From Bradyrhizobium jicamae (GTDB lineage: Bacteria > Pseudomonadota > Alphaproteobacteria > Rhizobiales > Xanthobacteraceae): a DNA stretch of 64,000 bases. The stretch lies in the NCBI RefSeq assembly GCF_018130215.1, contig NZ_JAFCKQ010000018.1, positions 62,001-126,000 of the forward strand, read 5' to 3'. Position 1 is the first letter of the stretch; every line of letters starts with the position of its first letter. Below the pieces are notes generated by a model. The model saw nothing but the letters and a program-made list of their open reading frames with translations. It was not told the origin of the DNA and did not search any database. Below are positions 1 to 64,000 of this stretch, one piece after another. A program made the translations under genes and the position numbers.

Positions 1-778
1 CTGCCTTGATCGTGCTCGCGCTTAAGAACGTTGAGTTTTGGAATGGAGGCTTCGGGAATCGGTGCCGAACTAGCGTCCAATGGTCATCCGAAGTGCGAAA
101 TAGGCCCCCGCACCGACGACCGCAGTGACGCCGAGTGCGAAGAGGACACGCGAGAGGTCAGCTGGTTTCGAAGATCGGATCAGGTTTCTTACTTACGACT
201 AAGCCAAGGGCTAACCGGAATGAGGACAACGGTAACAGTCCGGCCAAACGCCGCTGTAACAGGTTTGTGTGGCCCGTGCCCTCAAGCGGCGCCTTCCCGG
301 CGCTGGGTCGTTTCTTAGAGGCGGAAATAGAGCTAGTCGCGGTTCACGCGTGCCAGCATGAGCAAAGTGGGCGGGTGGGACCCTCGCTCCCTTGGGGACT
401 GGAGCGGCGATCCCTATCGCGCGATGGTCGGGGTTTGGGATGGGCGGGTTGGCCAATCCGCATGACTATCGATCAGAGTAGAACCTAGAATGGCCGCGGC
501 AATCGCCATTCCGAGCTAGCCCTAAAGTGCTCGCAATTTGGGAATTAACCCTACGACCGTATGTTGTATCGCTGGCAGCAGCTGCGGGCTCTGTCCCGGA
601 GATCAAAGGTGGACCGAACCTCCACCCGGCTTCGCCCGGCGCATCTCCATCTCTCGTGCACATAGAGAAGGTGAGCGAAGCCGCCCACCAACAGGGGCGG
701 CTTCGTCGTGTTGGCCTCACTTCGACGCGCCAATCACCGATATGGGCTCGCGCGGGGCACCGCGGCACTAGCGGGCCG
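1..778. other. Region without a convincing gene
   Basis: I see no complete gene here. A minus-strand reading frame ending at 70-72 encodes a hydrophobic tail (LSRVLFALGVTAVVGAGAYF) that looks like the C-terminus of a small membrane protein. It is closed by a stop just upstream, near 195, with no usable start codon, so it is at best a remnant. Confidence 0.4.
676..705. terminator. Stem-loop, possible terminator
   Basis: A perfect 11-bp inverted repeat (CGAAGCCGCCC and its complement) surrounds an 8-base loop. Neither strand has a run of T after the stem, so this is not a classic intrinsic terminator. It could be an mRNA 3' stem left from a lost gene. Confidence 0.3.
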
Positions 779-1384
779 TCATAGACGGTCGTCCAGCTTC
801 CGGCCCATTGCTGGGTGCTCCCGATTTTTGACCTTGACCCAATCTTTTGAGCGGCCGGCGCGATAGGGGCGGTCGCTGCGCTTGGAGACCAGACCCTCCA
901 ATCCCATCAGGCATGCATGGCGATAGAGGTCGGGGCCGATCTCGCCTTGCTCGAAAGGTGCGAGGTGGATGCCGTCGATGCGGCGCGCGAGGATCCGGGC
1001 GAGATTGGTCTTTCGCAGGTGTAGAGGCAGCTTCCGTAGATCGTCGCCTTCGAGCACGAGAATGTCGAAAGCGTAGAGTTCGACCTCCGCGTTATGCATG
1101 CCCGAGTGCAAGCCGTCGAAGTCCGAGCGGCCATCAACGCCGAGCAGTACTGCCTCGCCGTCGAGTACGAACCGCTGGCAGCGGTTTCGCAGCGCGGCCT
1201 CGGTGATCAGGGGAAAACTTTTGCTCCAGTCGTGGCCGTTCCGGGTGAACAGGTGCACCGCGTGGCCATCGCGCATGACGATCAGCCGGTAGCCATCATG
1301 CTTCACCTCGTGCAGCCAAGCGTCGGTCGCCGGCACAGCCGCGCCAGCGGTCGGGATGCAGGGCTGATAGGGCGACTTGAGCAT
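779..1384 (-). CDS. Short ATP-dependent DNA ligase (adenylation domain only)
   Basis: The 201-residue protein has the nucleotidyltransferase motifs of ATP-dependent DNA ligases: motif I EVKHDGYR with predicted AMP-accepting Lys28, motif III FVLDGEAVLL, motif IV EGLVSKR and a final WVKVKN motif V. The OB-fold domain found in most LigC/LigD ligases is absent, because the protein ends about 13 residues after motif V. Compact forms like this are common in Bradyrhizobium and may be genuine rather than truncated. Ku and the polymerase/nuclease partners of end joining are not in the window. A second, broken ligase fragment lies at 37500-37768. Activity without an OB domain is uncertain. Confidence 0.8.
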   Translation of the reverse strand: MLKSPYQPCIPTAGAAVPATDAWLHEVKHDGYRLIVMRDGHAVHLFTRNGHDWSKSFPLITEAALRNRCQRFVLDGEAVLLGVDGRSDFDGLHSGMHNAEVELYAFDILVLEGDDLRKLPLHLRKTNLARILARRIDGIHLAPFEQGEIGPDLYRHACLMGLEGLVSKRSDRPYRAGRSKDWVKVKNREHPAMGRKLDDRL

Positions 1385-1469
1385 GCCCCCAAGATAGGTA
1401 TCCGGGGCTGACTTTACGAATCCGCAGAGGAAGCGGCGGGCGCTGCGTCATCAGGCGAACAGATCCTTC

Positions 1470-1862
1470 CCGGGCCTAAGCCATCCTGACGAAGGTCCCG
1501 CTCTCGTGGATCGGCTCGAGCCAGCCCTACTCGATCGGGTATTTCAGGCCGGCGAAGTATTCGGCCGGCGTTGCCTTGTCGCCTAAGAGAAAGGGATCGT
1601 TGAGCCGTTCGATATAGATCCGGCCGTCCTGGACAGGATCGAAGGCGCGGGCGTGCGCCATCAGGCGCCGCGCGGTGCCTTTGCGCAAGTCGCGCCGCCA
1701 GAGCTTCCGGGTCGAGAGGCTCGCCGATCGGATTGGCCGCGAATGCAGGCCCGTTCATGAACTCGATCACGAGCCGATTATGTGGTGAGGCTGACTTGAT
1801 ATCGCCGATGACGAGGGAGCGCAGTTGATAAAGGTCGAGCTTGCTCAGCGTCAGATATACTG
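1470..1862 (-). pseudogene. Decayed conserved hypothetical gene
   Basis: Reading the minus strand from about 1862 gives a coherent protein (LTLSKLDLYQLRSLVIGDIK, then NRLVIEFMNGPAF) up to about 1710. There one frame must be left for the next to continue with DLRKGTARRLMAHARAF and PAEYFAGLKYPIE. That second part is cut by an in-frame TAG near 1527 before GWLEPIHESGTFVRMA. The start codon also appears lost. The pieces fit one rhizobial-type hypothetical protein with at least one frameshift and one nonsense change. Function unknown. Confidence 0.55.
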
Positions 1863-1974
1863 ACTAATCGACGACATCGACAGGGTCATTAAAACCTGAG
1901 TAACATCCGGAGCAGCCGTTCGGCGGGTTCATTTTACCGAAAGGGATTAAGATGTACTCCGCGCTCCGACACCT

Positions 1975-3180
1975 TTGCTGTGTGGCCATTCTCACCGGGC
2001 CTTCGGTTTGAGCACGAACTCTCTCGGACAGACGTCGAAGCGCTACGACCCCGGCGCAAGCGACACTGAAATCAAGGTTGGAAACATCATGCCGTATAGT
2101 GGACCTGCGTCTGCTTACGGGATCTTCGGCCGCACTGAAACTGCGTACATCAGGAAGATCAATGCCGAAGGCGGAATCAATGGTCGCAAGATCAATTTCA
2201 TTTCCTACGATGATGGATACTGCCCACCCAAGACGGTCGAGCAGGCGCGAAAGCTCGTCGAAAGCGACGAAGTCCTGCTCATCTTCAGCTCGCTAGGCAC
2301 CCCAACGAACACCGCAATACATCAATACATGAATTCCAGGAAAGTGCCGCAGATGTTTGTCGCGACACGTGCGAGCAAATGGAACGATCCAAAACGCTAT
2401 CCGTGGACGATCGGATTTGGCGTCAGTTACGAATCGGAAGCGAGGATCTACGCGGCTTATATCCTGAACAACTATCCCGGCAAGACCATCGGTGTGCTCT
2501 ATCAGTACGATGATTTAGGGAAGGACTACCTGAAGGGACTCCATGAAGGTCTCGGCGACAAGGCGGGCAGCTTGATCACTGCTGAGGTCTCCTACGACGT
2601 CACCAACCCGACGGTAGAGCCCCAGGTCGTGCGCATCAAGGACACACACCCGGATATCTTCATCAACATCTCCACCCCGAAATTCGCCGCCCAGGCCATC
2701 AGGAAAATGGCCGAGTTGAATTGGAAGCCGGTCCACATCTTGGCTAGCGTATCGAATTCCATCGGAGCGGTGTTGCAGGTCGCGGGCTACGAAAATAGCC
2801 AGGGCCTGCTGTCGGCCTCACCCCAGAAGGACGTTGATGACCCCGAGTTGAGGGATGATCCAGGTGTCCAGGAGTGGCGGATTTTTATGACGAAATGGTA
2901 TCCCGACGGGGATCAGAATGATGGGTTCACGAGGAATGGATGCTTGCTTGCGAAAGCGTTGGAGAGGGTGCTGCGGCAGTGCGGAGATGACCTTACGCGA
3001 GAGAACGTGATGCGACAGGCATCCAACCTCGATTTTGAGATCGGCCTCCTGCTTCCGGGAATCCGTGTCACCACAAGCCCGAATGACTTTGCTCCCATCA
3101 AGCAGTTGCAGATGATGCGCTTCATCGGCCGGAGATGGGAGCGCTTCGGACCGATCTTGGACTCGGAAAAGCTGACCTAG
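1975..3180 (+). CDS. Branched-chain amino acid-type ABC transporter substrate-binding protein
   Basis: The product resembles the periplasmic leucine/amide-binding family (Peripla_BP_6): an opening IKVGNIMPYSGPASAYG, a central VLYQYDDLGKDYLKGL and a typical C-terminal LQMMRFIGRRWERFGPIL. It would deliver a small ligand to an ABC permease, but no permease or ATPase gene lies nearby. The N-terminus is odd. The only good ATG (1952) opens a signal-peptide-like MYSALRHLCCVAILTGPSV in a different frame that stops after 19 codons, whereas this frame has only a TTG start at 1975. A small indel near 2005 has probably separated the signal peptide from the mature protein, so export may be lost. Confidence 0.75.
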   Translation: MLCGHSHRAFGLSTNSLGQTSKRYDPGASDTEIKVGNIMPYSGPASAYGIFGRTETAYIRKINAEGGINGRKINFISYDDGYCPPKTVEQARKLVESDEVLLIFSSLGTPTNTAIHQYMNSRKVPQMFVATRASKWNDPKRYPWTIGFGVSYESEARIYAAYILNNYPGKTIGVLYQYDDLGKDYLKGLHEGLGDKAGSLITAEVSYDVTNPTVEPQVVRIKDTHPDIFINISTPKFAAQAIRKMAELNWKPVHILASVSNSIGAVLQVAGYENSQGLLSASPQKDVDDPELRDDPGVQEWRIFMTKWYPDGDQNDGFTRNGCLLAKALERVLRQCGDDLTRENVMRQASNLDFEIGLLLPGIRVTTSPNDFAPIKQLQMMRFIGRRWERFGPILDSEKLT

Positions 3181-3482
3181 TGCCGCCGATCTGAAGTCCC
3201 TAGCTCCGTACTGTTGGAAGTCCAGCAGCGGGCCTCCAATCCTTCGCGAGTTGGGCGAATGCACGTCACCCGACTTGGCGGCAACATTGGTGCCACGCTT
3301 GTTCGCAGCCGTATTCCGCCATGAGATCGTTGAGGGCTGCGGATCTCTGCCCCAGCTTCGTCCCACCCGGGACACGCTTCGCGAGGCTTTGGTCATCTCT
3401 GGGTCAAACGCGTCGCTTCAACCGCTTGCCGGCTACTTCTGTTCTGCGTCCACAAGTGACATTGTTCGCATCCGATCTGACT
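3181..3482. other. Intergenic, nothing recognised
   Basis: I see no coding pattern, repeat or clear regulatory site here. It separates the plus-strand binding-protein gene from a convergent small gene. Confidence 0.4.
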
Positions 3483-3740
3483 TCATCGTTCTCCCGGCCA
3501 CCAAACCGACGGCGGGTTCATCGCCGAGATCTTGTTGGTCCGCAGCGCGACGAGATGGCTCCGCTTGAACGGATGCCCACTCCGCCGCGAGCAGTCCTTG
3601 CAGCGCATGTACCGCTCGAGCTCATGGACCGGCGTCCATTTCGGTCGGCGGACGATGTCGAGCGCGACGGTCTGATGGGTCTCGCAGCCGAGGCACTTGA
3701 CCTCGAGATATCGGTATCCGGCGTTCAGGGCATCGCCCAA
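3483..3740 (-). CDS. Conserved small protein with zinc-ribbon-like cysteine pairs
   Basis: The 85-residue product contains CLGC and, about 30 residues later, CKDC, an arrangement expected for a small zinc ribbon. The surrounding text (ETHQTVALDIVRRPK, HELERYMRCKDC, ending PPSVWWPGER) is of a type I associate with conserved Bradyrhizobium hypothetical proteins. No ATG is available: the frame is open to about 3770 and the best start is TTG at 3740. This leaves the N-terminus uncertain, and the first residues may have been lost. Function unknown; nucleic-acid or protein binding is only an inference. Confidence 0.6.
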   Translation of the reverse strand: MGDALNAGYRYLEVKCLGCETHQTVALDIVRRPKWTPVHELERYMRCKDCSRRSGHPFKRSHLVALRTNKISAMNPPSVWWPGER

Positions 3741-3919
3741 GGGCAGGGGGTAGAGCTCGGATGGGAGGCCTCTTATGGAATCCCTATGCCGTGGGTCCGC
3801 TTATACCCTCGATTTCATATGCAATCAGATCCATTTGTCACAGTTGCGGAAATCGCGGCCGGGCCAAATGGAGACGGGTCATGCGTACGCAGGCTGTTAT
3901 CCGGGAGGTGCATTCAGTT

Positions 3920-4033
3920 ATGGCGGGATGGATGTCGACAAAGACCGTCCGCGTCTTGGTGTTGCTCGGCAGCCTTGTAATTCTTGCCATCGCTGTCAAC
4001 GCGACAATAATCCTCCTCGACGGCAGGTATTAG
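3920..4033 (+). CDS. Possible 37-residue single-pass membrane peptide
   Basis: A GGAGG sequence at 3904-3908 precedes ATG 3920; a second in-frame ATG lies at 3932. The product MAGWMSTKTVRVLVLLGSLV continues with ILAIAVNATIILL, giving one strong transmembrane helix. It sits just upstream of the antiporter gene at 4141. It is too short for composition to be decisive. Confidence 0.35.
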   Translation: MAGWMSTKTVRVLVLLGSLVILAIAVNATIILLDGRY

Positions 4034-4140
4034 CTGTTGAATAAGAGCGAATATCACTGACAAATCAAGAATGAGTCGCCGACGGCAGTGCGCCCCAGCC
4101 ACAATGGAACTGCGGGGCAATTGGTCGCATAGCCAAGGCT

Positions 4141-5466
4141 ATGCCGATGGCGAAAGAACCCTTCGGCTTGGTTCTCCTTTGGGGGCTTCTCTTGGTCGTC
4201 GCGCTCATTCTGATCTTTGTTGCCGCCTACCCCGTTATCGCGCTGGAGCATCCGCTTAAGATCAGCAAATCCGCCACGGCTCTATTCGCGGCGGGGTTGC
4301 TGTGGACAGTTTACGCGCTCTCGATTGGAGATCGCGGCCGCCTTGGGCATGAACTCGACGAAACCGTAACTGCGACAGCGCGCATCACGTTTTTTCTGCT
4401 GGGCGCGATGACTATAGTCGAAGTGATCGACGCGCATGACGGCTTCGCGCTGATCACCTCGCGCATCCGCAAGCGGGGAATGACAGGCTTGCTGTGGCTG
4501 GTATCTTGGGTGACTTTCTTCCTCAGCGCCGTCCTCGACAACCTGACCACGACCATTGTGATGGTCTCTTTGATGCGGAAGCTGCTCGACCGGAGCGACA
4601 ACCGGTTGCTGTTCGCATCAGTGATCGTGGTAGCGGCGAATGCGGGTGGCGCCTGGTCGCCGATGGGGGACGTGACGACTACCATGCTCTGGATTGGTGG
4701 GCAGGTGACGGCGCTCGGAATCATCAAGGCGCTGCTTCTGGCGTCGGTCGTCAATCTTCTTGTTCCCCTGGTGGTCGTGATATTTGGTCTCAGGGGCATA
4801 CCGTTCCAGGCTACTAGCACCAACGAGGCGTCTGATGTTCAGCCCTTCGAGCGCAACTTGATGCTCGTGCTTGGCCTTGGTGTTCTGATAGCTGTACCGG
4901 CGTTCAAGCAGGTCACCCACCTGCCGCCTTTCATGGGCATCCTGTTCGGGCTCGGTATTCTTTGGTTGGCCGGAGAAATCCTGCATCGGGATAAGCCACT
5001 GGAGCAGCGGCACAGACTGACGCTTGCGCATGCGCTCAGTCGCATCGATCTGAGCTCACTGCTGTTCTTTGTCGGAATCCTGTTTGCGGTTGCGACTTTG
5101 GAGCACGCCAAGATTCTCGAAGCGCTGGCGGGAACGCTGAATCGTGCGATTGGGCGTCAGGACGTTATCGTGTTGTTGCTCGGCATATTGAGCGCAATTG
5201 TTGACAACGTGCCGCTCGTAGCAGCGGCCATGGGAATGTATCCGCTCTCGCAATATCCGACGGACAGCCTCCTGTGGGAGTTCATGGCCTATTGCGCGGG
5301 AACCGGTGGCTCGATCTTGATCATTGGATCAGCTGCTGGAGTCGCGGCGATGGGTATAGAGAAGATCCAGTTCATCTGGTACATGCGCCGTATAGCAGGG
5401 CTTGCGGCTCTCGGTTACTTCGCTGGCGCAGTCGTTTACATCGTGCAGTTCAGGCTCACACATTGA
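4141..5466 (+). CDS. nhaD: NhaD-type sodium/proton antiporter (ion transporter superfamily)
   Basis: The 441-residue protein is strongly hydrophobic with about eleven predicted transmembrane segments. It carries family signatures: VLDNLTTTIVMVSLMRK, then AANAGGAWSPMGDVTTTMLW, and a second inverted-repeat half with SAIVDNVPLVAAAMGMY and YCAGTGGSILIIGSAAG. The DN(L/V)(T/P) pairs in both halves match the known organisation of NhaD/citrate-type carriers. It would exchange Na+ (or Li+) for H+ at the inner membrane. The neighbouring Kup and Kdp-like genes point to a cation-homeostasis cluster. ATG 4141 has only a weak AAGG ribosome site, and ATG 4147 is an alternative. Confidence 0.85.
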   Translation: MPMAKEPFGLVLLWGLLLVVALILIFVAAYPVIALEHPLKISKSATALFAAGLLWTVYALSIGDRGRLGHELDETVTATARITFFLLGAMTIVEVIDAHDGFALITSRIRKRGMTGLLWLVSWVTFFLSAVLDNLTTTIVMVSLMRKLLDRSDNRLLFASVIVVAANAGGAWSPMGDVTTTMLWIGGQVTALGIIKALLLASVVNLLVPLVVVIFGLRGIPFQATSTNEASDVQPFERNLMLVLGLGVLIAVPAFKQVTHLPPFMGILFGLGILWLAGEILHRDKPLEQRHRLTLAHALSRIDLSSLLFFVGILFAVATLEHAKILEALAGTLNRAIGRQDVIVLLLGILSAIVDNVPLVAAAMGMYPLSQYPTDSLLWEFMAYCAGTGGSILIIGSAAGVAAMGIEKIQFIWYMRRIAGLAALGYFAGAVVYIVQFRLTH

Positions 5467-5564
5467 GTGCTCGCTGCAATGAGGACGAGCGCCGTCGGCA
5501 GGCACGGCCCGAATATTTGGCGAGCGATTGTAGCGGTCAGAAGCGCTCGGGATTCAAGTCTCCC

Positions 5565-5649
5565 TTACCACCGTGCGATGGCGTGAGCGTAGGTAATCGC
5601 CAGTGCGAAGAGGGCCGAGCGCAATTGCAATCATCAGGGCGTCCATCAT
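5565..5649 (-). pseudogene. Frameshifted small membrane peptide upstream of kup
   Basis: A strong AAAGGAGG site precedes tandem ATGs at 5649 and 5646. The frame starts MMDALMIAIAL and would continue as ALFALAITYAHAIARW only if one base (near 5618) is skipped; otherwise it runs into unrelated residues. The expected product is a one-helix peptide of about 28 residues, resembling the small peptides found next to potassium-transport genes. Either this copy is broken or the sequence has a one-base error. Confidence 0.45.
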
Positions 5650-5963
5650 GGGAAGCCTCCTTTGCGCGCTATTATAATGTTATTGGCGCGCGACATTGGG
5701 CGGAGACATTTGCAGTAAGACAACGGCGCAACGATCCTTGCGCCATACGCATTCTCCCAATCCTTTCTTCGCGACTCTGCACATAAGTGTTCCAGATGGC
5801 CGCGCAGGCAAAGTTATAGGAATCTTATAAAGATTCTCTCCCTCAGTGGATGCGGCGAAGAGCCGGTTTAGGATCATTCGCGCTAGTTGTCGGATGACCA
5901 TTTACACACAGCTTGGGCATGATTAGTGTTTTGCCCGGGAAGCCTGCAGGCGGAGGGGCGTCG

Positions 5964-7886
5964 ATGAGCTTAGCCGCGGGGACCGGTGCGACCAGGCATG
6001 CGAAAGCACGACCTCGATTGGCGGCATCAGCGATCGCCTGCATGGGCGTTGTGTTCGGGGATATCGGCACCAGTCCACTCTACACATTGAATGTTGCGGT
6101 CAAATCGGCAAGCCCAGACGGGCATGTCATGCCGGAAGCGGTCATTGGCATCGTCTCGTTGATCTTCTGGTCCCTCATCATCGTCATTTCCATCAAGTAC
6201 GCGATCCTCATCATGCGCGCAGACAACCACGGCGAGGGCGGCATTCTGGCGTTGCTAGCCTTGGCCAGTCCGCAACGCGCCAAATCCGACAAATGGCGAG
6301 CCGCGTTTATCGTCGTCGGCCTTATCGGCGCAACGCTGCTTTACGGCGACGGGACGATTACGCCCGCGATCTCCGTCTTGAGCGCGATCGAGGGCCTGAA
6401 GATCTATGCGCCGCAACTAAATCACGTCGTCGTGCCGCTGACCGTGCTTATCCTCAGTGGCCTATTCATTATTCAGCGCAAGGGCACATCCTGGATCGGC
6501 GGCTTCTTCGGACCCATCATGCTGGTCTGGTTTATCATTTGCGGAGTGCTTGGCATCGAAGGGATCCTTGCGAATCCCGGCATATTGGCCGCACTGAGTC
6601 CGCTGCCCGCGATCACCTATCTCTCGCATGCGGGCAGCCTGGCTTTCGTCGTTATCGGCGGCGCATTTCTCGCCGTGACGGGCGGCGAAGCGTTTTATGC
6701 CGACATGGGCCATTTCGGACCGCTGCCAATTCGCGTGGCCTGGTTTGCCGTCGCGCTGCCGACACTGACGCTCAACTATTTCGGGCAGGGCGCTCTGCTG
6801 TTGCTCGATCCTACTTCTCCTCAGGTTATCGACAGCCCGTTTTACGCTTTGGCGCCAAGCTGGGCGCTCTACCCTCTCATCATCCTTGCAACGGTTGCGA
6901 CCGTGATCGCCTCGCAATCGATCATCTCCGGCGCTTATTCCATGACGCAGCAGGCGATCAGCCTCGGGTTTCTCCCGCGCATGAAAGTCGTGCATACCGA
7001 AGGTCGGGAGATCGGCCAGGTCTACTTGCCATTCGTCAATTGGGCGCTTGCCGCTGGAACGCTCGTCGCCACGATTGGTTTCGGATCGTCGGACGCGCTG
7101 GCCGGAGCTTTCGGCATCGCCGTGTCACTCCTTATGGTGATCACGACGCTGATGGCGACGGTCGTCGCGCTGCATTGGAGGTTTCCTCCTTATATCGTCT
7201 ACACCGTGAACATAGCGCTGCTCGCGCTTGACACGCTGTTCTTTGCCTCGACCGCGTCCAAGCTGCTCGACGGCGGCTGGTATCCCTTGCTCATCGCCGT
7301 CGTTATTTCGTTCCTGATGCTGACCTGGAGAAAGGGTGAGCAGATCATGGATGTCGTGCGGCTCGAGATCCGCGAGCAGATCGATACGTTCCTCGAGAAT
7401 CTGCGCAAGAACCCGCCGGTCCGGGTGCCGGGAACGGCGGTTGTGCTCGGGCGTTTGTCGAAGGGCATTCCACTGGCGCTTTCGCATAGCGTAAAATGCA
7501 GCCACGTGCTGCAGGAGAACCTGGTTCTGGTCGCCGTCTCGACGACGGAAGTCCCTCGTACACCGGACGAGGGGCGGGTCGTGGTTCAGCCCATCGCCGA
7601 AGGCATCACGCGCGTCGAACTGCGGTTCGGGTTCATGGAAGAGCCCAACGTACCGCGAGAACTCGACGCGGCGATGAAGCGCGGTGTGCTCGCGCCGTTC
7701 GATCTCAGCGCGGCGGTCTATTACACCGGTCACGAGACCATCGTTCCGACCGGCTTGCGCGCCGGCCTGCCGCGCTGGCGCGAAACGATATTCGCATTCA
7801 TGCACCACAACGCGCAGCGCCCTGGCGCCTATTTCAAGATCCCGGGCAGGCAGGTCATGGAGGTAGGGGTCGAATTCGACATATGA
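5964..7886 (+). CDS. kup: Low-affinity potassium transporter Kup
   Basis: This is a K+/H+ symporter of the KUP/HAK/KT family. Signatures include the first-helix motif GVVFGDIGTSPLYT, the YGDGTITPAISVLSA segment, the GGEAFYADMGHFG loop and the QAISLGFLPRMKVVHT region, followed by a hydrophilic C-terminal domain of about 150 residues. About twelve transmembrane segments are expected. I prefer ATG 5964 because GGAGGGG lies 6 bases upstream, giving 640 residues; TTG 5913 or ATG 5919 would add about 15. Upstream lie the NhaD-type gene and the broken small peptide; downstream are the KdpE-like regulator and porins. Confidence 0.93.
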   Translation: MSLAAGTGATRHAKARPRLAASAIACMGVVFGDIGTSPLYTLNVAVKSASPDGHVMPEAVIGIVSLIFWSLIIVISIKYAILIMRADNHGEGGILALLALASPQRAKSDKWRAAFIVVGLIGATLLYGDGTITPAISVLSAIEGLKIYAPQLNHVVVPLTVLILSGLFIIQRKGTSWIGGFFGPIMLVWFIICGVLGIEGILANPGILAALSPLPAITYLSHAGSLAFVVIGGAFLAVTGGEAFYADMGHFGPLPIRVAWFAVALPTLTLNYFGQGALLLLDPTSPQVIDSPFYALAPSWALYPLIILATVATVIASQSIISGAYSMTQQAISLGFLPRMKVVHTEGREIGQVYLPFVNWALAAGTLVATIGFGSSDALAGAFGIAVSLLMVITTLMATVVALHWRFPPYIVYTVNIALLALDTLFFASTASKLLDGGWYPLLIAVVISFLMLTWRKGEQIMDVVRLEIREQIDTFLENLRKNPPVRVPGTAVVLGRLSKGIPLALSHSVKCSHVLQENLVLVAVSTTEVPRTPDEGRVVVQPIAEGITRVELRFGFMEEPNVPRELDAAMKRGVLAPFDLSAAVYYTGHETIVPTGLRAGLPRWRETIFAFMHHNAQRPGAYFKIPGRQVMEVGVEFDI

Positions 7887-8234
7887 GCGGATATTGAGCG
7901 ACGACGCTGGGCTATCGTATCCACGGACTTGGGAAGGTCATGCGGGTGGATTGCGGCAAGTGTTCTCGGACTTGTCGCGGGCCTCAGTGACGTTGCGCAG
8001 AGGGAAACCGCCATCTCCTCGGCTGCGCTGCCGGACAAGAGCCAGTACAACGCGGTTCGATCCGGTCTCCACTGACCAGATGCGCGACTTCAACACCGAC
8101 CGTCCACCCAAGGCCAACGGCCGTCCTCGGTCGACGCGGGACATTTCCAGTACGAGACTGCTGGCGCCGCCCGTTGAGCCGCAATACCTCTGGGCGAAGT
8201 CGGGGCTCAAGCGCGTTAGAACGAGGCTTGGGCC
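7887..8234. other. Intergenic between kup and a porin remnant
   Basis: I see no intact gene. Minus-strand frames here contain short pieces such as GLGWTVGVEVAH that resemble outer-membrane barrel sequence, so part of the decayed porin to the right may extend into this stretch. I could not join them with confidence. Confidence 0.35.
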
Positions 8235-8612
8235 TCAGTATCTCGCGACCACCGGGCCATCCCAGTGGAACTTGTAGTTGATGCCGAGCTGAACGGTCTG
8301 TGCGGTCTGCTTGACGTTGAGGACCTCGCCGACGGTGGTGCCAGGGGCTGCGAAGTGCTGGCCTGAGGTGTCCTCGATCCACATGTAATTCCATTCCAGG
8401 AAGACCGACCAGTTTGGCGTGAACATCCATTCGCCGCCGACACCGACGGTCATGCCCGGCAGCCAGAAATTCGAGGATTCGAGCAGGGCGCCGCCCGGGA
8501 AGAAGACCTGGTTCTTGTTGTTTAGGAACGCGATGCCACCCTTGACGTAACCAAGGAATTGCGGCGTCCAGAGATAGCCGATCCGACCGGTCGCGGTGCC
8601 GATCGATCGCAA
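8235..8612 (-). pseudogene. C-terminal fragment of an Omp25-like outer membrane protein
   Basis: The 125-residue open stretch has the alternating pattern of a small beta-barrel porin (GRIGYLWTPQFLGYVKGGIA, FLEWNYMWIEDTSG) and ends with the aromatic-terminated GINYKFHWDGPVVARY typical of rhizobial Omp25/RopB-like proteins. The signal peptide and first strands are missing, and the sequence upstream of 8612 does not continue the family. It resembles the intact protein at 12043, which ends GLDYKFGGPVVAKY. This is probably a decayed paralogue. Confidence 0.6.
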
Positions 8613-8735
8613 ATTGTTGGCCTCTTCGCGATGTCGCGCCTTTGATCGCTACGTCCGACACTGATGGCGCTCCCGAGCGGTGCAAATGTGAGAAGCCGGT
8701 CGAGCCCGCAGACCGCATATCTTGGCGTTAGATCA

Positions 8736-8772
8736 GCAAAAAGCCCGTCCGAAGCCGGGGTTCGGACGGGCT
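8736..8772 (-). terminator. Intrinsic terminator on the minus strand
   Basis: A perfect 12-bp stem (8742-8753 with 8761-8772) encloses a 7-base loop. On the minus strand it is followed by TTTTTGC. It is placed to end transcription coming from the response regulator gene at 9112-9825. Confidence 0.75.
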
Positions 8773-9111
8773 CACTTGGAGTAAAACACGACGCCTTGTT
8801 CAAGGGCGGCGCGCATGAATCCTAGCACCGTCGCATCCCAACGCGACTCTCGAATATCATGCAGGCGGCGATTACGCTGTGAGCGTTATGCTTGATTGTT
8901 GCGCGGACGGCGTCGTCGACATGTCGGGACAATGACGGCGAACTTATCTTTTCGCGGTCGAAACCGGGGGAAATCGGGCGCATCGACAAGACCGACAGCA
9001 GTCCCATCGGCACAAATCCAGGCAGAGCAGGTAATTTCGCGACGAGAATATATTATTCCGCAACCCTTCATCGGCAGCGCCCATCGCAAGCCCTCAGCCG
9101 GCAAATCGACG

Positions 9112-9825
9112 TCATTCGCCGGGGCTGGTCTCGATACGGGAGTGCAGGCGATAACCGACACCTGACTCGGTGACCAGAAGCCGGGGATTGTTCGGGTCCG
9201 CCTCTATCTTCTGACGGAGCTTGCGCACCAGGGTTCGCAGATACTGGATATTGTCGCGCTGGTTTCCACTCCAGATATCTGCCAGCAGCTGGTCGTGCGT
9301 CACGACCAGCCCGAGATGCGTCGCCAGGATCTGGAGCAGGCGATACTCCTTTCGCGTCAACCGCATCTGGCGCTTGTCGAGGAACACGGTTCGGCTGACG
9401 AGATCGATCGACAGCGGTCCGGCCGAGATCACGGCGGTCCTGGTCGCGCTCCTCAGATAACGGCGCAGGGCGGCTTCGGCGCGCGCCAGCAGCTCCGCCA
9501 TGCCGAACGGCTTCACCACATAATCATCGGCGCCGGCCCGCAGCAGCCGGACCTTTTCGTCCTCGGTCGACGTCACGGACAGGACGATGACGGGAACGTT
9601 AGACCAGGAGCGCAGCCGCTCCAGAACCTCGGCTCCGGGCATGTCAGGCAGCGCCAGATCGAGAATGACGAGGTCGGGCGCGTTGAACGTCGCGGCCTTC
9701 AATCCGTCAACGGCGTTTTCGGCCTCTCGCACTGAAAAGCCGTGAATCTCGAAGCCGGCCCGGAGGAACCGCCTGATCTTCAACTCGTCCTCAATCAGCA
9801 GGACGGCACGGCTGGGTGTGTTCAT
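9112..9825 (-). CDS. kdpE: KdpE-like response regulator (OmpR family), orphan copy
   Basis: The 237-residue protein has a receiver domain with the acidic pair E12/D13, phosphoacceptor D56 (LVILDLALPD) and K105 (DDYVVKPFGM), then an OmpR-type winged helix ending VRKLRQKIEAD and ESGVGYRL. Close similarity to KdpE suggests control of potassium-transport genes. No kinase gene adjoins it. The paralogue at 16454-17167 has exactly the same length and shares long identical stretches such as RRFLRAGFEIHGFSV, so the KdpD-like kinase there may serve both. I chose ATG 9825; an in-frame extension to 9933 looks non-coding. A divergent porin gene starts at 10342. Confidence 0.85.
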   Translation of the reverse strand: MNTPSRAVLLIEDELKIRRFLRAGFEIHGFSVREAENAVDGLKAATFNAPDLVILDLALPDMPGAEVLERLRSWSNVPVIVLSVTSTEDEKVRLLRAGADDYVVKPFGMAELLARAEAALRRYLRSATRTAVISAGPLSIDLVSRTVFLDKRQMRLTRKEYRLLQILATHLGLVVTHDQLLADIWSGNQRDNIQYLRTLVRKLRQKIEADPNNPRLLVTESGVGYRLHSRIETSPGE

Positions 9826-10341
9826 CAATTCTCGGCCGTCAGCGCCTTCGCAACAGAGCTGACATCTTGGAGAGCGTGCTTCGCGCCGGACGAGCCCGGC
9901 GGGACGCGCGTCGCGATGAACAGGTGTGTTCAATGCATAAGCATAGCGATGGGCGGCATATATCTTCGATGTGCAACGTCAGCGCTCTGCATAAAAAAAA
10001 TGTAGTGGCGCGCCCGCGCGATGCGCGTTGACCTGATTTCGACGGCTGTAAGCTTCGCGTCATGTAGCGCAAAAGACACATCACGACACAAACAACTGCG
10101 GTTTGTCAGCGAGTTTCGCGCAAATGTCGTGTTTCTCGCTGCGCGTTTGAGCAGATCGAGATGCGATTGATGCTTCTGCGTGCAGACAGCGCAGGACGGC
10201 TCATTTGCGCTATTATTTTTCTACGGAAACGCGCGGCAAGCTGTATCGCTTTTTCCCTGCCTCACAACGAAAAATCGTTTCGAAGGTCAACGCTGCATCG
10301 CGAAAGCGCGTGCATCACTGATCGCAATGTGGGGCAGTAAT
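9826..10341. promoter_or_regulatory. Divergent control region between kdpE-like and porin genes
   Basis: This 516-bp gap separates the orphan regulator (minus) from the porin (plus). It contains an inverted pair CACGACA (10082-10088) and TGTCGTG (10126-10132) around a small CAAAC/GTTTG hairpin, with AT-rich stretches near 10200. These could be regulator-binding sites, but I cannot assign a consensus. Confidence 0.35.
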
Positions 10342-11973
10342 ATGAAAAGACTTCTTCTGGCAGGCGTCTCGTTGACCGCGTTCGGTCTGAGCAGCGTTGC
10401 GCAGGCGGCCGATCAATCGAAGGGGCCGTGCCCGTATGGTGGCGATCCCTACAAGAATTACAGCTGCCTCGACCCTTATCTCGGCACCGACTTCTTCAGC
10501 CGCTTCATCAACTACTACCGGCTCGAATGGGGACACGACGCCGCGCCCGCGGATCCCAAGGCGCCGCCTTCACGCCGGCCCGAGTCGGAAGTGCCGCCGG
10601 CGCCGGCCTCCACGCCGCCATATCCGTTCACCGAATGGCCCTATGGCGGCACCACCAGCCTTGGCGTGACGCGGACGAGCTCGGTCGACAGCCCGCTGAT
10701 GACGGCGCTGTCGAACACGGCGGTCGGCCAGTGGCTGAACGATGCGCACATCCAGGTCTACGGCTGGGTCGATCCGGGCGGTAACCTCTCGACCAACACG
10801 GTACGCGGCGGCAACGCGCCGGCGGCCTACAGCTACAATCCTAACACCGTGCAGCTCGACCAGGCGGTGATCTACATCGAGCGCCTGCCCGACACGGTGC
10901 AGCGCGATCATGTCGACTGGGGCTTCCGCCTCGCGCCGATCTACGGCGAGAACTACCGCTACACGACGGCCTACGGGCTGTGGAGCTATCAGCTCCTGAA
11001 CCAGAACAAGAACAACGGCTACGACATGCCGATGGCCTATGGCGAGGTGTTCATCCCGCAGGTGATGGACGGCCTGATGGTCCGGTTCGGCCGGTTTATC
11101 TCGATTCCCGACATCGAGGCCCAGCTGGCGCCGAACAACTACATGTACTCGCACTCGATGACGTACACCTTCGACAACTACACCAACACCGGCATCCAGG
11201 CTTCGCTCGCGGTCAACAAGAACTGGATCCTGCAAGCGGGCCTGGTGAGCGGTACCGAGGCCATGCCGTGGCATGTCGGCGCCACGATCCCTAATCCGAT
11301 GCCGAACGCGCTCTATCCGGGAACCACAATGCCGAAGGATCCGGGCGCGGTCCCGAGCGTCACGCTCGGCGTGCGCTGGACCAGCGACAGCGGCAACGAC
11401 GACGTCAACATCGTCGCCGACGGCATCAACGGCGGGCAGTGGGGCTACAACAACCTGCAATGGTACGGCTTCACCTATTATCACAAGTTCAACGATCAGT
11501 GGCACATCTCGATCGAGTCCTATAACGAGCATCAGAACAACGTTCCGAACCTGCTCAACCCGACGACGCAGGCGATCATCGCGGGCGGCGGCACCCCGTT
11601 CTCGCCACAATACATGCCGTTCAACGCGCCAGGCGGGGCGATCTGCAAGAGCGCGACCCCGCTGTCGTGCACCGCGAGTTGGCAGACGGCGCTGATGTAC
11701 CTGAACTACAAGGCTTCGCCGCTCGACAACATCTCGTATCGTCTGGAATGGGTCGACGACTACGAGGGACAGCGCACGGGTACGAAGACCGCCTATCTCG
11801 AGACGGGCATCGGCTGGCAGCACTGGTTCTCGCCACAGATCGAGATCCGGCCTGAAGTCTCCTACTACAAGTCGCTGAACGCGTTTGCCTTCAACGGCAA
11901 TGCCAACCTCGGCATCGCGCCGACCAGGAATTACGCGATCATCGGTTCGGCGGACATCATCATTCACTTCTGA
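10342..11973 (+). CDS. Outer membrane beta-barrel protein (BBP2-like porin)
   Basis: The 543-residue product begins with a clear signal peptide (MKRLLLAGVSLTAFGLSSVA, cleavage after AQA), then a proline-rich segment (about residues 75-100). The rest is a long beta-rich domain with features of the BBP2 family: IQVYGWVDPGGNLSTN, VRFGRFISIPDIEAQ, YMYSHSMTYTFDNYTNTG and the terminal NYAIIGSADIIIHF. ATG 10342 is chosen because the signal peptide starts there, although the frame is open 54 codons further upstream. It probably forms an outer-membrane channel; its place in the Kup/Kdp block suggests a link to ion supply, which is inference. Confidence 0.8.
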   Translation: MKRLLLAGVSLTAFGLSSVAQAADQSKGPCPYGGDPYKNYSCLDPYLGTDFFSRFINYYRLEWGHDAAPADPKAPPSRRPESEVPPAPASTPPYPFTEWPYGGTTSLGVTRTSSVDSPLMTALSNTAVGQWLNDAHIQVYGWVDPGGNLSTNTVRGGNAPAAYSYNPNTVQLDQAVIYIERLPDTVQRDHVDWGFRLAPIYGENYRYTTAYGLWSYQLLNQNKNNGYDMPMAYGEVFIPQVMDGLMVRFGRFISIPDIEAQLAPNNYMYSHSMTYTFDNYTNTGIQASLAVNKNWILQAGLVSGTEAMPWHVGATIPNPMPNALYPGTTMPKDPGAVPSVTLGVRWTSDSGNDDVNIVADGINGGQWGYNNLQWYGFTYYHKFNDQWHISIESYNEHQNNVPNLLNPTTQAIIAGGGTPFSPQYMPFNAPGGAICKSATPLSCTASWQTALMYLNYKASPLDNISYRLEWVDDYEGQRTGTKTAYLETGIGWQHWFSPQIEIRPEVSYYKSLNAFAFNGNANLGIAPTRNYAIIGSADIIIHF

Positions 11974-11982
11974 TGCCTGGCA

Positions 11983-12012
11983 ACGTCACGGCGGCAACGC
12001 CTGCCGTGACGT
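11983..12012 (+). other. Perfect stem-loop between the two porin genes
   Basis: A 10-bp perfect stem (ACGTCACGGC with GCCGTGACGT) encloses a 10-base loop, starting 10 bases after the first porin stop codon. No T-run follows, so it may stabilise or process the mRNA, or partly reduce read-through into the second porin. Confidence 0.5.
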
Positions 12013-12042
12013 CAGGTCAGACACATTCGACAGGGGTTAACA

Positions 12043-12783
12043 ATGAAGCGATTTCTTTTCACCTCGGTCTCGCTCGTGGCACTTGGGCTGATGTCACCGG
12101 CGCTCGCCGCGGATCTCCCGATGTACACCAAGGCGCCGGCCGTCTCGCCAACCTACGACTGGTCCGGCTTCTATGCCGGCGTGTATGGTGGCGGCGGCTT
12201 CGGCAACCACAATCTCAACAACGCGCTCGGCCCCGCGGGCTTTGCCAACTTCACGATCAACTATGACTCGACCGGCGCCGTCGCCGGCGGCGAACTCGGC
12301 TACCAGGTGCAGAGCGGTGTGATTGTCGGCGGCGTCGAGGTCGGCGGCTTCTGGTCCGACATCAATGGCAGCGATCTCTCCCAGTTCAACGCCGGCACGC
12401 TGCCGATCGCGTCGGTCGATCAGACCAAGCTTAAGAGCGGAGCGACGCTGCTGGCGCGCGGCGGCATCGCCGTCGACCGCCTGCTGCTGTTCTTCACCGG
12501 CGGCGGGGTCTACGGCCAGCTGCAGCATACCAACACCGACCCGGTGTTCGGCGTCGACCAGTTCAACGCGAACCGGAGCGGCCTCGCGGCCGGCGGCGGC
12601 ATCGCCTATGCGATCACCAACAACCTGATCGGCAAGTTCGAATATCGCTACTACGACTTCGGCACCTATCACCGTGACGCGCCGACCAACGGTCAGATTC
12701 CCTACAGCGTGGCCAATACCTATTCGGTCGTGACCGTCGGCCTCGACTACAAGTTCGGCGGGCCGGTCGTCGCCAAGTACTGA
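12043..12783 (+). CDS. Omp25-like outer membrane beta-barrel protein
   Basis: The 246-residue protein has a signal peptide (MKRFLFTSVSLVALGLMSPA, cleaved after ALA) and a mature start ADLPMYTKAPAVSPTYDWSG. An eight-stranded barrel pattern follows: GFYAGVYGGGGFG near the start, GGELGYQVQSGVIVGGVEVG, and the C-terminal GLDYKFGGPVVAKY. This matches small rhizobial porins of the Omp25/RopB type. AGGGGTT precedes ATG 12043. It is probably co-transcribed with the porin upstream and the small genes downstream. Confidence 0.85.
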   Translation: MKRFLFTSVSLVALGLMSPALAADLPMYTKAPAVSPTYDWSGFYAGVYGGGGFGNHNLNNALGPAGFANFTINYDSTGAVAGGELGYQVQSGVIVGGVEVGGFWSDINGSDLSQFNAGTLPIASVDQTKLKSGATLLARGGIAVDRLLLFFTGGGVYGQLQHTNTDPVFGVDQFNANRSGLAAGGGIAYAITNNLIGKFEYRYYDFGTYHRDAPTNGQIPYSVANTYSVVTVGLDYKFGGPVVAKY

Positions 12784-12796
12784 CGCGGAGTGGGCG

Positions 12797-12973
12797 GTGA
12801 ACGGTTCGGCACTCAGCCAGAAAATGCGGATCGTGATCGCGGTCGTGGTGTTCAGTGCGAGCAGCGCCGGATGCGCGGTCAATCTCGGCAGCACGACGAG
12901 TGAGAAGGCCGAGGGCAATACGCAGATGAGGTACTACGGAGGCCCGAAGTCTCCGATGTGGCAAGGTCAATAG
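12797..12973 (+). CDS. Small lipoprotein-like protein with C-terminal RYYGGPKSPMW motif
   Basis: A GTG start at 12797 (with GGAG 8 bases upstream) gives 58 residues; ATG 12824 within it gives MRIVIAVVVFSASSAGC, a lipoprotein-type leader with Cys at the likely modification site. The mature peptide is short and ends MRYYGGPKSPMWQGQ. The same RYYGGPKSPMW string ends the protein of the next gene. It begins 13 bases after the Omp25-like stop codon, suggesting the same transcript. Function unknown. Confidence 0.6.
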   Translation: MNGSALSQKMRIVIAVVVFSASSAGCAVNLGSTTSEKAEGNTQMRYYGGPKSPMWQGQ

Positions 12974-13000
12974 CTCTGACCGGCATTTGACAGGAGGCTG

Positions 13001-13255
13001 ATGATGACCGGCATTTTTGCCAGACGTGCACGATTGGGGTTTGCGGTTCTGTGTGGCGCGTTGCTGACGACCGTGGTCAGTGGCGAAGCATTCGCCAGGC
13101 ACCACGGCGGGCACCTGCATGCCCGACTCCATACTCGCCACGCGTTCGCCAGTAGCCATGCGGAGCTGGCTTCGCGGCAGCCGTCCCAGCCAGGGACGCT
13201 GCGCTACTACGGCGGACCGAAATCACCGATGTGGCGCGCACCGGTCGAGAACTAG
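13001..13255 (+). CDS. Small secreted histidine-rich protein with RYYGGPKSPMW motif
   Basis: A strong AGGAGG site (12992-12997) serves ATG 13001 or, better spaced, ATG 13004. The 83-84 residue product has a signal peptide (LGFAVLCGALLTTVVSGEAFA), a histidine-rich segment (RHHGGHLHARLHTRHAF) that could bind metal, and the C-terminal LRYYGGPKSPMWRAPVEN shared with the preceding gene. It is expected in the periplasm or envelope. Family and function are not known to me. Confidence 0.65.
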   Translation: MMTGIFARRARLGFAVLCGALLTTVVSGEAFARHHGGHLHARLHTRHAFASSHAELASRQPSQPGTLRYYGGPKSPMWRAPVEN

Positions 13256-13324
13256 ACGGCTGGACGCCGGCCAGCGCACGCAAACTGCGGCCGGGTTGCA
13301 CGACCGTCGGCACGAGGAGCGCAG

Positions 13325-13573
13325 ATGATCGGATGCAGAAAGGCGACCAGGACGCTGGCAGCTGCGGCGACGATCATGTCGTTGCTGATCGCGCCGGTGC
13401 ATGCCCAGATCGGTCAAAATGGCGGGGCTTACCGCGGCCCGCCCGTCGTAGAGCGTCCGAAGATCGACGAAAAAGCCTACAAGGCTGCGCTTGATCGGAT
13501 TCCTGATCCGAACAAGAAATACGATCCGTGGGGCGTCGCCCGCCCGACGGAGTCTGCCAAGGGCGCGAAGTAA
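13325..13573 (+). CDS. Small secreted protein, conserved hypothetical
   Basis: GAGGAG lies about 8 bases before ATG 13325. The 82-residue product has a signal peptide (LAAAATIMSLLIAPVHA) and a short mature chain, QIGQNGGAYRGPPVVERPK, ending in YKAALDRIPDPNKKYDPWG. The last part is a conserved pattern in small rhizobial envelope proteins as I recall them. It is third in a row of small secreted genes after the porins. Function unknown. Confidence 0.65.
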   Translation: MIGCRKATRTLAAAATIMSLLIAPVHAQIGQNGGAYRGPPVVERPKIDEKAYKAALDRIPDPNKKYDPWGVARPTESAKGAK

Positions 13574-13876
13574 GATCCTGCTAACCGAGGCGATGCTGAC
13601 CGCATGGACGCGGTGTCAAAGCGCGTGTGGCGGTGCGAGAGAGCCGCTTTCATTACGTGGACCTGACAAGGTGCTGCTGGTTTCGCCGCGTAGCTATCCT
13701 GCTGATCTTTCAGGCAAAGCGTGACTGTTTCTTGCTCTTCTACGCAATCAGTATCAACATGGCAGCGCAAGGGACGACACGACGCCGAACAGAGCGATCG
13801 ACAGGAAACATCCAATCGACACGGCCTGTCCCCTCTGGGCTCGGTTTGAGTTGTCTCGAACCGAATGGAGGCTGTC

Positions 13877-14104
13877 ATGTCTAGATTCGTTGTTATCGTC
13901 GCTGGAACGCTCGCGGCTGTCGCGCTCCTGGCAAGCCAACCGGTCCAGGCTGGCGCGTCGGCCAGCGCGCCTTCAAAATATTCCGCCAGCCACCAGGTCA
14001 CGAGCACGCACTCCACCCGGACGGCACGTGGCTCCAACGTCGGAATCACGGAATATTCGTCGTCGTCGGCGAGGAATTCATCGCAGACGCGTGGTAACCA
14101 TTAG
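13877..14104 (+). CDS. Small secreted Ser/Thr-rich protein
   Basis: GGAGG lies 5 bases upstream of ATG 13877. The 75-residue product has a signal peptide (MSRFVVIVAGTLAAVALLAS, cleaved after VQA) and a low-complexity mature part rich in Ser, Thr and Ala. Its last 59 bases overlap the 3' end of the convergent DUF2927 gene. Function unknown. Confidence 0.5.
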   Translation: MSRFVVIVAGTLAAVALLASQPVQAGASASAPSKYSASHQVTSTHSTRTARGSNVGITEYSSSSARNSSQTRGNH

Positions 14105-14969
14105 CCGGCGCCGTTCCGCCGGCTGACCGGACACTCGTCTCGGGCTGCGCGTCGGAGACGTGTCCGTCGGTTGCGCCGCGCACCGGATTGACGCTGCCGA
14201 TCCATGTCCGCACCGCCGGCAAGACCTCGGGCAGGACGCGGTCGACCTCGGCCCGGGTCATGCCGGCGCGAACGCGCGGGTCGTACAGGGCGTTGAGCAG
14301 ATACTGGTCGTAAACGTCGAAGAAGCCCATCTGGACGTCGTCGTTGAACATGGTCCAGGGAATGCTGCGGTCGTCGTTGATCGCGCCGAGTGCCTGCAGC
14401 AACTCCTCATAGGCGCAGTCGTAGAAAGTGAATTCGCCGGCATCGACCGGCAGGATCACTTCGGCACGCTGGATGCGATAGAGCTTGTCCTTGCCGATGC
14501 CCGACAGGCATTCGGGATTGAGCGACTGCTCGATGCGGGTTGCCTTGCGGCTGCCATAGCGCGCGCGAATGGTCTGCTTCAGGTCGCGCTCGGAAACGAG
14601 CATGACCGTGAAATTGGCGGCCTGGCGGTCATCGGTCACGGCCAGGTCGAGATGGTTTACGTGCGAGCGGATGTCGGCAATGACCGCCGATATTTCCGGA
14701 CGGCGATCAGGCAGACCCTTGCTGTCCACGAAGATCCGGACCGGTCCATCGAACTTGCGAATGCGGTCGACGGGTCCGTCGAGTTGCAACTCGGCCTTCA
14801 GCGCGATCTTGAAGAACCCGTCCTTGATCTCGTCGTTGGTGAACTCCGTGCGCTCGGATGCCCGCCGGCTGCTGATGTCGAGATTCTCCGCATTCGCTGC
14901 CCTGCTGCCGATCAACGCCAGCATCACCGCGAACAGAATGCGCTTTCCGGGCATCTTGCGAAATATCAT
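14046..14969 (-). CDS. Secreted DUF2927-family protein
   Basis: The product (307 residues from ATG 14969) has a signal peptide (GKRILFAVMLALIGSRAANA) and the DUF2927 pattern. This includes EIKDGFFKIALKAEL near residue 40, VRIFVDSKGLPDRRP, NFTVMLVSERDL, a central single-Cys segment (NPECLSGIG) and FYDCAYEELLQALGAIND toward the end, followed by MGFFDVYDQYLLNALYDPRV. The family is exported and uncharacterised. A longer in-frame start at 15080 would hide the signal peptide, so I reject it. The 3' end overlaps the plus-strand small gene by 59 bases. Confidence 0.75.
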   Translation of the reverse strand: MIFRKMPGKRILFAVMLALIGSRAANAENLDISSRRASERTEFTNDEIKDGFFKIALKAELQLDGPVDRIRKFDGPVRIFVDSKGLPDRRPEISAVIADIRSHVNHLDLAVTDDRQAANFTVMLVSERDLKQTIRARYGSRKATRIEQSLNPECLSGIGKDKLYRIQRAEVILPVDAGEFTFYDCAYEELLQALGAINDDRSIPWTMFNDDVQMGFFDVYDQYLLNALYDPRVRAGMTRAEVDRVLPEVLPAVRTWIGSVNPVRGATDGHVSDAQPETSVRSAGGTAPANGYHASAMNSSPTTTNIP

Positions 14970-15175
14970 TGGAGTCCTCGGCTGGGCTTTCGCCCCACGC
15001 GCGGTGTCGCGGAGTTTTAAGCAAGTTTCGTACCGGTGCTGCGAACCCGCTGCGTGCCTCTGCATCTGCCGCGGGCGCAAAACATAACGCTTCCGGCATA
15101 GGAATTCGGCCGGGCCGGGGAGGGCTTGTTATAGGGATTTCGTAAATGCGGGCGTTCGGCGCGAGTGTGGACGTG

Positions 15176-15736
15176 TCAATGGAACCTGTCTCGCGGCCGC
15201 TCGGCCGGACCCTGCGGGCCCTTTGGCGCATTTGCTGCGTTCATCTCGTCGCCGGTGACGCGACAGTCGCCGTTGCGGTCGAAGCGCAAGATGAATGCGT
15301 TGGGCTTCTCGACGAACTCCTTTCGCGTGATCCTGCCGTCCTGATTTTCGTCGAAATAGCCGAAATCGGCATCCGCAAGGCTCGGATCGATCTTCCTGAC
15401 GGTGGCGAATTCGGTCGGGTCGAGCTTGCCGTTGCGATTGCGGTCTGCCGAGGTGAAGGCGCGATCGGCAAAGCTATTCCATTCCTCGCAGGTGTAGACG
15501 CCGTCGTGGTTGGCGTCCCAGGCAGGTGGCCCGCTGCTGAACATGCCGTCGGTCGTTTGTGCGGGAGCGGCAGCGCTTCCCGTCAGAAGCAATCCGACGG
15601 CCGCGGCGATGCTGCGAAGGGACGTTCTGCGCGACAAATCCTTCTCCCATCTCAAGCGGCGCGGCAAATGCGCCTTGAGGGGATCATCTGCTGAAATCGG
15701 CATAGCAAATCGATATGCAACTGCGCTGCACTTCAT
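15176..15736 (-). CDS. Exported EF-hand calcium-binding protein
   Basis: Four EF-hand-type loops are visible in order: DANHDGVYTCEEW, DRNRNGKLDPTEF, DENQDGRITRKEF and DRNGDCRVTGDEM. The first three keep the expected acidic residues and Gly; the last has Cys at the usual Gly position. A hydrophobic segment (SIAAAVGLLLTGSAAAPAQ) before the first loop indicates export. The frame opens at ATG 15736, but a start at ATG 15703, or one nearer the signal peptide, is equally possible. It would bind Ca2+ in the periplasm; its partner is unknown. Confidence 0.75.
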   Translation of the reverse strand: MKCSAVAYRFAMPISADDPLKAHLPRRLRWEKDLSRRTSLRSIAAAVGLLLTGSAAAPAQTTDGMFSSGPPAWDANHDGVYTCEEWNSFADRAFTSADRNRNGKLDPTEFATVRKIDPSLADADFGYFDENQDGRITRKEFVEKPNAFILRFDRNGDCRVTGDEMNAANAPKGPQGPAERPRDRFH

Positions 15737-16152
15737 AGCAAAATCATATTCAATGCAGAAAAACGAAGGAGAAGCACGGTGGCTGATGACGTAGTGCGCG
15801 ACCGCCGCGGATCCCGCTGGGCAAGATGGGCGGCAGGTATTTCACGGTGCCTTCATCCGGTCAGGCACGGAGGCTATCCGAACCCATTATCTTGTCCCGT
15901 GGGATTTGCAGTCGATCCTCATGACTATTTCTTGTCCTGCGTTCTCAATCGGTCGCCGGGAAAAGCGTGCCTGAAGGGACTGTTCCCAGCAATGCATCAT
16001 CCGCCGGCTATTTGGGGCCATCGCGCGGACCAACACAATCCAAGGGTGACAGACGGCAACTGTGACGCGCTTCTCCAGCTCGAACCGAGGATAAGCGACT
16101 TGCTTAAGGTAGGCCATGGCCTCGGTGCGTACCTCTCTGCAAGCGTAGGTAG
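15737..16152. other. Intergenic, nothing recognised
   Basis: This gap upstream of the EF-hand gene shows no convincing gene, repeat or terminator. Confidence 0.35.
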
Positions 16153-16275
16153 CTATACGCGATCCCGAGTCGACCAGACATACAGAATGAACGCGGCGAC
16201 CACGCCTAGCAGGATTAGCATCCAGTTCTGACCCTCGACGCCCAGGATGTGAAACGGTTGTATCAGAAATTGCAC
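16153..16275 (-). CDS. Possible 40-residue membrane peptide
   Basis: An AAGGGG site lies about 8 bases before GTG 16275. The product starts VQFLIQPFHILGVEGQNWM and continues with a helix LILLGVVAAFILYVW ending STRDRV. This is the topology of a short single-pass inner-membrane peptide. It lies near the KdpE/KdpD-like pair. Confidence is limited by its size. Confidence 0.4.
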   Translation of the reverse strand: MQFLIQPFHILGVEGQNWMLILLGVVAAFILYVWSTRDRV

Positions 16276-16453
16276 CGCGTGCCCCTTTTGTGAGCACCGT
16301 AGGGCCTTTTGCGCTGGAAATATATTATTTTTACATCAGAATCCCGCGCATCTTTCCAAACCGTCTTTGAGCTAAGCGGATCGCGGGTTGCACGAGGAGC
16401 ATCAACGCAGGAATCCGGAGTTCAGTTGCAAGCGCGTCGGAACGGAAACAGCT

Positions 16454-17167
16454 CTAGTCGACCACGCTCGGCTCCAGCCGGTTCTCGAGCCGGTAGCCGA
16501 CCCCCGATTCGGTGATCAACAGGCGCGGCTGATTGGGGTCGGTCTCGATCTTCTGGCGCAGCTTGCGCACCAGGATGCGCAAATACTGGATGTTGTCGCG
16601 CTGGTTGCCGGTCCAGATGTCCTTCAGCAGCTGATCGTGCGTCACCACCAGCCCGACATGCATCGCCAGGATGTGGAGCAGGCGATACTCTTTCCGCGTC
16701 AGCTTGATCCTGCTGTTGTTGAGCGAGACGGTTCGGCTCGCGAGGTCGACGGCGAGCGGCCCGACCGTGACAACCGGATTCTCCGTGGCGCTCTTGAAAT
16801 AGCGGCGCAAGGCGGCGTCGCTGCGGGCCAGCAGCTCCGCCATGCCGAACGGCTTCACCACATAATCGTCGGCACCCGATTGGAGCAGGCGGACCTTCTC
16901 GTCCTCGTCGGACTCGACGGAGAGCACGATGACCGGAACGTTGGACCACGAGCGCAGCCTCTCGAGCGCCTCGCTGCCATGCAGGTCCGGCAGCCCGAGA
17001 TCGAGAATGACGAGGTCAGGCGAATTGAAGGTCGCGACCTTCAGCCCCTCGGCGGCATTCTCCGCCTCGACGACAGAGAAACCGTGAATCTCGAAGCCCG
17101 CGCGCAAGAAGCGCCGGATCTTCGGTTCATCGTCGATTAGGAGGACGAGGTTGCTCGGCTTAGTCAT
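16454..17167 (-). CDS. kdpE: KdpE-like response regulator paired with a KdpD-like kinase
   Basis: The 237-residue OmpR-family regulator has phosphoacceptor D56 (LVILDLGLPD), K105 (DDYVVKPFGM) and a C-terminal winged helix (LTRKEYRLLHILA, then YLRILVRKLRQKIETD). ATG 17167 overlaps the end of the upstream kinase gene by 8 bases, the usual arrangement for a co-translated two-component pair. It is a paralogue of the orphan regulator at 9112-9825, identical in length and in most of its helices. Predicted targets are K+ uptake or osmotic genes; no kdpFABC is present in the window. Confidence 0.87.
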   Translation of the reverse strand: MTKPSNLVLLIDDEPKIRRFLRAGFEIHGFSVVEAENAAEGLKVATFNSPDLVILDLGLPDLHGSEALERLRSWSNVPVIVLSVESDEDEKVRLLQSGADDYVVKPFGMAELLARSDAALRRYFKSATENPVVTVGPLAVDLASRTVSLNNSRIKLTRKEYRLLHILAMHVGLVVTHDQLLKDIWTGNQRDNIQYLRILVRKLRQKIETDPNQPRLLITESGVGYRLENRLEPSVVD

Positions 17168-18701
17168 CATCAATAGTGGCCAGATCCGAAGTTTGAAGTG
17201 CGGGAAGCAGGACCGAGGCCGTGGTGCCGAGACCCTTCCCGCGGCTCGTGATCTCGATGCTGCCGCTATGGGCCCTGACGAAGGTGGATGCGATCCAGAA
17301 GCCGAGCCCCGAGCCGGGGATGCTGGCCTGATGGCGCTGACTGCGGAACGATTTGCGGCCGATATGGCGCTGATCGTCCGGCGTGATGCCGACACCCTGG
17401 TCGACGATCGAGATGACGACGCGCCCGCGATCGTGCCGGGTCCGAACTGCGATCGTCGAGCCGGACGGGGAATATTTGGCGGCGTTTTCCAAGAGCTGGC
17501 CGCAGGCTTCCTCGATCAGGCCAGAATCGACATTGAGCAGCGGCAGATCGTCACCGAACGCGTTCTCGACGCGATGCGCGGCAAGCCTGCGGGCGCGGCC
17601 CTTCACCGCGGCGTTGACGATGTCGCGCGGATCCGACCATTCAAGACGCGGCGTCAGCCCGCCGGCGGTCACCCGCGTGGCGTTCAGGAGGTTGCGGATA
17701 TGGCCGTCGAGATGGGTGACCTCGTCCGAGATCGCTTCCGTCAGCGAGCGGAGCCGCTCGTCGTCGCGCACCGCCGGCATGGTGTCGATAACGCTGACCG
17801 ATCCCTGGATCGCCGCCAGGGGTGAACACAATTCATGCGACAGAGTGCCATGGAATGCATCGCGCAGCAGCTCGGCCTGCAGATGCAGCCTGGCGTCGTC
17901 CATCGCCTTGCCGATATCGAGCCGCTGCAAGGTCAGCGACACCTCTTCGAGGATCCCCTCGATCCGGCGGGTCCGGCTCTTGATCGTGTCGCGCGAACCG
18001 TGACCGACATTGATGGCGATGACGCCGTGGACCACCGTCTCCGAGCTGATCGCGCGCAGCAGCCAGATGTCCTGCGACGGAGTGTTGACCACGCTCCGGC
18101 CGGTTGCTCCGACACGCGCCATCATTTCCGCGACCGCCTCCAGCACGGCCGGAGGGGTGGGCGCCGATTCCGGCATCGATTCGAAATTGCCGTGGGTGGA
18201 AGCAACGAACAGTGCCGCGCGCGGTCCGAGCGTGTGGGCCAGATAATACCTGATGGCATCGATCAGGTCCGAGACCGTGAAGCATGCGGCGAGCCGCTTG
18301 GAGAATTCATAGAGATGCTGGATATCCCGCTCGCGCTGGTGCGACCGTTCGGTCTCGCGACGCAGGCGCGAAGCGAGATTGCTGGTCGCCAGCGCCACGA
18401 CGAGGAACAGCAGGAGGTCGACGGCCTCCTGCGGGTTGTCGACCCGAAAGCTGTAGATCGGCTCGAAGAAGAAGAAGTCGGAGGTGGCTATGGCGGTCAG
18501 CGACGCGAGCGTGCTCGCCCATATGCCCCATCGTGCGGCCGCGAAGATGATCGGGATCAGATAGGCGATCGGGATCAGGCTCGCCGCGACCATCGAGTCG
18601 AGCACGAGCAGCACCGCCGTGACCAGGCCGATCGACCCAGCCGACAGCGCGAGCGGCAGCACGTCGATCCGCATGGTGAACGACGAGGGGTCGTCGGCCA
18701 T
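17160..18701 (-). CDS. KdpD-like sensor histidine kinase lacking the N-terminal KdpD/Usp domains
   Basis: From ATG 18701 the protein has 513 residues: four closely packed transmembrane helices (about residues 12-110, DUF4118-type), a GAF-like region (about 130-250), a dimerisation/phosphoacceptor helix with H289 (FHGTLSHELCSPLAAIQG), and an ATPase domain with N-box LENAAKYSPSG, DQGVGITPDD and GSGLGFWIAS. Canonical KdpD has about 900 residues with an N-terminal sensor and Usp domain, both missing here. Upstream in-frame sequence to 18926 does not supply them. It should phosphorylate the overlapping KdpE-like regulator; its stimulus may differ from classical KdpD. Confidence 0.82.
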   Translation of the reverse strand: MADDPSSFTMRIDVLPLALSAGSIGLVTAVLLVLDSMVAASLIPIAYLIPIIFAAARWGIWASTLASLTAIATSDFFFFEPIYSFRVDNPQEAVDLLLFLVVALATSNLASRLRRETERSHQRERDIQHLYEFSKRLAACFTVSDLIDAIRYYLAHTLGPRAALFVASTHGNFESMPESAPTPPAVLEAVAEMMARVGATGRSVVNTPSQDIWLLRAISSETVVHGVIAINVGHGSRDTIKSRTRRIEGILEEVSLTLQRLDIGKAMDDARLHLQAELLRDAFHGTLSHELCSPLAAIQGSVSVIDTMPAVRDDERLRSLTEAISDEVTHLDGHIRNLLNATRVTAGGLTPRLEWSDPRDIVNAAVKGRARRLAAHRVENAFGDDLPLLNVDSGLIEEACGQLLENAAKYSPSGSTIAVRTRHDRGRVVISIVDQGVGITPDDQRHIGRKSFRSQRHQASIPGSGLGFWIASTFVRAHSGSIEITSRGKGLGTTASVLLPALQTSDLATIDDD

Positions 18702-19141
18702 TAACGTGACGCGGGGCTTCCTTTCGGCCCGACGCGCGCGTGCATCCGCGAGCCGTTGAAACAGGGGCAGAGAATAGTTCAAGAATACGGCCTTCGTAGC
18801 GAAAGACACCGGAAGATCCCTGCAGCGGCTCGTCAAGCCTGCAAGAATCCGCCCCCGGCAATATCCGACGTGAGCGCTGAAGACGAAGCCAAGTGCCGCT
18901 GACCGGCACGAACCTTCGCAACCCATTCAACTCCGACGGTCGGCTATTGTCTCAATGTCGCAAACTACCCAGCGCGCTAAGCATTCCCCAGATTCGAGTA
19001 GAAAATCTATGCTGTTGGCGCAGGCAGGAAATATAAAAGTAATAGCCGTGGAGCTCGAGATTGGTCAGCGATCGGCAACGCTGGGTTGGCACGCGCCAGA
19101 CACGCTCAACCCTTCGTCCAGCACGGTGGTTTGCGGCGGGA
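18702..19141. other. Intergenic, upstream of the kinase gene
   Basis: This presumably holds the promoter of the kinase-regulator pair. I see no clear motif, terminator or additional gene in it. Confidence 0.35.
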
Positions 19142-19744
19142 TCAGCGCCGATGCGGCCGGGCCATCGCGTCATCCGACTGGAGCAGGATACCGTTGACAT
19201 AGCTCAGCGCCAGCCGTTCGCCGGCGAGTTCCGGCTTCGTCCGATACCAGTCGGGTTCGACCGCTGGATTGGTCCGGGGTGGCGTCAGTTTCGAGATGGC
19301 CGCCGAACTGATGTATTTGGGCGGATAGAGATAGAAGTCCATCAGCGGGGTCGGCGAGGCGCCGGCCTGTCGCTTCAGGACCGTGAGTGCTTTGGCGCCG
19401 GCCTCCGGATAGAGCGCACTCCAGCCGGCGAAATTGCTGGTCAGGATCTCCAGCGACAGGATCGCGGTCGCGATCTCGACAAAGCCCTGGTTGGATTTCT
19501 TCGCGCTGCGGGTCGTCGAGGCCTTTCTCAGCCGCTGGCGGAACTCATGATGCCGTTCAATGAACGGCCCAAGGCGGGCGCGCCACAGCATGTCGGGCAG
19601 GCACGCATAGCCATGTACGTCATGATAGCTCTCGATCAGGTTGCGGCACTGGCCGACCAGATCGGCCGGCAGGAATTTGAGATCGAGATCGTCGGTCCCG
19701 ACCTTGGGAGCGACATCGCTTGCGCTGTTCAGAACGTCTGCCAC
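19142..19744 (-). CDS. Hypothetical protein
   Basis: I do not recognise this protein. It is largely soluble and helical, with segments such as LPADLVGQCRNLIESYHDVH, FIERHHEFRQRLRKAST and LDFYLYPPKYISSA-like text near the end. I suggest GTG 19744 because GGAGGAG lies upstream; an ATG at 19879 would add 45 residues of doubtful coding quality. It stands alone between the Kdp-like pair and a phage-type gene. Confidence 0.5.
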   Translation of the reverse strand: MADVLNSASDVAPKVGTDDLDLKFLPADLVGQCRNLIESYHDVHGYACLPDMLWRARLGPFIERHHEFRQRLRKASTTRSAKKSNQGFVEIATAILSLEILTSNFAGWSALYPEAGAKALTVLKRQAGASPTPLMDFYLYPPKYISSAAISKLTPPRTNPAVEPDWYRTKPELAGERLALSYVNGILLQSDDAMARPHRR

Positions 19745-20028
19745 GACGAGCTGTGCTCCTCCGAACCGAAGGGAATGATTCCGCTTGATCCGGGAGCCTA
19801 GCGATTGGCCCCATATACCTTCGATCGGTATTTGCGGCGATCTGCATAGCAATAAAATAGCCGGAAGCATCGGCCACACGCCTGTAAGCGCTGCCCGACA
19901 GTGCCAAGCCGATCATCGCCGCGGTCGATCTCATGTCGGTGGCGCGGGTGGCCCAAGATGTGCAGCGCGCCGTCGCCATGGACCGGATAATTTCGTGATA
20001 AGGCTGGATAAGGACAACGAGACGCCCG

Positions 20029-20562
20029 ATGCCGATACTATCGAAGCCGAAGCACGAAATCATTGCCAACGCCCTTGCGTCAGGGAAGAGCCAAGCGGAG
20101 GCCTACCGGGCGGCCGGTTATGTCTATAAGCCGGCGAATGCGAGCAGGCTCTGCAGGAGGCCATCCATCGAAGCACGAGTTCGAGAGATCATTAGCGAGC
20201 GTGCCAATAGTGAGGCCAAAGCACGAGAAATCGGACTGGAGCGAGCCGCTCTTACGGAAGAGTGGATCATTCTCCGAGTGAAGCATGTGATTGATTTGTC
20301 GATCCGCGGGCTCCCGGTGCACGACCGGAGTGGCAACCCGACAGGAGTCTTCAAGCCCGATCTGGATGCTGCCATAAGCGGGTTGAAGCTGGCCGCGAAG
20401 ATTGCAGGACTTCTCATACACAGACATGAGATTGACCAGGCCGGAGATTTCGCGCGAATGACGGATGCAGAGCTAGATCGGGCGTTGTTTGAACAGTTCA
20501 AAGCGCTCGGTCTGTCCGATCGCTCGTTAAAAGAGATTCGGGCATCCGCTTTTGCTGACTGA
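20029..20562 (+). CDS. Phage terminase small subunit-like protein
   Basis: The N-terminal 60 residues resemble the helix-turn-helix of terminase small subunits: KHEIIANALASGKSQAEAYR, AAGYVYKPANASRL and RPSIEARVREII. A coiled middle follows (ERANSEAKAREIGLERAALT) and an acidic C-terminal region (MTDAELDRALFEQF). In a phage this protein recognises packaging sites for the large subunit. No large terminase, portal or capsid gene follows, so it is either an isolated prophage remnant or a domesticated DNA-binding protein. Confidence 0.65.
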   Translation: MPILSKPKHEIIANALASGKSQAEAYRAAGYVYKPANASRLCRRPSIEARVREIISERANSEAKAREIGLERAALTEEWIILRVKHVIDLSIRGLPVHDRSGNPTGVFKPDLDAAISGLKLAAKIAGLLIHRHEIDQAGDFARMTDAELDRALFEQFKALGLSDRSLKEIRASAFAD

Positions 20563-20930
20563 TCAGCGGCATCTAAGCGTAGGTGATTCAGGTGGTGGTG
20601 GTTACGCGCGTCCGTCGCGACTTGCGACCTTATGGCAGGCCCGTAGAGATCCTCGCGAAGGAGGCTGGCCTCCCCCAACGGATCGATCAGGAAAATGAAC
20701 CAGCGCGGCTGCTATAGGGCCTGCAAGGCACATTCAGGGCAGGATCGGAGACGTTGACCCGCGATGATCGCGGCCAACGGCATCTCCATTGCGCTGCTGG
20801 GGCGGCACTTAGAGATTAACCCTCTGCTCCCGATCTTGCCCGCTCTTCGTGCGCCGCAGTTGTTCTGCACCGAAGCGTTGTTGTAGCCTTTTGTGGTTTG
20901 GGGGCGCATAGGCGTCCTGGGGGATGAAGC
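20563..20930. other. Intergenic, nothing recognised
   Basis: I see no phage structural gene, integrase or attachment-site repeat between the terminase-like gene and the lipoprotein gene. Confidence 0.35.
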
Positions 20931-21590
20931 ATGATTCGGACTTTTCGTTCGGCTGTTCTTTTTTTCGTTGGCGTCGGGCTCTCCGGATGCATTACGACTT
21001 CCATGCAGGGGTACGCCGATCGAGAGCTGCCGGCGAAACGCGTTGGCCGCATCATCGCATATGTGGCTGCGCCCGGACCGCTAGCGGCGAGCATCCAATC
21101 AAACATTAGGGACGAAGCTCAAAAGCGCAATGTTGCAGCCGATGATGCATTGAACATCTTCCCACCTACCCGAAAGTATAATGACGCTGAGATACGAAAA
21201 GGTATGGCTGAAACTGGAGTAGATGCCGTTCTGCTCATCAACGTCGGCGATTCCGGAGTTCAACGGGAGTATGCGGGGACGATATTGTCGGGCCAATATT
21301 CGGGCACGTCGTCCGCGAACGGAACGATAAGCACGGCTGGGCTATCCTCCAATATCGCCGTAAACGGCACTTCCTACGGAACGATGACGACCACAGCCAC
21401 CCCCACGTACAGATATCGACGTCAAACGAACTTTTCTGCACGCCTTATGGAGGCGTCGAGCGGTCGAAATTTATGGGTAGGGAATGGCCAAGTTGATGCT
21501 GGCGGGCTTTTATTCGTTGGAGATGGCGCCAATGCCTCCAGCTCAGTTTCTGCGATATTCGATGATCTAAAACAGAAGGGTATTATTTAG
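20931..21590 (+). CDS. Hypothetical lipoprotein
   Basis: A lipoprotein signal is evident: MIRTFRSAVLFFVGVGLSGC with lipobox LSGC and acylated Cys20. The 219-residue product then has a mixed alpha/beta region (VGRIIAYVAAPGPLAASIQS, VDAVLLINVGDSG), a Gly/Ser/Thr-rich middle (about residues 125-165) and a C-terminal segment ASSGRNLWVGNGQVDAGGL. This general plan (small domain with nucleotide-like fold followed by ASxGxxLW) resembles lipoproteins of unknown function described as DUF4136-like, but I cannot assign a family. It is probably envelope-anchored. Confidence 0.65.
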   Translation: MIRTFRSAVLFFVGVGLSGCITTSMQGYADRELPAKRVGRIIAYVAAPGPLAASIQSNIRDEAQKRNVAADDALNIFPPTRKYNDAEIRKGMAETGVDAVLLINVGDSGVQREYAGTILSGQYSGTSSANGTISTAGLSSNIAVNGTSYGTMTTTATPTYRYRRQTNFSARLMEASSGRNLWVGNGQVDAGGLLFVGDGANASSSVSAIFDDLKQKGII

Positions 21591-21797
21591 CTCGCGGTTG
21601 ACCGCGCGAAGGTCAGGTCTCCTGGACGACGCTGCGGTCACCAGTTTCGGACCCGACTGATGTCCGCTCATCCTATCGACAGCGGCGCGACACCGGACAT
21701 CTCATGGGGGCGAACTTGCGGCCCAGCGGTAATGGCGTCGTTGACCGGCCACATTTCTGGTACCGTCGTCAGTACCCGCGATCAGGGGACCGCGGCG

Positions 21798-22010
21798 ATG
21801 CAATTTGACTTCCCAGCCATGAAGCCGAGGGATCGCTACGAACTCCTCCTCGGTACCGTCCTGCCTCGGCCCTTACCACTGTAACGACCCTTTCAGGCGA
21901 CACGGCGTCCTTAATGCACCGTACAGCCTATTCAATGTGGTCAGTCACGACCCGCCCGCGCTTATGATTGCCGTATTGTCGCACGCGGAGGGGCGGCTCA
22001 GAACCGCCGC
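21798..22010 (+). pseudogene. Flavin reductase-family remnant
   Basis: The start MQFDFPAMKPRDRYELLLGT is the typical N-terminus of flavin reductase-like (FMN-binding split barrel) proteins. The family pattern then continues only by changing frame twice: TVLPRPLALVTT, then GVLNAPYSLFNVVSHDPPA and LMIAVLSHAEGRL. A stop follows in the original frame at about 21882. After about 22010 the similarity ends, so the gene is both frameshifted and truncated. Confidence 0.6.
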
Positions 22011-22419
22011 GACCTATGTCTTTGTGTATTTGCAACGCATTCTGCCCATCGGCCATCAGTTTCTTCGGGCCATGTGTGGACGGCTCTAGGTTGGCAAGGA
22101 GAATCTTCACTCTGCAGCATTGGTCGGAGCAGCCATGTATTCGGCCTATGAGCGCGGTTCACATGACCGCTAGCCAAATGCCCTCTGCGGATCAGGTCCC
22201 GGTCAAAAGCACGCATTCGAAGATGCGATGGCCTATGATGGTTTTCCTGATCGCCGGATCATTGCGCACAGTTGCCGTTTCAGCATGAAACATACCCGCA
22301 AAGGGTGTATTCCGCTTTAAATGCTATCGAAACTATGCTTTGCTTCGGCATCGCGCATGAGCTGCCGCGTTGAAGTCGATTCCGCCTCGGCCAACGCATT
22401 CGAAATTGAGGTAATCAAA
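22011..22419. other. Intergenic, nothing recognised
   Basis: The sequence between the flavin reductase remnant and the next gene contains no coherent coding frame that I recognise. Confidence 0.35.
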
Positions 22420-22854
22420 ATGATCGCGCTTCCGGCCGCGGCTTTTTCCTCCTTGGGACTTTTGATCGGGTCACTCGCTGGCCTGACGATATCCCCGATA
22501 GTTGTCGGCTTGATCACCGCCTTGTTCGCGTTTGTCGGCGGCTCAGCTGTGGCTTTTGTCGGTCAGCTCAACAGAGATCAGCTTCAGTTGGCTTCCGTCG
22601 CTGTTCTGTGCCTCTCAACATTCATGTTGGTTGGAGTAGTCGGCGGCTCACTTATCAGGGCAAACAATCTCTTTATTCTCAACCTGGATCAGCGTGCGAA
22701 GGCACAAGAGAATGCCGTATCGACTGGTAATAATTATATGCGACAGAACCTCAAGGCGTTGCGTGATGATTTAAAGTCGAGCTTGGCAGACGGACGCACT
22801 ACGCTTGATGAGGCATGCGAAGAGCTTCGGACTGCTACAACGCAGGGCCGATGA
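22420..22854 (+). CDS. Small membrane protein coupled to a protease gene
   Basis: GAGG lies 8 bases before ATG 22420. The 144-residue product has three hydrophobic helices (about residues 3-22, 24-47 and 56-80) and a charged C-terminal tail with coiled-coil character (YMRQNLKALRDDLKSSLADG, TTLDEACEELRTAT). Its stop overlaps the start of the serine protease gene (ATGA at 22851-22854), so the two are probably translated together. I do not recognise the family. An anchor, substrate or regulator of the protease is an inference from the overlap. Confidence 0.65.
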   Translation: MIALPAAAFSSLGLLIGSLAGLTISPIVVGLITALFAFVGGSAVAFVGQLNRDQLQLASVAVLCLSTFMLVGVVGGSLIRANNLFILNLDQRAKAQENAVSTGNNYMRQNLKALRDDLKSSLADGRTTLDEACEELRTATTQGR

Positions 22855-23765
22855 AAATGATGCTCGCTCGCCTCGCAGCGATCATTTCGCTGGTCAATCT
22901 AATTGCACCTCTCCACGCTCAAGACAGGCAGGCACAACCCGAGCTGCGCGTAAAGGCTTTACCATACATCATTGCAAGCGATCCGCGAGGTGTAAGCGTA
23001 AGCCGGGGAAGTGGCGTGGTGGTAGACGCGCGTGGCACAGTACTTACGGCTTTGCACGTGGTTCAGGGCTCAAATCGTATCAAAGCAATTTTTCAAGGAG
23101 AGTTGGAGGACGTCGACCGCCAATTGACAGTTGCATGCGTCGTCCCGGAGGCTGATATCGCAGTGTTGCGACTGCCTCCTCGTGCTGAGGCGTACGAGTT
23201 CTATCCGCTTGTTCAACCTACGTGGAAAAGTTTAGCGGGCGACGCCGTTATAATTCCCGGTCATCCTTTGCAGCTTGGTTTGCAATGGATCAGGGGAGAA
23301 CTTACGCAAAACGGATACATTCCGGCGCGAGCCATACAAGATCCTCAGCTGGCCAAACAACATATCCTCAATGAGAACGATCTTAGTCTATTGTTGCTTG
23401 TTGCAGCGACGCCGAATGGCTTGAGCGGTGCTCCGGTTTTGACGTGGGGCGGAGAGGTCGCCGCGATACTATCTGGGAGTTATGTTCAATCTGCTGGATT
23501 TTCATGGGCTTCACCAGTCGCTCATCTTAAAAGTCGTCTCTACCAGCCGCTTGAGAAGCCCGCGCCAAATGTCACCTGGCCCACCTACGTCTTTGCTGAT
23601 CTTGGTCGGTTGCGCTCCTTGAACAGCTCGATCGTTGATGCCAGCCCCTGTCAGCAAGCTATCGACCGATACGACGAAAATAGGGACCGATCGGGGCGAA
23701 GCCGTCGAGCGTCTTGCCGACCATCCACTGACCACCTGTCTCGAGCTGCAGATCTCTCGAAGTGA
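22851..23765 (+). CDS. Secreted trypsin-like serine protease
   Basis: From ATG 22851 the 304-residue protein has a signal peptide (MLARLAAIISLVNLIAPLHA) and a chymotrypsin-fold domain with a complete triad: H69 (VLTALHVV), D102 (EADIAVLRL) and S192 (NGLSGAPVL). No PDZ domain follows, unlike DegP-type proteases. The last 35 or so residues (from about 23640) run across DNA that is antisense to the fumarylacetoacetase remnant and look foreign, so the natural C-terminus was probably lost at that junction. ATGA overlap with the upstream membrane-protein gene suggests a two-gene unit. Confidence 0.7.
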   Translation: MKMMLARLAAIISLVNLIAPLHAQDRQAQPELRVKALPYIIASDPRGVSVSRGSGVVVDARGTVLTALHVVQGSNRIKAIFQGELEDVDRQLTVACVVPEADIAVLRLPPRAEAYEFYPLVQPTWKSLAGDAVIIPGHPLQLGLQWIRGELTQNGYIPARAIQDPQLAKQHILNENDLSLLLLVAATPNGLSGAPVLTWGGEVAAILSGSYVQSAGFSWASPVAHLKSRLYQPLEKPAPNVTWPTYVFADLGRLRSLNSSIVDASPCQQAIDRYDENRDRSGRSRRASCRPSTDHLSRAADLSK

Positions 23766-24411
23766 AATCGTGGCCGACGGCATATCCTGCGACATAGGAG
23801 AGAGCTTCGTCGACCGAGACGTTGCTCGCCCTTCGGCCAATCACCACCACCAGTTCGGTTTCGTAATCGAACTTGTGGCAGATATCTCAAGGGGGAAGTT
23901 GGATCGTCGCCCGGTGCGGCGCGAGCGCATTGTTGTACTTGTTGAAGAGGATCGGCTGGGCAGGCGGTTTCGCGCCTGCCTCCTCTGCGTGTTCTCGGTA
24001 GTTTAGACCGACGCAAATGATCTTGCCCGGGTTCTTGAACAGGCGCCCGAATCTGATCTTTGACTCGTCCACAAAGGTGCTTTTCGCCGCGGGCGACTTC
24101 AGGGCAGCCTCCACCAGCGCCTTTAGTTCCGCATTTCCGCCCTTGGTGAGAAGCTCCTCAAGACTGAGAGGTGGCGAATATCTGAGGAGCTTCGACGCGG
24201 CGGCCACGTCGAGCACGCCGGCCTCCGTCTTCACAACAAGAGTCTCGCGTCCGTCCTCCCGGCGGATCGCCAACGCAGTAAGCTGGCGAGGTAGTTCGCC
24301 GCTCGTGCCGCTGTGTGACATTCTTTCCTCGGTAGCATGCACGCCAACGTTTGTTGTAGCCAAAGCAGCCGCGGCAAGGCCCGCCTTCATCAGTTTGCGA
24401 CGTGACTGCAT
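23659..24411 (-). pseudogene. Fumarylacetoacetate hydrolase-family gene, frameshifted and truncated
   Basis: The start has a twin-arginine-like leader (MQSRRKLMKAGLAAAALATT). The chain then shows family features FKNPGKIICVGLNYREHAEE and QPILFNKYNNALAPH before a premature stop at 23887. The next frame resumes with FDYETELVVVIGRRASN, EALSYVAGYAVGHDFTSRDL and FAPIGPYF, then is cut off near 23659 where the protease reading frame from the other strand ends. The catalytic C-terminal half is absent. Exported FAH-like proteins are unusual, so the intact ancestor would be of interest. Confidence 0.7.
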
Positions 24412-24554
24412 GATATACCTCCTAGGGGCAGCATTGTTCGTAAGACAGTTTGCGTTTGTTGGTTGAAACGCTCATAGGCCGCGAAAGCAAAGCGACCTGC
24501 AGGAGTTGTTGTCGCAAATCGCACCGAGCCTGCCATTCGTCCTGAACTTGGTCA

Positions 24555-25814
24555 TTACCAACGTCGAAAGACGACGCTGGCGTTGACGCCTCCGAAGCCG
24601 AAACCGTTCGAAATCGCATGCTCCATCGTCATGCGTCTTGCCTCGCCGGCCACGATGTCGACGCCTTCCGCAGCTGGATCGCCATTTTCGAAGTTGAGAG
24701 TGGGCGGTGCGACCTGGTCCCGTAGCGCGAGGATCGTGAAGATTGCTTCCGCTCCCCCGGCTGCTCCGAGCAGATGACCGGTTGCCGATTTGGTCGCACT
24801 CACGGCAATTTTTCCGTCGCGGCCGAACACGGCTTTGATCGCTTCCAGCTCGGAGACATCGCCAACCGGCGTCGAGGTGGAATGGGCGTTGAGATGCTGG
24901 ATGTCACCGGCCTTGAGGCTGGCCTGTCGCAATGCGCCTTCCATGGCACGGCGCGCCCCTTCGCCGTCTTCGGGTCCCGACGTGATGTGGTAGGCATCAG
25001 CCGTCGTTCCATAGCCGACGATCTCGGCGAGCGGTTTGGCGCCGCGGCGGATGGCATGTTCCAGCTCTTCAATGACGAGAGTACCGGCACCTTCGCCCAT
25101 GACGAAGCCATCGCGGTCGCGATCGAAGGGGCGGGACGCTCGCGTTGGGGTTTCGTTGAAGCCGGTCGAAAGGGCGCGGGCGGCGGCGAAGCCGCCGAGG
25201 CTCACCAGATCGATGCAGGCTTCCGAGCCGCCACAAATCGCAACCTCGGCTTCTCCGGCCCGGATGAGGCGTGCGGCGTCGCCAATAGCTTGCACGCTTG
25301 CGGCGCAGGCGGTCACCGGTGTACCCAGCGGCCCCTTGAAGCCGTAGCGGATCGAGATATGGCCGGCGGCGAGATTTGCGAGGAAAGACGGCACGGTGAA
25401 GGGCGAAAGGCGCCTCACGCCGCGCTGATCGGTGGTGCGGACAGCCTCGACGATCGCCGGGAAACCTCCGATGCCAGAGGCGACTACGGTTGCCGTGCGT
25501 TCCAATGATTGCGCGTCTGGAGGGATCCAACCTGCCTGTGCGATGGCCTCGGATGCGGCGGCGAGGGCGAACAGGATGAAGCGATCCATCCTCCGCTGAT
25601 CCCTGTGAGGAACGACCAGATCCGGATCGAATCCTCCATCTGCGTCGTTACACTTCGTCGGGACGATTCCAGCGACGCGCGCCGGAAGGACGGAAGCCCA
25701 TTCCGGGAGCGCGGCAAGTCCTGAGCGGGCCGAGAGCAGCCGGGACCATGCCAACTCGCTGCCGCAGCCCAGCGGTGATACGAGCCCGAGTCCCGTGACG
25801 ACGACACGACGCAT
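24555..25814 (-). CDS. fabF: FabF-like 3-oxoacyl-ACP synthase
   Basis: The 419-residue thiolase-fold condensing enzyme has the Cys-His-His triad of KAS II: C170 (TPVTACAASVQ), H311 (LNAHSTSTPVGD) and H347 (KSATGHLLGAAGG). It extends acyl-ACP with malonyl-ACP. I chose ATG 25814 (MRRVVVTGLGLVSPLG); a frame open to 25988 overlaps the preceding gene. No acyl carrier protein or other fab gene is adjacent. It ends an operon of hydrolases and dehydrogenases under a TetR regulator, so it is probably a specialised copy rather than the housekeeping FabF. Confidence 0.87.
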   Translation of the reverse strand: MRRVVVTGLGLVSPLGCGSELAWSRLLSARSGLAALPEWASVLPARVAGIVPTKCNDADGGFDPDLVVPHRDQRRMDRFILFALAAASEAIAQAGWIPPDAQSLERTATVVASGIGGFPAIVEAVRTTDQRGVRRLSPFTVPSFLANLAAGHISIRYGFKGPLGTPVTACAASVQAIGDAARLIRAGEAEVAICGGSEACIDLVSLGGFAAARALSTGFNETPTRASRPFDRDRDGFVMGEGAGTLVIEELEHAIRRGAKPLAEIVGYGTTADAYHITSGPEDGEGARRAMEGALRQASLKAGDIQHLNAHSTSTPVGDVSELEAIKAVFGRDGKIAVSATKSATGHLLGAAGGAEAIFTILALRDQVAPPTLNFENGDPAAEGVDIVAGEARRMTMEHAISNGFGFGGVNASVVFRRW

Positions 25815-25878
25815 GATCAGAGGGCCTTCGACATCGGCTTGGCTGGAGAAATTTGTGTCCCGGCAGCGAGCTGTGTGA

Positions 25879-26862
25879 TCATGCGGCCTCCACTGCGTTT
25901 CGAATACGCGGATTTCGCTCGAGAGCCCATCGGACGGTCCTTGGAGCGCGTCCAAGCAACCTTTCAAGTTCGGCGTTGACGACGTCATAGCGTCCGCCTG
26001 CGACCAGGCGGGTGATGGTCTTCAGGTGCTCTGCGGTGTGCGGATTGCGAGAGGCCAGAGCACTGTTGATGTACGTCTCAATCCAGGCATCCAGATCCTG
26101 GGGCGCGTAGGAGATCTTGCGTCCGAGCGCGGCACCATAATCCCCCGCAAACCCGTGCATGTCCTTCAACTCCGGCCCGGTGAGCGCATATGACATCGAT
26201 ATGTGCGCCGAAGGATCGTTCAGGATTGTCGCGCAAATCTCCGCGACATCGTAGGCGGCGATCGGCGCGATCTTCTGTGTGCCAAAGGGCAGGTGGAGTT
26301 CGCCCGCACTCAGCAATTGCTTTAGCGGAAACCAGGAAAGGATCGGGTTCTCGGCGAACATGGTCGCTCGAATGTTGACGACGGGGAGGCCCGACCATTG
26401 CAGCGCCTGCTCCGATGCCCAATGGGCTCTCTGTTGCGGCGACCACTCGGAAACAGATCCCCCGAGCCAAGCGAGACGAGCCTCCCGCGCGGCGGTCATT
26501 CGATCGAAGGTCATGAAGGTCTGCTCAAACTCCGAGATGTTCACGAAGATCTCGATGTCGCCTTGTGCGCGCGCAGCGGCAGCCATCAGGATGGTTGCGT
26601 CGCTGTAGTAAGGATTCAGGCTCATGCTGAAGTAGACCCGCCGGCAACCGTTCAGGGCAGCCACGACATCGGCAACATTGAGGAGATCGCCGACGAACAC
26701 CTGGGCTCCAGCCCGCCGGAGCGCCTCCGCCCGCTCGTCGTCCCGCCTCACGAAGGCACGCACCGGATACTGGTTCTCCAGCAGCATGTGGATGACCGTC
26801 CTGCTGACGGAGCCCACTTCGCCGCCGGCGCCGGTGATCAGAATTGGGGGGCGTTTCGACAT
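25879..26862 (-). CDS. NmrA/SDR-like NAD(P)-binding protein
   Basis: The 327-residue protein begins with a Rossmann dinucleotide-binding motif, PPILITGAGGEVGSVSRTVI, and has the arginine patch VRAFVRRDDERAEALRRAGA typical of atypical short-chain dehydrogenases that prefer NADP(H). Further features are VFVGDLLNVADV, EIFVNISEFEQTF and LPVVNIRATMFAEN. The canonical YxxxK pair is not evident, so it may be a redox sensor or an isomerase/reductase of atypical type. It starts 33 bases after the upstream hydrolase and precedes the FabF-like gene by 64 bases. Confidence 0.8.
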   Translation of the reverse strand: MSKRPPILITGAGGEVGSVSRTVIHMLLENQYPVRAFVRRDDERAEALRRAGAQVFVGDLLNVADVVAALNGCRRVYFSMSLNPYYSDATILMAAAARAQGDIEIFVNISEFEQTFMTFDRMTAAREARLAWLGGSVSEWSPQQRAHWASEQALQWSGLPVVNIRATMFAENPILSWFPLKQLLSAGELHLPFGTQKIAPIAAYDVAEICATILNDPSAHISMSYALTGPELKDMHGFAGDYGAALGRKISYAPQDLDAWIETYINSALASRNPHTAEHLKTITRLVAGGRYDVVNAELERLLGRAPRTVRWALERNPRIRNAVEAA

Positions 26863-26895
26863 TGACTTGTCCTCTTGGCTGACGCGCAGGACCGC

Positions 26896-27843
26896 TCAGC
26901 TTCTCAGGAAGCGGAGAATGTGGTTCAGAACGGCATCGGGTTGTTCAAGATGCAGGAAATGACCGACGCCGGGCATGACGACACGCTCGAGTCCATGCGT
27001 GAACATTGCTTCCATGCCGTCGCTGAGTTGCGCGGACATGCAGCCATCCTCCGTCCCATGCAGGTAGAGCGACGGGGCCGCAATTGGGCGGCTCGCGAGA
27101 GCCTCAAGAGCTTGTGCCGCCGGGTCGGATGGCGGGGTAAACAGTTGCCGGTAATAGGCCAGAGCCTGCGTCAGGACTCCGGGTTGGCCAAAGGTCTCGT
27201 TGAGCGCAGCGCGATGGGAACCTGCCAGCACATACCCCGGCGACCATTCTCGCCAGAGCCGGTCGAGCAATGCAAAGTCGTTGAGCTTAACCGCCGTTTC
27301 AGCCAGATGCGTCTGGAAGAAGAACATGTACCAGCTTCGTCGCTGCTGATCCCCGTCGGCAACGAACGCAGTGGGCAGACCTTTTCCATAGGGCACTGCC
27401 AGCCCGACAAGCTTTCGAACGCGCGTGGTATCGAGACTTGCCGCTGCGTAGGCTGCGCGTGCTCCCAGATCATGGCCGACGAGATCGGCTTGGTCGGCTC
27501 CCAGCGATTCGATGAGCGCTAATACGTCCTGACCTGTCGCCAAGGCACGGTACGACCCATCAGGTGCTGCGCCGCCGATCCAATATCCTCGTAGCGCGGG
27601 CGCGACTGCCCAATATCCTTCTCGCGCGAGGCGATCGAGAAAAGGGATCCAGCTCTGCGCATGATCGGGAAAGCCGTGCAGGCAGAGCACGAGGGGGCCA
27701 TTTCCAGCCTCCAGTATCGGGAAATCGAGGCCATTGGCATGAACCGTCCGCCGGCGGATATGGCCGATGGCCGAAGAATTTTGTGGCGAACGCCGCGGAA
27801 CATCGGCGTGCCGTTGTTCGGCGGAAGGAGCGGAGGTGATCAT
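26896..27843 (-). CDS. Alpha/beta hydrolase of epoxide hydrolase type
   Basis: From ATG 27843 the 315-residue protein has the oxyanion motif LCLHGFPD, the nucleophile elbow VGHDLGAR with Asp125 (aspartate, as in epoxide hydrolases and haloalkane dehalogenases), an acid site near HGTEDGCM and the catalytic histidine region MPGVGHFLHLEQPD. The Asp nucleophile distinguishes it from the Ser-type hydrolase at 29426. Substrate unknown. It lies 40 bases after the iron-dependent dehydrogenase gene, in the same operon. Confidence 0.83.
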   Translation of the reverse strand: MITSAPSAEQRHADVPRRSPQNSSAIGHIRRRTVHANGLDFPILEAGNGPLVLCLHGFPDHAQSWIPFLDRLAREGYWAVAPALRGYWIGGAAPDGSYRALATGQDVLALIESLGADQADLVGHDLGARAAYAAASLDTTRVRKLVGLAVPYGKGLPTAFVADGDQQRRSWYMFFFQTHLAETAVKLNDFALLDRLWREWSPGYVLAGSHRAALNETFGQPGVLTQALAYYRQLFTPPSDPAAQALEALASRPIAAPSLYLHGTEDGCMSAQLSDGMEAMFTHGLERVVMPGVGHFLHLEQPDAVLNHILRFLRS

Positions 27844-27883
27844 GGTTGGCGTTTCCCTTGCTCTCACTGCTCTACAGCCAATG

Positions 27884-29044
27884 CTACGCGGCGGTTCGCA
27901 GCAGATCGACGATGTCGGCTTCGTCTTTGAAAGGACGGGGATTGGCTTTTACGAAGCGATGATTGATGGCGATCTTGCTGATCTGATTGAACTTGTCTTC
28001 GCCGATGCCAACATCAGCGAGTCGGCCAGGTAGTCCAAGCCTGCGGGTGAATTGCGCAAAGGCATCTGCCGCCTCGTCACCCGGAGCACCCAGAGCCGCC
28101 GCTAAACGCTTCTGCGCATCCTCGGTGAATGGCTTATTGTAGCGAAGAAGGCTCGGCATGATGACAGGCGTGCAATAGTAGTGGGGAACGTCGAAGCTGC
28201 CGCCAAGCACGTGGCCAATCCCGTGACTGGCGCCCATGGGAATGCGTGCTTGCAGGCCAAAGGACGCGAGCCATGAGCCGTATTGACATAGTCGGCGCGC
28301 CTCCAAATCGTCCGGTTTCTCCAAGGTCCGGAGCATTCCCTGACGCAGAGTGCTGATGCCCGCCAGGACGACCTCGTCAGCTAAGGGAGTGCCGGCCGGC
28401 GAGCACAACGCTTCTATGCCGTGATCCATCGAGCGTGTGCCCGATCCCATCCAGAGTTTTGAAGGCGTATGAAGCGTGAGGGCCGGGTCGAGAATGATCG
28501 ACACCGGCATCATTTGAGGATGAAAGAAGATCTGCTTCAGCTTCTGGCGCTCATCGGTGACGAGCGCTGCGGCGTTGTATTCGCCGCCATTCAGGGTGGA
28601 TGGCACCGCGATCTGCCGAATTCTCGGCGACCGGAAGGGAGATTGGCTCACGCCCGGACCCATCGGAAAGGCATCGAACCCCGCTTCGTCGTGGATATCG
28701 TGCTCCATGGCCATGATGACGATCTTGGCTAGATCGACGGCTGAACCGCCGCCAACGGCCACGATCAGATCGGCGCGCGCCTCCTTTGCATGGAGGGCCA
28801 CCTCGGCTGCTTGCTTGCGCGTCGTGTGCTGCGCAATCCCGTCAAAGGTCGCTGCGTGTTTATCGTCGAGCGTGCGGCGGATTTTCTCGATCTCGTCAGT
28901 CTTGGAATTCAAGGTCCGGCTAACTATAAGGAAGACGCGCTTTGCAGCGAGCCGCTCCGCCTCTTCGCCGACGGCTTCGGACGCGGCTTTGCCATAGATC
29001 ACGCGATCGATTGCCGGAAAGTTGTGTGCACCATTCCTGCGCAT
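27884..29044 (-). CDS. Iron-containing alcohol dehydrogenase / maleylacetate reductase-like
   Basis: The 386-residue product has the group III dehydrogenase pattern: GGGSAVDLAKIVIMAMEHD for the nucleotide site, VPSTLNGGEYNAAALVTDE, and metal ligands in MDHGIEALCSPAG and GASHGIGHVLGGSFDVPHYY. Maleylacetate reductases of aromatic-ring degradation share this form, and the surrounding hydrolases and exporter fit degradation of an aromatic or similar compound, but the substrate is inferred. Its start is 155 bases downstream of the small coiled-coil gene. Confidence 0.82.
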   Translation of the reverse strand: MRRNGAHNFPAIDRVIYGKAASEAVGEEAERLAAKRVFLIVSRTLNSKTDEIEKIRRTLDDKHAATFDGIAQHTTRKQAAEVALHAKEARADLIVAVGGGSAVDLAKIVIMAMEHDIHDEAGFDAFPMGPGVSQSPFRSPRIRQIAVPSTLNGGEYNAAALVTDERQKLKQIFFHPQMMPVSIILDPALTLHTPSKLWMGSGTRSMDHGIEALCSPAGTPLADEVVLAGISTLRQGMLRTLEKPDDLEARRLCQYGSWLASFGLQARIPMGASHGIGHVLGGSFDVPHYYCTPVIMPSLLRYNKPFTEDAQKRLAAALGAPGDEAADAFAQFTRRLGLPGRLADVGIGEDKFNQISKIAINHRFVKANPRPFKDEADIVDLLRTAA

Positions 29045-29199
29045 TTCTATCCTCCCATTGGAAGTTGGCCGAAGTGGAGCTAATTATATTATGGTTGTCA
29101 TTCTATTGACGCTCGGTATCACTGCAAGTTCCTTGAATCTTTTCTGGTGGTGATGGAAAAAACTAGATCGCGACAGTGCCTTCGCAGAGTCAGCGGCGT

Positions 29200-29394
29200 T
29201 CAAGATTGCAGCAGATGGACATGGTCGTCCGGCAACTCCACCGGCGTCGTTTGAAACTGGATCTGAAGGCCTTCAACCTCGCGCTCGAGCTTTGCGAGGC
29301 GTTCTTCCAGCCTGAACATGTAGTCGCCGCGCGGGTCGTCCATGCTGAGGGCGTCGGCCCATTCATTCACACCATGCCAAAAGCGTTTGAACAT
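29200..29394 (-). CDS. Small coiled-coil protein
   Basis: The 64-residue protein MFKRFWHGVNEWADALSMDD continues with a heptad-like segment RLEERLAKLEREVEGLQIQF. It sits 31 bases after the stop of the upstream alpha/beta hydrolase gene, in the same orientation, and is therefore probably co-transcribed. Similar short proteins are found beside rhizobial catabolic operons, but I know no function. Confidence 0.6.
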   Translation of the reverse strand: MFKRFWHGVNEWADALSMDDPRGDYMFRLEERLAKLEREVEGLQIQFQTTPVELPDDHVHLLQS

Positions 29395-29425
29395 CGCTAT
29401 GCACTCCTTTGATTGATCGGTCCGG

Positions 29426-30268
29426 TCATTCTGTCGCCAGTATCAACCTGGCCAGCTCCGACGGATTCTCGACAGCGGAGAAATGGCCGGTGTTCTTGAG
29501 CGTCACCATCTGGGGGGCAGGAAGCAGCGACCGTGTGCGTTCGCGTTCATTCGGCCGAGACCAATCGCTATCGCCATAAATGAGTGTCACAGGCGCCGAG
29601 ATCTGCCGATAGTAATCGCGTGCTTTGCTCCAGGATCGCCAGCCTGCTAGCACCTTGCGTGCGACCCGCTTGTATCCCGGGCGGTGGGCTACTTGATCGA
29701 ACTCCGCAAGCAGATCGGCCGGCAGTTTGCGGGGGTCGTGATACCCGCCACCCATGATCTTGCCGAGAATCATCTTGTTTTCGAGCGACGCATTCACTGC
29801 GCCGAGGAGCGGGATCTGCAAACTTCCGATGATGAGGTTCGCGAGCCAGTTGCCGCGCCGAATACCGTCCCCGTAGCGGGCCTCGTAATCGTAGGGGTTG
29901 ATCGCGTAGACCCGCTTCACACGCCGCGGAAGCGAGGCCGCCACCGTAAGGGCCAATGCCCCGCCGATCGACTCGCCAACAAGCGTCACCTCCGAGAGGT
30001 TCAGCTCCTCGACGAAGCGAACGATGGCCTGCCTGAAGTAGGGTTCATCGAAGCTCGCGCCTGGATCTATTGGTGAGTGTCCGTGGCCCGGCAGGTCAAC
30101 GGCGTACACCGTGTGCGATGTCGCGAGGAGGGGCGCGAGACTCCGGAAATATTCGAGCTGCGTGCGGATTGTATGCAAGAGGAGCAACGCGGGCCCGCTG
30201 CCGCTCTTTTGAAAACGTACGCTTAGCCTGTCCGATAGCTTCAGCAAGCTCGGTTTGAGTTCAGTCAC
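29426..30268 (-). CDS. Alpha/beta hydrolase (Ser nucleophile)
   Basis: The 280-residue protein carries a full serine hydrolase triad: S100 in LVGESIGG, an acid in LIYGDSDWSR and a histidine in LKNTGHFSAVENP. A first-strand motif PALLLLHTIRTQ replaces the usual HG oxyanion site. GTG 30268 overlaps the stop of the TetR gene (GTGA), so regulator and hydrolase are translationally coupled. The substrate could be an ester or C-C bond product of ring degradation; not determined. Confidence 0.82.
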   Translation of the reverse strand: MTELKPSLLKLSDRLSVRFQKSGSGPALLLLHTIRTQLEYFRSLAPLLATSHTVYAVDLPGHGHSPIDPGASFDEPYFRQAIVRFVEELNLSEVTLVGESIGGALALTVAASLPRRVKRVYAINPYDYEARYGDGIRRGNWLANLIIGSLQIPLLGAVNASLENKMILGKIMGGGYHDPRKLPADLLAEFDQVAHRPGYKRVARKVLAGWRSWSKARDYYRQISAPVTLIYGDSDWSRPNERERTRSLLPAPQMVTLKNTGHFSAVENPSELARLILATE

Positions 30269-30876
30269 GCTGAGTTCTCTGTGCTTTGAGGAGCGATCTT
30301 AGCGGCAGCGGCTTCGCGAACGTGTTCGACCGCCGCATTCTGAAAGGCCTGAGCGAGATCCGGGTCGTTCACTGCGCGCGATAGCGTCATGGCTCCGACC
30401 ATTGTCGACAGAACGACCATGGCCTTCCTGTTGGAATCCTCGCCGTCGGTCTTGGGAAGCAACGGGCCGAGGACTTCGAGATAAGCCTTGATGCCCTCTT
30501 CGAACGCCGCTTTCACGCCGGTGCCCTGCCTGGCGGCGTCGGAGCCGAGCGCCACGACGGGGCAACCGTCCAGCTTTTCTTCGCGATGGCCCGCACTCAG
30601 GTAGAACGCGATCACCGCGCCAAGCGGATCATCAGGATTCTCAGCGATCGCCGCCGACCATCGTTCTGAGGCGCTCTCCAATGCGCGTCTGGACGCCTGT
30701 GCCGCCAAGTCCTCTTTGGAGTCGAACTGCTTGTAGAAGGCGCCTTGGGTTAGCCCGGCTCCCTCCATCAGGTCCTTCAGGCCGATGCCATCAAAGCCGT
30801 GCTCCCTGAAGAGGCGGCTGGCCGTGTTGATCACGGTCTGACGGTTCTCAGCAGCCTGAATGCGAGTTACCCGCAT
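30265..30876 (-). CDS. TetR/AcrR-family transcriptional regulator
   Basis: The 203-residue protein has an N-terminal TetR helix-turn-helix (VINTASRLFREHGFDGIGLK, then GLTQGAFYKQFDSKEDL) and a ligand-binding C-terminal domain with the LDGCPVVAL segment of the YcdC/AcrR-like subgroup. It heads a minus-strand operon and faces an RND efflux operon. Two similar long palindromes lie in the 200-bp gap, so it probably represses both its own operon and the pump and is released by a small ligand. Confidence 0.87.
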   Translation of the reverse strand: MRVTRIQAAENRQTVINTASRLFREHGFDGIGLKDLMEGAGLTQGAFYKQFDSKEDLAAQASRRALESASERWSAAIAENPDDPLGAVIAFYLSAGHREEKLDGCPVVALGSDAARQGTGVKAAFEEGIKAYLEVLGPLLPKTDGEDSNRKAMVVLSTMVGAMTLSRAVNDPDLAQAFQNAAVEHVREAAAAKIAPQSTENSA

Positions 30877-30892
30877 CGTGGACCTCCATTTG

Positions 30893-30937
30893 GATTTCGT
30901 TCGAACTCTATGTGCAATATAGCGTTCGAATGAAATC
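30893..30937. promoter_or_regulatory. Probable TetR operator 1 (near tetR start)
   Basis: The 45-bp imperfect palindrome has GATTTCGTTCGAACTCTAT on the left and the near-complement ATAGCGTTCGAATGAAATC on the right. It lies 17 bases upstream of the TetR start codon, where it can cover that promoter. It resembles operator 2. Confidence 0.7.
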
Positions 30938-31021
30938 TATCAAGTAATGCGCCTAAAATTGGCTCCAGAGGGGGCGAAAAGCCCGGATTCCGGGGATCAC
31001 ATTCTCGTCAACGCCGAAATT

Positions 31022-31070
31022 TAGATTTCGATCGAACTCTAAATGATTTATAGAGTTCAAACGAAATCTA
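31022..31070. promoter_or_regulatory. Probable TetR operator 2 (upstream of the RND operon)
   Basis: The 49-bp palindrome has a left arm TAGATTTCGATCGAACTCTA and a right arm TAGAGTTCAAACGAAATCTA, differing from perfect symmetry at two base pairs. It ends 18 bases before the adaptor start codon at 31089. It shares the core ATTTCG-TCGAACTCTA with operator 1. Confidence 0.75.
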
Positions 31071-31088
31071 AATTGCATGGAGACGGCG

Positions 31089-32198
31089 ATGAAAAAGAGC
31101 AGACTTGTGGCCTTGGCAGGTGTCCTGGTCGCGGCGTCCGGAGCAGCCGTCTTCGCTACCCTTGCCATTCCCGCTCATGAAGCTTCCGCAGCGCGTGACC
31201 CGAGGCAGGACCCGCCCCTGGTCAGTCTGGTGAGCGCCGCGCGGGTCAGCGGATCCGAACGCGGCTTCACAGGCACGATCGGCGCGAGGGTGGAAAGCAA
31301 CCTTGGCTTTCGCGTCGCCGGTAAGATCGTCGAGCGGCTCGTGAATGTTGGTGAGCAGGTCAAAGCCGGACAGCCGCTGATGCGGATCGACGAAACCGAC
31401 CTCCGCCTCGCGCTTACGGCGAAGCGCAACGCCGTTGCCGTGGCGCGCGCAACAGTCGTTCAGACGGAAGCTGATGAGCGGCGATACGCCAACCTGGTCA
31501 ACGACGGATGGACTCCCAAACAGCGCTACGAGCAGGCGAAGGCCGCGTCGGATACAGCCAACGCACAACTCGCTGCGGCGGAAGCCGAGGCTAAGGTGGC
31601 CGAGAACCAGGCGACATATTCCGTCCTGGTGGCGGATGCGGACGGAACGGTCATGCAAACGCTTGGTGAGCCAGGACAAGTTGTCTCTGCCGGCCAGACC
31701 GTTGTCAGGCTCGCCCAGGCCGGTCCCCGCGAAGCGGTGGTCGCGCTTCCCGAAACAATCCGGCCGGCGATCGGCTCGGTGGCCGAGGCGAGCCTGTATG
31801 GGAGCGATGGACAGCGCTATACGGCGCATCTTCGGCAGTTGTCGGATTCCGCCGATGCCCAGACCCGCACCTATGAGGCGCGCTATGTGCTGGACGGGGA
31901 GGCTGCGGCGGCACCGCTTGGCGCGACCGTCACCATTCGGCTTGCGAGCCAGGAGACTCAGCCGGAAGTTCAGGTGCCGCTGGGAGCCGTCCTCGATGAC
32001 GGCCGAAAGACCGGTGTTTGGGTCCTCGATACCGCTACCTCGGCCGTACACTTTCAGCCGATCAAGCTCGTGCGCGTGAGCAGCGAAAGCGCCGTGATCT
32101 CCGGGCTGAGCTCCGGTGATCGGGTTGTTTCGCTCGGCGCTCATCTCCTGCAGGAAGGCGCTCGTGTCAGGACTGCTTCTCAAGACAGGAGCAACTGA
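31089..32198 (+). CDS. RND efflux periplasmic adaptor subunit (HlyD/AcrA type)
   Basis: From ATG 31089 (GGAG 6 bases upstream) the 369-residue protein has a signal-anchor MKKSRLVALAGVLVAASGAA, a lipoyl/barrel-sandwich half motif GFRVAGKIVERLVNVGEQVK, a coiled-coil hairpin (about residues 105-165, with KQRYEQAKAASDTANAQLAA), the second half motif VLVADADGTVMQTLGEPGQV and a membrane-proximal domain. It links the inner-membrane pump to an outer-membrane channel, not present here. A more upstream ATG (31077) has no ribosome site. The stop overlaps the permease start. Confidence 0.9.
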   Translation: MKKSRLVALAGVLVAASGAAVFATLAIPAHEASAARDPRQDPPLVSLVSAARVSGSERGFTGTIGARVESNLGFRVAGKIVERLVNVGEQVKAGQPLMRIDETDLRLALTAKRNAVAVARATVVQTEADERRYANLVNDGWTPKQRYEQAKAASDTANAQLAAAEAEAKVAENQATYSVLVADADGTVMQTLGEPGQVVSAGQTVVRLAQAGPREAVVALPETIRPAIGSVAEASLYGSDGQRYTAHLRQLSDSADAQTRTYEARYVLDGEAAAAPLGATVTIRLASQETQPEVQVPLGAVLDDGRKTGVWVLDTATSAVHFQPIKLVRVSSESAVISGLSSGDRVVSLGAHLLQEGARVRTASQDRSN

Positions 32199-35100
32199 TG
32201 CGCTTCAATCTTTCCGCGATCGCCGTTCGCGAACGGGCTGTCACCCTGTTCTTCATCATCCTGCTGGCCGCCGCGGGCGCTTATGCCTTCTTCATGCTTG
32301 GGCGCGCGGAGGACCCCAATTTCACCATCAAGACCCTGACGGTCACCACGGTATGGCCGGGCGCGACGGCGCGCGAGATGCAGGACCTCGTCGCCGAACC
32401 CCTGGAGAAGCGCCTTCAGGAGTTGACCTGGTACGATCGGGTCGAGACGACGACACGGCCGGGTTATGCGTATCTGACCGTTACGCTGAAGGACAGCACA
32501 CCGCCATCCGTCGTCCAGGAGGAGTTTTATCAGGCCCGCAAGAAGCTCGGGGATGAAGCCCGCAACCTGCCATCCGGCGTGCTCGGCCCCTTCGTCAACG
32601 ATGAATATTCAGACGTGAGCTTCGCTCTCTATGCCCTCAAGGCCAGGGGCATGCCGATGCGCGAACTCGCCAGGAAGGCCGAGGTGATCCGCCAGGAGCT
32701 CCTGCATGTGCCCGGCGTCAAGAAGATCAACATTCTCGGCGAACGTCCCGAGCAGATATTCGTCGAGTTTTCCTTTGCCAAGTTGGCGACCCTCGGCGTG
32801 TCGGCGCAGGATATCGTAGCCGCCTTGCAACGGCAGAACACCGTCACCCCGGCAGGCTCGATCGACACCAAAGGCCCGCAAGTCTTCATCCGGCTCGACG
32901 GCGCCTATGACAGCGTCCAGGCGATCGCCGACACGCCAATCGTCGCTGGGGGACGAACGCTCAAGCTCTCCGACATCGCCGAGGTCCGCCGCGGCTACGA
33001 GGATCCACCCACCTACATCATCAGACACCAGGGTGAGCCCACGATCATGCTCGCGGCGGTGATGCAGGAGGGCTGGAACGGTCTCGCGCTGGGCAAAGCG
33101 CTGGAAGAGAGGTCCGCAGCCATCGCGCGGACACTGCCGCTCGGGATGAAGCTCGAAAAGGTGACCGATCAGGCCGTCAACATCACCTCGGCGGTCGACG
33201 AATTCATGATGAAGTTCGCCATGGCGCTGAGCGTAGTGCTGCTGGTGAGCCTGCTCAGCCTCGGCTGGCGCGTCGGTATGGTCGTGGCGGCCGCGGTCCC
33301 TCTGACGCTTGCCGTCGTGTTCCTTATCATGCTGGAAACAGGCCGGTTCTTCGACCGCATCACGCTCGGCGCTCTTATCCTGGCGCTTGGTCTTCTCGTC
33401 GACGATGCGATCATCGCCATCGAGGTGATGGTGGTGAAAATGGAAGAGGGCATGGAGCGCATCCAGGCGGCGGCCTATGCCTGGAGCCATACTGCGGCGC
33501 CGATGCTGTCAGGAACACTCGTGACGGTCGCCGGTTTCCTGCCCGTGGGCTTCGCGCGCTCGACGGCCGGCGAATATGCCGGCAACATCTTCTGGGTCCT
33601 TGGATTCGCTCTTATCGTCTCGTGGATCGTCGCGGTGGTCTTCACGCCCTATCTCGGCGTCAAGATGCTGCCCGAGATCAAACCGGTCGAAGGCGGCACT
33701 CACGCGATTTACGACACACCGAACTATCGGCGGCTGAGGCGGCTCATCACCTTCGCCGTGCGCCACAAGTTCTTGACCGTCGGCATCGTCGCCATCGCCT
33801 TCGCGCTCTCCGGCGCCGGCATGGGCGCCGTCAAACAGCAGTTCTTCCCGACATCCGACCGCCCCGAAGTTCTGGTTGAGGTTCGTCTGCCGGAAGGCAC
33901 CAGTATTGAGACGACGACCGCCGCTGTCGAGAAGCTCGAACATTGGCTGCATGATCAGCCCGAAGCCAAGATCGTCACGAGCTATGTCGGCCAAGGCGCT
34001 CCCCGCTTCTTCTTTGCGATGGCGCCGGAACTGCCTGATCCTGCCTTCGCCAAGATCGTCGTATTGACGCCAGACGCCGAGGCGCGCGAGGCGTTGAAGC
34101 ACCGGCTTCGAGAGGCGGTGTCACAAGGGCTGGCACCTGAGGCCTATGTCCGCGTTGCCCAGCTTGTGTTTGGACCCTACACGCCGTTCCCGGTGGAGTT
34201 TCGGGTCATGGGACCCGACCCCGCGCAATTGTACGCGATCTCTGACAAAGCGCTCGACATCATGCGTGGCGTTCCAGATGTGCGGCAAGCGAATCGCGAC
34301 TGGGGCAATCGCACGCCCGTGCTCCGTTTCATCCCGGACCAGGATCGGCTGAACCTGATCGGGCTCTCACCAGCGGAAGTGGGCCGGCAGCTCCAGTTCC
34401 TCCTGACCGGCACCGCAGTTACGCAGGTCCGTGAGGACATCCGCAACGTCCCCATCGTGGCACGCAGCGCCGGCGGAGAGCGGCTGGATCCGACGCGTCT
34501 AGCGGATTTCTCACTGATGAGTCGAGACGGTCGTCAGATTCCGCTCGACCAAGTCGGCCATTCGGAAGTCCGTTTGGAAGAGCCGATCCTGAAGCGCCGC
34601 GATCGTACACCCGTCGTCACGATCCGCTCGGACATTAACGAGGCGACCCAACCACCAGAGGTTTCCAAGGAGGTCATGACGGCACTTCAGCCCTTGATCG
34701 CATTTCTCCCGGTTGGCTATCGCATCGAAATGGGTGGGTCGATCGAGGAGGCCACCAAAGCTAATTCCGCGCTTTTTCTGGTCTTCCCAGCCATGATCGC
34801 CGCCACGTTGATCGTCATCATGCTGCAGGTGCGATCGTTCTCGACAATGGCGCTTGTCATGCTGACGGCACCCCTTGGCGTTGTCGGCGTAGTGCCCACA
34901 TTGCTGGCCTTCAACCAGCCTTTCGGATTCAATGCCATTCTTGGCCTGATCGGGCTGGCCGGCATCCTGATGCGCAACACGCTGATCCTGACCGAGCAAA
35001 TTAAGGAGAACCGAGCTGCCGGTCTTGACGACTATCACGCCGTGATCGAGGCCACGGTACAACGCACGAGGCCCGTGATCCTGACCGCGCTTGCCGCCGT

Positions 35101-35308
35101 GCTGGCCTTCATCCCACTCACGCACTCCGTCTTCTGGGGATCGATGGCCTATACCCTGATCGGCGGCACGGCAGTCGGCACGGTGCTGATCCTGCTCTTC
35201 CTTCCCGCACTTTACGCTGCGTGGTTTCGAATCAAGCCCACTGCAGATCAGGTCCATCATAATTCGGCGGAGCAACCGGAGTTACGCCCAGCATTGGCTG
35301 CCGAATAA
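32198..35308 (+). CDS. RND efflux transporter permease subunit
   Basis: The 1036-residue proton-driven exporter has the expected plan: an N-terminal helix (RAVTLFFIILLAAAGAYAFF), two large periplasmic loops, twelve transmembrane helices, and in helix 4 the proton-relay acidic pair in LGLLVDDAIIAIE. Length matches AcrB/MexB relatives. It is co-transcribed with the adaptor upstream (overlapping stop/start) and followed after 16 bases by a second, broken TetR gene. Control by the divergent TetR through operator 2 is likely. Hydrophobic toxic compounds are the usual substrates; which ones is not known. Confidence 0.93.
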   Translation: MRFNLSAIAVRERAVTLFFIILLAAAGAYAFFMLGRAEDPNFTIKTLTVTTVWPGATAREMQDLVAEPLEKRLQELTWYDRVETTTRPGYAYLTVTLKDSTPPSVVQEEFYQARKKLGDEARNLPSGVLGPFVNDEYSDVSFALYALKARGMPMRELARKAEVIRQELLHVPGVKKINILGERPEQIFVEFSFAKLATLGVSAQDIVAALQRQNTVTPAGSIDTKGPQVFIRLDGAYDSVQAIADTPIVAGGRTLKLSDIAEVRRGYEDPPTYIIRHQGEPTIMLAAVMQEGWNGLALGKALEERSAAIARTLPLGMKLEKVTDQAVNITSAVDEFMMKFAMALSVVLLVSLLSLGWRVGMVVAAAVPLTLAVVFLIMLETGRFFDRITLGALILALGLLVDDAIIAIEVMVVKMEEGMERIQAAAYAWSHTAAPMLSGTLVTVAGFLPVGFARSTAGEYAGNIFWVLGFALIVSWIVAVVFTPYLGVKMLPEIKPVEGGTHAIYDTPNYRRLRRLITFAVRHKFLTVGIVAIAFALSGAGMGAVKQQFFPTSDRPEVLVEVRLPEGTSIETTTAAVEKLEHWLHDQPEAKIVTSYVGQGAPRFFFAMAPELPDPAFAKIVVLTPDAEAREALKHRLREAVSQGLAPEAYVRVAQLVFGPYTPFPVEFRVMGPDPAQLYAISDKALDIMRGVPDVRQANRDWGNRTPVLRFIPDQDRLNLIGLSPAEVGRQLQFLLTGTAVTQVREDIRNVPIVARSAGGERLDPTRLADFSLMSRDGRQIPLDQVGHSEVRLEEPILKRRDRTPVVTIRSDINEATQPPEVSKEVMTALQPLIAFLPVGYRIEMGGSIEEATKANSALFLVFPAMIAATLIVIMLQVRSFSTMALVMLTAPLGVVGVVPTLLAFNQPFGFNAILGLIGLAGILMRNTLILTEQIKENRAAGLDDYHAVIEATVQRTRPVILTALAAVLAFIPLTHSVFWGSMAYTLIGGTAVGTVLILLFLPALYAAWFRIKPTADQVHHNSAEQPELRPALAAE

Positions 35309-35324
35309 AAGCTCGCTCATTTCG

Positions 35325-35946
35325 ATGAACCGTCCGGTCCGAACGGAAACAGATTTCGACAAGGCGCGCGCGAGGATCCTGGAAGCAGCGGAGAAACAGT
35401 TTCGCCGCGTCGGTTACCATAGAACTTCGGTGGCCGACATCGCCGCCGAACTCGGCATGAGCCCGGCGAATATCTATCGGTTCTTTCCCTCCAGGGATGC
35501 GATCAACGAGTCCATCTGCGGGCGTCTCATGAACGAGGTTGCCGACATCGCCGTTGCGATCGCACGCACAAACGCGCCGGACCAGCTCCTGACCGCCGTT
35601 TACCGCCACAACAAGACGACGCTGGTCAAGGCAAAGTACATGCATGACCTGATTGTCGACGCTACGCGAGAGAACTGGGCGATCATTAAGTTGCATATCG
35701 AGCGGCTGGTGACGATCTTCGAGGCGATCATACGCGAGGGCATAGAAGCGGACGAGTTCAGGGTTGAAGATGCTGCGGAAGCCGCGCGAGCAGTCAGTTC
35801 GCGTTCACGCCGTTCTTCCATCCGATTCTGATCGAACACTGCGTTCAACACGGAGAAGATACGGAGGCAAGCCTGCGCGATCAGATCGGCTTTATCATAA
35901 AAGCCCTTCGGCAGGCCTGTCTAAGCAGGCGGGCGCTGGGTTGAAA
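35325..35946 (+). pseudogene. TetR-family regulator with a C-terminal frameshift
   Basis: The N-terminal helix-turn-helix is intact (ARILEAAEKQFRRVGYHRTS, VADIAAELGMSPANIYRFFP) and the ligand domain continues to about residue 157. The original frame then stops at 35831 after the unrelated tail SSRSRRSSIRF. Shifting by one base near 35798 restores a family-like ending: FAFTPFFHPILIEHCVQHGE, then LRDQIGFIIKALRQACL, to a stop at 35946. Group II intron DNA begins immediately after. It may still bind DNA, but ligand sensing or dimerisation could be altered. Confidence 0.65.
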
Positions 35947-35954
35947 CATCGCTC

Positions 35955-36200
35955 CCGCGTGCTCGCCTTTCTGCGCAGACGACATAAAACGCCAGGACGT
36001 GGCGTCAGGCAGTTCTCTGATCAGATCTACGGGACTCCTGGCGTGCTTGTGCTGAACCGCGTGCGCAAAGTGTCGCCGAAGTGTGCCTTGTGACGAAACT
36101 TGTCGGAAAGCCGGATGCGGGAAAACTGCACGTCCGGTTTGATGAGCGGGGAGAGGAAACGGAACGCGTAAAGTGCCAAATTGTGCTTGCCATCAGAGGC
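35955..36200 (+). mobile_element. 3' remnant of a group II intron (maturase tail plus domain V)
   Basis: A frame ending with TGA at 36091-36093 encodes VLAFLRRRHKTPGRGVRQFS and YGTPGVLVLNRVRK, which I recognise as the C-terminus of group II intron reverse transcriptase/maturases. Fifteen bases later comes a domain V hairpin (36108-36140). The reverse transcriptase body and intron 5' part are missing, so the element is dead unless helped in trans. It lies directly before the istB fragment, suggesting it had inserted into that IS gene. The exact 3' splice boundary is not resolved. Confidence 0.6.
36108..36140 (+). ncRNA. Group II intron domain V hairpin
   Basis: The 33 bases fold as the canonical catalytic hairpin: 5' AAGCCGGATGCGG, a GAAA tetraloop, then CTGCACGTCCGGTTT on the 3' side. 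The AGC triad near the 5' end and the CG bulge opposite the middle of the stem are both present. These positions are the most conserved part of group II introns. Confidence 0.7.
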
Positions 36201-36487
36201 CGTCCACATACGACGACTGGGGCACCCACACCCTCAATGATCAGCAGCGCCTTGATCTCCTCGAAATCTTCGAAGAGCGCTATAGGCGCAAATCGACCTT
36301 GATTACCGCCCAGCTGCCCGTTGCCCAATGGCACGACATGATCGGCGAGCCAACCATCGCAGACGCTATCCTCGACCGGATCATCCACAACTCCCACCGC
36401 ATCGCTCTCGAAGGCGACAGCATGCGAAGGAAAAAAGCCGCACGCCCCTTGACCGACGTCGAAAACAGCGAAACGAATACCAACTGA
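36200..36487 (+). pseudogene. istB: IS21-family helper ATPase (istB) C-terminal fragment
   Basis: The frame reads [60 protein letters not shown] and [16 protein letters not shown], the C-terminal half of IstB (sensor and arginine-finger region after the Walker B DDWG). The Walker A half and the transposase istA are absent. The 5' boundary coincides with group II intron remnants. It marks an old IS21-type insertion. Confidence 0.8.
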
Positions 36488-36536
36488 CTTCAACAACCAG
36501 GCAACCAAAAGCCAGCGCCGCCACGCTGTCCGCGAT

Positions 36537-36579
36537 TTAGCGAAACTGCTGTCCGTCAGTTAGCGAAACCACTGTCCCG
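36537..36579 (+). repeat. IS21-type terminal direct repeats
   Basis: Two 20-bp direct repeats, TTAGCGAAACTGCTGTCCGT (36537-36556) and TTAGCGAAACCACTGTCCCG (36560-36579), lie 50 bases after the istB stop. A weaker third unit, TTTGCGAAATAC, follows. Multiple short terminal repeats of this kind are characteristic of IS21-family ends. Confidence 0.65.
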
Positions 36580-36750
36580 TTTTTGCGAAATACGCAGGCG
36601 GAGATCTCAACCTGCCTGTGAAGATTGTCAAAAGAAGAGCAGCCCGCGTCGCGCACCCACATCGCAGGGGCCTTGGCCGATCGGGGTTCGGCATGTACAC
36701 CATCGCCGAAGACATTAGCGCGTCGTCCACCTGGCCGACCGGTCTGATTC

Positions 36751-36873
36751 ACATGCTTTATGGCGGCTCGACCAGAACCGTGGTGAGAAGCCTGGCCCGC
36801 GGGATAGCCTTGCGGATCCTCAAGCGGGCTGCCCCCCGGGGTAGGGCTGGAAGCCCCCGGGCGGGCATTTTCG
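36751..36873 (+). ncRNA. Putative small RNA, copy A
   Basis: This block shares TTTATGGCGGCT, then GTGGTGAGAAGCCTGGCCCG, CGGGAT and CAAGCGGGC with copy B (37199-37322), in the same order and orientation. It ends with a GC-rich hairpin (about 36831-36866) followed by ATTTTC, like an intrinsic terminator. No reading frame is conserved between the copies, so a transcribed RNA or 5' regulatory leader is more likely than a gene. Confidence 0.45.
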
Positions 36874-36923
36874 TCTGCGTAGGGGGCGCTTCGCGCTGTA
36901 TAAGACCGAACGGCTGAAAAGCG

Positions 36924-37184
36924 ATGAAAGCGATCGGCTGGTTGACCGTGCTGACCGGATTTCTGGGAGGGGCGGTCGGCCTTATTGTTTTTTTCAGGCA
37001 TGGCACCTGGAAGCCGCTTGGAATCAACGCCCTCTGGGGCGGCGGCGACCTGCAGAGTGAGTGGATCGGCGTCAACAAGCTTGCAAACATCTTAGGAGAC
37101 TTCCCAATCGGGATCGTGATCCTTCTTGCGAGCATCGTCGTCGTTAACCTCGGCATCATGGTGGTCGAGAGGGCAGACCGCTAG
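36924..37184 (+). CDS. Small two-helix membrane protein between the RNA-like repeats
   Basis: The 86-residue protein has an N-terminal helix (IGWLTVLTGFLGGAVGLIVF), a short hydrophilic loop (FRHGTWKPLGINALWGGGDL) and a C-terminal helix (FPIGIVILLASIVVVNLGIM). I do not recognise the family. It starts about 50 bases after putative RNA copy A and ends just before copy B, so it may be controlled by, or have been duplicated with, these elements. Confidence 0.55.
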   Translation: MKAIGWLTVLTGFLGGAVGLIVFFRHGTWKPLGINALWGGGDLQSEWIGVNKLANILGDFPIGIVILLASIVVVNLGIMVVERADR

Positions 37185-37198
37185 CCAAACCCCACTTA

Positions 37199-37322
37199 AC
37201 ATTCTTTATGGCGGCTGAGCTTGTATTGTGGTGAGAAGCCTAGCCCGCGGGATGCCGGACTTCCTGAAGCGGGCGAATGCTCACCCAGGGAGTTGATTGG
37301 CTCCCTTGGGTGGGCGTTTCTC
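37199..37322 (+). ncRNA. Putative small RNA, copy B
   Basis: This is a diverged copy of the block at 36751. It shares TTTATGGCGGCT, GTGGTGAGAAGCCTAGCCCG, CGGGAT and AAGCGGGC, and ends in a strong hairpin (GCTCACCCAGGGAG with CTCCCTTGGGTGGGC, loop of 8) followed by GTTTC. The loop and stem sequences differ from copy A while the structure is kept, as expected for a selected terminator. Confidence 0.5.
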
Positions 37323-37330
37323 GCGAGCAG

Positions 37331-37498
37331 TCAGATGGCGACCTCGAGCGCCTTCTCGTAGACCAAGACCTCGCCGGTGCGCAGGAAGCTCTCGTGCCCG
37401 AGCTCCGAGACCAGTTTGAAAATCCACACGCGGCGACCAGCGGGCGGGTGACCGTGCTCGTCCTCGTATCGGCTGGTGTAGATCTCGATGTCGCCCAT
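37331..37498 (-). CDS. Small hypothetical protein downstream of the ligase remnant
   Basis: From ATG 37498 the frame gives 55 residues: MGDIEIYTSRYEDEHGHPPA, then GRRVWIFKLVSELGHESFLR and a final TGEVLVYEKALEVAI. Composition looks coding, and it is in frame with the broken ligase fragment upstream but unrelated to ligase sequence. There is no clear ribosome site, so it may be translated weakly or be another remnant. Function unknown. Confidence 0.45.
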   Translation of the reverse strand: MGDIEIYTSRYEDEHGHPPAGRRVWIFKLVSELGHESFLRTGEVLVYEKALEVAI

Positions 37499-37499
37499 T

Positions 37500-37768
37500 A
37501 GAACTGATCCACCACGCGCCTGAATGCAGAACGTCGAGGAGACAGATCTCGCCGTCGATCTCGAAGCGAGGATCATGGAGGCCGCCTCGACGATCCAGGG
37601 GTAGCGCCAGGTCCAGTCGAGCCCGGATCGCGAGAGCACCTTCACGTCTTTGCCGTCACGGATCAAGCGCCCGCGGTAGCCGTCGTATTTGATCTTGTGG
37701 ATCCAGTCGGGGCCGGTCGGCACGACCTGTCTGGCCACCGGCTTACAAAGTTCGAGAGGTTTGCGCAT
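37500..37768 (-). pseudogene. ATP-dependent DNA ligase fragment, frameshifted
   Basis: The start MRKPLELCKPVARQVVPTGP leads to motif I HKIKYDGYRGRLIRDG and then YPWIVEAAS. The family pattern continues only in another frame as RFEIDGEICLLDVLHSG (motif III) and then ends. The rest of the adenylation domain is absent. It is a second copy of the type seen intact at 779-1384. Confidence 0.65.
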
Positions 37769-37815
37769 GCGCGGTATCTAAGCACGCTAACGACAAAAGC
37801 GAGTCGATCGGGTTA

Positions 37816-37840
37816 GGAACAGCGCGAAAATCGCAGCATT
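37816..37840 (+). promoter_or_regulatory. EcfG-like promoter, one mismatch
   Basis: GGAAC (37816-37820), 16 bases, then CATT, compared with the general stress consensus GGAAC-N16-(C/G)GTT. It lies 30 bases before the small gene at 37870. Confidence 0.45.
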
Positions 37841-37869
37841 TCAGACCGACACCGTCAAAGGAGGCGTTC

Positions 37870-38070
37870 ATGTTTGTTGAGCCGCGGCCGAAGGGAAGAA
37901 AAGAAGGCGAGCCGATCGAGGATTTCGTAGTCGAGACCAAAGCCGATCAGCCGCTCGCGACGTTTCCGACGCAGGAGGCGGCGATCAAGTGGGCGAGGGA
38001 GCACAATCACACGCCGCACGTGGTGCGAACCAGACACCAAGCGAAGCCTGATCACTGGCGCGAGGTCTAG
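37870..38070 (+). CDS. DUF2188-like small protein
   Basis: A strong AAAGGAGG site precedes ATG 37870. The 66-residue product ends its core with ATFPTQEAAIKWAREHNHTP and HVVRTRHQAKPDHWREV, the type of short alpha/beta fold seen in DUF2188-like proteins (residue-by-residue assignment not possible). A GGAAC-type promoter lies upstream, suggesting stress induction. Function unknown. Confidence 0.65.
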   Translation: MFVEPRPKGRKEGEPIEDFVVETKADQPLATFPTQEAAIKWAREHNHTPHVVRTRHQAKPDHWREV

Positions 38071-38217
38071 AGGTCCAGGGGAAGCTGTGCGCCGATCGGG
38101 CGTCCGATTTGGCTTCGATGAAGTCGCGCAGCCCTGGTGCGCACCGAGACAATCAGGTGCTGGCCTGTTTCCGGCGTCAGTGGCCTGGTTTGAAAACGGC
38201 GGCGGCTAATTTGTTCT

Positions 38218-38426
38218 TCAAGTGATCTCGCGGACGTCGCTGGGGCAGAGGTGCAGCGCCGTAACTTCTCACGTGGACAAGTTCGCCAGCAGCGCGGCTG
38301 CCCACCCCTCGGAACTGAATCTAAAACTCGATTGATCGCGTCATCAGGCCGTGCGACCGCCAGCCAAAGTCGTTGGTTCTGACTGTCCGTCATCACACGG
38401 ACAATATATGCCACCGGATTGGCCAT
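38218..38426 (-). pseudogene. Small conserved gene with frameshift and internal stop
   Basis: From ATG 38426 the frame gives MANPVAYIVRVMTDSQNQRL and WLAVARPDDAINRVLDSVP. To continue as EGWAAALLANLS and EVTALHLCPSDVREIT it must shift by one base near 38308 and read through a TGA between the last two parts. The pieces match one small rhizobial-type protein of about 67 residues. Function unknown. Confidence 0.55.
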
Positions 38427-38571
38427 GCGTTCCACTCTATCGAATCTGCGCCCTGGCTCGATCAGCTTAGCTGCCACGCTGGGCTTTGTCGTGCATCTCA
38501 TTTTGGGTCGTTGGCAAAGGGTAAAGCCGGGCTGCGAAGCCCCCAATTACATAGTTGAACAGGAACCGGGC

Positions 38572-38596
38572 ACGCGCCTCAAAGTTATTAGGCCGG
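38572..38596 (+). promoter_or_regulatory. EcfG-like promoter without a downstream gene
   Basis: GGAAC (38572-38576), 16 bases, then AGTT. The stretch GGAACCGGGCACG is identical to that upstream of the flavodoxin-like gene (43449). No plus-strand gene follows, so the element may be stranded by deletion. Confidence 0.35.
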
Positions 38597-38606
38597 TTTG
38601 GAAAAT

Positions 38607-38892
38607 TAGACGGGACCTTTGGCCTCAGTGTTTCCCCGGCGCTGGGGCCGCTTCTTTAGGGCGTCTAGCTCTTTGCGAATGCGGTCTCGGTGCTCAACGT
38701 GCTGCATTTGGCCAAGTAGAAGTTCTACAGCAGCTTCTTCGCCTCAACCAAACTGTGCCCGTGCCGGGCAAGCTCCTCGATCCGCTCCTCTTGCTCGGCG
38801 ATATGTCGCTCGCCTTGGGCAACGTGCCGCTCGGCTTGCTCTAAATGGAGAACCTGCATCTCGCGATGCGTTATTTGATGATGGTCCGGCAT
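38607..38892 (-). pseudogene. Coiled-coil small protein with a frameshift
   Basis: ATG 38892 opens MPDHHQITHREMQVLHLEQA, then ERHVAQGERHIAEQEERIEE, a continuous helical coiled coil. The frame stops at 38725 after VEAKKLL. A one-step frame change there continues the helix as EAAVELLLGQMQHVEHRDRI and RKELDALKKRPQRRG, to TAA at 38607. The intact form would have about 95 residues. Function unknown. Confidence 0.55.
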
Positions 38893-39421
38893 GGCCGCGC
38901 TTCCCTTGCCTGCGCAGGCGGGAGCGCGCTCGGTCTCTAAGTCACCGACGCCTACGGGCAGAGCCTCGGCCGATGATGGGCACATCGGATCACGGTTCGA
39001 TGTCAAAGGTCGGAACGAAGGCGAAAAGGAGACTTCCGTAGTTCGCCGAGGGTGGACGGAGCAAAACCCAGTCAGCGGTGCGGCCAACATCGCGCCTATG
39101 AACCGCGATCTGTTCCGCGACGCGCCGGTCTGTCAGCCGCGGAACTGTTCCGTATGTTGCGGGTTAGCGCCATCCTATCTTGACAGTCGCATCCTGGCCA
39201 GCCGCTTCTATGATCGAGACAAGTATCCGTCGAATCCTCCGGTCCCTGATCTGATAGAACGCTCTCATCAGCCTGAGGACGCTTCAGCGAAGTCAGCTTC
39301 CATGGGCGGCTCCCCTTCAGAACGACAAAGATCGCCCGCCTTCAACGTCGGCGCATTTACCTAGTTTAATGTCGCTGCCGACCCCGGACGTCGCGAATGT
39401 TGGGCCTTCAGGGGGGGCCCT
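38893..39421. other. Intergenic, nothing recognised
   Basis: I see no coherent coding frame or repeat between the coiled-coil remnant and the next gene fragment. Confidence 0.35.
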
Positions 39422-39700
39422 TCGTTTTCGGTCGGATTCGCTCACGCGCTGGTGGATGGGCGCATCGTCGAGCTGCGCGTTCCCTATCCGATGGGCTTCT
39501 TTGCCAAGCAGATTGACGGCCGGATCGACGATCCCGCCACTGGCTGGAAAGACCGTGCATTATGGGTGACCTCCGGCAACCGCACTCCATTTCATATTGA
39601 GAGTATTGATGCGCTGGGCGCGCCGGGAGAAACGGACTCCACACGCTCGAGCCCGCTAGTGGTGCAGTTCCAGCTACGTCCGGGTTCATGGGTGCCCTAG
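39422..39700 (+). pseudogene. 3' fragment of a carboxypeptidase-regulatory-like domain gene
   Basis: The open frame ends with VGFAHALVDGRIVELRVPYP, MGFFAKQIDGRIDDPATGWK and RALWVTSGNRTPFHIES. This strongly resembles the C-terminal tail of exported proteins annotated with carboxypeptidase-regulatory-like domains in methylotrophic and rhizobial genomes. Everything before this tail is missing and there is no ribosome site, so it is a truncated remnant. Confidence 0.5.
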
Positions 39701-39823
39701 GGTTCGTACGGACGCACGTAAGCGATGAACTCGTCAACAAGACCGCCCGGATTGCGAGGACCATCCGTGCCCATGGAACTCTCGAGCCCGAACTTTCGAC
39801 GGCCGTCCGACGCGGTATTTGGC

Positions 39824-40039
39824 CTAGGCCGATCTCCGGATGATGAGATCTCGCAAGGCGACTTCGGCTGCGGCACGCAGGTCTTCAAACCCGATCTTTC
39901 CGGCGCCAGCTGTCCCGATCAACTGCTTGGCGACGTACTTTCGGCTTTCGTGATCGCCCCCGTATCTGGACAATCGGCGACAGGCTTCTTCGAGTGCCAA
40001 GTCCATTCTGAATAGGGTGTGCTGGTCGAAATTCTCCAT
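39824..40039 (-). CDS. Small helical protein, tandem paralogue 1
   Basis: The 71-residue protein MENFDQHTLFRMDLALEEAC continues with RRLSRYGGDHESRKYVAKQL and IGFEDLRAAAEVALRDLI. Its layout matches the neighbour at 40076 (tail of one helix, RY/KYxxxxxxRxxVAxxLxxAA, then a helix ending in xALR). The two are probably products of an old duplication. They are common small conserved genes in Bradyrhizobium as I recall; function unknown. Confidence 0.65.
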   Translation of the reverse strand: MENFDQHTLFRMDLALEEACRRLSRYGGDHESRKYVAKQLIGTAGAGKIGFEDLRAAAEVALRDLIIRRSA

Positions 40040-40075
40040 CGGCGTCTCCCTGGGCGGGTCGCGGCTGGAAGGCTG

Positions 40076-40276
40076 TCACCGCCACATGGAAGGGGCAGCG
40101 CAGAGCGCCCTTTGGCCTATCCGCTTTAAGTCGTCTGGCGAGGTTTCGCCGCGCGTTGCGGCCTCGAGGAGCTTGGAGGCGACGAGCGCACGGGCGCCGG
40201 TTTCGTATTTGGATAGATTTTCGCAGACTTCGCTCAGAACCGCGCGCAAAAGCGCAGTCGTTTCGCGATCGAACAT
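40076..40276 (-). CDS. Small helical protein, tandem paralogue 2
   Basis: From ATG 40276 (GGGGAGG about 8 bases upstream) the 66-residue protein reads MFDRETTALLRAVLSEVCEN, LSKYETGARALVASKLLEAA and TRGETSPDDLKRIGQRALCA. It aligns along its length with the downstream paralogue at 39824. A GGAAC-N16-GGAT element lies at 40308-40332 on the same strand, one mismatch from an EcfG promoter. ATG 40300 is a possible alternative start. Confidence 0.65.
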   Translation of the reverse strand: MFDRETTALLRAVLSEVCENLSKYETGARALVASKLLEAATRGETSPDDLKRIGQRALCAAPSMWR

Positions 40277-40513
40277 CGGACAGGCCTCCCCATCGGTCAT
40301 TTGAGCAATCCTAGAGGCGCGCGGCGTGTTCCAGAATTCAAGCATGTTAATAGGGCCGAGAATTTGGATTCTGCGGTGCAGCGAAGTTGTCTCCTTGGTC
40401 GCTTCGCGCCAACCGTCCGCCATCCGGAACCGCCGAACTCCGCTGCCGGAGGTCCACCCTGGAACGCAAACGTGGGTGCTTCCCCGGCGGCGGTTCAATG
40501 ACCCATGACTGCT

Positions 40514-41011
40514 TCAGGCCGCTTCGGCCTCGGCATTGACGACACTCTTGGCAAGAGCGGTCAGCGCCTGATCCGTCTTCTTCTCCTCGTCCAGCGTTTC
40601 CTTCAGAAGCTTGACGGCGTCCGAGAGGCCGAGTTCATCCGCCCAGGTGATAAGTGTACCGTAACGGGAGATCTCGTAGTGCTCGACCGCCTGGGCCGCG
40701 GCGAGAAGGCCGGCGTCGAGCGCAGGCGCTCCCTTGTACTCGGTCATGATTTCCTTGCCTTCATCGAGAATGCCCATGATGGCATCACAGGTCTTGCCTT
40801 GGGGTCGGGCTTCGATCGCCTCGAATACAGATTCCAGTCGTTCAATCTGTCCCTCGGTCTCCTCCTGGTGCTTCTCGAACGCTGCGCGCAATTCGTTGCT
40901 CTGTGCGGCCTTGGCCATCTTGGGCAGGGCGCTCAGAATCTTCTTCTCGGCGAAGTAGATGTCTTTGAGGGTGTCATGGAAAAGGTCTTGCAGGGTTTTG
41001 GGTTTGCTCAT
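40514..41011 (-). CDS. Ferritin-like DUF892 protein (YciE/YciF type)
   Basis: From ATG 41011 the 165-residue four-helix protein shows the family pattern: LQDLFHDTLKDIYFAEKKIL, ALPKMAKAAQSNELRAAFEK, HQEETEGQIERLESVFEAI and the fourth-helix AVEHYEISRYGTLITWADEL. The E/H positions form a likely di-iron site. Members are associated with stress responses. A GGAAC-N16-GCTT element lies 32 bases upstream, and a terminator of the neighbouring gene lies between. Confidence 0.88.
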   Translation of the reverse strand: MSKPKTLQDLFHDTLKDIYFAEKKILSALPKMAKAAQSNELRAAFEKHQEETEGQIERLESVFEAIEARPQGKTCDAIMGILDEGKEIMTEYKGAPALDAGLLAAAQAVEHYEISRYGTLITWADELGLSDAVKLLKETLDEEKKTDQALTALAKSVVNAEAEAA

Positions 41012-41042
41012 GGTGTGCCTCGAGATGATAAATCGACACGAC

Positions 41043-41067
41043 AAGCCGCGGCGCCCCGCGGGGTTCC
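41043..41067 (-). promoter_or_regulatory. EcfG-like promoter of the DUF892 gene
   Basis: On the minus strand GGAAC (41067-41063), 16 bases, then GCTT (41046-41043), one mismatch from GGTT. The start codon follows 32 bases further on. Confidence 0.45.
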
Positions 41068-41075
41068 TACGCAAA

Positions 41076-41100
41076 AGCCCGGCGCTGATGGCGCCGGGCT
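41076..41100 (-). terminator. Intrinsic terminator after the PRC-barrel gene
   Basis: A perfect 10-11 bp GC-rich stem (AGCCCGGCGC with GCGCCGGGCT) encloses a short TGATG loop. On the minus strand it is followed by TTTTGC, and it lies 24 bases after the PRC-barrel stop codon. Confidence 0.75.
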
Positions 41101-41124
41101 TTCATAGGTACGGATGATCTGGCC

Positions 41125-41481
41125 TTACCAGTAGGGTGAGGCTTGATAGTAGTCGTAGACGCGCCGATCGTTCTCGCGAGTCCAGCTCCAGTCGTTATCG
41201 TTGGTGTAGCGCGGCGCTTTGTCCAACCGGTCCTTGGTGATGCTGGTACGATATCCGCCGAGGTTGGTATCATAGGTTAAACTTGACCACGGCGTCGGAT
41301 AGTGATCATCGCCAATGCCAAGGAAGCCACCATAGCTCAAGACTGCGTAGGCGACCTTGCCCGACACTTTGTCGATCATGACGCGCTCGACGCTGCCGAT
41401 TTTCTGCTGGTCTGCCCCATAAACGGCGGTCCCTTCGACCTTGTCGCTGCCGATAAGATTCCCTGTCTCGCGTTCCGCCAT
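41125..41481 (-). CDS. PRC-barrel domain protein
   Basis: From ATG 41481 the 118-residue protein has a PRC-barrel core: LIGSDKVEGTAVYGADQQKI, GSVERVMIDKVSGKVAYAVL and SYGGFLGIGDDHYPTPWSSL. An Arg/Asp/Tyr-rich tail follows (WSWTRENDRRVYDYYQASPY). PRC-barrel proteins act as small adaptors, and stand-alone copies are frequent in stress gene sets. A GAAAC-N16-CGTT promoter-like element lies 36 bases upstream. Confidence 0.85.
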   Translation of the reverse strand: MAERETGNLIGSDKVEGTAVYGADQQKIGSVERVMIDKVSGKVAYAVLSYGGFLGIGDDHYPTPWSSLTYDTNLGGYRTSITKDRLDKAPRYTNDNDWSWTRENDRRVYDYYQASPYW

Positions 41482-41516
41482 TATTCTCTCCTGGGATTGC
41501 ATGGTTAGGACGTCAA

Positions 41517-41541
41517 AACGCGAGCTCAACGAGCTCGTTTC
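41517..41541 (-). promoter_or_regulatory. EcfG-like promoter of the PRC-barrel gene
   Basis: On the minus strand GAAAC (41541-41537), 16 bases, then CGTT (41520-41517). The -35 has one mismatch to GGAAC and the -10 matches fully. The start codon lies 36 bases downstream. Confidence 0.5.
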
Positions 41542-41567
41542 TAACGACCAGAATATGTCGCTGAGGA

Positions 41568-41802
41568 TCAGCCCAGCAACCGCCCCGGCGTCGGCCCCTC
41601 AATCTGAGCATCGATGCCGCGGCGAGCGTCTTCGGCGCGCGCCTTCTCAGCAAACCGCCTCCTGATAATCGTAAGCCGGTTGCTTACCGCAACTTCGGTT
41701 TCGCCCGATCTTTCGAGCGATCTCGCGCTGCGTCAGTTGCGTCTCGCGGACAAACTGCAACAACCGCTGCTCGTCCTCCGAGGACCAGGACCTGGCTGGC
41801 AT
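41568..41802 (-). pseudogene. Small SANT/Myb-like DNA-binding protein, frameshifted
   Basis: ATG 41802 starts MPARSWSSEDEQRLLQFVRE and TQLTQREIARKIGR, a SANT/helix-turn-helix pattern. The frame then runs into a stop near 41648, but a one-base shift near 41697 gives TEVAVSNRLTIIRRRFAEKA and a tail to TGA at 41568. The intact protein would have about 77 residues. Similar short proteins are widespread in rhizobia. An indel here may be real or a sequence error. Confidence 0.6.
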
Positions 41803-42189
41803 TGCGCCCCTTCGAAATTGTCCCAGCTTAAAATGCCAATGATGATGGCCGATTCGGATTCGTGCCTCTGTCCAATTTTGTACAGTGTCCTAATTTCGCG
41901 TTCCCTAGGTCTAACAGGGTAACGCTTTCGACTTAGGCGTTGAGTTCTGGGCAGCCCAAAAGATGGGGATGGACAACCCCGCGTTTTTGGCGGGAGCGCG
42001 TTGGCCTAAATCAATCAGGTACAAAATCGTGCTCAAATCCTCCGAGGATCGCTGAGGAGTACGACCGTTTAGCAGATGCACCAAGCAGCAACTATCGCGC
42101 GTCGACGGTGAAGCCAGGCCAGTAGACTCAGCTAAACAGCTGAGCCCGCCAATCGTGGCGAACTTTTTACTTCTGCTTTATCGCGGGAT

Positions 42190-42405
42190 CTAGGACAGCG
42201 GCCTCATCCGATCAAAAAGGTTTCTGACCTCGCTCAACCGCAGCTTGGTGCCCTTCGGCATATGATCCAACAGCAGGCGCCGCGTCCGCACAATGATTTC
42301 GACGCGCCGGATGTAGTGATACGCAGCATGATAGGTCTGCGCGGCGGCGACGAACTCTCGTACTGCCTCGGGCGGGATCTCAATTGTCTTCCTCTGGATT
42401 GGCAT
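42190..42405 (-). CDS. Small hypothetical protein
   Basis: From ATG 42405 the 71-residue protein reads MPIQRKTIEIPPEAVREFVA, AAQTYHAAYHYIRRVEIIVR and LLLDHMPKGTKLRLSEVRNL. It is predicted helical and basic. A longer frame to 42519 lacks a plausible start. I do not recognise the family. Confidence 0.5.
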   Translation of the reverse strand: MPIQRKTIEIPPEAVREFVAAAQTYHAAYHYIRRVEIIVRTRRLLLDHMPKGTKLRLSEVRNLFDRMRPLS

Positions 42406-42636
42406 CCGCAATCCGGGCAAGAAACGGCCTGGGAGTTTCGGGCGACGAGTGCTGGCGCCATACCTCTCGGTTTGGCTAGGAGGCCCGACAAAAATGCGCG
42501 CGCCGAGATAGTTCAGCACTCACCTATGTGATCGATTTTCGAAGGGCTCTGGAGAATAGGGAGTAGCCCGCCAGTGGTGGCTGTTCGCCGCTGGCCGGTC
42601 GCCCAGGTTCCGGCGTCCACACCCTTCGCTTCCTTT

Positions 42637-42843
42637 TCAGGCCGGCGTCTTCGCGTCTGGCTTCGACAGAAAACTTTCGATCTCAGCGGCTCGTTCAGCT
42701 TGGCGTGCCTTGCTTAGAAGTTGGGTGCGTTCCGCGCTGTCGACGGGCAGGTTCTCTGCGCGCCTCCGTGCGCTTTCCATAAGCTGATGAAGTCGGTAAT
42801 TTAGAGAAGTTGTCTGCTTCACTCGGTTGCGTTTCTTTACCAT
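42637..42843 (-). CDS. Small basic hypothetical protein
   Basis: From ATG 42843 the 68-residue protein reads MVKKRNRVKQTTSLNYRLHQ, LMESARRRAENLPVDSAERT and QLLSKARQAERAAEIESFLS. Helical and rich in Arg/Lys/Glu, it resembles many short rhizobial proteins of unknown role. The upstream in-frame extension to 42945 does not look coding. Confidence 0.5.
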   Translation of the reverse strand: MVKKRNRVKQTTSLNYRLHQLMESARRRAENLPVDSAERTQLLSKARQAERAAEIESFLSKPDAKTPA

Positions 42844-43216
42844 CGATCTGCGTCTGCTTACTCGTTGAGTGACGCAATCAAAACGGCGATGCCGAGACGA
42901 TGCATTTAGATATGCTAATCGCTCGCCGCGAATTCCGGCCAACACGAGGAACCATTTTTTTTCAGGAAAGCGGGATCATCGTGACAAGCACGGGACAAAC
43001 TATGACAAATTCACTGTGTGATTCAACGACCTCCGCACCACGGAGGCAGCTCTACCCTTACGTAGATGAATAGAACTCGATGGCGAGCGGCCAAGATTGA
43101 AGCCGCGCACAGGTTGGCTGCTCTCACGATGTTTTACCGCAGCGGCAAATTCCTCGCGTCAGGCTCAGGTTGCTGGGGAGGATCAGCCTTTTCCATTCGT
43201 TGTTCTTTGAAACCCG

Positions 43217-43243
43217 GCAGGGGCCGTCGCAAGGCGGCCCCTT
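43217..43243 (+). terminator. Intrinsic terminator with no gene upstream
   Basis: The 8-bp stem AGGGGCCG / CGGCCCCT with an 8-base loop is followed by TTTC on the plus strand. The nearest upstream plus-strand gene is several kilobases away, so it may end a small RNA. Confidence 0.55.
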
Positions 43244-43448
43244 TTCATCAAAGGTTGAAACTAGCCAGCGCGGCAGTTGCGGTCCCGGCATCGTTCTTCC
43301 AAGGGTGCTGGGATTGCGTCGGCGGGCCGCGGCCTGCTAGGAGCGTACATGAACTTTGGCGTCTTGCGTATCGTGAGCCTTCGCTCTGCCGCTTGACAGA
43401 AGCCGGCTTGTTCCAGGCAAAGCTGGGGCTTCTCCACAACCGCGCTTA

Positions 43449-43473
43449 GGAACCGGGCACGTCACCTCAGGTT
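43449..43473 (+). promoter_or_regulatory. EcfG-type promoter of the flavodoxin-like gene
   Basis: GGAAC (43449-43453), 16 bases, then GGTT (43470-43473) matches the alphaproteobacterial general stress consensus. ATG 43507 lies 33 bases downstream. Confidence 0.65.
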
Positions 43474-43506
43474 GGTCGGAATTGAGCAGCCCATCGAGGA
43501 GCCAGC

Positions 43507-44583
43507 ATGACTGAACCGGACGTTCGCACGGGGATGCCGCCCGTCAAGCTGTCGCGTGAGGAATTCGAGAGCCGTTACAAGAGCCGATTCGCCGATCCTG
43601 CCTTCACCCCGCTCAAGCGGGAGCTTAATGCGATCGTCGATGCGGCCTGGGACGCCTACAGCCATTCTCGCAAGTCGCCGGTGACGCGGAAGGCGGGCGC
43701 CGGCTTTTCCGACCCCGACTATGATCTTGCGGTGGATTGGTTGGCGGCGCGCGCCGCGATCGTTGAGGCGCAGCGACGGCACGATGAGGCGGGTGCGACG
43801 CCGCGCATCCTCATCATCAACGGTTCGGCTCGCAGCGAGCATACCTGCCCCGGCGAGATGTCCAAGACCTGGCGCATGGTCAAGCTCGCTGAGCCCGTCT
43901 TCACCGAGATGGGCCTTACCGTCGATATCCTCGACCTCTCGCGCCTGACCTCTGAGTTCGGCAAGACAATTCACCCCTGCAAATCCTGCGTCTCCACCGC
44001 CATGCCGCTCTGCCACTGGCCATGCAGCTGCTATCCGAACTATTCGCTCGGTCAGACCGGCGACTGGATGAACGAGATTTATCCGCTCTGGGTGGCCGCC
44101 CACGGTATCCTGATTGTGGCGCCCGTGAACTGGTATCACGTGCCGGGCGGCCTCAAAGCGATGATGGATCGGCTGGTCTGCGCCGACGGCGGCAACCCGG
44201 ATCCGACCTCGACGCACGGCAAGAAGGCAGTTGAGGCCAAGGCGCTGGAGCTGAAGGGCTGGCCGTATCCGCGGCATCTCGCCGGCCGCCACTTCGGCCT
44301 GATCGTTCATGGTGACAGTGTCGGCGCCGAGGGCGTCCGACGAGCCTTGTCCGACTGGCTGACGGACATGCAGCTGGTCTCGGCGGGCCGTTTCGGCGAG
44401 GTGGACGGGTACGTCGGCTACATGGATCAATATGCGACCTCTCACCAGGAGTTGGACGAAGATCGCGAGTTTCAGCAGGAGGTGGTGAACGCAGCCAAGG
44501 CGCTTGGCCGTGCTGTGAAACTCGCCCGGAGCGGGCGGTTTGAGGATCCCGGGGCCGAACTTTCGGATCTGGCTCCGAAATAG
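43507..44583 (+). CDS. Flavodoxin-like NADPH-dependent FMN reductase family protein
   Basis: The 358-residue protein has an N-terminal extension of about 95 residues, then a flavodoxin-like domain: phosphate-binding ILIINGSARSEHTCPGEMSK, a Cys-containing KTIHPCKSCVSTAMPLCHWP and the flavin loop LIVAPVNWYHVPGGLKAMMD. The C-terminal part contains HFGLIVHGDSVGAEGVRRAL. It probably binds FMN and reduces a quinone or similar acceptor in the cytoplasm. The cysteine-rich insertion could carry a metal or cluster. A good EcfG-type promoter lies upstream. Confidence 0.82.
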   Translation: MTEPDVRTGMPPVKLSREEFESRYKSRFADPAFTPLKRELNAIVDAAWDAYSHSRKSPVTRKAGAGFSDPDYDLAVDWLAARAAIVEAQRRHDEAGATPRILIINGSARSEHTCPGEMSKTWRMVKLAEPVFTEMGLTVDILDLSRLTSEFGKTIHPCKSCVSTAMPLCHWPCSCYPNYSLGQTGDWMNEIYPLWVAAHGILIVAPVNWYHVPGGLKAMMDRLVCADGGNPDPTSTHGKKAVEAKALELKGWPYPRHLAGRHFGLIVHGDSVGAEGVRRALSDWLTDMQLVSAGRFGEVDGYVGYMDQYATSHQELDEDREFQQEVVNAAKALGRAVKLARSGRFEDPGAELSDLAPK

Positions 44584-44645
44584 CGAATGCCGAGCTCACT
44601 TCTGAGGGTCGCAGGCTGGTTCGCGCCGGCCGATTGAGGATTTTC

Positions 44646-44844
44646 GTGGTGAGCAAGGCGGCGGAAGGATCGTCGAAGATCATCGTCTAGGCCGCGCTCA
44701 TCGGCAACGTCCTTGTTGCGGAGATCAAAATCGGAGCTGCGGCCTGGACCGGCAGCTCGGCGATGATGAGTGAGGCGGTGCACTCGATGGTCGATACCAC
44801 CAATGAGGTGCTGTTGCTCTACGGTTACCAACGCGCAAGCCGGG
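44646..44844 (+). pseudogene. Cation diffusion facilitator N-terminal fragment
   Basis: From GTG 44646 or 44649 the frame reads VSKAAEGSSKIIV, a TAG stop, then AALIGNVLVAEIKIGAAAWT, GSSAMMSEAVHSMVDTTNEV and LLLYGYQRAS. This is the first two helices of CDF metal-efflux proteins, including the SEAVHSxVDT metal site region. An internal stop interrupts it, and the rest is replaced at about 44845 by the convergent DUF72 gene. Confidence 0.65.
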
Positions 44845-44853
44845 CCGTTAGCG

Positions 44854-45576
44854 TCAGAGCATCGCCTTCAGCTTCAGCGCGTCGGCAGGGGCCGCGCTCT
44901 TCTGGTCGTTGTCGAAATAGATGTAGACATCGCAGCCCTGTCGCTTCCAGGATCTGATGCGCTGCGCCCATTGCATCAGCGTTGGCAGGCCATAATGACC
45001 GTGATAGCGGCCATTCGGGCCGTGACCGCGCACATAGACGAAGTCCGCCGTGCGCTTCCATGGCGCCGGCGCGTCGTGATGGTCGGAGAGGCAGAGTGAG
45101 ATGTTTTCATCAGCAAGCATTCGCAGGATGCGGGGCTGGTACCAGCTCGGGTGACGAAATTCGAAGCTGTAACGCCGCGTCTTCGCCAGCAGCTTGAAGA
45201 ACGATGCGAGCCTGTCGGCATTTGCTTCAAATTGCGGCGGCAGCTGAAAAAGAATCGGTCCGGCCTTGCCGCGCAAAAAGGACATGCGATCTTCCAGCAG
45301 TTCGAGGCTGTTTTTGCTGGCGGCCGACAGACGCTTCCAATGCGTGATGAATTTGGATGCTTTCCAGGTGAAGACGAAGTTTTCTCCGGTCTGATCCCGC
45401 CATCCCTTCACGGCTGTCGGTGTCGGCGTCCGATAGAACACGCCGTTGAGCTCGGTCGTCTCGAACTGGCTGGCGTAGTAGCGAAGTTGCTCCTTCAGTG
45501 GCAAGCCTCCCGGGAAGAAGGGGCCGCGCCAGGAGTCGTAGTGCCAGCCGGAAGTGCCGATCAGGACGCGTGCCAT
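44854..45576 (-). CDS. DUF72 domain-containing protein
   Basis: From ATG 45576 the 240-residue TIM-barrel-like protein has the family start MARVLIGTSGWHYDSWRGPF, then FETTELNGVFYRTPTPTAVK, NFVFTWKASKFITHWKRLSA, GPILFQLPPQFEANADRLAS, FEFRHPSWY and YVRGHGPNGRYHGHYG, ending DVYIYFDNDQKSAAPADALK. Role unknown; members of this family are common in soil bacteria. A frame open to 45813 overlaps the pyrophosphatase gene and lacks family features. Confidence 0.85.
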   Translation of the reverse strand: MARVLIGTSGWHYDSWRGPFFPGGLPLKEQLRYYASQFETTELNGVFYRTPTPTAVKGWRDQTGENFVFTWKASKFITHWKRLSAASKNSLELLEDRMSFLRGKAGPILFQLPPQFEANADRLASFFKLLAKTRRYSFEFRHPSWYQPRILRMLADENISLCLSDHHDAPAPWKRTADFVYVRGHGPNGRYHGHYGLPTLMQWAQRIRSWKRQGCDVYIYFDNDQKSAAPADALKLKAML

Positions 45577-45718
45577 GTCTGTAGGCCTTCGTTGGTCGCG
45601 ATGATTTGAGGCCGTAGCGCAGCGAAGAACGCCCGCGCGTAAAATGGGAGTGGAGGTGTCCGTGATTGGCAGGATCCCGCCGCATACCGGGTCGGAGCCA
45701 TCATCGTACCAACGCCAC

Positions 45719-46243
45719 CTAACGCCGCGACGTTGACAGTCGCTTGATCTTTTTGATTGCGTGCCCGGGTCCACGCCAACCGAGAAACTCCAGCTTCTTG
45801 TCCTCGAGCGCATCCGTTGCCAGAAAGAACTGTTCCAATTCCTCGCGTGCGCGCGACGGAAGGTGGCGGATGTCCTTCAGATCGGTCTCGAGAGGTGAGC
45901 GGTCCGGCACTGCGAACACGCGATCGTTTCTTTCCTTCTTGCCCTTTTTCGTCTGTTCGACCTCGAGGATGCCGACCGGCACACACCGCAGCACGACGCC
46001 GGGATAGGTCTTGGCGTCGTGGATCACGAGTACGTCGAGTGGATCGCCATCTTCCGCCGCTGTGGATGGGATGAAACCCCAGTCGTATGGATAAGTGAGT
46101 CCGGTCATCAATGGCTTTGCGAGCGTGAAGACGTCGAACTCGGGATCGAAGTCCATTTTGCAGGAGCTGCCGCGAGGGGTCTCGATAACGGTGTAGATGT
46201 GCTTCTTGTCAGCCCATGTCGGCAGCTTCATCATATTCGTCAT
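45719..46243 (-). CDS. ppa: Soluble inorganic pyrophosphatase-like protein (family I)
   Basis: From ATG 46243 the 174-residue protein shows family I features: KHIYTVIETPRGSSCKMDFD, PYDWGFIPSTAAEDGDPLDV with the metal-binding DGDPLDVLV, and GVVLRCVPVGILEVEQTKKG. It hydrolyses PPi to two phosphates using Mg2+. Sequence differs noticeably from the usual housekeeping enzyme (for example the KKGKKERNDRVFAVP stretch), so it may be a second copy. It begins 2 bases downstream of the BrkB gene stop. Confidence 0.87.
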   Translation of the reverse strand: MTNMMKLPTWADKKHIYTVIETPRGSSCKMDFDPEFDVFTLAKPLMTGLTYPYDWGFIPSTAAEDGDPLDVLVIHDAKTYPGVVLRCVPVGILEVEQTKKGKKERNDRVFAVPDRSPLETDLKDIRHLPSRAREELEQFFLATDALEDKKLEFLGWRGPGHAIKKIKRLSTSRR

Positions 46244-46244
46244 G

Positions 46245-47369
46245 TCACCCGCCTCGTGTCGCACCGACGCTGCCGGTCATCCGTGCTCCTCGCGCGTCCA
46301 CCGGTATCGTCGATTTCGTCGAGTCATCCCGTGCGGCCTGATGTTCCGACTCGGCGTCGATCTCGGCGCCGAGCAGCACGACAATGGCCGAGATCCACAG
46401 CCAGGTCATGAAGCCGACGACAGCTCCCAGCGAACCGTATGTCTCGTTGAACTTGCCGAAGTTGGCTGCATACCAGGAGAACAGTCCGGAGCTGGCGAGC
46501 CAAAGTAGAGCGGCCAGCGCGCTTCCCCGTGTTATCCATCGCCATTTCGCCGCCTCGCGGTCGGGACCGTAGCGGTAGATCACTGCCAGGGCGAAGGTGA
46601 GGATCAGAAACATCGCCGGCCATCGTCCGATACGCAGAAGCAGGTCGGTTCCTGTCGAAAAGCCGACATATCCAAGGACGACCGGGACGACCACAATCGA
46701 CCCGAGTGCCGCCAGCACGAACACGATTCCGCTTATAGTAAGGCCGAGCGAGATCGCGTTCAGTTTGACTAAGCCGCGCCGTTCCTCCTCGCCATAGACG
46801 ATGTTCAGCGTGTCGAACAGTGACTTCATCGCCGCATTGGCGCTCCAGAGCGAGATGGCCAGGGCGATGAGGAAGGTCAGCCCGAGCGCTTGAGACCCTT
46901 TGGACGACACGCGCGTGAGCTGCTCGCGTGTCACGTCGACGGCACCACCGGGCAGAAAGCCGGCGAGTTGGTCCAGATGCCTTGTTATCGTGGTTGGATC
47001 TGCGAACAGGCCGTAAATGGAGACCAGCGCGGCGATGGCCGGGAAGATGGCAAGTATGCCGTAATAGGTCATTCCGGCGGCAAGCGCCATGATCCGGTGC
47101 TTGGATATGTTCGCATAGACCCGCATCACGACGTCTTGCCAGCCGCGTGCCGGGATTTCGGCGGGCGTATTGGCTTCGCGCACGAGATTTGCTTCACCGT
47201 CACCTGCGCCATCGGCGCGTGGCGAGCGGACTGGGACGGCGCGCGCGGACGGTCGGTTCGTCGGGAGGAGATATTCCGCGGCGAGCATGACGCCGATCAA
47301 CGCGAGAAGAAACCGGGGACTCCAGCGGTCGACCAGAGCGGTGGCATTCGGATTGGTCCGCCTGTGCAT
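46245..47369 (-). CDS. YihY/BrkB-family inner membrane protein
   Basis: The 374-residue protein has an N-terminal helix (LLALIGVMLAAEYLL), then the YihY core of six membrane segments: AGMTYYGILAIFPAIAALVS, ALGLTFLIALAISLWSANAA, MKSLFDTLNIVYGEEERRGL, and a C-terminal segment YGSLGAVVGFMTWLWISAIV with VLLGAEIDAESEHQAAR. Function of the family is unsettled. It begins an operon with the pyrophosphatase gene on the minus strand. Confidence 0.87.
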   Translation of the reverse strand: MHRRTNPNATALVDRWSPRFLLALIGVMLAAEYLLPTNRPSARAVPVRSPRADGAGDGEANLVREANTPAEIPARGWQDVVMRVYANISKHRIMALAAGMTYYGILAIFPAIAALVSIYGLFADPTTITRHLDQLAGFLPGGAVDVTREQLTRVSSKGSQALGLTFLIALAISLWSANAAMKSLFDTLNIVYGEEERRGLVKLNAISLGLTISGIVFVLAALGSIVVVPVVLGYVGFSTGTDLLLRIGRWPAMFLILTFALAVIYRYGPDREAAKWRWITRGSALAALLWLASSGLFSWYAANFGKFNETYGSLGAVVGFMTWLWISAIVVLLGAEIDAESEHQAARDDSTKSTIPVDARGARMTGSVGATRGG

Positions 47370-47390
47370 CCTTCGTCAATTCCTCTCGTC

Positions 47391-47777
47391 TCATCCCGCT
47401 CCACGGTGTCCTGCCAACCACATCTCAAAAATCCTCTCCATGCCTTGGCTTTGCACCTCCGGCTCGGCCCTCCGTTCTTCGAGATCTTCAGCTTTGCCAA
47501 CTCGGCCCAGGTAAGCGGTGGCTGCACGGTGGGCCATCAGGATCCTGTTGCTGTGGCCACGATCAACCATCATCGTCAGGTACTGATCGAGAAAGGCTCC
47601 AGCATCGAATTCGTCGCGAAGCTCGCCGCGCCGTGCGAGCAAGTTGAACGCGATGTCGCAGGCCGCTGAAGCAGCCCGTCCGTCGAAAACGCTGTGTGTC
47701 TTCCGGAGCATGTAAATAAGGGTGCGCGACGCGGGATTGTTCCTAAGCCGCACGGGCGGGACTCCGGGAACCGACAT
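47391..47777 (-). CDS. Hypothetical protein
   Basis: From ATG 47777 the 128-residue helical protein contains RTLIYMLRKTHSVFDGRAAS, AACDIAFNLLARRGELRDEF and LDQYLTMMVDRGHSNRILMA. A TTG at 47828 is an alternative start. It precedes the BrkB gene by 21 bases on the same strand and is divergent from the PAP2 gene. I do not recognise the family. Confidence 0.55.
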   Translation of the reverse strand: MSVPGVPPVRLRNNPASRTLIYMLRKTHSVFDGRAASAACDIAFNLLARRGELRDEFDAGAFLDQYLTMMVDRGHSNRILMAHRAATAYLGRVGKAEDLEERRAEPEVQSQGMERIFEMWLAGHRGAG

Positions 47778-47839
47778 GACGGTAAGATGAACCCGCGGCG
47801 CCCAGTCGCGTTGGTCATACTGATGCAAGGTCTTCGCTC

Positions 47840-48484
47840 ATGGACATAAGCGTTAGAATTCCCCCTCATTGCCGGAGCCGTCCATTTCCGATCACTGTCC
47901 GGCCGATCAAAATCGATCTCAGAATTGCCAAGGCCATCGCGCGCAATGCCGATTGCGTACCGGAAGAGGTAGCACGGGTCTTGACTTGGGGCGCAGACGA
48001 GAAGGTCCTGCTGCTTCTGGCAGCGGCCGGCTGGATCGCGTCACGCGCTAGCGGCGAGCCGGTCCGGCGCGCCGGCAACCACGTCCTGTTGGTCTCGGCC
48101 GCCAGCGCCTTGTTGCCGCACGGCCTGAAAGTCCTGTTCGATCAGACTCGTCCCGATCGACGGACGATCGTCGGACACTTTCATGGAGTCCCATTCTCGG
48201 GCAAACCGGAGGACGCCTTCCCTTCCGGCCACGCGCTGCACATGGGCGCACTGGCCTCCGCAGCGGGCCCCTTATCGAAGGGCGCTCGTGAGGCGATCCG
48301 AGCGCTGACAGTTGGCCTGTCCCTGACGCGCATCATGGTCCTTGCGCATTGGACGAGCGATGTGGTGGTGGGATTTGCAGCCGGAGCGGTTCTCGAGCGG
48401 TTGCTGCGCCTTTGGACCGGTTATCCGCTTCGACAATCAGGGGAACACGATCAACGGCGCAGGCTCCGGAACAAAGCGAAATGA
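47840..48484 (+). CDS. PAP2-family phosphatase
   Basis: The 214-residue protein contains all three PAP2 signature parts: KVLFDQTRPDRR (K-x6-RP type), FPSGHALHMGAL (PSGH) and SLTRIMVLAHWTSDV (SR-x5-H-x3-D). It should remove phosphate from a lipid or small phosphate ester at the membrane. Its TGA overlaps the ATG of the next gene, and two DUF3147 genes follow, so the three are one operon. Confidence 0.86.
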   Translation: MDISVRIPPHCRSRPFPITVRPIKIDLRIAKAIARNADCVPEEVARVLTWGADEKVLLLLAAAGWIASRASGEPVRRAGNHVLLVSAASALLPHGLKVLFDQTRPDRRTIVGHFHGVPFSGKPEDAFPSGHALHMGALASAAGPLSKGAREAIRALTVGLSLTRIMVLAHWTSDVVVGFAAGAVLERLLRLWTGYPLRQSGEHDQRRRLRNKAK

Positions 48485-48831
48485 CCGAATACGTCGTCCG
48501 TTTCCTGATCGGCGGCGCCGTGGTGTCGGCGTTCGCCATGCTCGGTGACGTCTTGCGGCCCAAGAGCTTTGCCGGTCTGTTCGGTGCTGCCCCGTCGGTT
48601 GCGCTCGCGACGCTTGGCATCGCCGCATACCAGCACGGCCCGACCTATGCGGCGCTGCAGGGGACGGCGATGATGGCGGGTGCAATCGCGCTCGCCGTCT
48701 ATAGCGTCGTCGTCTGCCAGCTGCTGATGCGGACGCGGCTGCGCGCTCTCTCTGCCACGCTGCTCGCACTTGTCGTCTGGCTGATAGTTGCCTTCGGTGT
48801 GTTGAGTCTCGTCGGAGGAGGACAGACATGA
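48481..48831 (+). CDS. DUF3147 family membrane protein 1
   Basis: The 116-residue protein starts MTEYVVRFLIGGAVVSAFAM, then LGDVLRPKSFAGLFGAAPSV, and ends with two hydrophobic helices (about four in total). The opening YVVRFLIGGAV pattern and GxxLRPKSFAGLFGAAP are typical of DUF3147. ATGA overlap on both sides places it between the PAP2 gene and its paralogue. Function unknown. Confidence 0.83.
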   Translation: MTEYVVRFLIGGAVVSAFAMLGDVLRPKSFAGLFGAAPSVALATLGIAAYQHGPTYAALQGTAMMAGAIALAVYSVVVCQLLMRTRLRALSATLLALVVWLIVAFGVLSLVGGGQT

Positions 48832-49310
48832 GCCCGGTCCGCTTTTCCTTGTCGGCCTTGAGCGAAGGCCGTTGGTATGAACACGTGATCCGGTTCGTTC
48901 TCGGCGGTGCCGTGACGACCTTCACCGGATACATCAGCAGCCGCTACGGTGCCTCCGTCGGTGGAATATTTCTTGGCCTTCCCGCCATCTTCTGTGCCAG
49001 TGCCACGTTGATCGAGAAGCATGAAGTCCGGCGCAAACGGGAAGCTGGATTCGCCGGCGCGCGGCGCGGTCGGCAGGCAGCGGCACTCGATGCGGCCGGG
49101 GCGCCGCTCGGCGCGATCGGCATGCTGTGCTTCGCAAGCGTCTTCGCTTTGCTGGCACGTAGCAACATACCGATCGCCTTCATGGTCGCGTCGTTCGCCT
49201 GGGTCGTCACTTCGATCGCTGCCTGGTATCTGCGGCGCAAATCGCGGTTGGTGCGGAGCAGCCGCATCGGGAAGAAAGCCGGAGGCTCCGCGCATTCGCG
49301 AGGCGGCTGA
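48828..49310 (+). CDS. DUF3147 family membrane protein 2
   Basis: The 160-residue paralogue of the preceding gene reads WYEHVIRFVLGGAVTTFTGY, ISSRYGASVGGIFLGLPAIF, a charged loop EKHEVRRKREAGFAG and two C-terminal helices (AIGMLCFASVFALLA, IPIAFMVASFAWVV). It starts within the stop of DUF3147 protein 1 (ATGA). Paired DUF3147 proteins might form a heteromer, which is inference. Confidence 0.83.
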   Translation: MSPVRFSLSALSEGRWYEHVIRFVLGGAVTTFTGYISSRYGASVGGIFLGLPAIFCASATLIEKHEVRRKREAGFAGARRGRQAAALDAAGAPLGAIGMLCFASVFALLARSNIPIAFMVASFAWVVTSIAAWYLRRKSRLVRSSRIGKKAGGSAHSRGG

Positions 49311-49359
49311 CGTCTTGCGGGGTAGTACAGGATGCTGAAGAGGCGGACGTGTCCGCGGG

Positions 49360-49768
49360 CTATTCATCAAGGAGAACCGATCCGGCAACTGCAAAACTTC
49401 CAGCCGGTCTTTGGTGCTCATCGAGGCCTTGCCATTCGCCAGCATCGATTTCAACGCAGGCGACACGGCCAATTCCCGAGCACTTATCTGCCGTGTCCTT
49501 GTTCGCGTGCAGAGGGCCGGCCGTCTCGCCCGCGATGCCCGGATAAATATTGATCCATCCTCTGATGCGCTTGGGGGTGGCCAGTTCCTCGACCGAGGTC
49601 GTTCGCCGTCAGGTCGGCGTAGAAGGAGCCGTCCATGTTCCACGAACAACTGGACTCCTCCACCCAGCCGACTGCCTGCTCGCCGGGCGCCATCGCTTCG
49701 TTGATGGTCGCGACATATGCTCGTTGACCGTTCCTCGTCCTGTACTGCTTTCCGGCGACGAGCTTCAT
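49360..49768 (-). pseudogene. Small conserved protein gene with a frameshift
   Basis: From ATG 49768 the frame reads MKLVAGKQYRTRNGQRAYVA and SSCSWNMDGSFYADLTANDL. At about 49598 a one-base shift is needed to continue as VEELATPKRIRGWINIYPGI, KDTADKCSGIGRVACVEIDA and so on to TAG at 49360. The pattern (RTRxGxxAYV, RIRGWINIYP, ADxxAGxGRIACVE) is a recognisable pair of halves of one conserved small protein of about 135 residues. Function unknown. Confidence 0.55.
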
Positions 49769-50027
49769 CACACCATTTCTTGATGCGGCCTTTCTCAACG
49801 TGCACGGAGGGTTTTAGTTCGCGTCGCACCGCCCGATGCGCGTCAAGGTGCGCAGATCACCGCCAGTCTCTCACCAGAAATGTTGGCTCGACAGCGCTGA
49901 CCCGCCCCTGCGTAGGGTGAACCCGTCCGCGTCGTTTCACGCGGAGACTTTGCGCTAACCGCAGTGATTTCGACCGGTCGGTCACAACGGCAGCAGGATT
50001 AGGGCACACCAACCTGTGACCGCGCGG
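49769..50027. other. Intergenic, nothing recognised
   Basis: No gene, repeat or strong regulatory element was recognised between two decayed genes. Confidence 0.35.
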
Positions 50028-50874
50028 CTAGCGAACCGGATCAGGGAAGATTGCGCTCCGCCAGCCACCACGATCGAACTTGGTCCACATACCTTCCGGC
50101 TGAGCCAGTCGGTCCGCAATCGCACAGACGGCTACTGGATAGACAGCCAGCCCGCAGTGGCTTCCTTCCACTTCAATGCTTTCAGACTGGGCCGAGGTTT
50201 TTTCTATGCAGCCTTGCCATGCGGAGCGGCTATAAATCGCAGTTGTCAGTCGGAACTGGTGGCGCGACCGACAGCGCCGCAACATGATGGGCATCGTCAA
50301 CCGAGTCCCCGCTGGCGAGTTCATAGACTTGCCAGGCATTGGTGGATCTTGGACTACCACCGAAAGGGCTTCCTAACGAAATGACCGCGCTCTGGAATTC
50401 TCTTCGCAAGTTCTCGTGCGAAGATGCCCCAAGACTCCACCCGATGATGCTGATTTTCTTGCGATGCAGGTCGCTTAAGGCGCGGACACCGCCAAGCATA
50501 CTTTCCTGGACGCGCTCGCGCAGACCCCTGTTACGTCCTAGCCCCCAACCTTCGACTGCATAGCCTCGAGACTGCAAAACTTTGCGAAGAGCGAATGTTG
50601 AATCATCACCAGCCATGAGACCCGGAATCACCAGCACGGGATGGCCATCCCCCTTTGGGGAAAGATGAAGGAGTGGAAGTAAGCTAAGAAAGGCGCCAAA
50701 CTCAACGAGAGCTCGTTGCCCTTCAAATAATGAGAACTTTTGACGGTGGCGAAAGTGGTTGTATCGAGGGGAATATTTAGACTCCTTGCTGCAACGCACA
50801 TGGTAAATTCGAAAACCCAACAGTTGTTCCGTTGGACCTAGGGTCGAAGGAAAAGGAGCTGTTTTGAATTGCAA
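50028..50874 (-). pseudogene. Alpha/beta hydrolase (lipase-like) with a frameshift
   Basis: The main frame contains HPVLVIPGLMAGDDSTFALR, QSRGYAVEGWGLGRNRGLRE, the nucleophile elbow IIGWSLGAS and LGSPFGGSPRSTNAWQVYEL, then stops at 50230 after PPVPTDNCDL. A one-base shift near 50243 restores TAIYSRSAWQGC, SIEVEGSHCGLAVYPVAVCA and IADRLAQPEG to TAG at 50028. The shifted part supplies the catalytic histidine (GSHCGL). A long frame before HPVLVIPG makes the true start uncertain. Confidence 0.65.
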
Positions 50875-51454
50875 TCTCTCACAGAGAGACCGCCAGGATC
50901 CGACATTTAGATCATCGGCGCCTTCTCAAGTATTGCATCCGGCATCGCTGCTAACGGTAGGTCGGCCTCAGATGGTCGGCGTCGTAGTCGCATTTACTTG
51001 CTTTGCTCCCCTCGAACGAAAGCAGTGATGCTGCGGCTGGTGATCATATTTCGACTGTACTGCCGAGCGGCTATAGCCACAGTCCGGTCGATAAGGGAAC
51101 AGGGCTTCGGCCGCAAGGGATGTCTGTGTTCGACGCCAAGAACTTAGGCGGAAACGCCAACTCAAACTCGATCGGGACGACGGGCTCGGCCGGCAATTCG
51201 TTAAAATAGCCGGAAAGGTCCACAGCATCAGCCTGGAACAATTTGCGCCGGCGTACTTTGACCAGACGATGCCTCGCTATCATTTCGCCTGTCGGTGGAA
51301 AGACCGTCCAGGACCAGGGCGGTCAACTTCTTCAGCATGATGGTCTCGCGCGGCAAGTCGCAGAGCGGCTCGCGCGAGAGCTCGGCCAGTCCCGCCCGGA
51401 GATTCGCGGCAAGAGCTACAAGGTGGGGGTCACCGATACCCACGGCAGGGGAGT
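50875..51454. other. Intergenic, no confident gene
   Basis: Short frames exist on both strands (for example a minus-strand one of 70 residues at 51071-51283), but I cannot support any of them from composition, start site or family. Confidence 0.35.
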
Positions 51455-52315
51455 TCACGTTGTGCCGATCGATCGAGCTTGGTTTTCGGGGTAGTGGATT
51501 CCGCCGAAATGGCTGAAGGCCTCGAACGCACGCCCGCGAGCGACGCCGATCAACGTGATGCCGTTGGCCTCGGCAGTGCGTATGGCGAGCGCGGTAGGCG
51601 CGGACACCGCAACGATGAATGCGGCGCCGATCTCGGCAGTCTTCTGTACCATCTCGACCGATATCCGGCTCGTCAAAATGACTGCGCCCGAATGCCCGGG
51701 TAGTCCAATTGTGGCGATGGCGCCGGCGAGCTTGTCGAGAGCATTGTGGCGGCCGACGTCTTCGCGGACGATCATGTGAGTGGCGCCAGGCTGGAAGAAT
51801 CCGGCGGCATGGGTCGCGCGCGTCGCGTGGCCCAGGACTTGGGATGCGGAGAGCATCTCGATTGAGTGGCTGATTTGCCGGGGCGTGAGGTTGATTCGCC
51901 GCACGATCGGACGCGTACTGCGGCTCGCTTCGCGCAAGCTTTCTATGCCGCACAGGCCGCAGCCGGTCGGCCCGACCAATCGTCGCCGCCGTTCCTTTAG
52001 CTCGCGTCCAGCCCTCGGCCGCAGCCACACGCGCAGCTCGATGCCGTCGGGGCCCGGAGCAGCGGTAAGCTCTGCAATTTCGCCGACATCCTCGATGATC
52101 CCTTCAGTCAGGCTAAAGCCGACCGCGAAGTCGGTGAGGTCGGCAGGCGTCGCCATCAGCACCGCCATCGTTGTGCCGTCATACACAAGCGCGACCGGAC
52201 ATTCCTCGGCAACTGATCGGTGGTCAAATATGCGGCTTGAGGTGAGCCGAAGCGCATCGATGGAAGTTTTGGAGCCGGAGAGGCGATCGCGTCTGCCGAT
52301 TTGTGAGCCGTGCAT
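51455..52315 (-). CDS. fdhD: Formate dehydrogenase accessory sulfurtransferase FdhD
   Basis: The 286-residue protein has the CxxC pair of FdhD at C119 and C122 (GPTGCGLCGIES), which transfers sulfur from a cysteine desulfurase to the molybdenum cofactor. It also has the C-terminal pattern FQPGATHMIVREDVGRHNAL, DKLAGAIA and VILTSRISVEMVQKTAEIGA. It is divergent from the molybdoenzyme gene at 52434, its likely client, with a shared promoter region of about 120 bp. Confidence 0.92.
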   Translation of the reverse strand: MHGSQIGRRDRLSGSKTSIDALRLTSSRIFDHRSVAEECPVALVYDGTTMAVLMATPADLTDFAVGFSLTEGIIEDVGEIAELTAAPGPDGIELRVWLRPRAGRELKERRRRLVGPTGCGLCGIESLREASRSTRPIVRRINLTPRQISHSIEMLSASQVLGHATRATHAAGFFQPGATHMIVREDVGRHNALDKLAGAIATIGLPGHSGAVILTSRISVEMVQKTAEIGAAFIVAVSAPTALAIRTAEANGITLIGVARGRAFEAFSHFGGIHYPENQARSIGTT

Positions 52316-52341
52316 GATGTTCGTCCTATCGACGAAGTATC

Positions 52342-52400
52342 GACGCGCAGCCCACGCAAAGGTTCCGAAAGCTTAGGAACCAGCAGTCCCGTCTCAGGTT
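52342..52400. promoter_or_regulatory. Back-to-back EcfG-like promoters of fdhD and the molybdoenzyme gene
   Basis: On the plus strand GGAAC (52376-52380), 16 bases, then GGTT (52397-52400) is a full match and points to the gene at 52434. On the minus strand GGAAC (52366-52362), 16 bases, then CGTC (52345-52342), one mismatch, points to fdhD. The two -35 elements form the palindrome GGTTCC-N9-GGAACC. Confidence 0.6.
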
Positions 52401-52433
52401 TTCCGAACGGGGCTTGCAGTCGAAGGGCCCGCC

Positions 52434-54755
52434 ATGAGGCAAAAGGCAAAAGTCGAAAACTACGATGCTCCCGCCGGCGGCTGGGGATCGCTCAACGCCG
52501 TCGTTCACATTCTCACGCAGGAAGAGGTCGCAATCCTCGGCAGCGAGATCCTGCTGAAACAGAACAAGCCCGGCGGTTTCATGTGCGTGAGCTGTTCCTG
52601 GGCCAAGCCCGCAAGTCCGCATCCATTCGAGTTCTGCGAGAACGGCGCCAAAGCGACCGCGTGGGAAATAACGGGCAAGACTGTTACGCCGGAGTTCTTT
52701 GCCCAGCATACGCTTACCGAGTTGCGGTTTTGGTCCGACCATCAACTGGAAGAGCAGGGCCGGCTGGCCAATCCGATGCGCTATGACCCGGCCAGCGACA
52801 AGTACGTGGCAGTCGACTGGAGAGAGGCGTTTCGCGAGATCGGGGCTGAGCTGAACAAGCTCGATCCGCATTCAGTCATCATGTACACGTCCGGACGTGC
52901 CTCGCTGGAAGCCAGCTACATGTACCAGCTGTTCGGCCGAATGTACGGCACCAACAATTTTCCTGATAGCTCCAACATGTGCCACGAGACGACCTCGGTG
53001 GCGTTGCCGCAGGTGATCGGGGTTCCGGTCGGCACGGTCCAGCTGAAGGATTTCAGCGACACCGACTGCATTTTCTTTTTTGGCCACAATACCACGACAA
53101 ATGCGCCTCGCATGCTGCATCCGCTACAGGAAGCGGCGCAGCGCGGCGTGCCGATCGTAACGTTCAATCCGCTCCGCGAGCGCGGCCTCGAGCGCTTTGT
53201 CAACCCGCAGAACCCGCTTCAGATGATCGCGGGCGGTACGCGAATCAGCACGCAATATCATCAGGTTCGCGTCGGCGGAGATGCTGCGGCGATCGTCGGC
53301 ATCTGCAAATGCGTGATTGAGTCCGACGATCTGGCTCAAGCGAACGGATCGCCGCGCGTCGTGGACGCAGAATTCATCGCACAGCATACGTCGGGCTTCG
53401 ACGAGTTTGCCGCGTTCTGTCGCGCCCAGGATTGGGAGGCAATCGAGCGCGCATCCGGCCTCACGCGTGCCGCGATGATCGATGCCGCAAACGTCTACAT
53501 GGCCGCCAATGCCGTGATCGCCAATTACGGTATGGGCGTGACCCAGCACAAGCACGGCGTCGAGACCGCCAAGATGATCGTTAATCTGCTGCTGCTGCGC
53601 GGGAACATCGGCAAGCCGGGCGCTGGCATCTCGCCGATCCGCGGGCATTCCAATGTCCAGGGCCAGCGCACGGTCGGCATCTCCGAGAAGACAAAGCTGG
53701 TGCCGCTGGACAGGCTTGCCGAGCTTTACGGTTTTGAGCCGCCGCGCTGGGACGGCTTGTCGACGGTGGATGCCTGCGAGGGCATCCTGAAAGGCGAGGT
53801 CCGCGGCTTCGTCAGCCTTGGCGGCAATTTCGTGCGCGCGATCCCCGAGCGCTCGCTGATGGAGCCGGCGTGGTCCGGGCTGCGCCTGTCGGTGCAGATC
53901 GCGACCAAGCTCAATCGCAGCCACATCGTACCGGGCGAAGTGACTTATCTCCTGCCATGCCTCGGCCGCATCGAGATCGACGAGCAGGCCAGCGGTGCGC
54001 AGGCCGTGTCGATGGAGGACTCCACCGCCTGCATTCATGGCTCGCGCGGCCAGCGCAAGCCGGTCGCCGAACATGCCTTGTCCGAGCCCGCGATCATCGC
54101 AGGTCTCGCCAAGGCAACACTCAAGGCAAACTCCAAGGTGGATTGGGACGGCTGGGTCGCGGACTATTCACGGGTGAGGGATGCCATCGAGCACACCTAT
54201 CCCGACCAGTTCAAGGAATTCAACAAGCGCATGTTCGAGCCGGGCGGCTTTCCGCGGCCGCTGGCGGCGCGCGAGCGCAAATGGAAGACGCCGAACGGCA
54301 AGGCCAACTTCACAGTGCCCAAGGCGGCGTTCGCACCACCGAAAGAGAGCGATGGCGTCTATGAACTGATGACCATGCGCGCTGATGGGCAGTTCAACAC
54401 CACGATCTATACAGAGGATGACCGTTTCCGCGGTGTCCAGGGCAGCCGTTACGTTGTGCTGATGAATCCCGCGGACATGGAGGCGGACGGCCTGAAGTCG
54501 GGAGATACCGTCACATTGGTGACCGAGGCCAATGACGGCGTCGAGCGTAGCCTAAGCGAACTCCAGGTCGTGCCTTACGACATCCCGCGTCGAAGCCTCG
54601 CTGGCTACTACCCCGAATGTAACGGGCTGATCCCGCTCTGGCACTGTGCCGAGGGGAGCAAGGTGCCCGCGGCAAAATCCGTTCCGGTCCGGCTCTTCAA
54701 GGACGTGCCGCCCGAGCTCATCGAGGGCGGCGAGATGCCGATCTCCGCCACCTAG
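52434..54755 (+). CDS. FdhF/YdeP-family molybdopterin oxidoreductase
   Basis: The 773-residue protein resembles the YdeP branch of formate-dehydrogenase-like enzymes. Features are an N-terminal cysteine group (FMCVSCSWAKPASPHPFEFC), the cofactor-binding region SSNMCHETTSVALPQVIGV, the segment RGNIGKPGAGISPIRGHSNV-QGQ, and a C-terminal dinucleotide-binding domain with NTTIYTEDDRFRGVQGSRYV and RSLAGYYPECNGLIPLW. It should bind Mo/W-bis-MGD and perhaps an Fe-S cluster. YdeP in enterobacteria is linked to acid stress; the substrate is not established. FdhD lies divergently, and an EcfG-type promoter lies 34 bases upstream. Confidence 0.88.
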   Translation: MRQKAKVENYDAPAGGWGSLNAVVHILTQEEVAILGSEILLKQNKPGGFMCVSCSWAKPASPHPFEFCENGAKATAWEITGKTVTPEFFAQHTLTELRFWSDHQLEEQGRLANPMRYDPASDKYVAVDWREAFREIGAELNKLDPHSVIMYTSGRASLEASYMYQLFGRMYGTNNFPDSSNMCHETTSVALPQVIGVPVGTVQLKDFSDTDCIFFFGHNTTTNAPRMLHPLQEAAQRGVPIVTFNPLRERGLERFVNPQNPLQMIAGGTRISTQYHQVRVGGDAAAIVGICKCVIESDDLAQANGSPRVVDAEFIAQHTSGFDEFAAFCRAQDWEAIERASGLTRAAMIDAANVYMAANAVIANYGMGVTQHKHGVETAKMIVNLLLLRGNIGKPGAGISPIRGHSNVQGQRTVGISEKTKLVPLDRLAELYGFEPPRWDGLSTVDACEGILKGEVRGFVSLGGNFVRAIPERSLMEPAWSGLRLSVQIATKLNRSHIVPGEVTYLLPCLGRIEIDEQASGAQAVSMEDSTACIHGSRGQRKPVAEHALSEPAIIAGLAKATLKANSKVDWDGWVADYSRVRDAIEHTYPDQFKEFNKRMFEPGGFPRPLAARERKWKTPNGKANFTVPKAAFAPPKESDGVYELMTMRADGQFNTTIYTEDDRFRGVQGSRYVVLMNPADMEADGLKSGDTVTLVTEANDGVERSLSELQVVPYDIPRRSLAGYYPECNGLIPLWHCAEGSKVPAAKSVPVRLFKDVPPELIEGGEMPISAT

Positions 54756-54781
54756 CAGACATCACAGCAGCGAGACTTCGG

Positions 54782-55071
54782 ATGAAATCGAAGACGATCA
54801 ATGACGCCGCCGAACGGATCTTTGTCCTGATCCTGGACCCGGGCGAGGAGGCTTTCAAGACCATCACAGAATTCGCCAACCAGGAGAAGATCACGGGCGC
54901 CTCGGTGTCGGCGATCGGCGCCTTCTCTCAGGCGAAGGTTGGTTGGTTGGATTTCGCGGCGAAGAAATACAAGCCGATCGAGGTCGCCGCAATCACTGGG
55001 GCAAGGCGCCACCGGTCAGTGAGGACGTGGTGAACAAGGAGCGAGCGCAGCTCGACGCCAGAACGAATTGA
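54782..55071 (+). pseudogene. PPC/DUF296 DNA-binding protein, truncated and fused to a foreign tail
   Basis: From ATG 54782 the protein follows the PPC (DUF296) domain: RIFVLILDPGEEAFKTITEF, ANQEKITGASVSAIGAFSQA and KVGWLDFAAKKYKPIEV, then breaks off at about residue 70 where the second half should begin. Another frame then reads HWGKAPPVSEDVVNKERAQL and DARTN to TGA at 55069-55071, the tail of an unrelated gene. This looks like a deletion that joined two genes just before the convergent cox operon end. Confidence 0.6.
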
Positions 55072-55078
55072 ATGATCC

Positions 55079-55354
55079 TCATGTTCGGGTCATGAAGTCC
55101 ATAGATCCCAGCCATAACAGGATCCCGAGCCAGAAGAGCCCGGCACCCGCGAAGACGAGCGTGAGGCCGCGCCGATGCCACAGCTCCATGAAGATCGCTG
55201 CCACGAGCCCTGCCTTGATGGTGCCAATCGTGAGAGCCACGACCGCGTTGCCGGCTCCGAGCGGCACGTAGGCAAGTGTTACGGTCAGCGCCAGCAAGGC
55301 GAGCAGTCCGAGCCAAGCTCCGATGAGGGGAAGTGGTGGTCGCCAGTCTGTCAT
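55079..55354 (-). CDS. Cytochrome c oxidase subunit IV-like protein
   Basis: The 91-residue product has three transmembrane helices (LIGAWLGLLALLALTVTLAY, VALTIGTIKAGLVAAIFMEL and LTLVFAGAGLFWLGILLWLG) with the family loop WHRRG, typical of bacterial caa3/bo3 subunit IV. It assists assembly of the oxidase. Its start overlaps the subunit III stop by four bases, so it is the last gene of the cox operon. Confidence 0.85.
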   Translation of the reverse strand: MTDWRPPLPLIGAWLGLLALLALTVTLAYVPLGAGNAVVALTIGTIKAGLVAAIFMELWHRRGLTLVFAGAGLFWLGILLWLGSMDFMTRT

Positions 55355-55995
55355 GATGTCGACCTCCCCGGCAGGTAGATCAGCGCAAACAGGAAGATCC
55401 AGACCACGTCGACGAAATGCCAGTACAAGGCCGCGCTGTGTAGCGCCGTGTGATGGCGCGTCGTCGGCGCCTTCCGGCAGATGGCGGCGAGCGTAAGCAG
55501 CAGGCAGATGCCGATCAACATGTGCAGGGCGTGGATCGCGGTGGTGACGAAGTAGAGGACGAAGAACAGCTGGACGCCGTTGGCCTTTGGTCCGGCTAAC
55601 TGGAAGTCGATTCCGGGGACCAGATGTTCGTCATATTCCTTGCTGTACTCGATGCCCTTAAGCACGATGAAGACGAGGCCAAGACAGGCGGCGCCAATGA
55701 GCAGCCACGTCACGATCTTGGCGGTGGCGGGTGAGAAGATCTCCACGGCCCACGCCACCAGAAAGCTCGATGTCAGCAGCACGGCGGTATTAGCCGTCCC
55801 GATCACGATCTCGGTGTGCCGGCTGCCAGCAGCAAAGCCCGGCGGAAAGGCGTGCCGGTAGACGAAATAGGCGAGGATCAAGCCGCCGAACAGCAGCACT
55901 TCGGTCGCGATGAACACCCAAATGCCGAGCTCGGCGGTGTAGTCGCGGTGACGGATCGAGGCATATTGCGGGGCGAAGGCGGAGCTCTCAGGCAT
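55351..55995 (-). CDS. coxC: Cytochrome c oxidase subunit III
   Basis: The 214-residue protein with five transmembrane helices matches the short bacterial subunit [63 protein letters not shown] and [20 protein letters not shown]. The E in helix III and the H in the last helix are conserved family positions. It overlaps the subunit I end by 8 bases. Confidence 0.92.
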
Positions 55996-57595
55996 TTTGC
56001 GGCTCCGCGTCGAAACGCTCGTTGTATTGATACGGCTCGCGCGTCACTACCGGCTGGGTTTCAAAGTTGAACTCCGGCGGCGGCGAGGAGGTCTGCCATT
56101 CGAGGCCTGGCGCGTTCCAGGGGTTTGCCGGCGCGCGCTTGCCAAAGAATGCGGAGTAGCCGAGATAGAACAGCGGCATCAGATAGGCGACGGCGAGGAT
56201 CGCGGCACCTCCAGACGACAATACGTTCCAGACCTGGAATACCGGTGGATAGACGTGGTAGCGCCGCGGCATGCCTTCGGCGCCAAGGATGAATTGCGGG
56301 AAGAATGTCAGATTGAAGCCGAAGAAGATGAGGATCGCGGCGGTGCGCGCCCAATATTCCGAATAGAGCCGGCCGGTGATCTTCGGCCACCAATAATGCA
56401 GCCCGCCGAAATAGGCCGTCACCATGCCGCCGACCATGATGTAGTGGAAATGCGCCACGACGAAATAGGTGTCGGTCGCGTGCACGTCGAAGGCGAGACA
56501 GGCCAGGAACAGGCCGGTGAGACCCCCGATCGTGAACAGGCCGATGAAAGCCAGCGCATAGAGCATGGGAGCGTCGAAATGGATCGAGCCCTTATGCAGG
56601 GTCGCGGTCCAGTTGAAGACCTTGATTGCCGAGGGCACCGCGACGATGAAGCTCATGAAGGAGAACACGAGGCTTGCGATCAGCGACTGGCCGCTGACGA
56701 ACATGTGGTGGCCCCAGACCAAGAAGCCGACCGCGGCGATGGCGAGACTGCACCAGGCGACGAATTTGTAGCCGAACACCTCCTTGCGCGAAAAGCAGGA
56801 GATCAGCTCGTTGATCACGCCCATCCCCGGCAGGATCATGATGTAGACGGCCGGATGCGAGTAGAACCAAAATAGGTGCTGGAACAGCAGCGGATCGCCG
56901 CCGATCCTGGGATCGAAGATGCCGACGCCGAAGAAACGTTCCGTCGCCATCAAGAGCAGCGTGATCGCCAGCACCGGTGTCGCCAGCACCAGGATCACTG
57001 ACGTCGCGTAGAGCGACCACAGGAACAGCGGCAGCCGGTACCACGTCAGTCCGGGCGCGCGCAGGCGATGGATGGTGACGATGAAGTTGAGGCCGGTCAG
57101 GATCGACGAGAAGCCGGCAATGAAGACGCCGGCGGCGGCAACGATCACGTAGCTGTTGGAATAGAGCGTCGAGAACGGTGTGTAGAACGTCCAGCCGGTG
57201 TCGACGCCGCCCGCGAAAATCGCAAACAGCGTGGTGCAGCCGCCGAGCATGAAGATGTACCAGCTCATCAGATTGAGCCGGGGGAAAGCGAGGTCCCGTG
57301 CGCCGATCATCAGCGGGACAATGAAATTGCCGAGCGTGTTGGGGATCGAAGGGATCAGGAAGAACCAAACCATGATGATGCCGTGCATGGTGAAGAGGCG
57401 GTTATAGACATCCGAGCTGACGAGATCGGCCTGGGGCGTGGCGAGCTCGATCCTGATCGCGGCCGCTGCCGCGCCGCCGATGAAGAAAAAGAAGATCAGG
57501 CTCGCGAAGTAGAGGATCGCGATCCGCTTGTGGTCTGTCGTCAGGAACCACGATCGCAGCGTGAAGTCGGTGGTGAGGTAGGTCTTTTCGCTCAT
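55988..57595 (-). CDS. coxA: Cytochrome c oxidase subunit I
   Basis: The 535-residue heme-copper core subunit has twelve helices with the expected ligands: the low-spin heme histidine in [20 protein letters not shown], the CuB/Tyr region [17 protein letters not shown], the histidine pair WGHHMFVSG, and [20 protein letters not shown] with the heme ligands. This is an A-type oxidase by the YSHPxVY cross-linked Tyr motif. It reduces O2 to water and pumps protons. It overlaps coxB by four bases and precedes coxC. Confidence 0.95.
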
Positions 57596-58533
57596 GATGG
57601 ATGTCCTGCGAGCGATTTGATATAGATCACGAGGCGCAACAGCTGGTCTTCGCTGACCTTGCCCTCGAATGAGGGCATCACAGGCTGATAGCCTGCGACC
57701 ACCTGGCTGCGCGGCATCAGGATGGAGTCACGGATATATTTGTCATCTGCGATCACGGTGGTGCCGTCCGAGAGCGGCACCGGTTTGCCGTAGACGCCTT
57801 CGAGCGGAGGCGCGCGGACCGTGCTGCCGCCGCCGTGGCAGCCGCTGCAGCCGAGTTCGCGGAACAGTTGACCACCTTCGCTTGCGAGCGTGCTCGACGG
57901 CGCCTGCTGCGTCAGCCAATTGGAGAAATCGGCCGGCTCCATGGCAACGATCTCGCCGATCATGCCAGAATGGTCGGTGCCGCAATATTCGGCGCAGAAC
58001 AGATGATAGTGGCCGGGCTTGTCGACCTCGATCTCGAGATCCTGATAGCGCCCCGGAACAACGTCATGCTTGAGCCGGAGTGCGGGGATGAAGAAGCTGT
58101 GAATGACGTCCTGTGAGGCCATCACCAGGCGAATAGGCCGCTTGACCGGGATATGCAGTGCGTCGATCTCGGATTGGCCACCGGGATGCTGCGTCTTCCA
58201 CATCCACTGCTTCGCCACGACAAACACATCATGCTCATCGGCCGGCGTGCGGTAGATCTGGAAATAGACGCTCGCGCCCCAGACGAAGAGGACAAGGAAG
58301 CAAACGAACGAGGCGGCGGTCCAGCTCACCTCCCAATGCCAGCTCTTCTTGACGCGATGGTCGCGGTCGGTCTGGTGGCCCGCGCGGTAGCGGGCGCAGA
58401 ACAACGCGAGCAGAAAGAACAGCAGCGCAAGCACGAGCGCGCTTGCGATCAAGAGACCGGTGAACAGCAGGTCGACGTCGCCGCTATGCGGCGACAGCCC
58501 AGGATGCCAGAATGGAATCCACTGGCGCCACAT
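57592..58533 (-). CDS. coxB: Cytochrome c oxidase subunit II with fused cytochrome c domain
   Basis: The 313-residue protein has two N-terminal helices ([40 protein letters not shown]), a CuA domain with the full ligand set ([21 protein letters not shown] following) and a C-terminal class I cytochrome c with CSGCH ([11 protein letters not shown]) and distal-side Met in [14 protein letters not shown]. The fusion defines a caa3-type oxidase, which can accept electrons directly from a partner complex. This fits the neighbouring Alternative Complex III. Confidence 0.94.
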
Positions 58534-58559
58534 TTATGGCAACCTCGATTGAAGGGCGG

Positions 58560-58913
58560 TCATTGAGACCGCCATCCCGGGAGTCCCTTGCGCAAGAGGA
58601 TATCGAGCGCGCGATCGATCGGGATCCGGACTTGTCCGCGGCTGCGATCGGCCCAGCCGTAACCATGCTCGATCTGCGCGTCTCCTTGTCGTGTCGCCTG
58701 TAGTGTAGCCCGGGGTGTGATTTCCAGTGGCGGCGCGTTCGAGCTCATCGCGGGGCGGCTCGCGGGCGTGATGTGCTTCCCGGACAGGGGAAACAGAAAG
58801 GGCAGCAACAGCGGGGTGACTACAACGAAAGTCGCAAGGCCCGCTGCGAGCCAGCCGACAAGGCGGAGTCCGACGTCCGACCGCTCATAGTCGACGTGGT
58901 TGGTGTCCGCCAT
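58560..58913 (-). CDS. Small membrane protein at the head of the cox operon
   Basis: From ATG 58913 the 117-residue protein has one helix (GWLAAGLATFVVVTPLLLPF) and a periplasmic tail ending EHGYGWADRSRGQVRIPIDR and LDILLRKGLPGW. The tail pattern YGWxDRxxGxVRIPIDRA is one I associate with small proteins encoded next to copper oxidases and SCO-like assembly genes. It begins the minus-strand operon before coxB (gap 26 bases). A role in oxidase assembly or ACIII association is inference. Confidence 0.72.
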   Translation of the reverse strand: MADTNHVDYERSDVGLRLVGWLAAGLATFVVVTPLLLPFLFPLSGKHITPASRPAMSSNAPPLEITPRATLQATRQGDAQIEHGYGWADRSRGQVRIPIDRALDILLRKGLPGWRSQ

Positions 58914-58942
58914 GGTGCTGTTGTCCTCGATCGCGGCGGGAC

Positions 58943-58999
58943 AATGCGGTCTCAGGGATTGCGTTCCTACGTTAGGAACCAATGCGGGAGGGCCAGATT
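58943..58999. promoter_or_regulatory. Back-to-back EcfG-like promoters between cox and act operons
   Basis: The palindrome GTTCCTACGTTAGGAAC (58963-58979) supplies a GGAAC on each strand. On the minus strand it is followed after 16 bases by CATT (58946-58943), toward the cox operon; on the plus strand after 16 bases by GATT (58996-58999), toward actA. Each -10 has one mismatch to (C/G)GTT. Confidence 0.5.
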
Positions 59000-59035
59000 G
59001 TCGAGCGGACAGCTCGCTCTCAGGTCACAGCGAGA

Positions 59036-59692
59036 ATGATGCAAATATTCTCCCCTGTGGCGGACACGTGGATTCGCCTGTTCCTGATCGGCGCCCTGTC
59101 ACTCGCCGGCGGCAGCATCGTGGCCGCTGTCGGCTTCGCGCATTCGGCTTACATGACCGAGACCGACATGCGTCCTCATCAGCCGGTGCCGTTCAGCCAT
59201 CGCCATCACGCGGGGGAACTCGGCATCGACTGCCGCTATTGCCACAGCAATGTCCAGGCGGGGCCGCAAGCCGGCCTCCCGCCGACCGAGACCTGCATGA
59301 CATGTCATTCCCAGATATGGACCAACGCGTCGATGCTTGAACCGGTGCGGAAGAGTCTTGCCGACAACACCCCGATCCAGTGGACGCGCGTCGCAAAGCT
59401 GCCCGATTACGTATTCTTCCGGCACGACATCCATATCGCCAAGGGCGTCGGCTGCGAGAGTTGCCACGGCCGCATCGACAAGATGGCTTTGACCTATCGT
59501 GCCAAGGCATTCACGATGCAGTTCTGCATCGACTGTCACCGCGATCCCGCGCCGCATCTGCGTCCAGAAGATCACATCACCGACATGGCTTGGACACCGC
59601 CGGCAAATGCGCGCAAGGAGGGAGAGGCGATTGCCGCCCATGAGGGCATTCGCTTCGGCGAGCTCACGCATTGCTATGTGTGTCACCGATGA
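59036..59692 (+). CDS. actA: Alternative Complex III subunit ActA (pentaheme cytochrome c)
   Basis: From ATG 59036 the 218-residue protein has an N-terminal membrane helix (IRLFLIGALSLAGGSIVAAV) and five CxxCH motifs: CRYCH, CMTCH, CESCH, CIDCH and CYVCH. ActA in characterised Alternative Complex III is a pentaheme protein anchored on the periplasmic side, and the order actA-actB-actC follows here. It should carry electrons from quinol oxidation to the oxidase. An upstream ATG at 58982 gives a longer form without a signal function. The stop overlaps the start of actB. Confidence 0.9.
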   Translation: MMQIFSPVADTWIRLFLIGALSLAGGSIVAAVGFAHSAYMTETDMRPHQPVPFSHRHHAGELGIDCRYCHSNVQAGPQAGLPPTETCMTCHSQIWTNASMLEPVRKSLADNTPIQWTRVAKLPDYVFFRHDIHIAKGVGCESCHGRIDKMALTYRAKAFTMQFCIDCHRDPAPHLRPEDHITDMAWTPPANARKEGEAIAAHEGIRFGELTHCYVCHR

Positions 59693-62574
59693 AGCGCCGC
59701 ATCGATCATCAAGCCACGGACGGACCGCGCCTGTGGGCGGGCATCGAAGAGTTGTCGGAGGACCCGCGGTTTCAAGCCTTTATCGAGACAGAGCATCCGG
59801 CGGTCCACGAATTCTCCAAAACCGCGCGTCGCGAGTTCCTCAAGCTGATGGGCGCCTCATTCGCGTTGGCTGGATTGACGGGGTGCGAAAAGAGCTCGTT
59901 CATTACGGCGCTGCCTTATGTCAACCAGCCGCCGAGCGAGGTCATCGGCCTGCCGCGCTATTATGCGACCGCGGTGCTGCTCGACGCCTACGCGCAGCCG
60001 GTGATCGCGACGGCACACGCGGGACGGCCGACCAAGCTCGATGGCAATCCCGGTCATCCGGCCACGCAAGGCCGCAGCGACATATTCATGCAGAGTGCAG
60101 TGTTGCAGCTCTACGATCCCGATCGCGCAGCTGCGCCGAGCCGTCACGGCGAAGCCGTAAACTGGGCCGATGTGGAAACGGCCATCGGCGTGATGCGCGA
60201 GAACTGGCTTGGCGATCAGGGTGAGGGCCTAAGGCTGCTGCTAGGGCTCACGACATCGCCGACGTTGCTGCGTCAGATCGATGCTTTCCTGAAGCAGTTT
60301 GCGAAGGCGCGCGTTCACGTGCATACGGCTACCGGAGGCGAGGCGAGACAGCAGATCAACGCCACAGTCTATGGGCAGGCTGTCGATCTCCACTATGGGC
60401 TTGCGGATTGCGACGTCGTTGTCGGGCTCGACGACGACTTCTTGGGACCGGGGCCAGACCAGGTGCGCAACGCGCTGGGTTGGGCGCAAGGCCGCCGTCG
60501 ATCAAGCGATCGGCCAGGCAATCGGCTTTTCATGGCCGAGAGTGTGCCGACCGCAACGGGTGCCCTGGCTGCGCATCGGCTGATCGCCGACGCCAGGCGA
60601 ATGCCGGATCTCGCGGAGGCGCTGGCGAGTGCGCTTGGCGTTGCCGGCGCATCGAAGCCGGATGTGACGGAAGCCGAAGCCGGCTGGGTTGCGCGCGTTG
60701 TGGCGGCCTGCAAGGACCGGACAGGGCGCTCGCTGTTTGTCTCGGGTCTCAGCGGCGGCGCGGCCGCGGCCCTTTGGATTGCGCGGATCAACCAGCAGCT
60801 CGGCAATGCCGGCCAAACGCTGAAGCTGACCGCGCCGATCGCCGGCCCGACCGATGCCGGCACGCTGGCCGACCTTGTGTCCGATATCAATGCGGAGCGC
60901 GTCACCTCGCTGCTCGTGTTCGATTGCAACCCCGTCTACAGCGCGCCCCGTGAGTTGAACGTGGGCGATGCCATCAAGCGCGTTCGCTCGTCAATTCATT
61001 TCGGCCTTTACCGCGACGAGACCAGTGCGCTCTGCGAATGGCAACTTCCTCTCGCGCATCCATTGGAGAGCTGGAGCGACGCGCGCGCCGTCGATGGCAC
61101 CGCGAGCATCCTTCAGCCGGTGATCTCGCCGTTTTACGATGTTAGGACGGTGCATTATGTGTTTGCGAAGCTGCTTGGTGAGGTCGATGAGACGCCGGAC
61201 GCCGCAATCCGCGCGACCTGGCAGGCGAGCTTTGGTGACGCATTCGAGGCGAAGCGGAAGCAGGCTCTGCATGATGGCTTCATCGCGGGCGCGGCACCGT
61301 TCGTCGCCGCAATGCCCGCAAGCAATACGATTGCGCCCCCAAACACGACCGGCGACCTCGACATCGTATTCCAGCCGGATCCGACGGTCTGGGATGGCCG
61401 GTTCGCCAATATCGGGTGGCTTCAGGAGCTTCCCAAGACGCTGACGACGGTCACATGGAGCAACGTGATCGCGGTCAGCCCGGCACTGGCAAAACGCCTT
61501 TTGGCGGACAACGGCGATCATGTCGAGGTGACGATCGGTGAGCGTCACGTCAAAGGACCGCTCTGGATCATGCCGGGCCAGGCCGACAATACAGTTGCGT
61601 TGTTTCTCGGCTATGGCCGCACCCGCGCGGGACGGGTGGGCGATCAGCTCGGCTACGACGCCTATCAGGTGCGGCCCGCGGCCAAACCGTGGCTGGCGCA
61701 GGGCAGCCTGCGCAAGCTCGACACCAGCGAGGATCTCGCGGTGACCCAGCTGCATCATCGCCTCGACGGCTTCGATCTCGTCCGCGAGGTCAGCCCGGGA
61801 CAAGTTGAACAGACAAAGCCCGAGCAGGCCAGCCTCTACACCCCGTGGCCGTCGTCGAAGAACGCCTGGGGCATGGTGATCGACCTGGACAGCTGCATCG
61901 GCTGCAATGCCTGCGTGACGGCGTGCACGGCCGAGAACAACGTGCCTGTCGTGGGCGCGGACCAGGTGAGGGCCGGGCGCGAGATGCACTGGCTTCGAAT
62001 CGCGCGCTATTACACCGGCGATGTCGCCGAGCCGCGCAGCTTCTTCGAGCCGGTGCCGTGCATGCATTGCGAGGACGCGCCTTGCGAGATGGGCTGCCCG
62101 GTGCACGCCACGACGCACAGCCCCGAAGGCGTCAACCAGATGGTCTATAACCGCTGCATCGGCACGCGGACCTGCTCAAGCTACTGCCCCTACAAGGTGC
62201 GGCGCTTCAATTTCTACGACTATCGAGCGCTCGCCGAGTCACCAGAGCACGCTGCCCACAATCCTGACGTGACCGTTCGCTCGCGCGGCGTCATGGAAAA
62301 ATGCACCTATTGCACTCAGCGCATCGAGGCAGCGCACGTTGCTGCCGACAAAGAGAATCGCCCGATCCGTGATGGCGAAGTGGTCACCGCCTGCCAGCAG
62401 GCCTGTCCCACCAAGGCGATCGTGTTCGGCGACATCAACGATCCCAACTCCGAGGTCTCGCGACTTAAGCGCGACGGCCGTCATTACGTTCTGCTCGAGG
62501 AGCAGGGGACGCGGCCACGCACGACCTATCTCGCCCGCTGGCGCGACGATAATACGGAATCGAGGCAGGGGTGA
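59689..62574 (+). CDS. actB: Alternative Complex III subunit ActB (molybdopterin-fold plus ferredoxin domains)
   Basis: ATG 59689 overlaps the actA stop (ATGA), giving 961 residues. A twin-arginine signal (ARREFLKLMGASFALAGLTG) precedes a long molybdoenzyme-like domain (about residues 60-690). The C-terminal 230 residues hold an NrfC/PsrB-type ferredoxin with four Cys groups: CIGCNACVTACTAENN, CMHCEDAPCEMGC, CIGTRTCSSYC and CTYCTQRIE with CQQACPTKAIVFGD. In known complexes ActB passes electrons through Fe-S clusters, and no molybdenum is bound. The fused arrangement in one chain matches the family. Confidence 0.92.
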   Translation: MKRRIDHQATDGPRLWAGIEELSEDPRFQAFIETEHPAVHEFSKTARREFLKLMGASFALAGLTGCEKSSFITALPYVNQPPSEVIGLPRYYATAVLLDAYAQPVIATAHAGRPTKLDGNPGHPATQGRSDIFMQSAVLQLYDPDRAAAPSRHGEAVNWADVETAIGVMRENWLGDQGEGLRLLLGLTTSPTLLRQIDAFLKQFAKARVHVHTATGGEARQQINATVYGQAVDLHYGLADCDVVVGLDDDFLGPGPDQVRNALGWAQGRRRSSDRPGNRLFMAESVPTATGALAAHRLIADARRMPDLAEALASALGVAGASKPDVTEAEAGWVARVVAACKDRTGRSLFVSGLSGGAAAALWIARINQQLGNAGQTLKLTAPIAGPTDAGTLADLVSDINAERVTSLLVFDCNPVYSAPRELNVGDAIKRVRSSIHFGLYRDETSALCEWQLPLAHPLESWSDARAVDGTASILQPVISPFYDVRTVHYVFAKLLGEVDETPDAAIRATWQASFGDAFEAKRKQALHDGFIAGAAPFVAAMPASNTIAPPNTTGDLDIVFQPDPTVWDGRFANIGWLQELPKTLTTVTWSNVIAVSPALAKRLLADNGDHVEVTIGERHVKGPLWIMPGQADNTVALFLGYGRTRAGRVGDQLGYDAYQVRPAAKPWLAQGSLRKLDTSEDLAVTQLHHRLDGFDLVREVSPGQVEQTKPEQASLYTPWPSSKNAWGMVIDLDSCIGCNACVTACTAENNVPVVGADQVRAGREMHWLRIARYYTGDVAEPRSFFEPVPCMHCEDAPCEMGCPVHATTHSPEGVNQMVYNRCIGTRTCSSYCPYKVRRFNFYDYRALAESPEHAAHNPDVTVRSRGVMEKCTYCTQRIEAAHVAADKENRPIRDGEVVTACQQACPTKAIVFGDINDPNSEVSRLKRDGRHYVLLEEQGTRPRTTYLARWRDDNTESRQG

Positions 62575-63926
62575 GCGAGCAATTCGACATCCTGCCGACG
62601 CGCCAGAGCATGGGCGGCATTGCCGACCAGCTCACGCGCATTCCTCTGCATTTTCCGGCGGACCGGCGCTGGATGATTGCGATGACAATCGCCAGTGCGC
62701 TGCTGCTCTTGCTGATGGTCTCGGTGGTCGAGCTGTTCACCCGCGGCGTCGGCATCTGGGGCATCAACATCCCCGTCAACTGGGCGTTCGCCATCCACAA
62801 TTACGTCTGGTGGCTCGGCATCGGCCATGCCGGCACGCTGATCTCCGCCCTGCTGCTGCTCACCGGTAGTGAGTGGCGCAATTCGCTCAATCGCTTTGCC
62901 GAAACCATGACACTGTTCGCCGTGGTCTGCGCCGGCATCTATCCGATCCTGCACCTCGGGCGGCCCTGGTACGTCTACTGGATGTTTCCCTATCCCGCGA
63001 CGATGGGCGTGTGGCCGCAATTCCGCAGCCCGCTGGAATGGGACATCTGGGCGGTGTTGACGTATCTGACGGTCTCGCTGGCCTTCTGGTACACCGGCCT
63101 GATCCCTGACCTCGCTGCGGCGCGCGATCGGGCAACACGACGCGGCTGGCAGATCTTTTTCGGCATCACCGCGCTCGGATGGCGCGGCTCGGCGAGGCAC
63201 TGGCAGCGCTGGCAGCAGGCCTACCGGCTAACCGCGGGGCTGGCGGTGCCGCTGGTCGTCTCCGTCCATAGCGAGGTCTCGCTCTTGTTCGCGGTCGGGC
63301 AGATCCCGGGCTGGCATTCGACGATCTTTCCGCCGTACTTCGTGCTGGGCGCGGCCTTCTCCGGCTTTGCCGTCGTCTCGATCATCGCGGTGTCGCTGCG
63401 TTCCTGGTTCGGGCTGAAGAACCTCGTCACCGATGATCATCTCAATCTGCTCGGCATGGTCCTGCTCGCAACCGGCCTGATGACGGGCTATGGCTACATC
63501 TTCGAGGTGTTCGATGCGGTCTATTCCGGCGAGCCGCACGAGATCCAGACGCTGGTCGATCGTTTCGCCGGCGCTTACGCCTGGACTTATTGGGGCGCGG
63601 TCATCTTCAACTTCATTCCGCTGCAGGCGTTGTGGCTGCGCACGGTCCGCCGAAGCGGATGGATGCTGCTGGTGATCTCGGCGTCCGTCGTGGTCGGAAT
63701 GTGGCTCGAGCGCTACATGATCCTGGTCACCAGCCTCTATCGTGATTTCCTGGTTTCGTCGTGGAGCCACTTCACGCCGAGCTTCTGGGACTGGTCGACC
63801 TATTTCGGCACGATCGGGCTGTTCCTGGTGCCGTTCCTGATCGCCATCCGCCTCGTTCCCATGATCTCGATCTTCGAGAGCAAAAAGCTTCTCCACGAGG
63901 AGAACGAGGAGCAGCAGCATGGCTGA
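62571..63926 (+). CDS. actC: Alternative Complex III subunit ActC (NrfD-like quinol-oxidising membrane subunit)
   Basis: The 451-residue protein with about ten transmembrane helices is of NrfD/PsrC type: WAFAIHNYVWWLGIGHAGTL, SALLLLTGSEWRNSLNRFAE, IYPILHLGRPWYVYWMFPYP and VSVHSEVSLLFAVGQIPGWH. It contains the quinol-binding site region and is thought to share in proton translocation. GTG 62571 overlaps the actB stop (GTGA). The family YMILVTSLYRDFLVSSW near the C-terminus is present. Confidence 0.92.
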   Translation: MSEQFDILPTRQSMGGIADQLTRIPLHFPADRRWMIAMTIASALLLLLMVSVVELFTRGVGIWGINIPVNWAFAIHNYVWWLGIGHAGTLISALLLLTGSEWRNSLNRFAETMTLFAVVCAGIYPILHLGRPWYVYWMFPYPATMGVWPQFRSPLEWDIWAVLTYLTVSLAFWYTGLIPDLAAARDRATRRGWQIFFGITALGWRGSARHWQRWQQAYRLTAGLAVPLVVSVHSEVSLLFAVGQIPGWHSTIFPPYFVLGAAFSGFAVVSIIAVSLRSWFGLKNLVTDDHLNLLGMVLLATGLMTGYGYIFEVFDAVYSGEPHEIQTLVDRFAGAYAWTYWGAVIFNFIPLQALWLRTVRRSGWMLLVISASVVVGMWLERYMILVTSLYRDFLVSSWSHFTPSFWDWSTYFGTIGLFLVPFLIAIRLVPMISIFESKKLLHEENEEQQHG

Positions 63927-64000
63927 TGAGTTCTATGGCGCGCTGGCTGAATTCAAGACCCCGGAAGACCTGCTCGCGGCGACGCGCAAGGCCAAGGAGG
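63918..64000 (+). CDS. actD: Alternative Complex III subunit ActD (DUF3341), truncated by the window end
   Basis: ATG 63918 overlaps the actC end by 9 bases. The visible 27 residues, MADEFYGALAEFKTPEDLLA and ATRKAKE, match the start of ActD-type DUF3341 proteins, in which a short soluble N-terminus precedes two membrane helices. The rest lies beyond the window. Confidence 0.8.

Follow-up and report, generated by a model that had tools for sequence, protein, structure and literature searches.

The closest described systems are small exported proteins encoded with metal transporters. CusF is a small exported protein of metal RND operons (PMC10100754), cep is a conserved exported protein within nieIC-cep-nieBA of Cupriavidus (PMC7060636), and PmcY of Pseudomonas aeruginosa, a membrane-located periplasmic metallochaperone encoded in a Zn-transporter operon, affects how the porin OprD is expressed (PMC13231896). 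In Rhizobium etli, kdpA-kdpE have an uncharacterised OMP gene nearby (PMC6011978). Here, in a 64,000-nucleotide stretch of Bradyrhizobium jicamae DNA (the window), we describe a real, narrowly distributed and apparently undescribed pair of exported accessory proteins, A and B, with the shared conserved tail RYYGGPKSPMW. The tail may serve as a docking motif, a reading that we favour tentatively.

The original prediction that a lipoprotein-like gene and an adjacent gene for a histidine-rich exported protein are unrelated except for an identical 11-residue motif was borne out: the two open reading frames lie side by side (Table 1), and BLASTP aligned A and B over 13 residues only (E 5e-9). A duplication of the whole gene is ruled out by an alignment of just these 13 residues, and the two genes are not the full-length tandem duplicates that had been named as the contrary outcome. 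Chance is likewise ruled out as the origin of the shared 11-mer, which is the longest common substring of A and B, since 20,000 double shuffles of the two proteins gave a maximum of 8, reached once. The motif had been placed at or near the C-terminus; "near" is the accurate term, with three residues following it in A and six in B.

Table 1. Features of the A/B locus and its surroundings in the window (positions count from the first letter of the window).
Feature	Coordinates	Strand	Basis and remarks
Second KdpE-like response regulator, left of BBP2	9112..9933	-	likewise placed in the nearest relative, L036
BBP2 porin (PF07642)	10180..11973, start more likely 10342	+	Pfam
OMP, OMP_b-brl family	12043..12783	+	Pfam PF13505; ends 13 bases before A
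Gene A, lipoprotein-like, 58 aa	12797..12973	+	ORF; lipobox SSAGC; motif near C-terminus; profile matches at the corresponding position in relatives
Motif copy 1, RYYGGPKSPMW, in A	12929..12961	+	sequence reading
Gene B, exported His-rich protein, 84 aa	13001..13255 (start may be 13004)	+	ORF; A-x-A signal-peptidase-like site; motif near C-terminus
Motif copy 2, RYYGGPKSPMW, in B	13202..13234	+	sequence reading
Gene C, small exported-type protein	13325..13573	+	ORF; in several relatives, 3' of the pump operon
Gene D, small exported-type protein	13865..14104	+	ORF; kept near the locus in several relatives
KdpE-like response regulator	16454..17395	-	below KdpE cut-off
KdpD-like sensor kinase (DUF4118, HisKA, HATPase)	17160..18926	-	below KdpD cut-off
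Helical protein without family	19142..19744	-	no family, no fold match; divergent to BBP2 in relatives

Both genes have good ribosome-binding sites, with GGAG six bases upstream of the GTG start of A and AGGAGG upstream of the ATG of B (13001 or 13004). The N-terminus of A is hydrophobic and runs into a lipobox that ends in Cys, as expected of a bacterial lipoprotein, and B would carry a signal peptide ending in A-F-A, followed by the His-rich stretch and the motif. Gly25 and Cys26 of A are invariant in 17 homologs, the lipobox being judged by eye; the residue before the Cys is A or N in L097 and L110. Export of both proteins and lipidation of A are likewise predicted by eye, and the intact bearers of the motif look exported by the same reading, in line with the expectation that they would carry signal peptides. 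Outer-membrane placement of A would follow from the +2 rule, which is unproven in this bacterial group. Neither protein matched Pfam at E 1 or better or NCBIfam above cut-off (sub-cut-off matches to other families only), so that membership of a CusF-like chaperone family was not found for either; a plasmid search matched neither, and a related-locus search with B alone returned no relative, though relatives exist. The His content of B differs among homologs and is low in L048 and L080. Its profile also matched the His-rich N-termini of proteins that we take to be RlpA-like; this was attributed to composition after three loci were read, and a relation of B to these proteins was rejected. In the AlphaFold2 model, the last third of B, motif end included, is a low-confidence coil, which fits a linear motif and proves nothing.

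The two 33-nucleotide copies of the motif in the window differ at six bases, all of them silent, so that selection acts on the peptide. The relatives extend this pattern: 21 distinct pairs of within-locus copies showed 84 silent differences versus 17 in residue-changing codons (naive binomial p 4e-41, of which only the direction is trustworthy because the pairs share ancestry). In all, 53 distinct copies bear out the motif. At position 8, 42 copies have S, nine have Y, one has N and one has A; Y3, P9 and M10 differ in two, one and two copies, and the other positions are constant, an invariance partly built in by the collecting expression, which required Y2, GGPK and W11. A freer scan of 43 loci (at least six of 11 positions matching) recovered the same copies and added only degenerate ones, namely RYYGEAKSLIW, a decayed form in L039/L107, and ALHGGPKSPMW in L105, where B is frameshifted; the other six-of-11 matches lie elsewhere and look like chance, shuffled motifs having given 3-17 matches in ten trials. 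Changing carriers, drifting linkers and a constant peptide are most likely the signature of a short linear binding motif.

The carriers themselves are fluid. Of the 24 loci read (L029-L049, L052, L080 and the window), 13 carry both genes, eight A only and three B only. Elsewhere the two genes can overlap: in L092, L093 and L097 the stop codon of A and the start codon of B share bases. In L034, L041, L044 and L100, a single hybrid gene joins the lipobox head of A to the RAPAEN tail of B; over the 36 bases past its stop, 28-32 match those after B of L045 and 11-14 those after A. This hybrid is the product of a deletion by recombination between the motif copies, with the motif kept. The RAPAEN tail also stands on the Y-variant of A in L047, L103 and L110, and B holds two motifs 132 bases apart in L036 and L043. 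Since recombination across the motif did happen, and the copy in L039/L107 has decayed, the identity of the two tails might simply reflect shared ancestry and gene conversion between adjacent repeats, the tail having little function; the excess of silent over residue-changing differences is not expected from conversion alone, and we hold this account to be very improbable. One identical near-C-terminal peptide behind different leaders, repeated in tandem in some B proteins, would also suit a site recognised by a processing or modifying enzyme, A and B then being precursors from which one common peptide is matured or secreted. However, no candidate modifying enzyme was recognised in the partly annotated neighbourhoods, and the lipobox of A would hold it on the membrane, which leaves the precursor account improbable.

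The motif is narrowly distributed. A codon pattern for YYGGPKSPMW found only the sites in A and B in the 8.55 Mb source genome and, across the genus, 28 sites in 18 of 195 genomes (1-3 per genome); a reversed-pattern control found none. An A profile matched 24 of 190 genus genomes, or 22 after omission of G020 and G109, whose matches were confined to the signal-peptide region. Among 397 genomes of the order, a relaxed motif pattern matched the source genome alone, and with a B profile the 198 genomes of the family yielded one motif bearer outside the genus (G669). The shorter string [ML]RYYGGPK occurred in 21 stretches of genome contigs, of which 20 were confirmed relatives of A; the motif was thus not seen in many unrelated cytoplasmic proteins, an outcome that had been named as contrary to the original prediction. 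Of the 20 confirmed stretches, 19 have Bradyrhizobium in their titles and the last has 'Streptomyces sp. AcH 505'. The latter scaffold (L099, NZ_JTIY01000027.1) carries the whole locus at 48-65% identity and is probably alphaproteobacterial contamination of that Streptomyces assembly.

The motif and the BBP2 and OMP genes of the locus are present in an identical set of 23 of the 190 genus genomes at ortholog cut-offs of our own choice (E<=1e-120 for BBP2, E<=1e-60 for OMP). This set includes G189, whose variant RYHGGPKSPMW was missed by the profile and found by reading the locus. The helical protein, for which neither a family nor a fold match was obtained, occurs in these 23 genomes and in G098, 24 of 190 in total; in G098 it is a lone 55% homolog, with no other locus query in the 11 kb examined and no BBP2 or OMP at the cut-offs.

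In relatives the usual order is KdpE-like regulator, KdpD-like kinase and helical protein, divergent from BBP2, OMP, A and B. B. erythrophlei GAS478 (L094), which is culturable, has the locus in full. The regulators or the helical protein are displaced from this order in the window and in G172 (L036, L082), BBP2 and OMP lie some 14 kb off in L048 (L083), L052 is without OMP, and G669, of another genus, retains BBP2 and A with no OMP at the locus. A locus from a metagenome-assembled genome (L104) is without the regulators, the helical protein, BBP2 and OMP; at 9015-9115 it holds a 5'-eroded A with its motif intact, behind an RND-TolC-like operon. The later start of BBP2 is preferred because conserved sequence precedes the later ATG in relatives. 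The stretch upstream of BBP2 holds conserved blocks in the window (9940-10340) as in relatives, among them those around TTGAGCA and TTTTATCTTAATGAAA; these are possible regulator sites, and the genes of the locus may be co-regulated. The window has two KdpE-like regulators, which gives the impression of a split or duplicated regulator pair.

The bearers of the motif had been expected beside porin or Kdp genes. The porin half of this expectation stands, given the shared set of 23 genomes, and the Kdp half does not: the KdpD-like kinase scored 211.8 against an NCBIfam cut-off of 1123 and the KdpE-like regulator 231.5 against 325, and the sole KdpA found lies on C1, a different contig from the locus. 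A potassium function of the locus is therefore unsupported, the locus having just Kdp-like regulators. A Kup-type K+ transporter gene (K_trans) is located upstream in the window at 5913-7886, and a comparison with 17 relative loci found it in none of them.

The original prediction had proposed that the shared tail is a binding tag, a sorting signal or a site of interaction with porins. The exported look of the bearers and the tie to porin genes, seen in the 23 genomes that share motif, BBP2 and OMP, fit a binding tag. The sorting signal, which would send its bearers to an envelope site or out of the cell, fares less well. C-terminal sorting tags such as PEP-CTERM and LPXTG have a hydrophobic segment and basic residues after the motif. 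Similar to these, the A/B motif is a short conserved peptide near the C-terminus of exported proteins; in contrast to them, it has neither hydrophobic segment nor basic tail after it, the motif being followed by 2-6 residues only in 51 of the 53 copies, and each genome has it at a single locus, on no more than two kinds of protein. A also already has a lipobox. Because no hydrophobic stretch follows the motif and A carries that lipobox, a membrane-anchoring signal in particular appears unlikely, and we regard a sorting role of any kind as rather unlikely.

Our preferred, still tentative, reading is that RYYGGPKSPMW is a short linear docking motif by which A and B bind a common partner, most likely the BBP2 barrel. 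A and B would then be small exported accessory proteins of a BBP2 and OMP channel module that stands beside a KdpDE-like two-component system and is often linked to a CusA/CzcA-family efflux pump. A, lipid-anchored to the membrane, would display the motif on a flexible leash of about 18 residues, and B would present it as part of a soluble, His-rich and probably metal-binding peptide. The two could bind one common partner, most likely the BBP2 barrel on the side that faces the periplasm; B and tethered A would then meet or compete at the channel. Ranked by constancy as a companion, the candidate partner would be BBP2, then OMP, then the pump; BBP2 comes first because G669 keeps it together with A without OMP at the locus.

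In support of docking, the peptide stays while its carriers differ outside it, the recombinant hybrids retain it, and B sometimes doubles it. Motif, BBP2 and OMP also share their 23 of 190 genomes, a pump is frequently linked, and the A and B genes can overlap. Against docking, co-occurrence does not single out BBP2 over OMP or the regulators, and one block of genes inherited together would give it as well; the motif of L104 is intact, and the 18 kb examined there contain no BBP2; and A or B alone suffices in 11 of the 24 loci. The loci with no pump found nearby and the inconstant His content of B also count against it.

A periplasmic adaptor and an RND pump lie directly downstream in 13 of the 24 loci, and a pump is linked elsewhere in four more: in L047/L084 and L049/L085 it lies on the far side of the regulators, in G130 at a distance of about 10 kb, and in G172 (L082) next to the regulators on a separate contig. 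No pump was found nearby in the other seven, window included, and its role therefore cannot be essential. Six of the seven genomes concerned have a far-away pump 84% identical to that of L033; the best pump of the source genome is 52% identical to it. The pump linkage of the motif pair is looser than its link to the porin module. With 844.6 bits against a cut-off of 701.45, the L033 pump passes TIGR00914, and the adaptor and TolC-family models were also passed; the neighbouring system in relatives is a CusA/CzcA-family RND efflux system with adaptor and outer-membrane channel. The best solved relatives of the L033 pump are ZneA and CusA. Compared with the L033 pump, the pumps at the loci form two classes, at 84-96% and 48-49% identity, with TMH IV reading DFGLIVDATVIMVEA and DFGIIVDSAVIMMEN. 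Both differ from DFGX3DGAX3VEN, given as the HME1/HME2 signature in PMC3637150, and no metal was therefore assigned to the pumps.

This linkage bears on another account, in which the motif is itself a metal site, its Trp, the neighbouring Met and other side chains holding a soft metal for the pump, and A and B are CusF-like periplasmic metal chaperones or buffers. The pump is of the fitting family, B is often His-rich, and B is present in 12 of the 13 loci with a pump directly downstream versus four of the 11 without (Fisher p 0.008, kinship ignored). However, the Met is replaced by I or L in two of the 53 copies, A has the motif but no His stretch and is retained in loci without a pump found nearby, and the aligned pump lacks Met at what we take to be the positions of the CusA Met ligands. 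We consider a metal site unlikely, if less so than a sorting signal. The docking reading itself can be carried further, to a motif that acts as an outer-membrane channel ligand: A and a metal-sensing B would compete for one BBP2 site, and periplasmic metal load would gate permeability in step with efflux. This extension is doubtful, and we know of no peptide-gated porin of such a kind.

To our knowledge, linear docking motifs common to unrelated periplasmic proteins are rarely recognised in bacteria, since their periplasmic carriers are tiny and without family models. Here, the motif is defined to the residue and the shortlist of partners comprises two barrels. The docking reading would give a handle on BBP2 proteins, in Pfam only putative porins, and would bear on a possible coupling between metal efflux and outer-membrane channels in some Bradyrhizobium. 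The motif strings had no match in the open-licence PMC literature, which is weak evidence of absence, no title on the locus was found, and the literature examined describes no protein pair sharing a tail.

Compared with the known systems, A and B resemble CusF in being small and exported and, in relatives, in lying beside a CusA/CzcA-family pump with a two-component system nearby (PMC10100754). They differ from CusF-type proteins in having no family match, in being two unlike proteins with one tail, and in having a closer tie to porin genes than to the pump. Like A and B, cep is an exported protein of unknown role inside a metal RND operon, although no shared tail is described for it in the text consulted and the likeness is one of description alone (PMC7060636). 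Similar to the A/B locus, PmcY connects metal handling with a two-component sensor and with a porin; unlike in the locus, its transporter is YiiP, a cation diffusion facilitator and not an RND pump, and its porin link is one of expression, the two again being likened by description alone (PMC13231896). Against this background, the accessory peptides are new, their setting is of a known kind, and the tag that they share is unusual.
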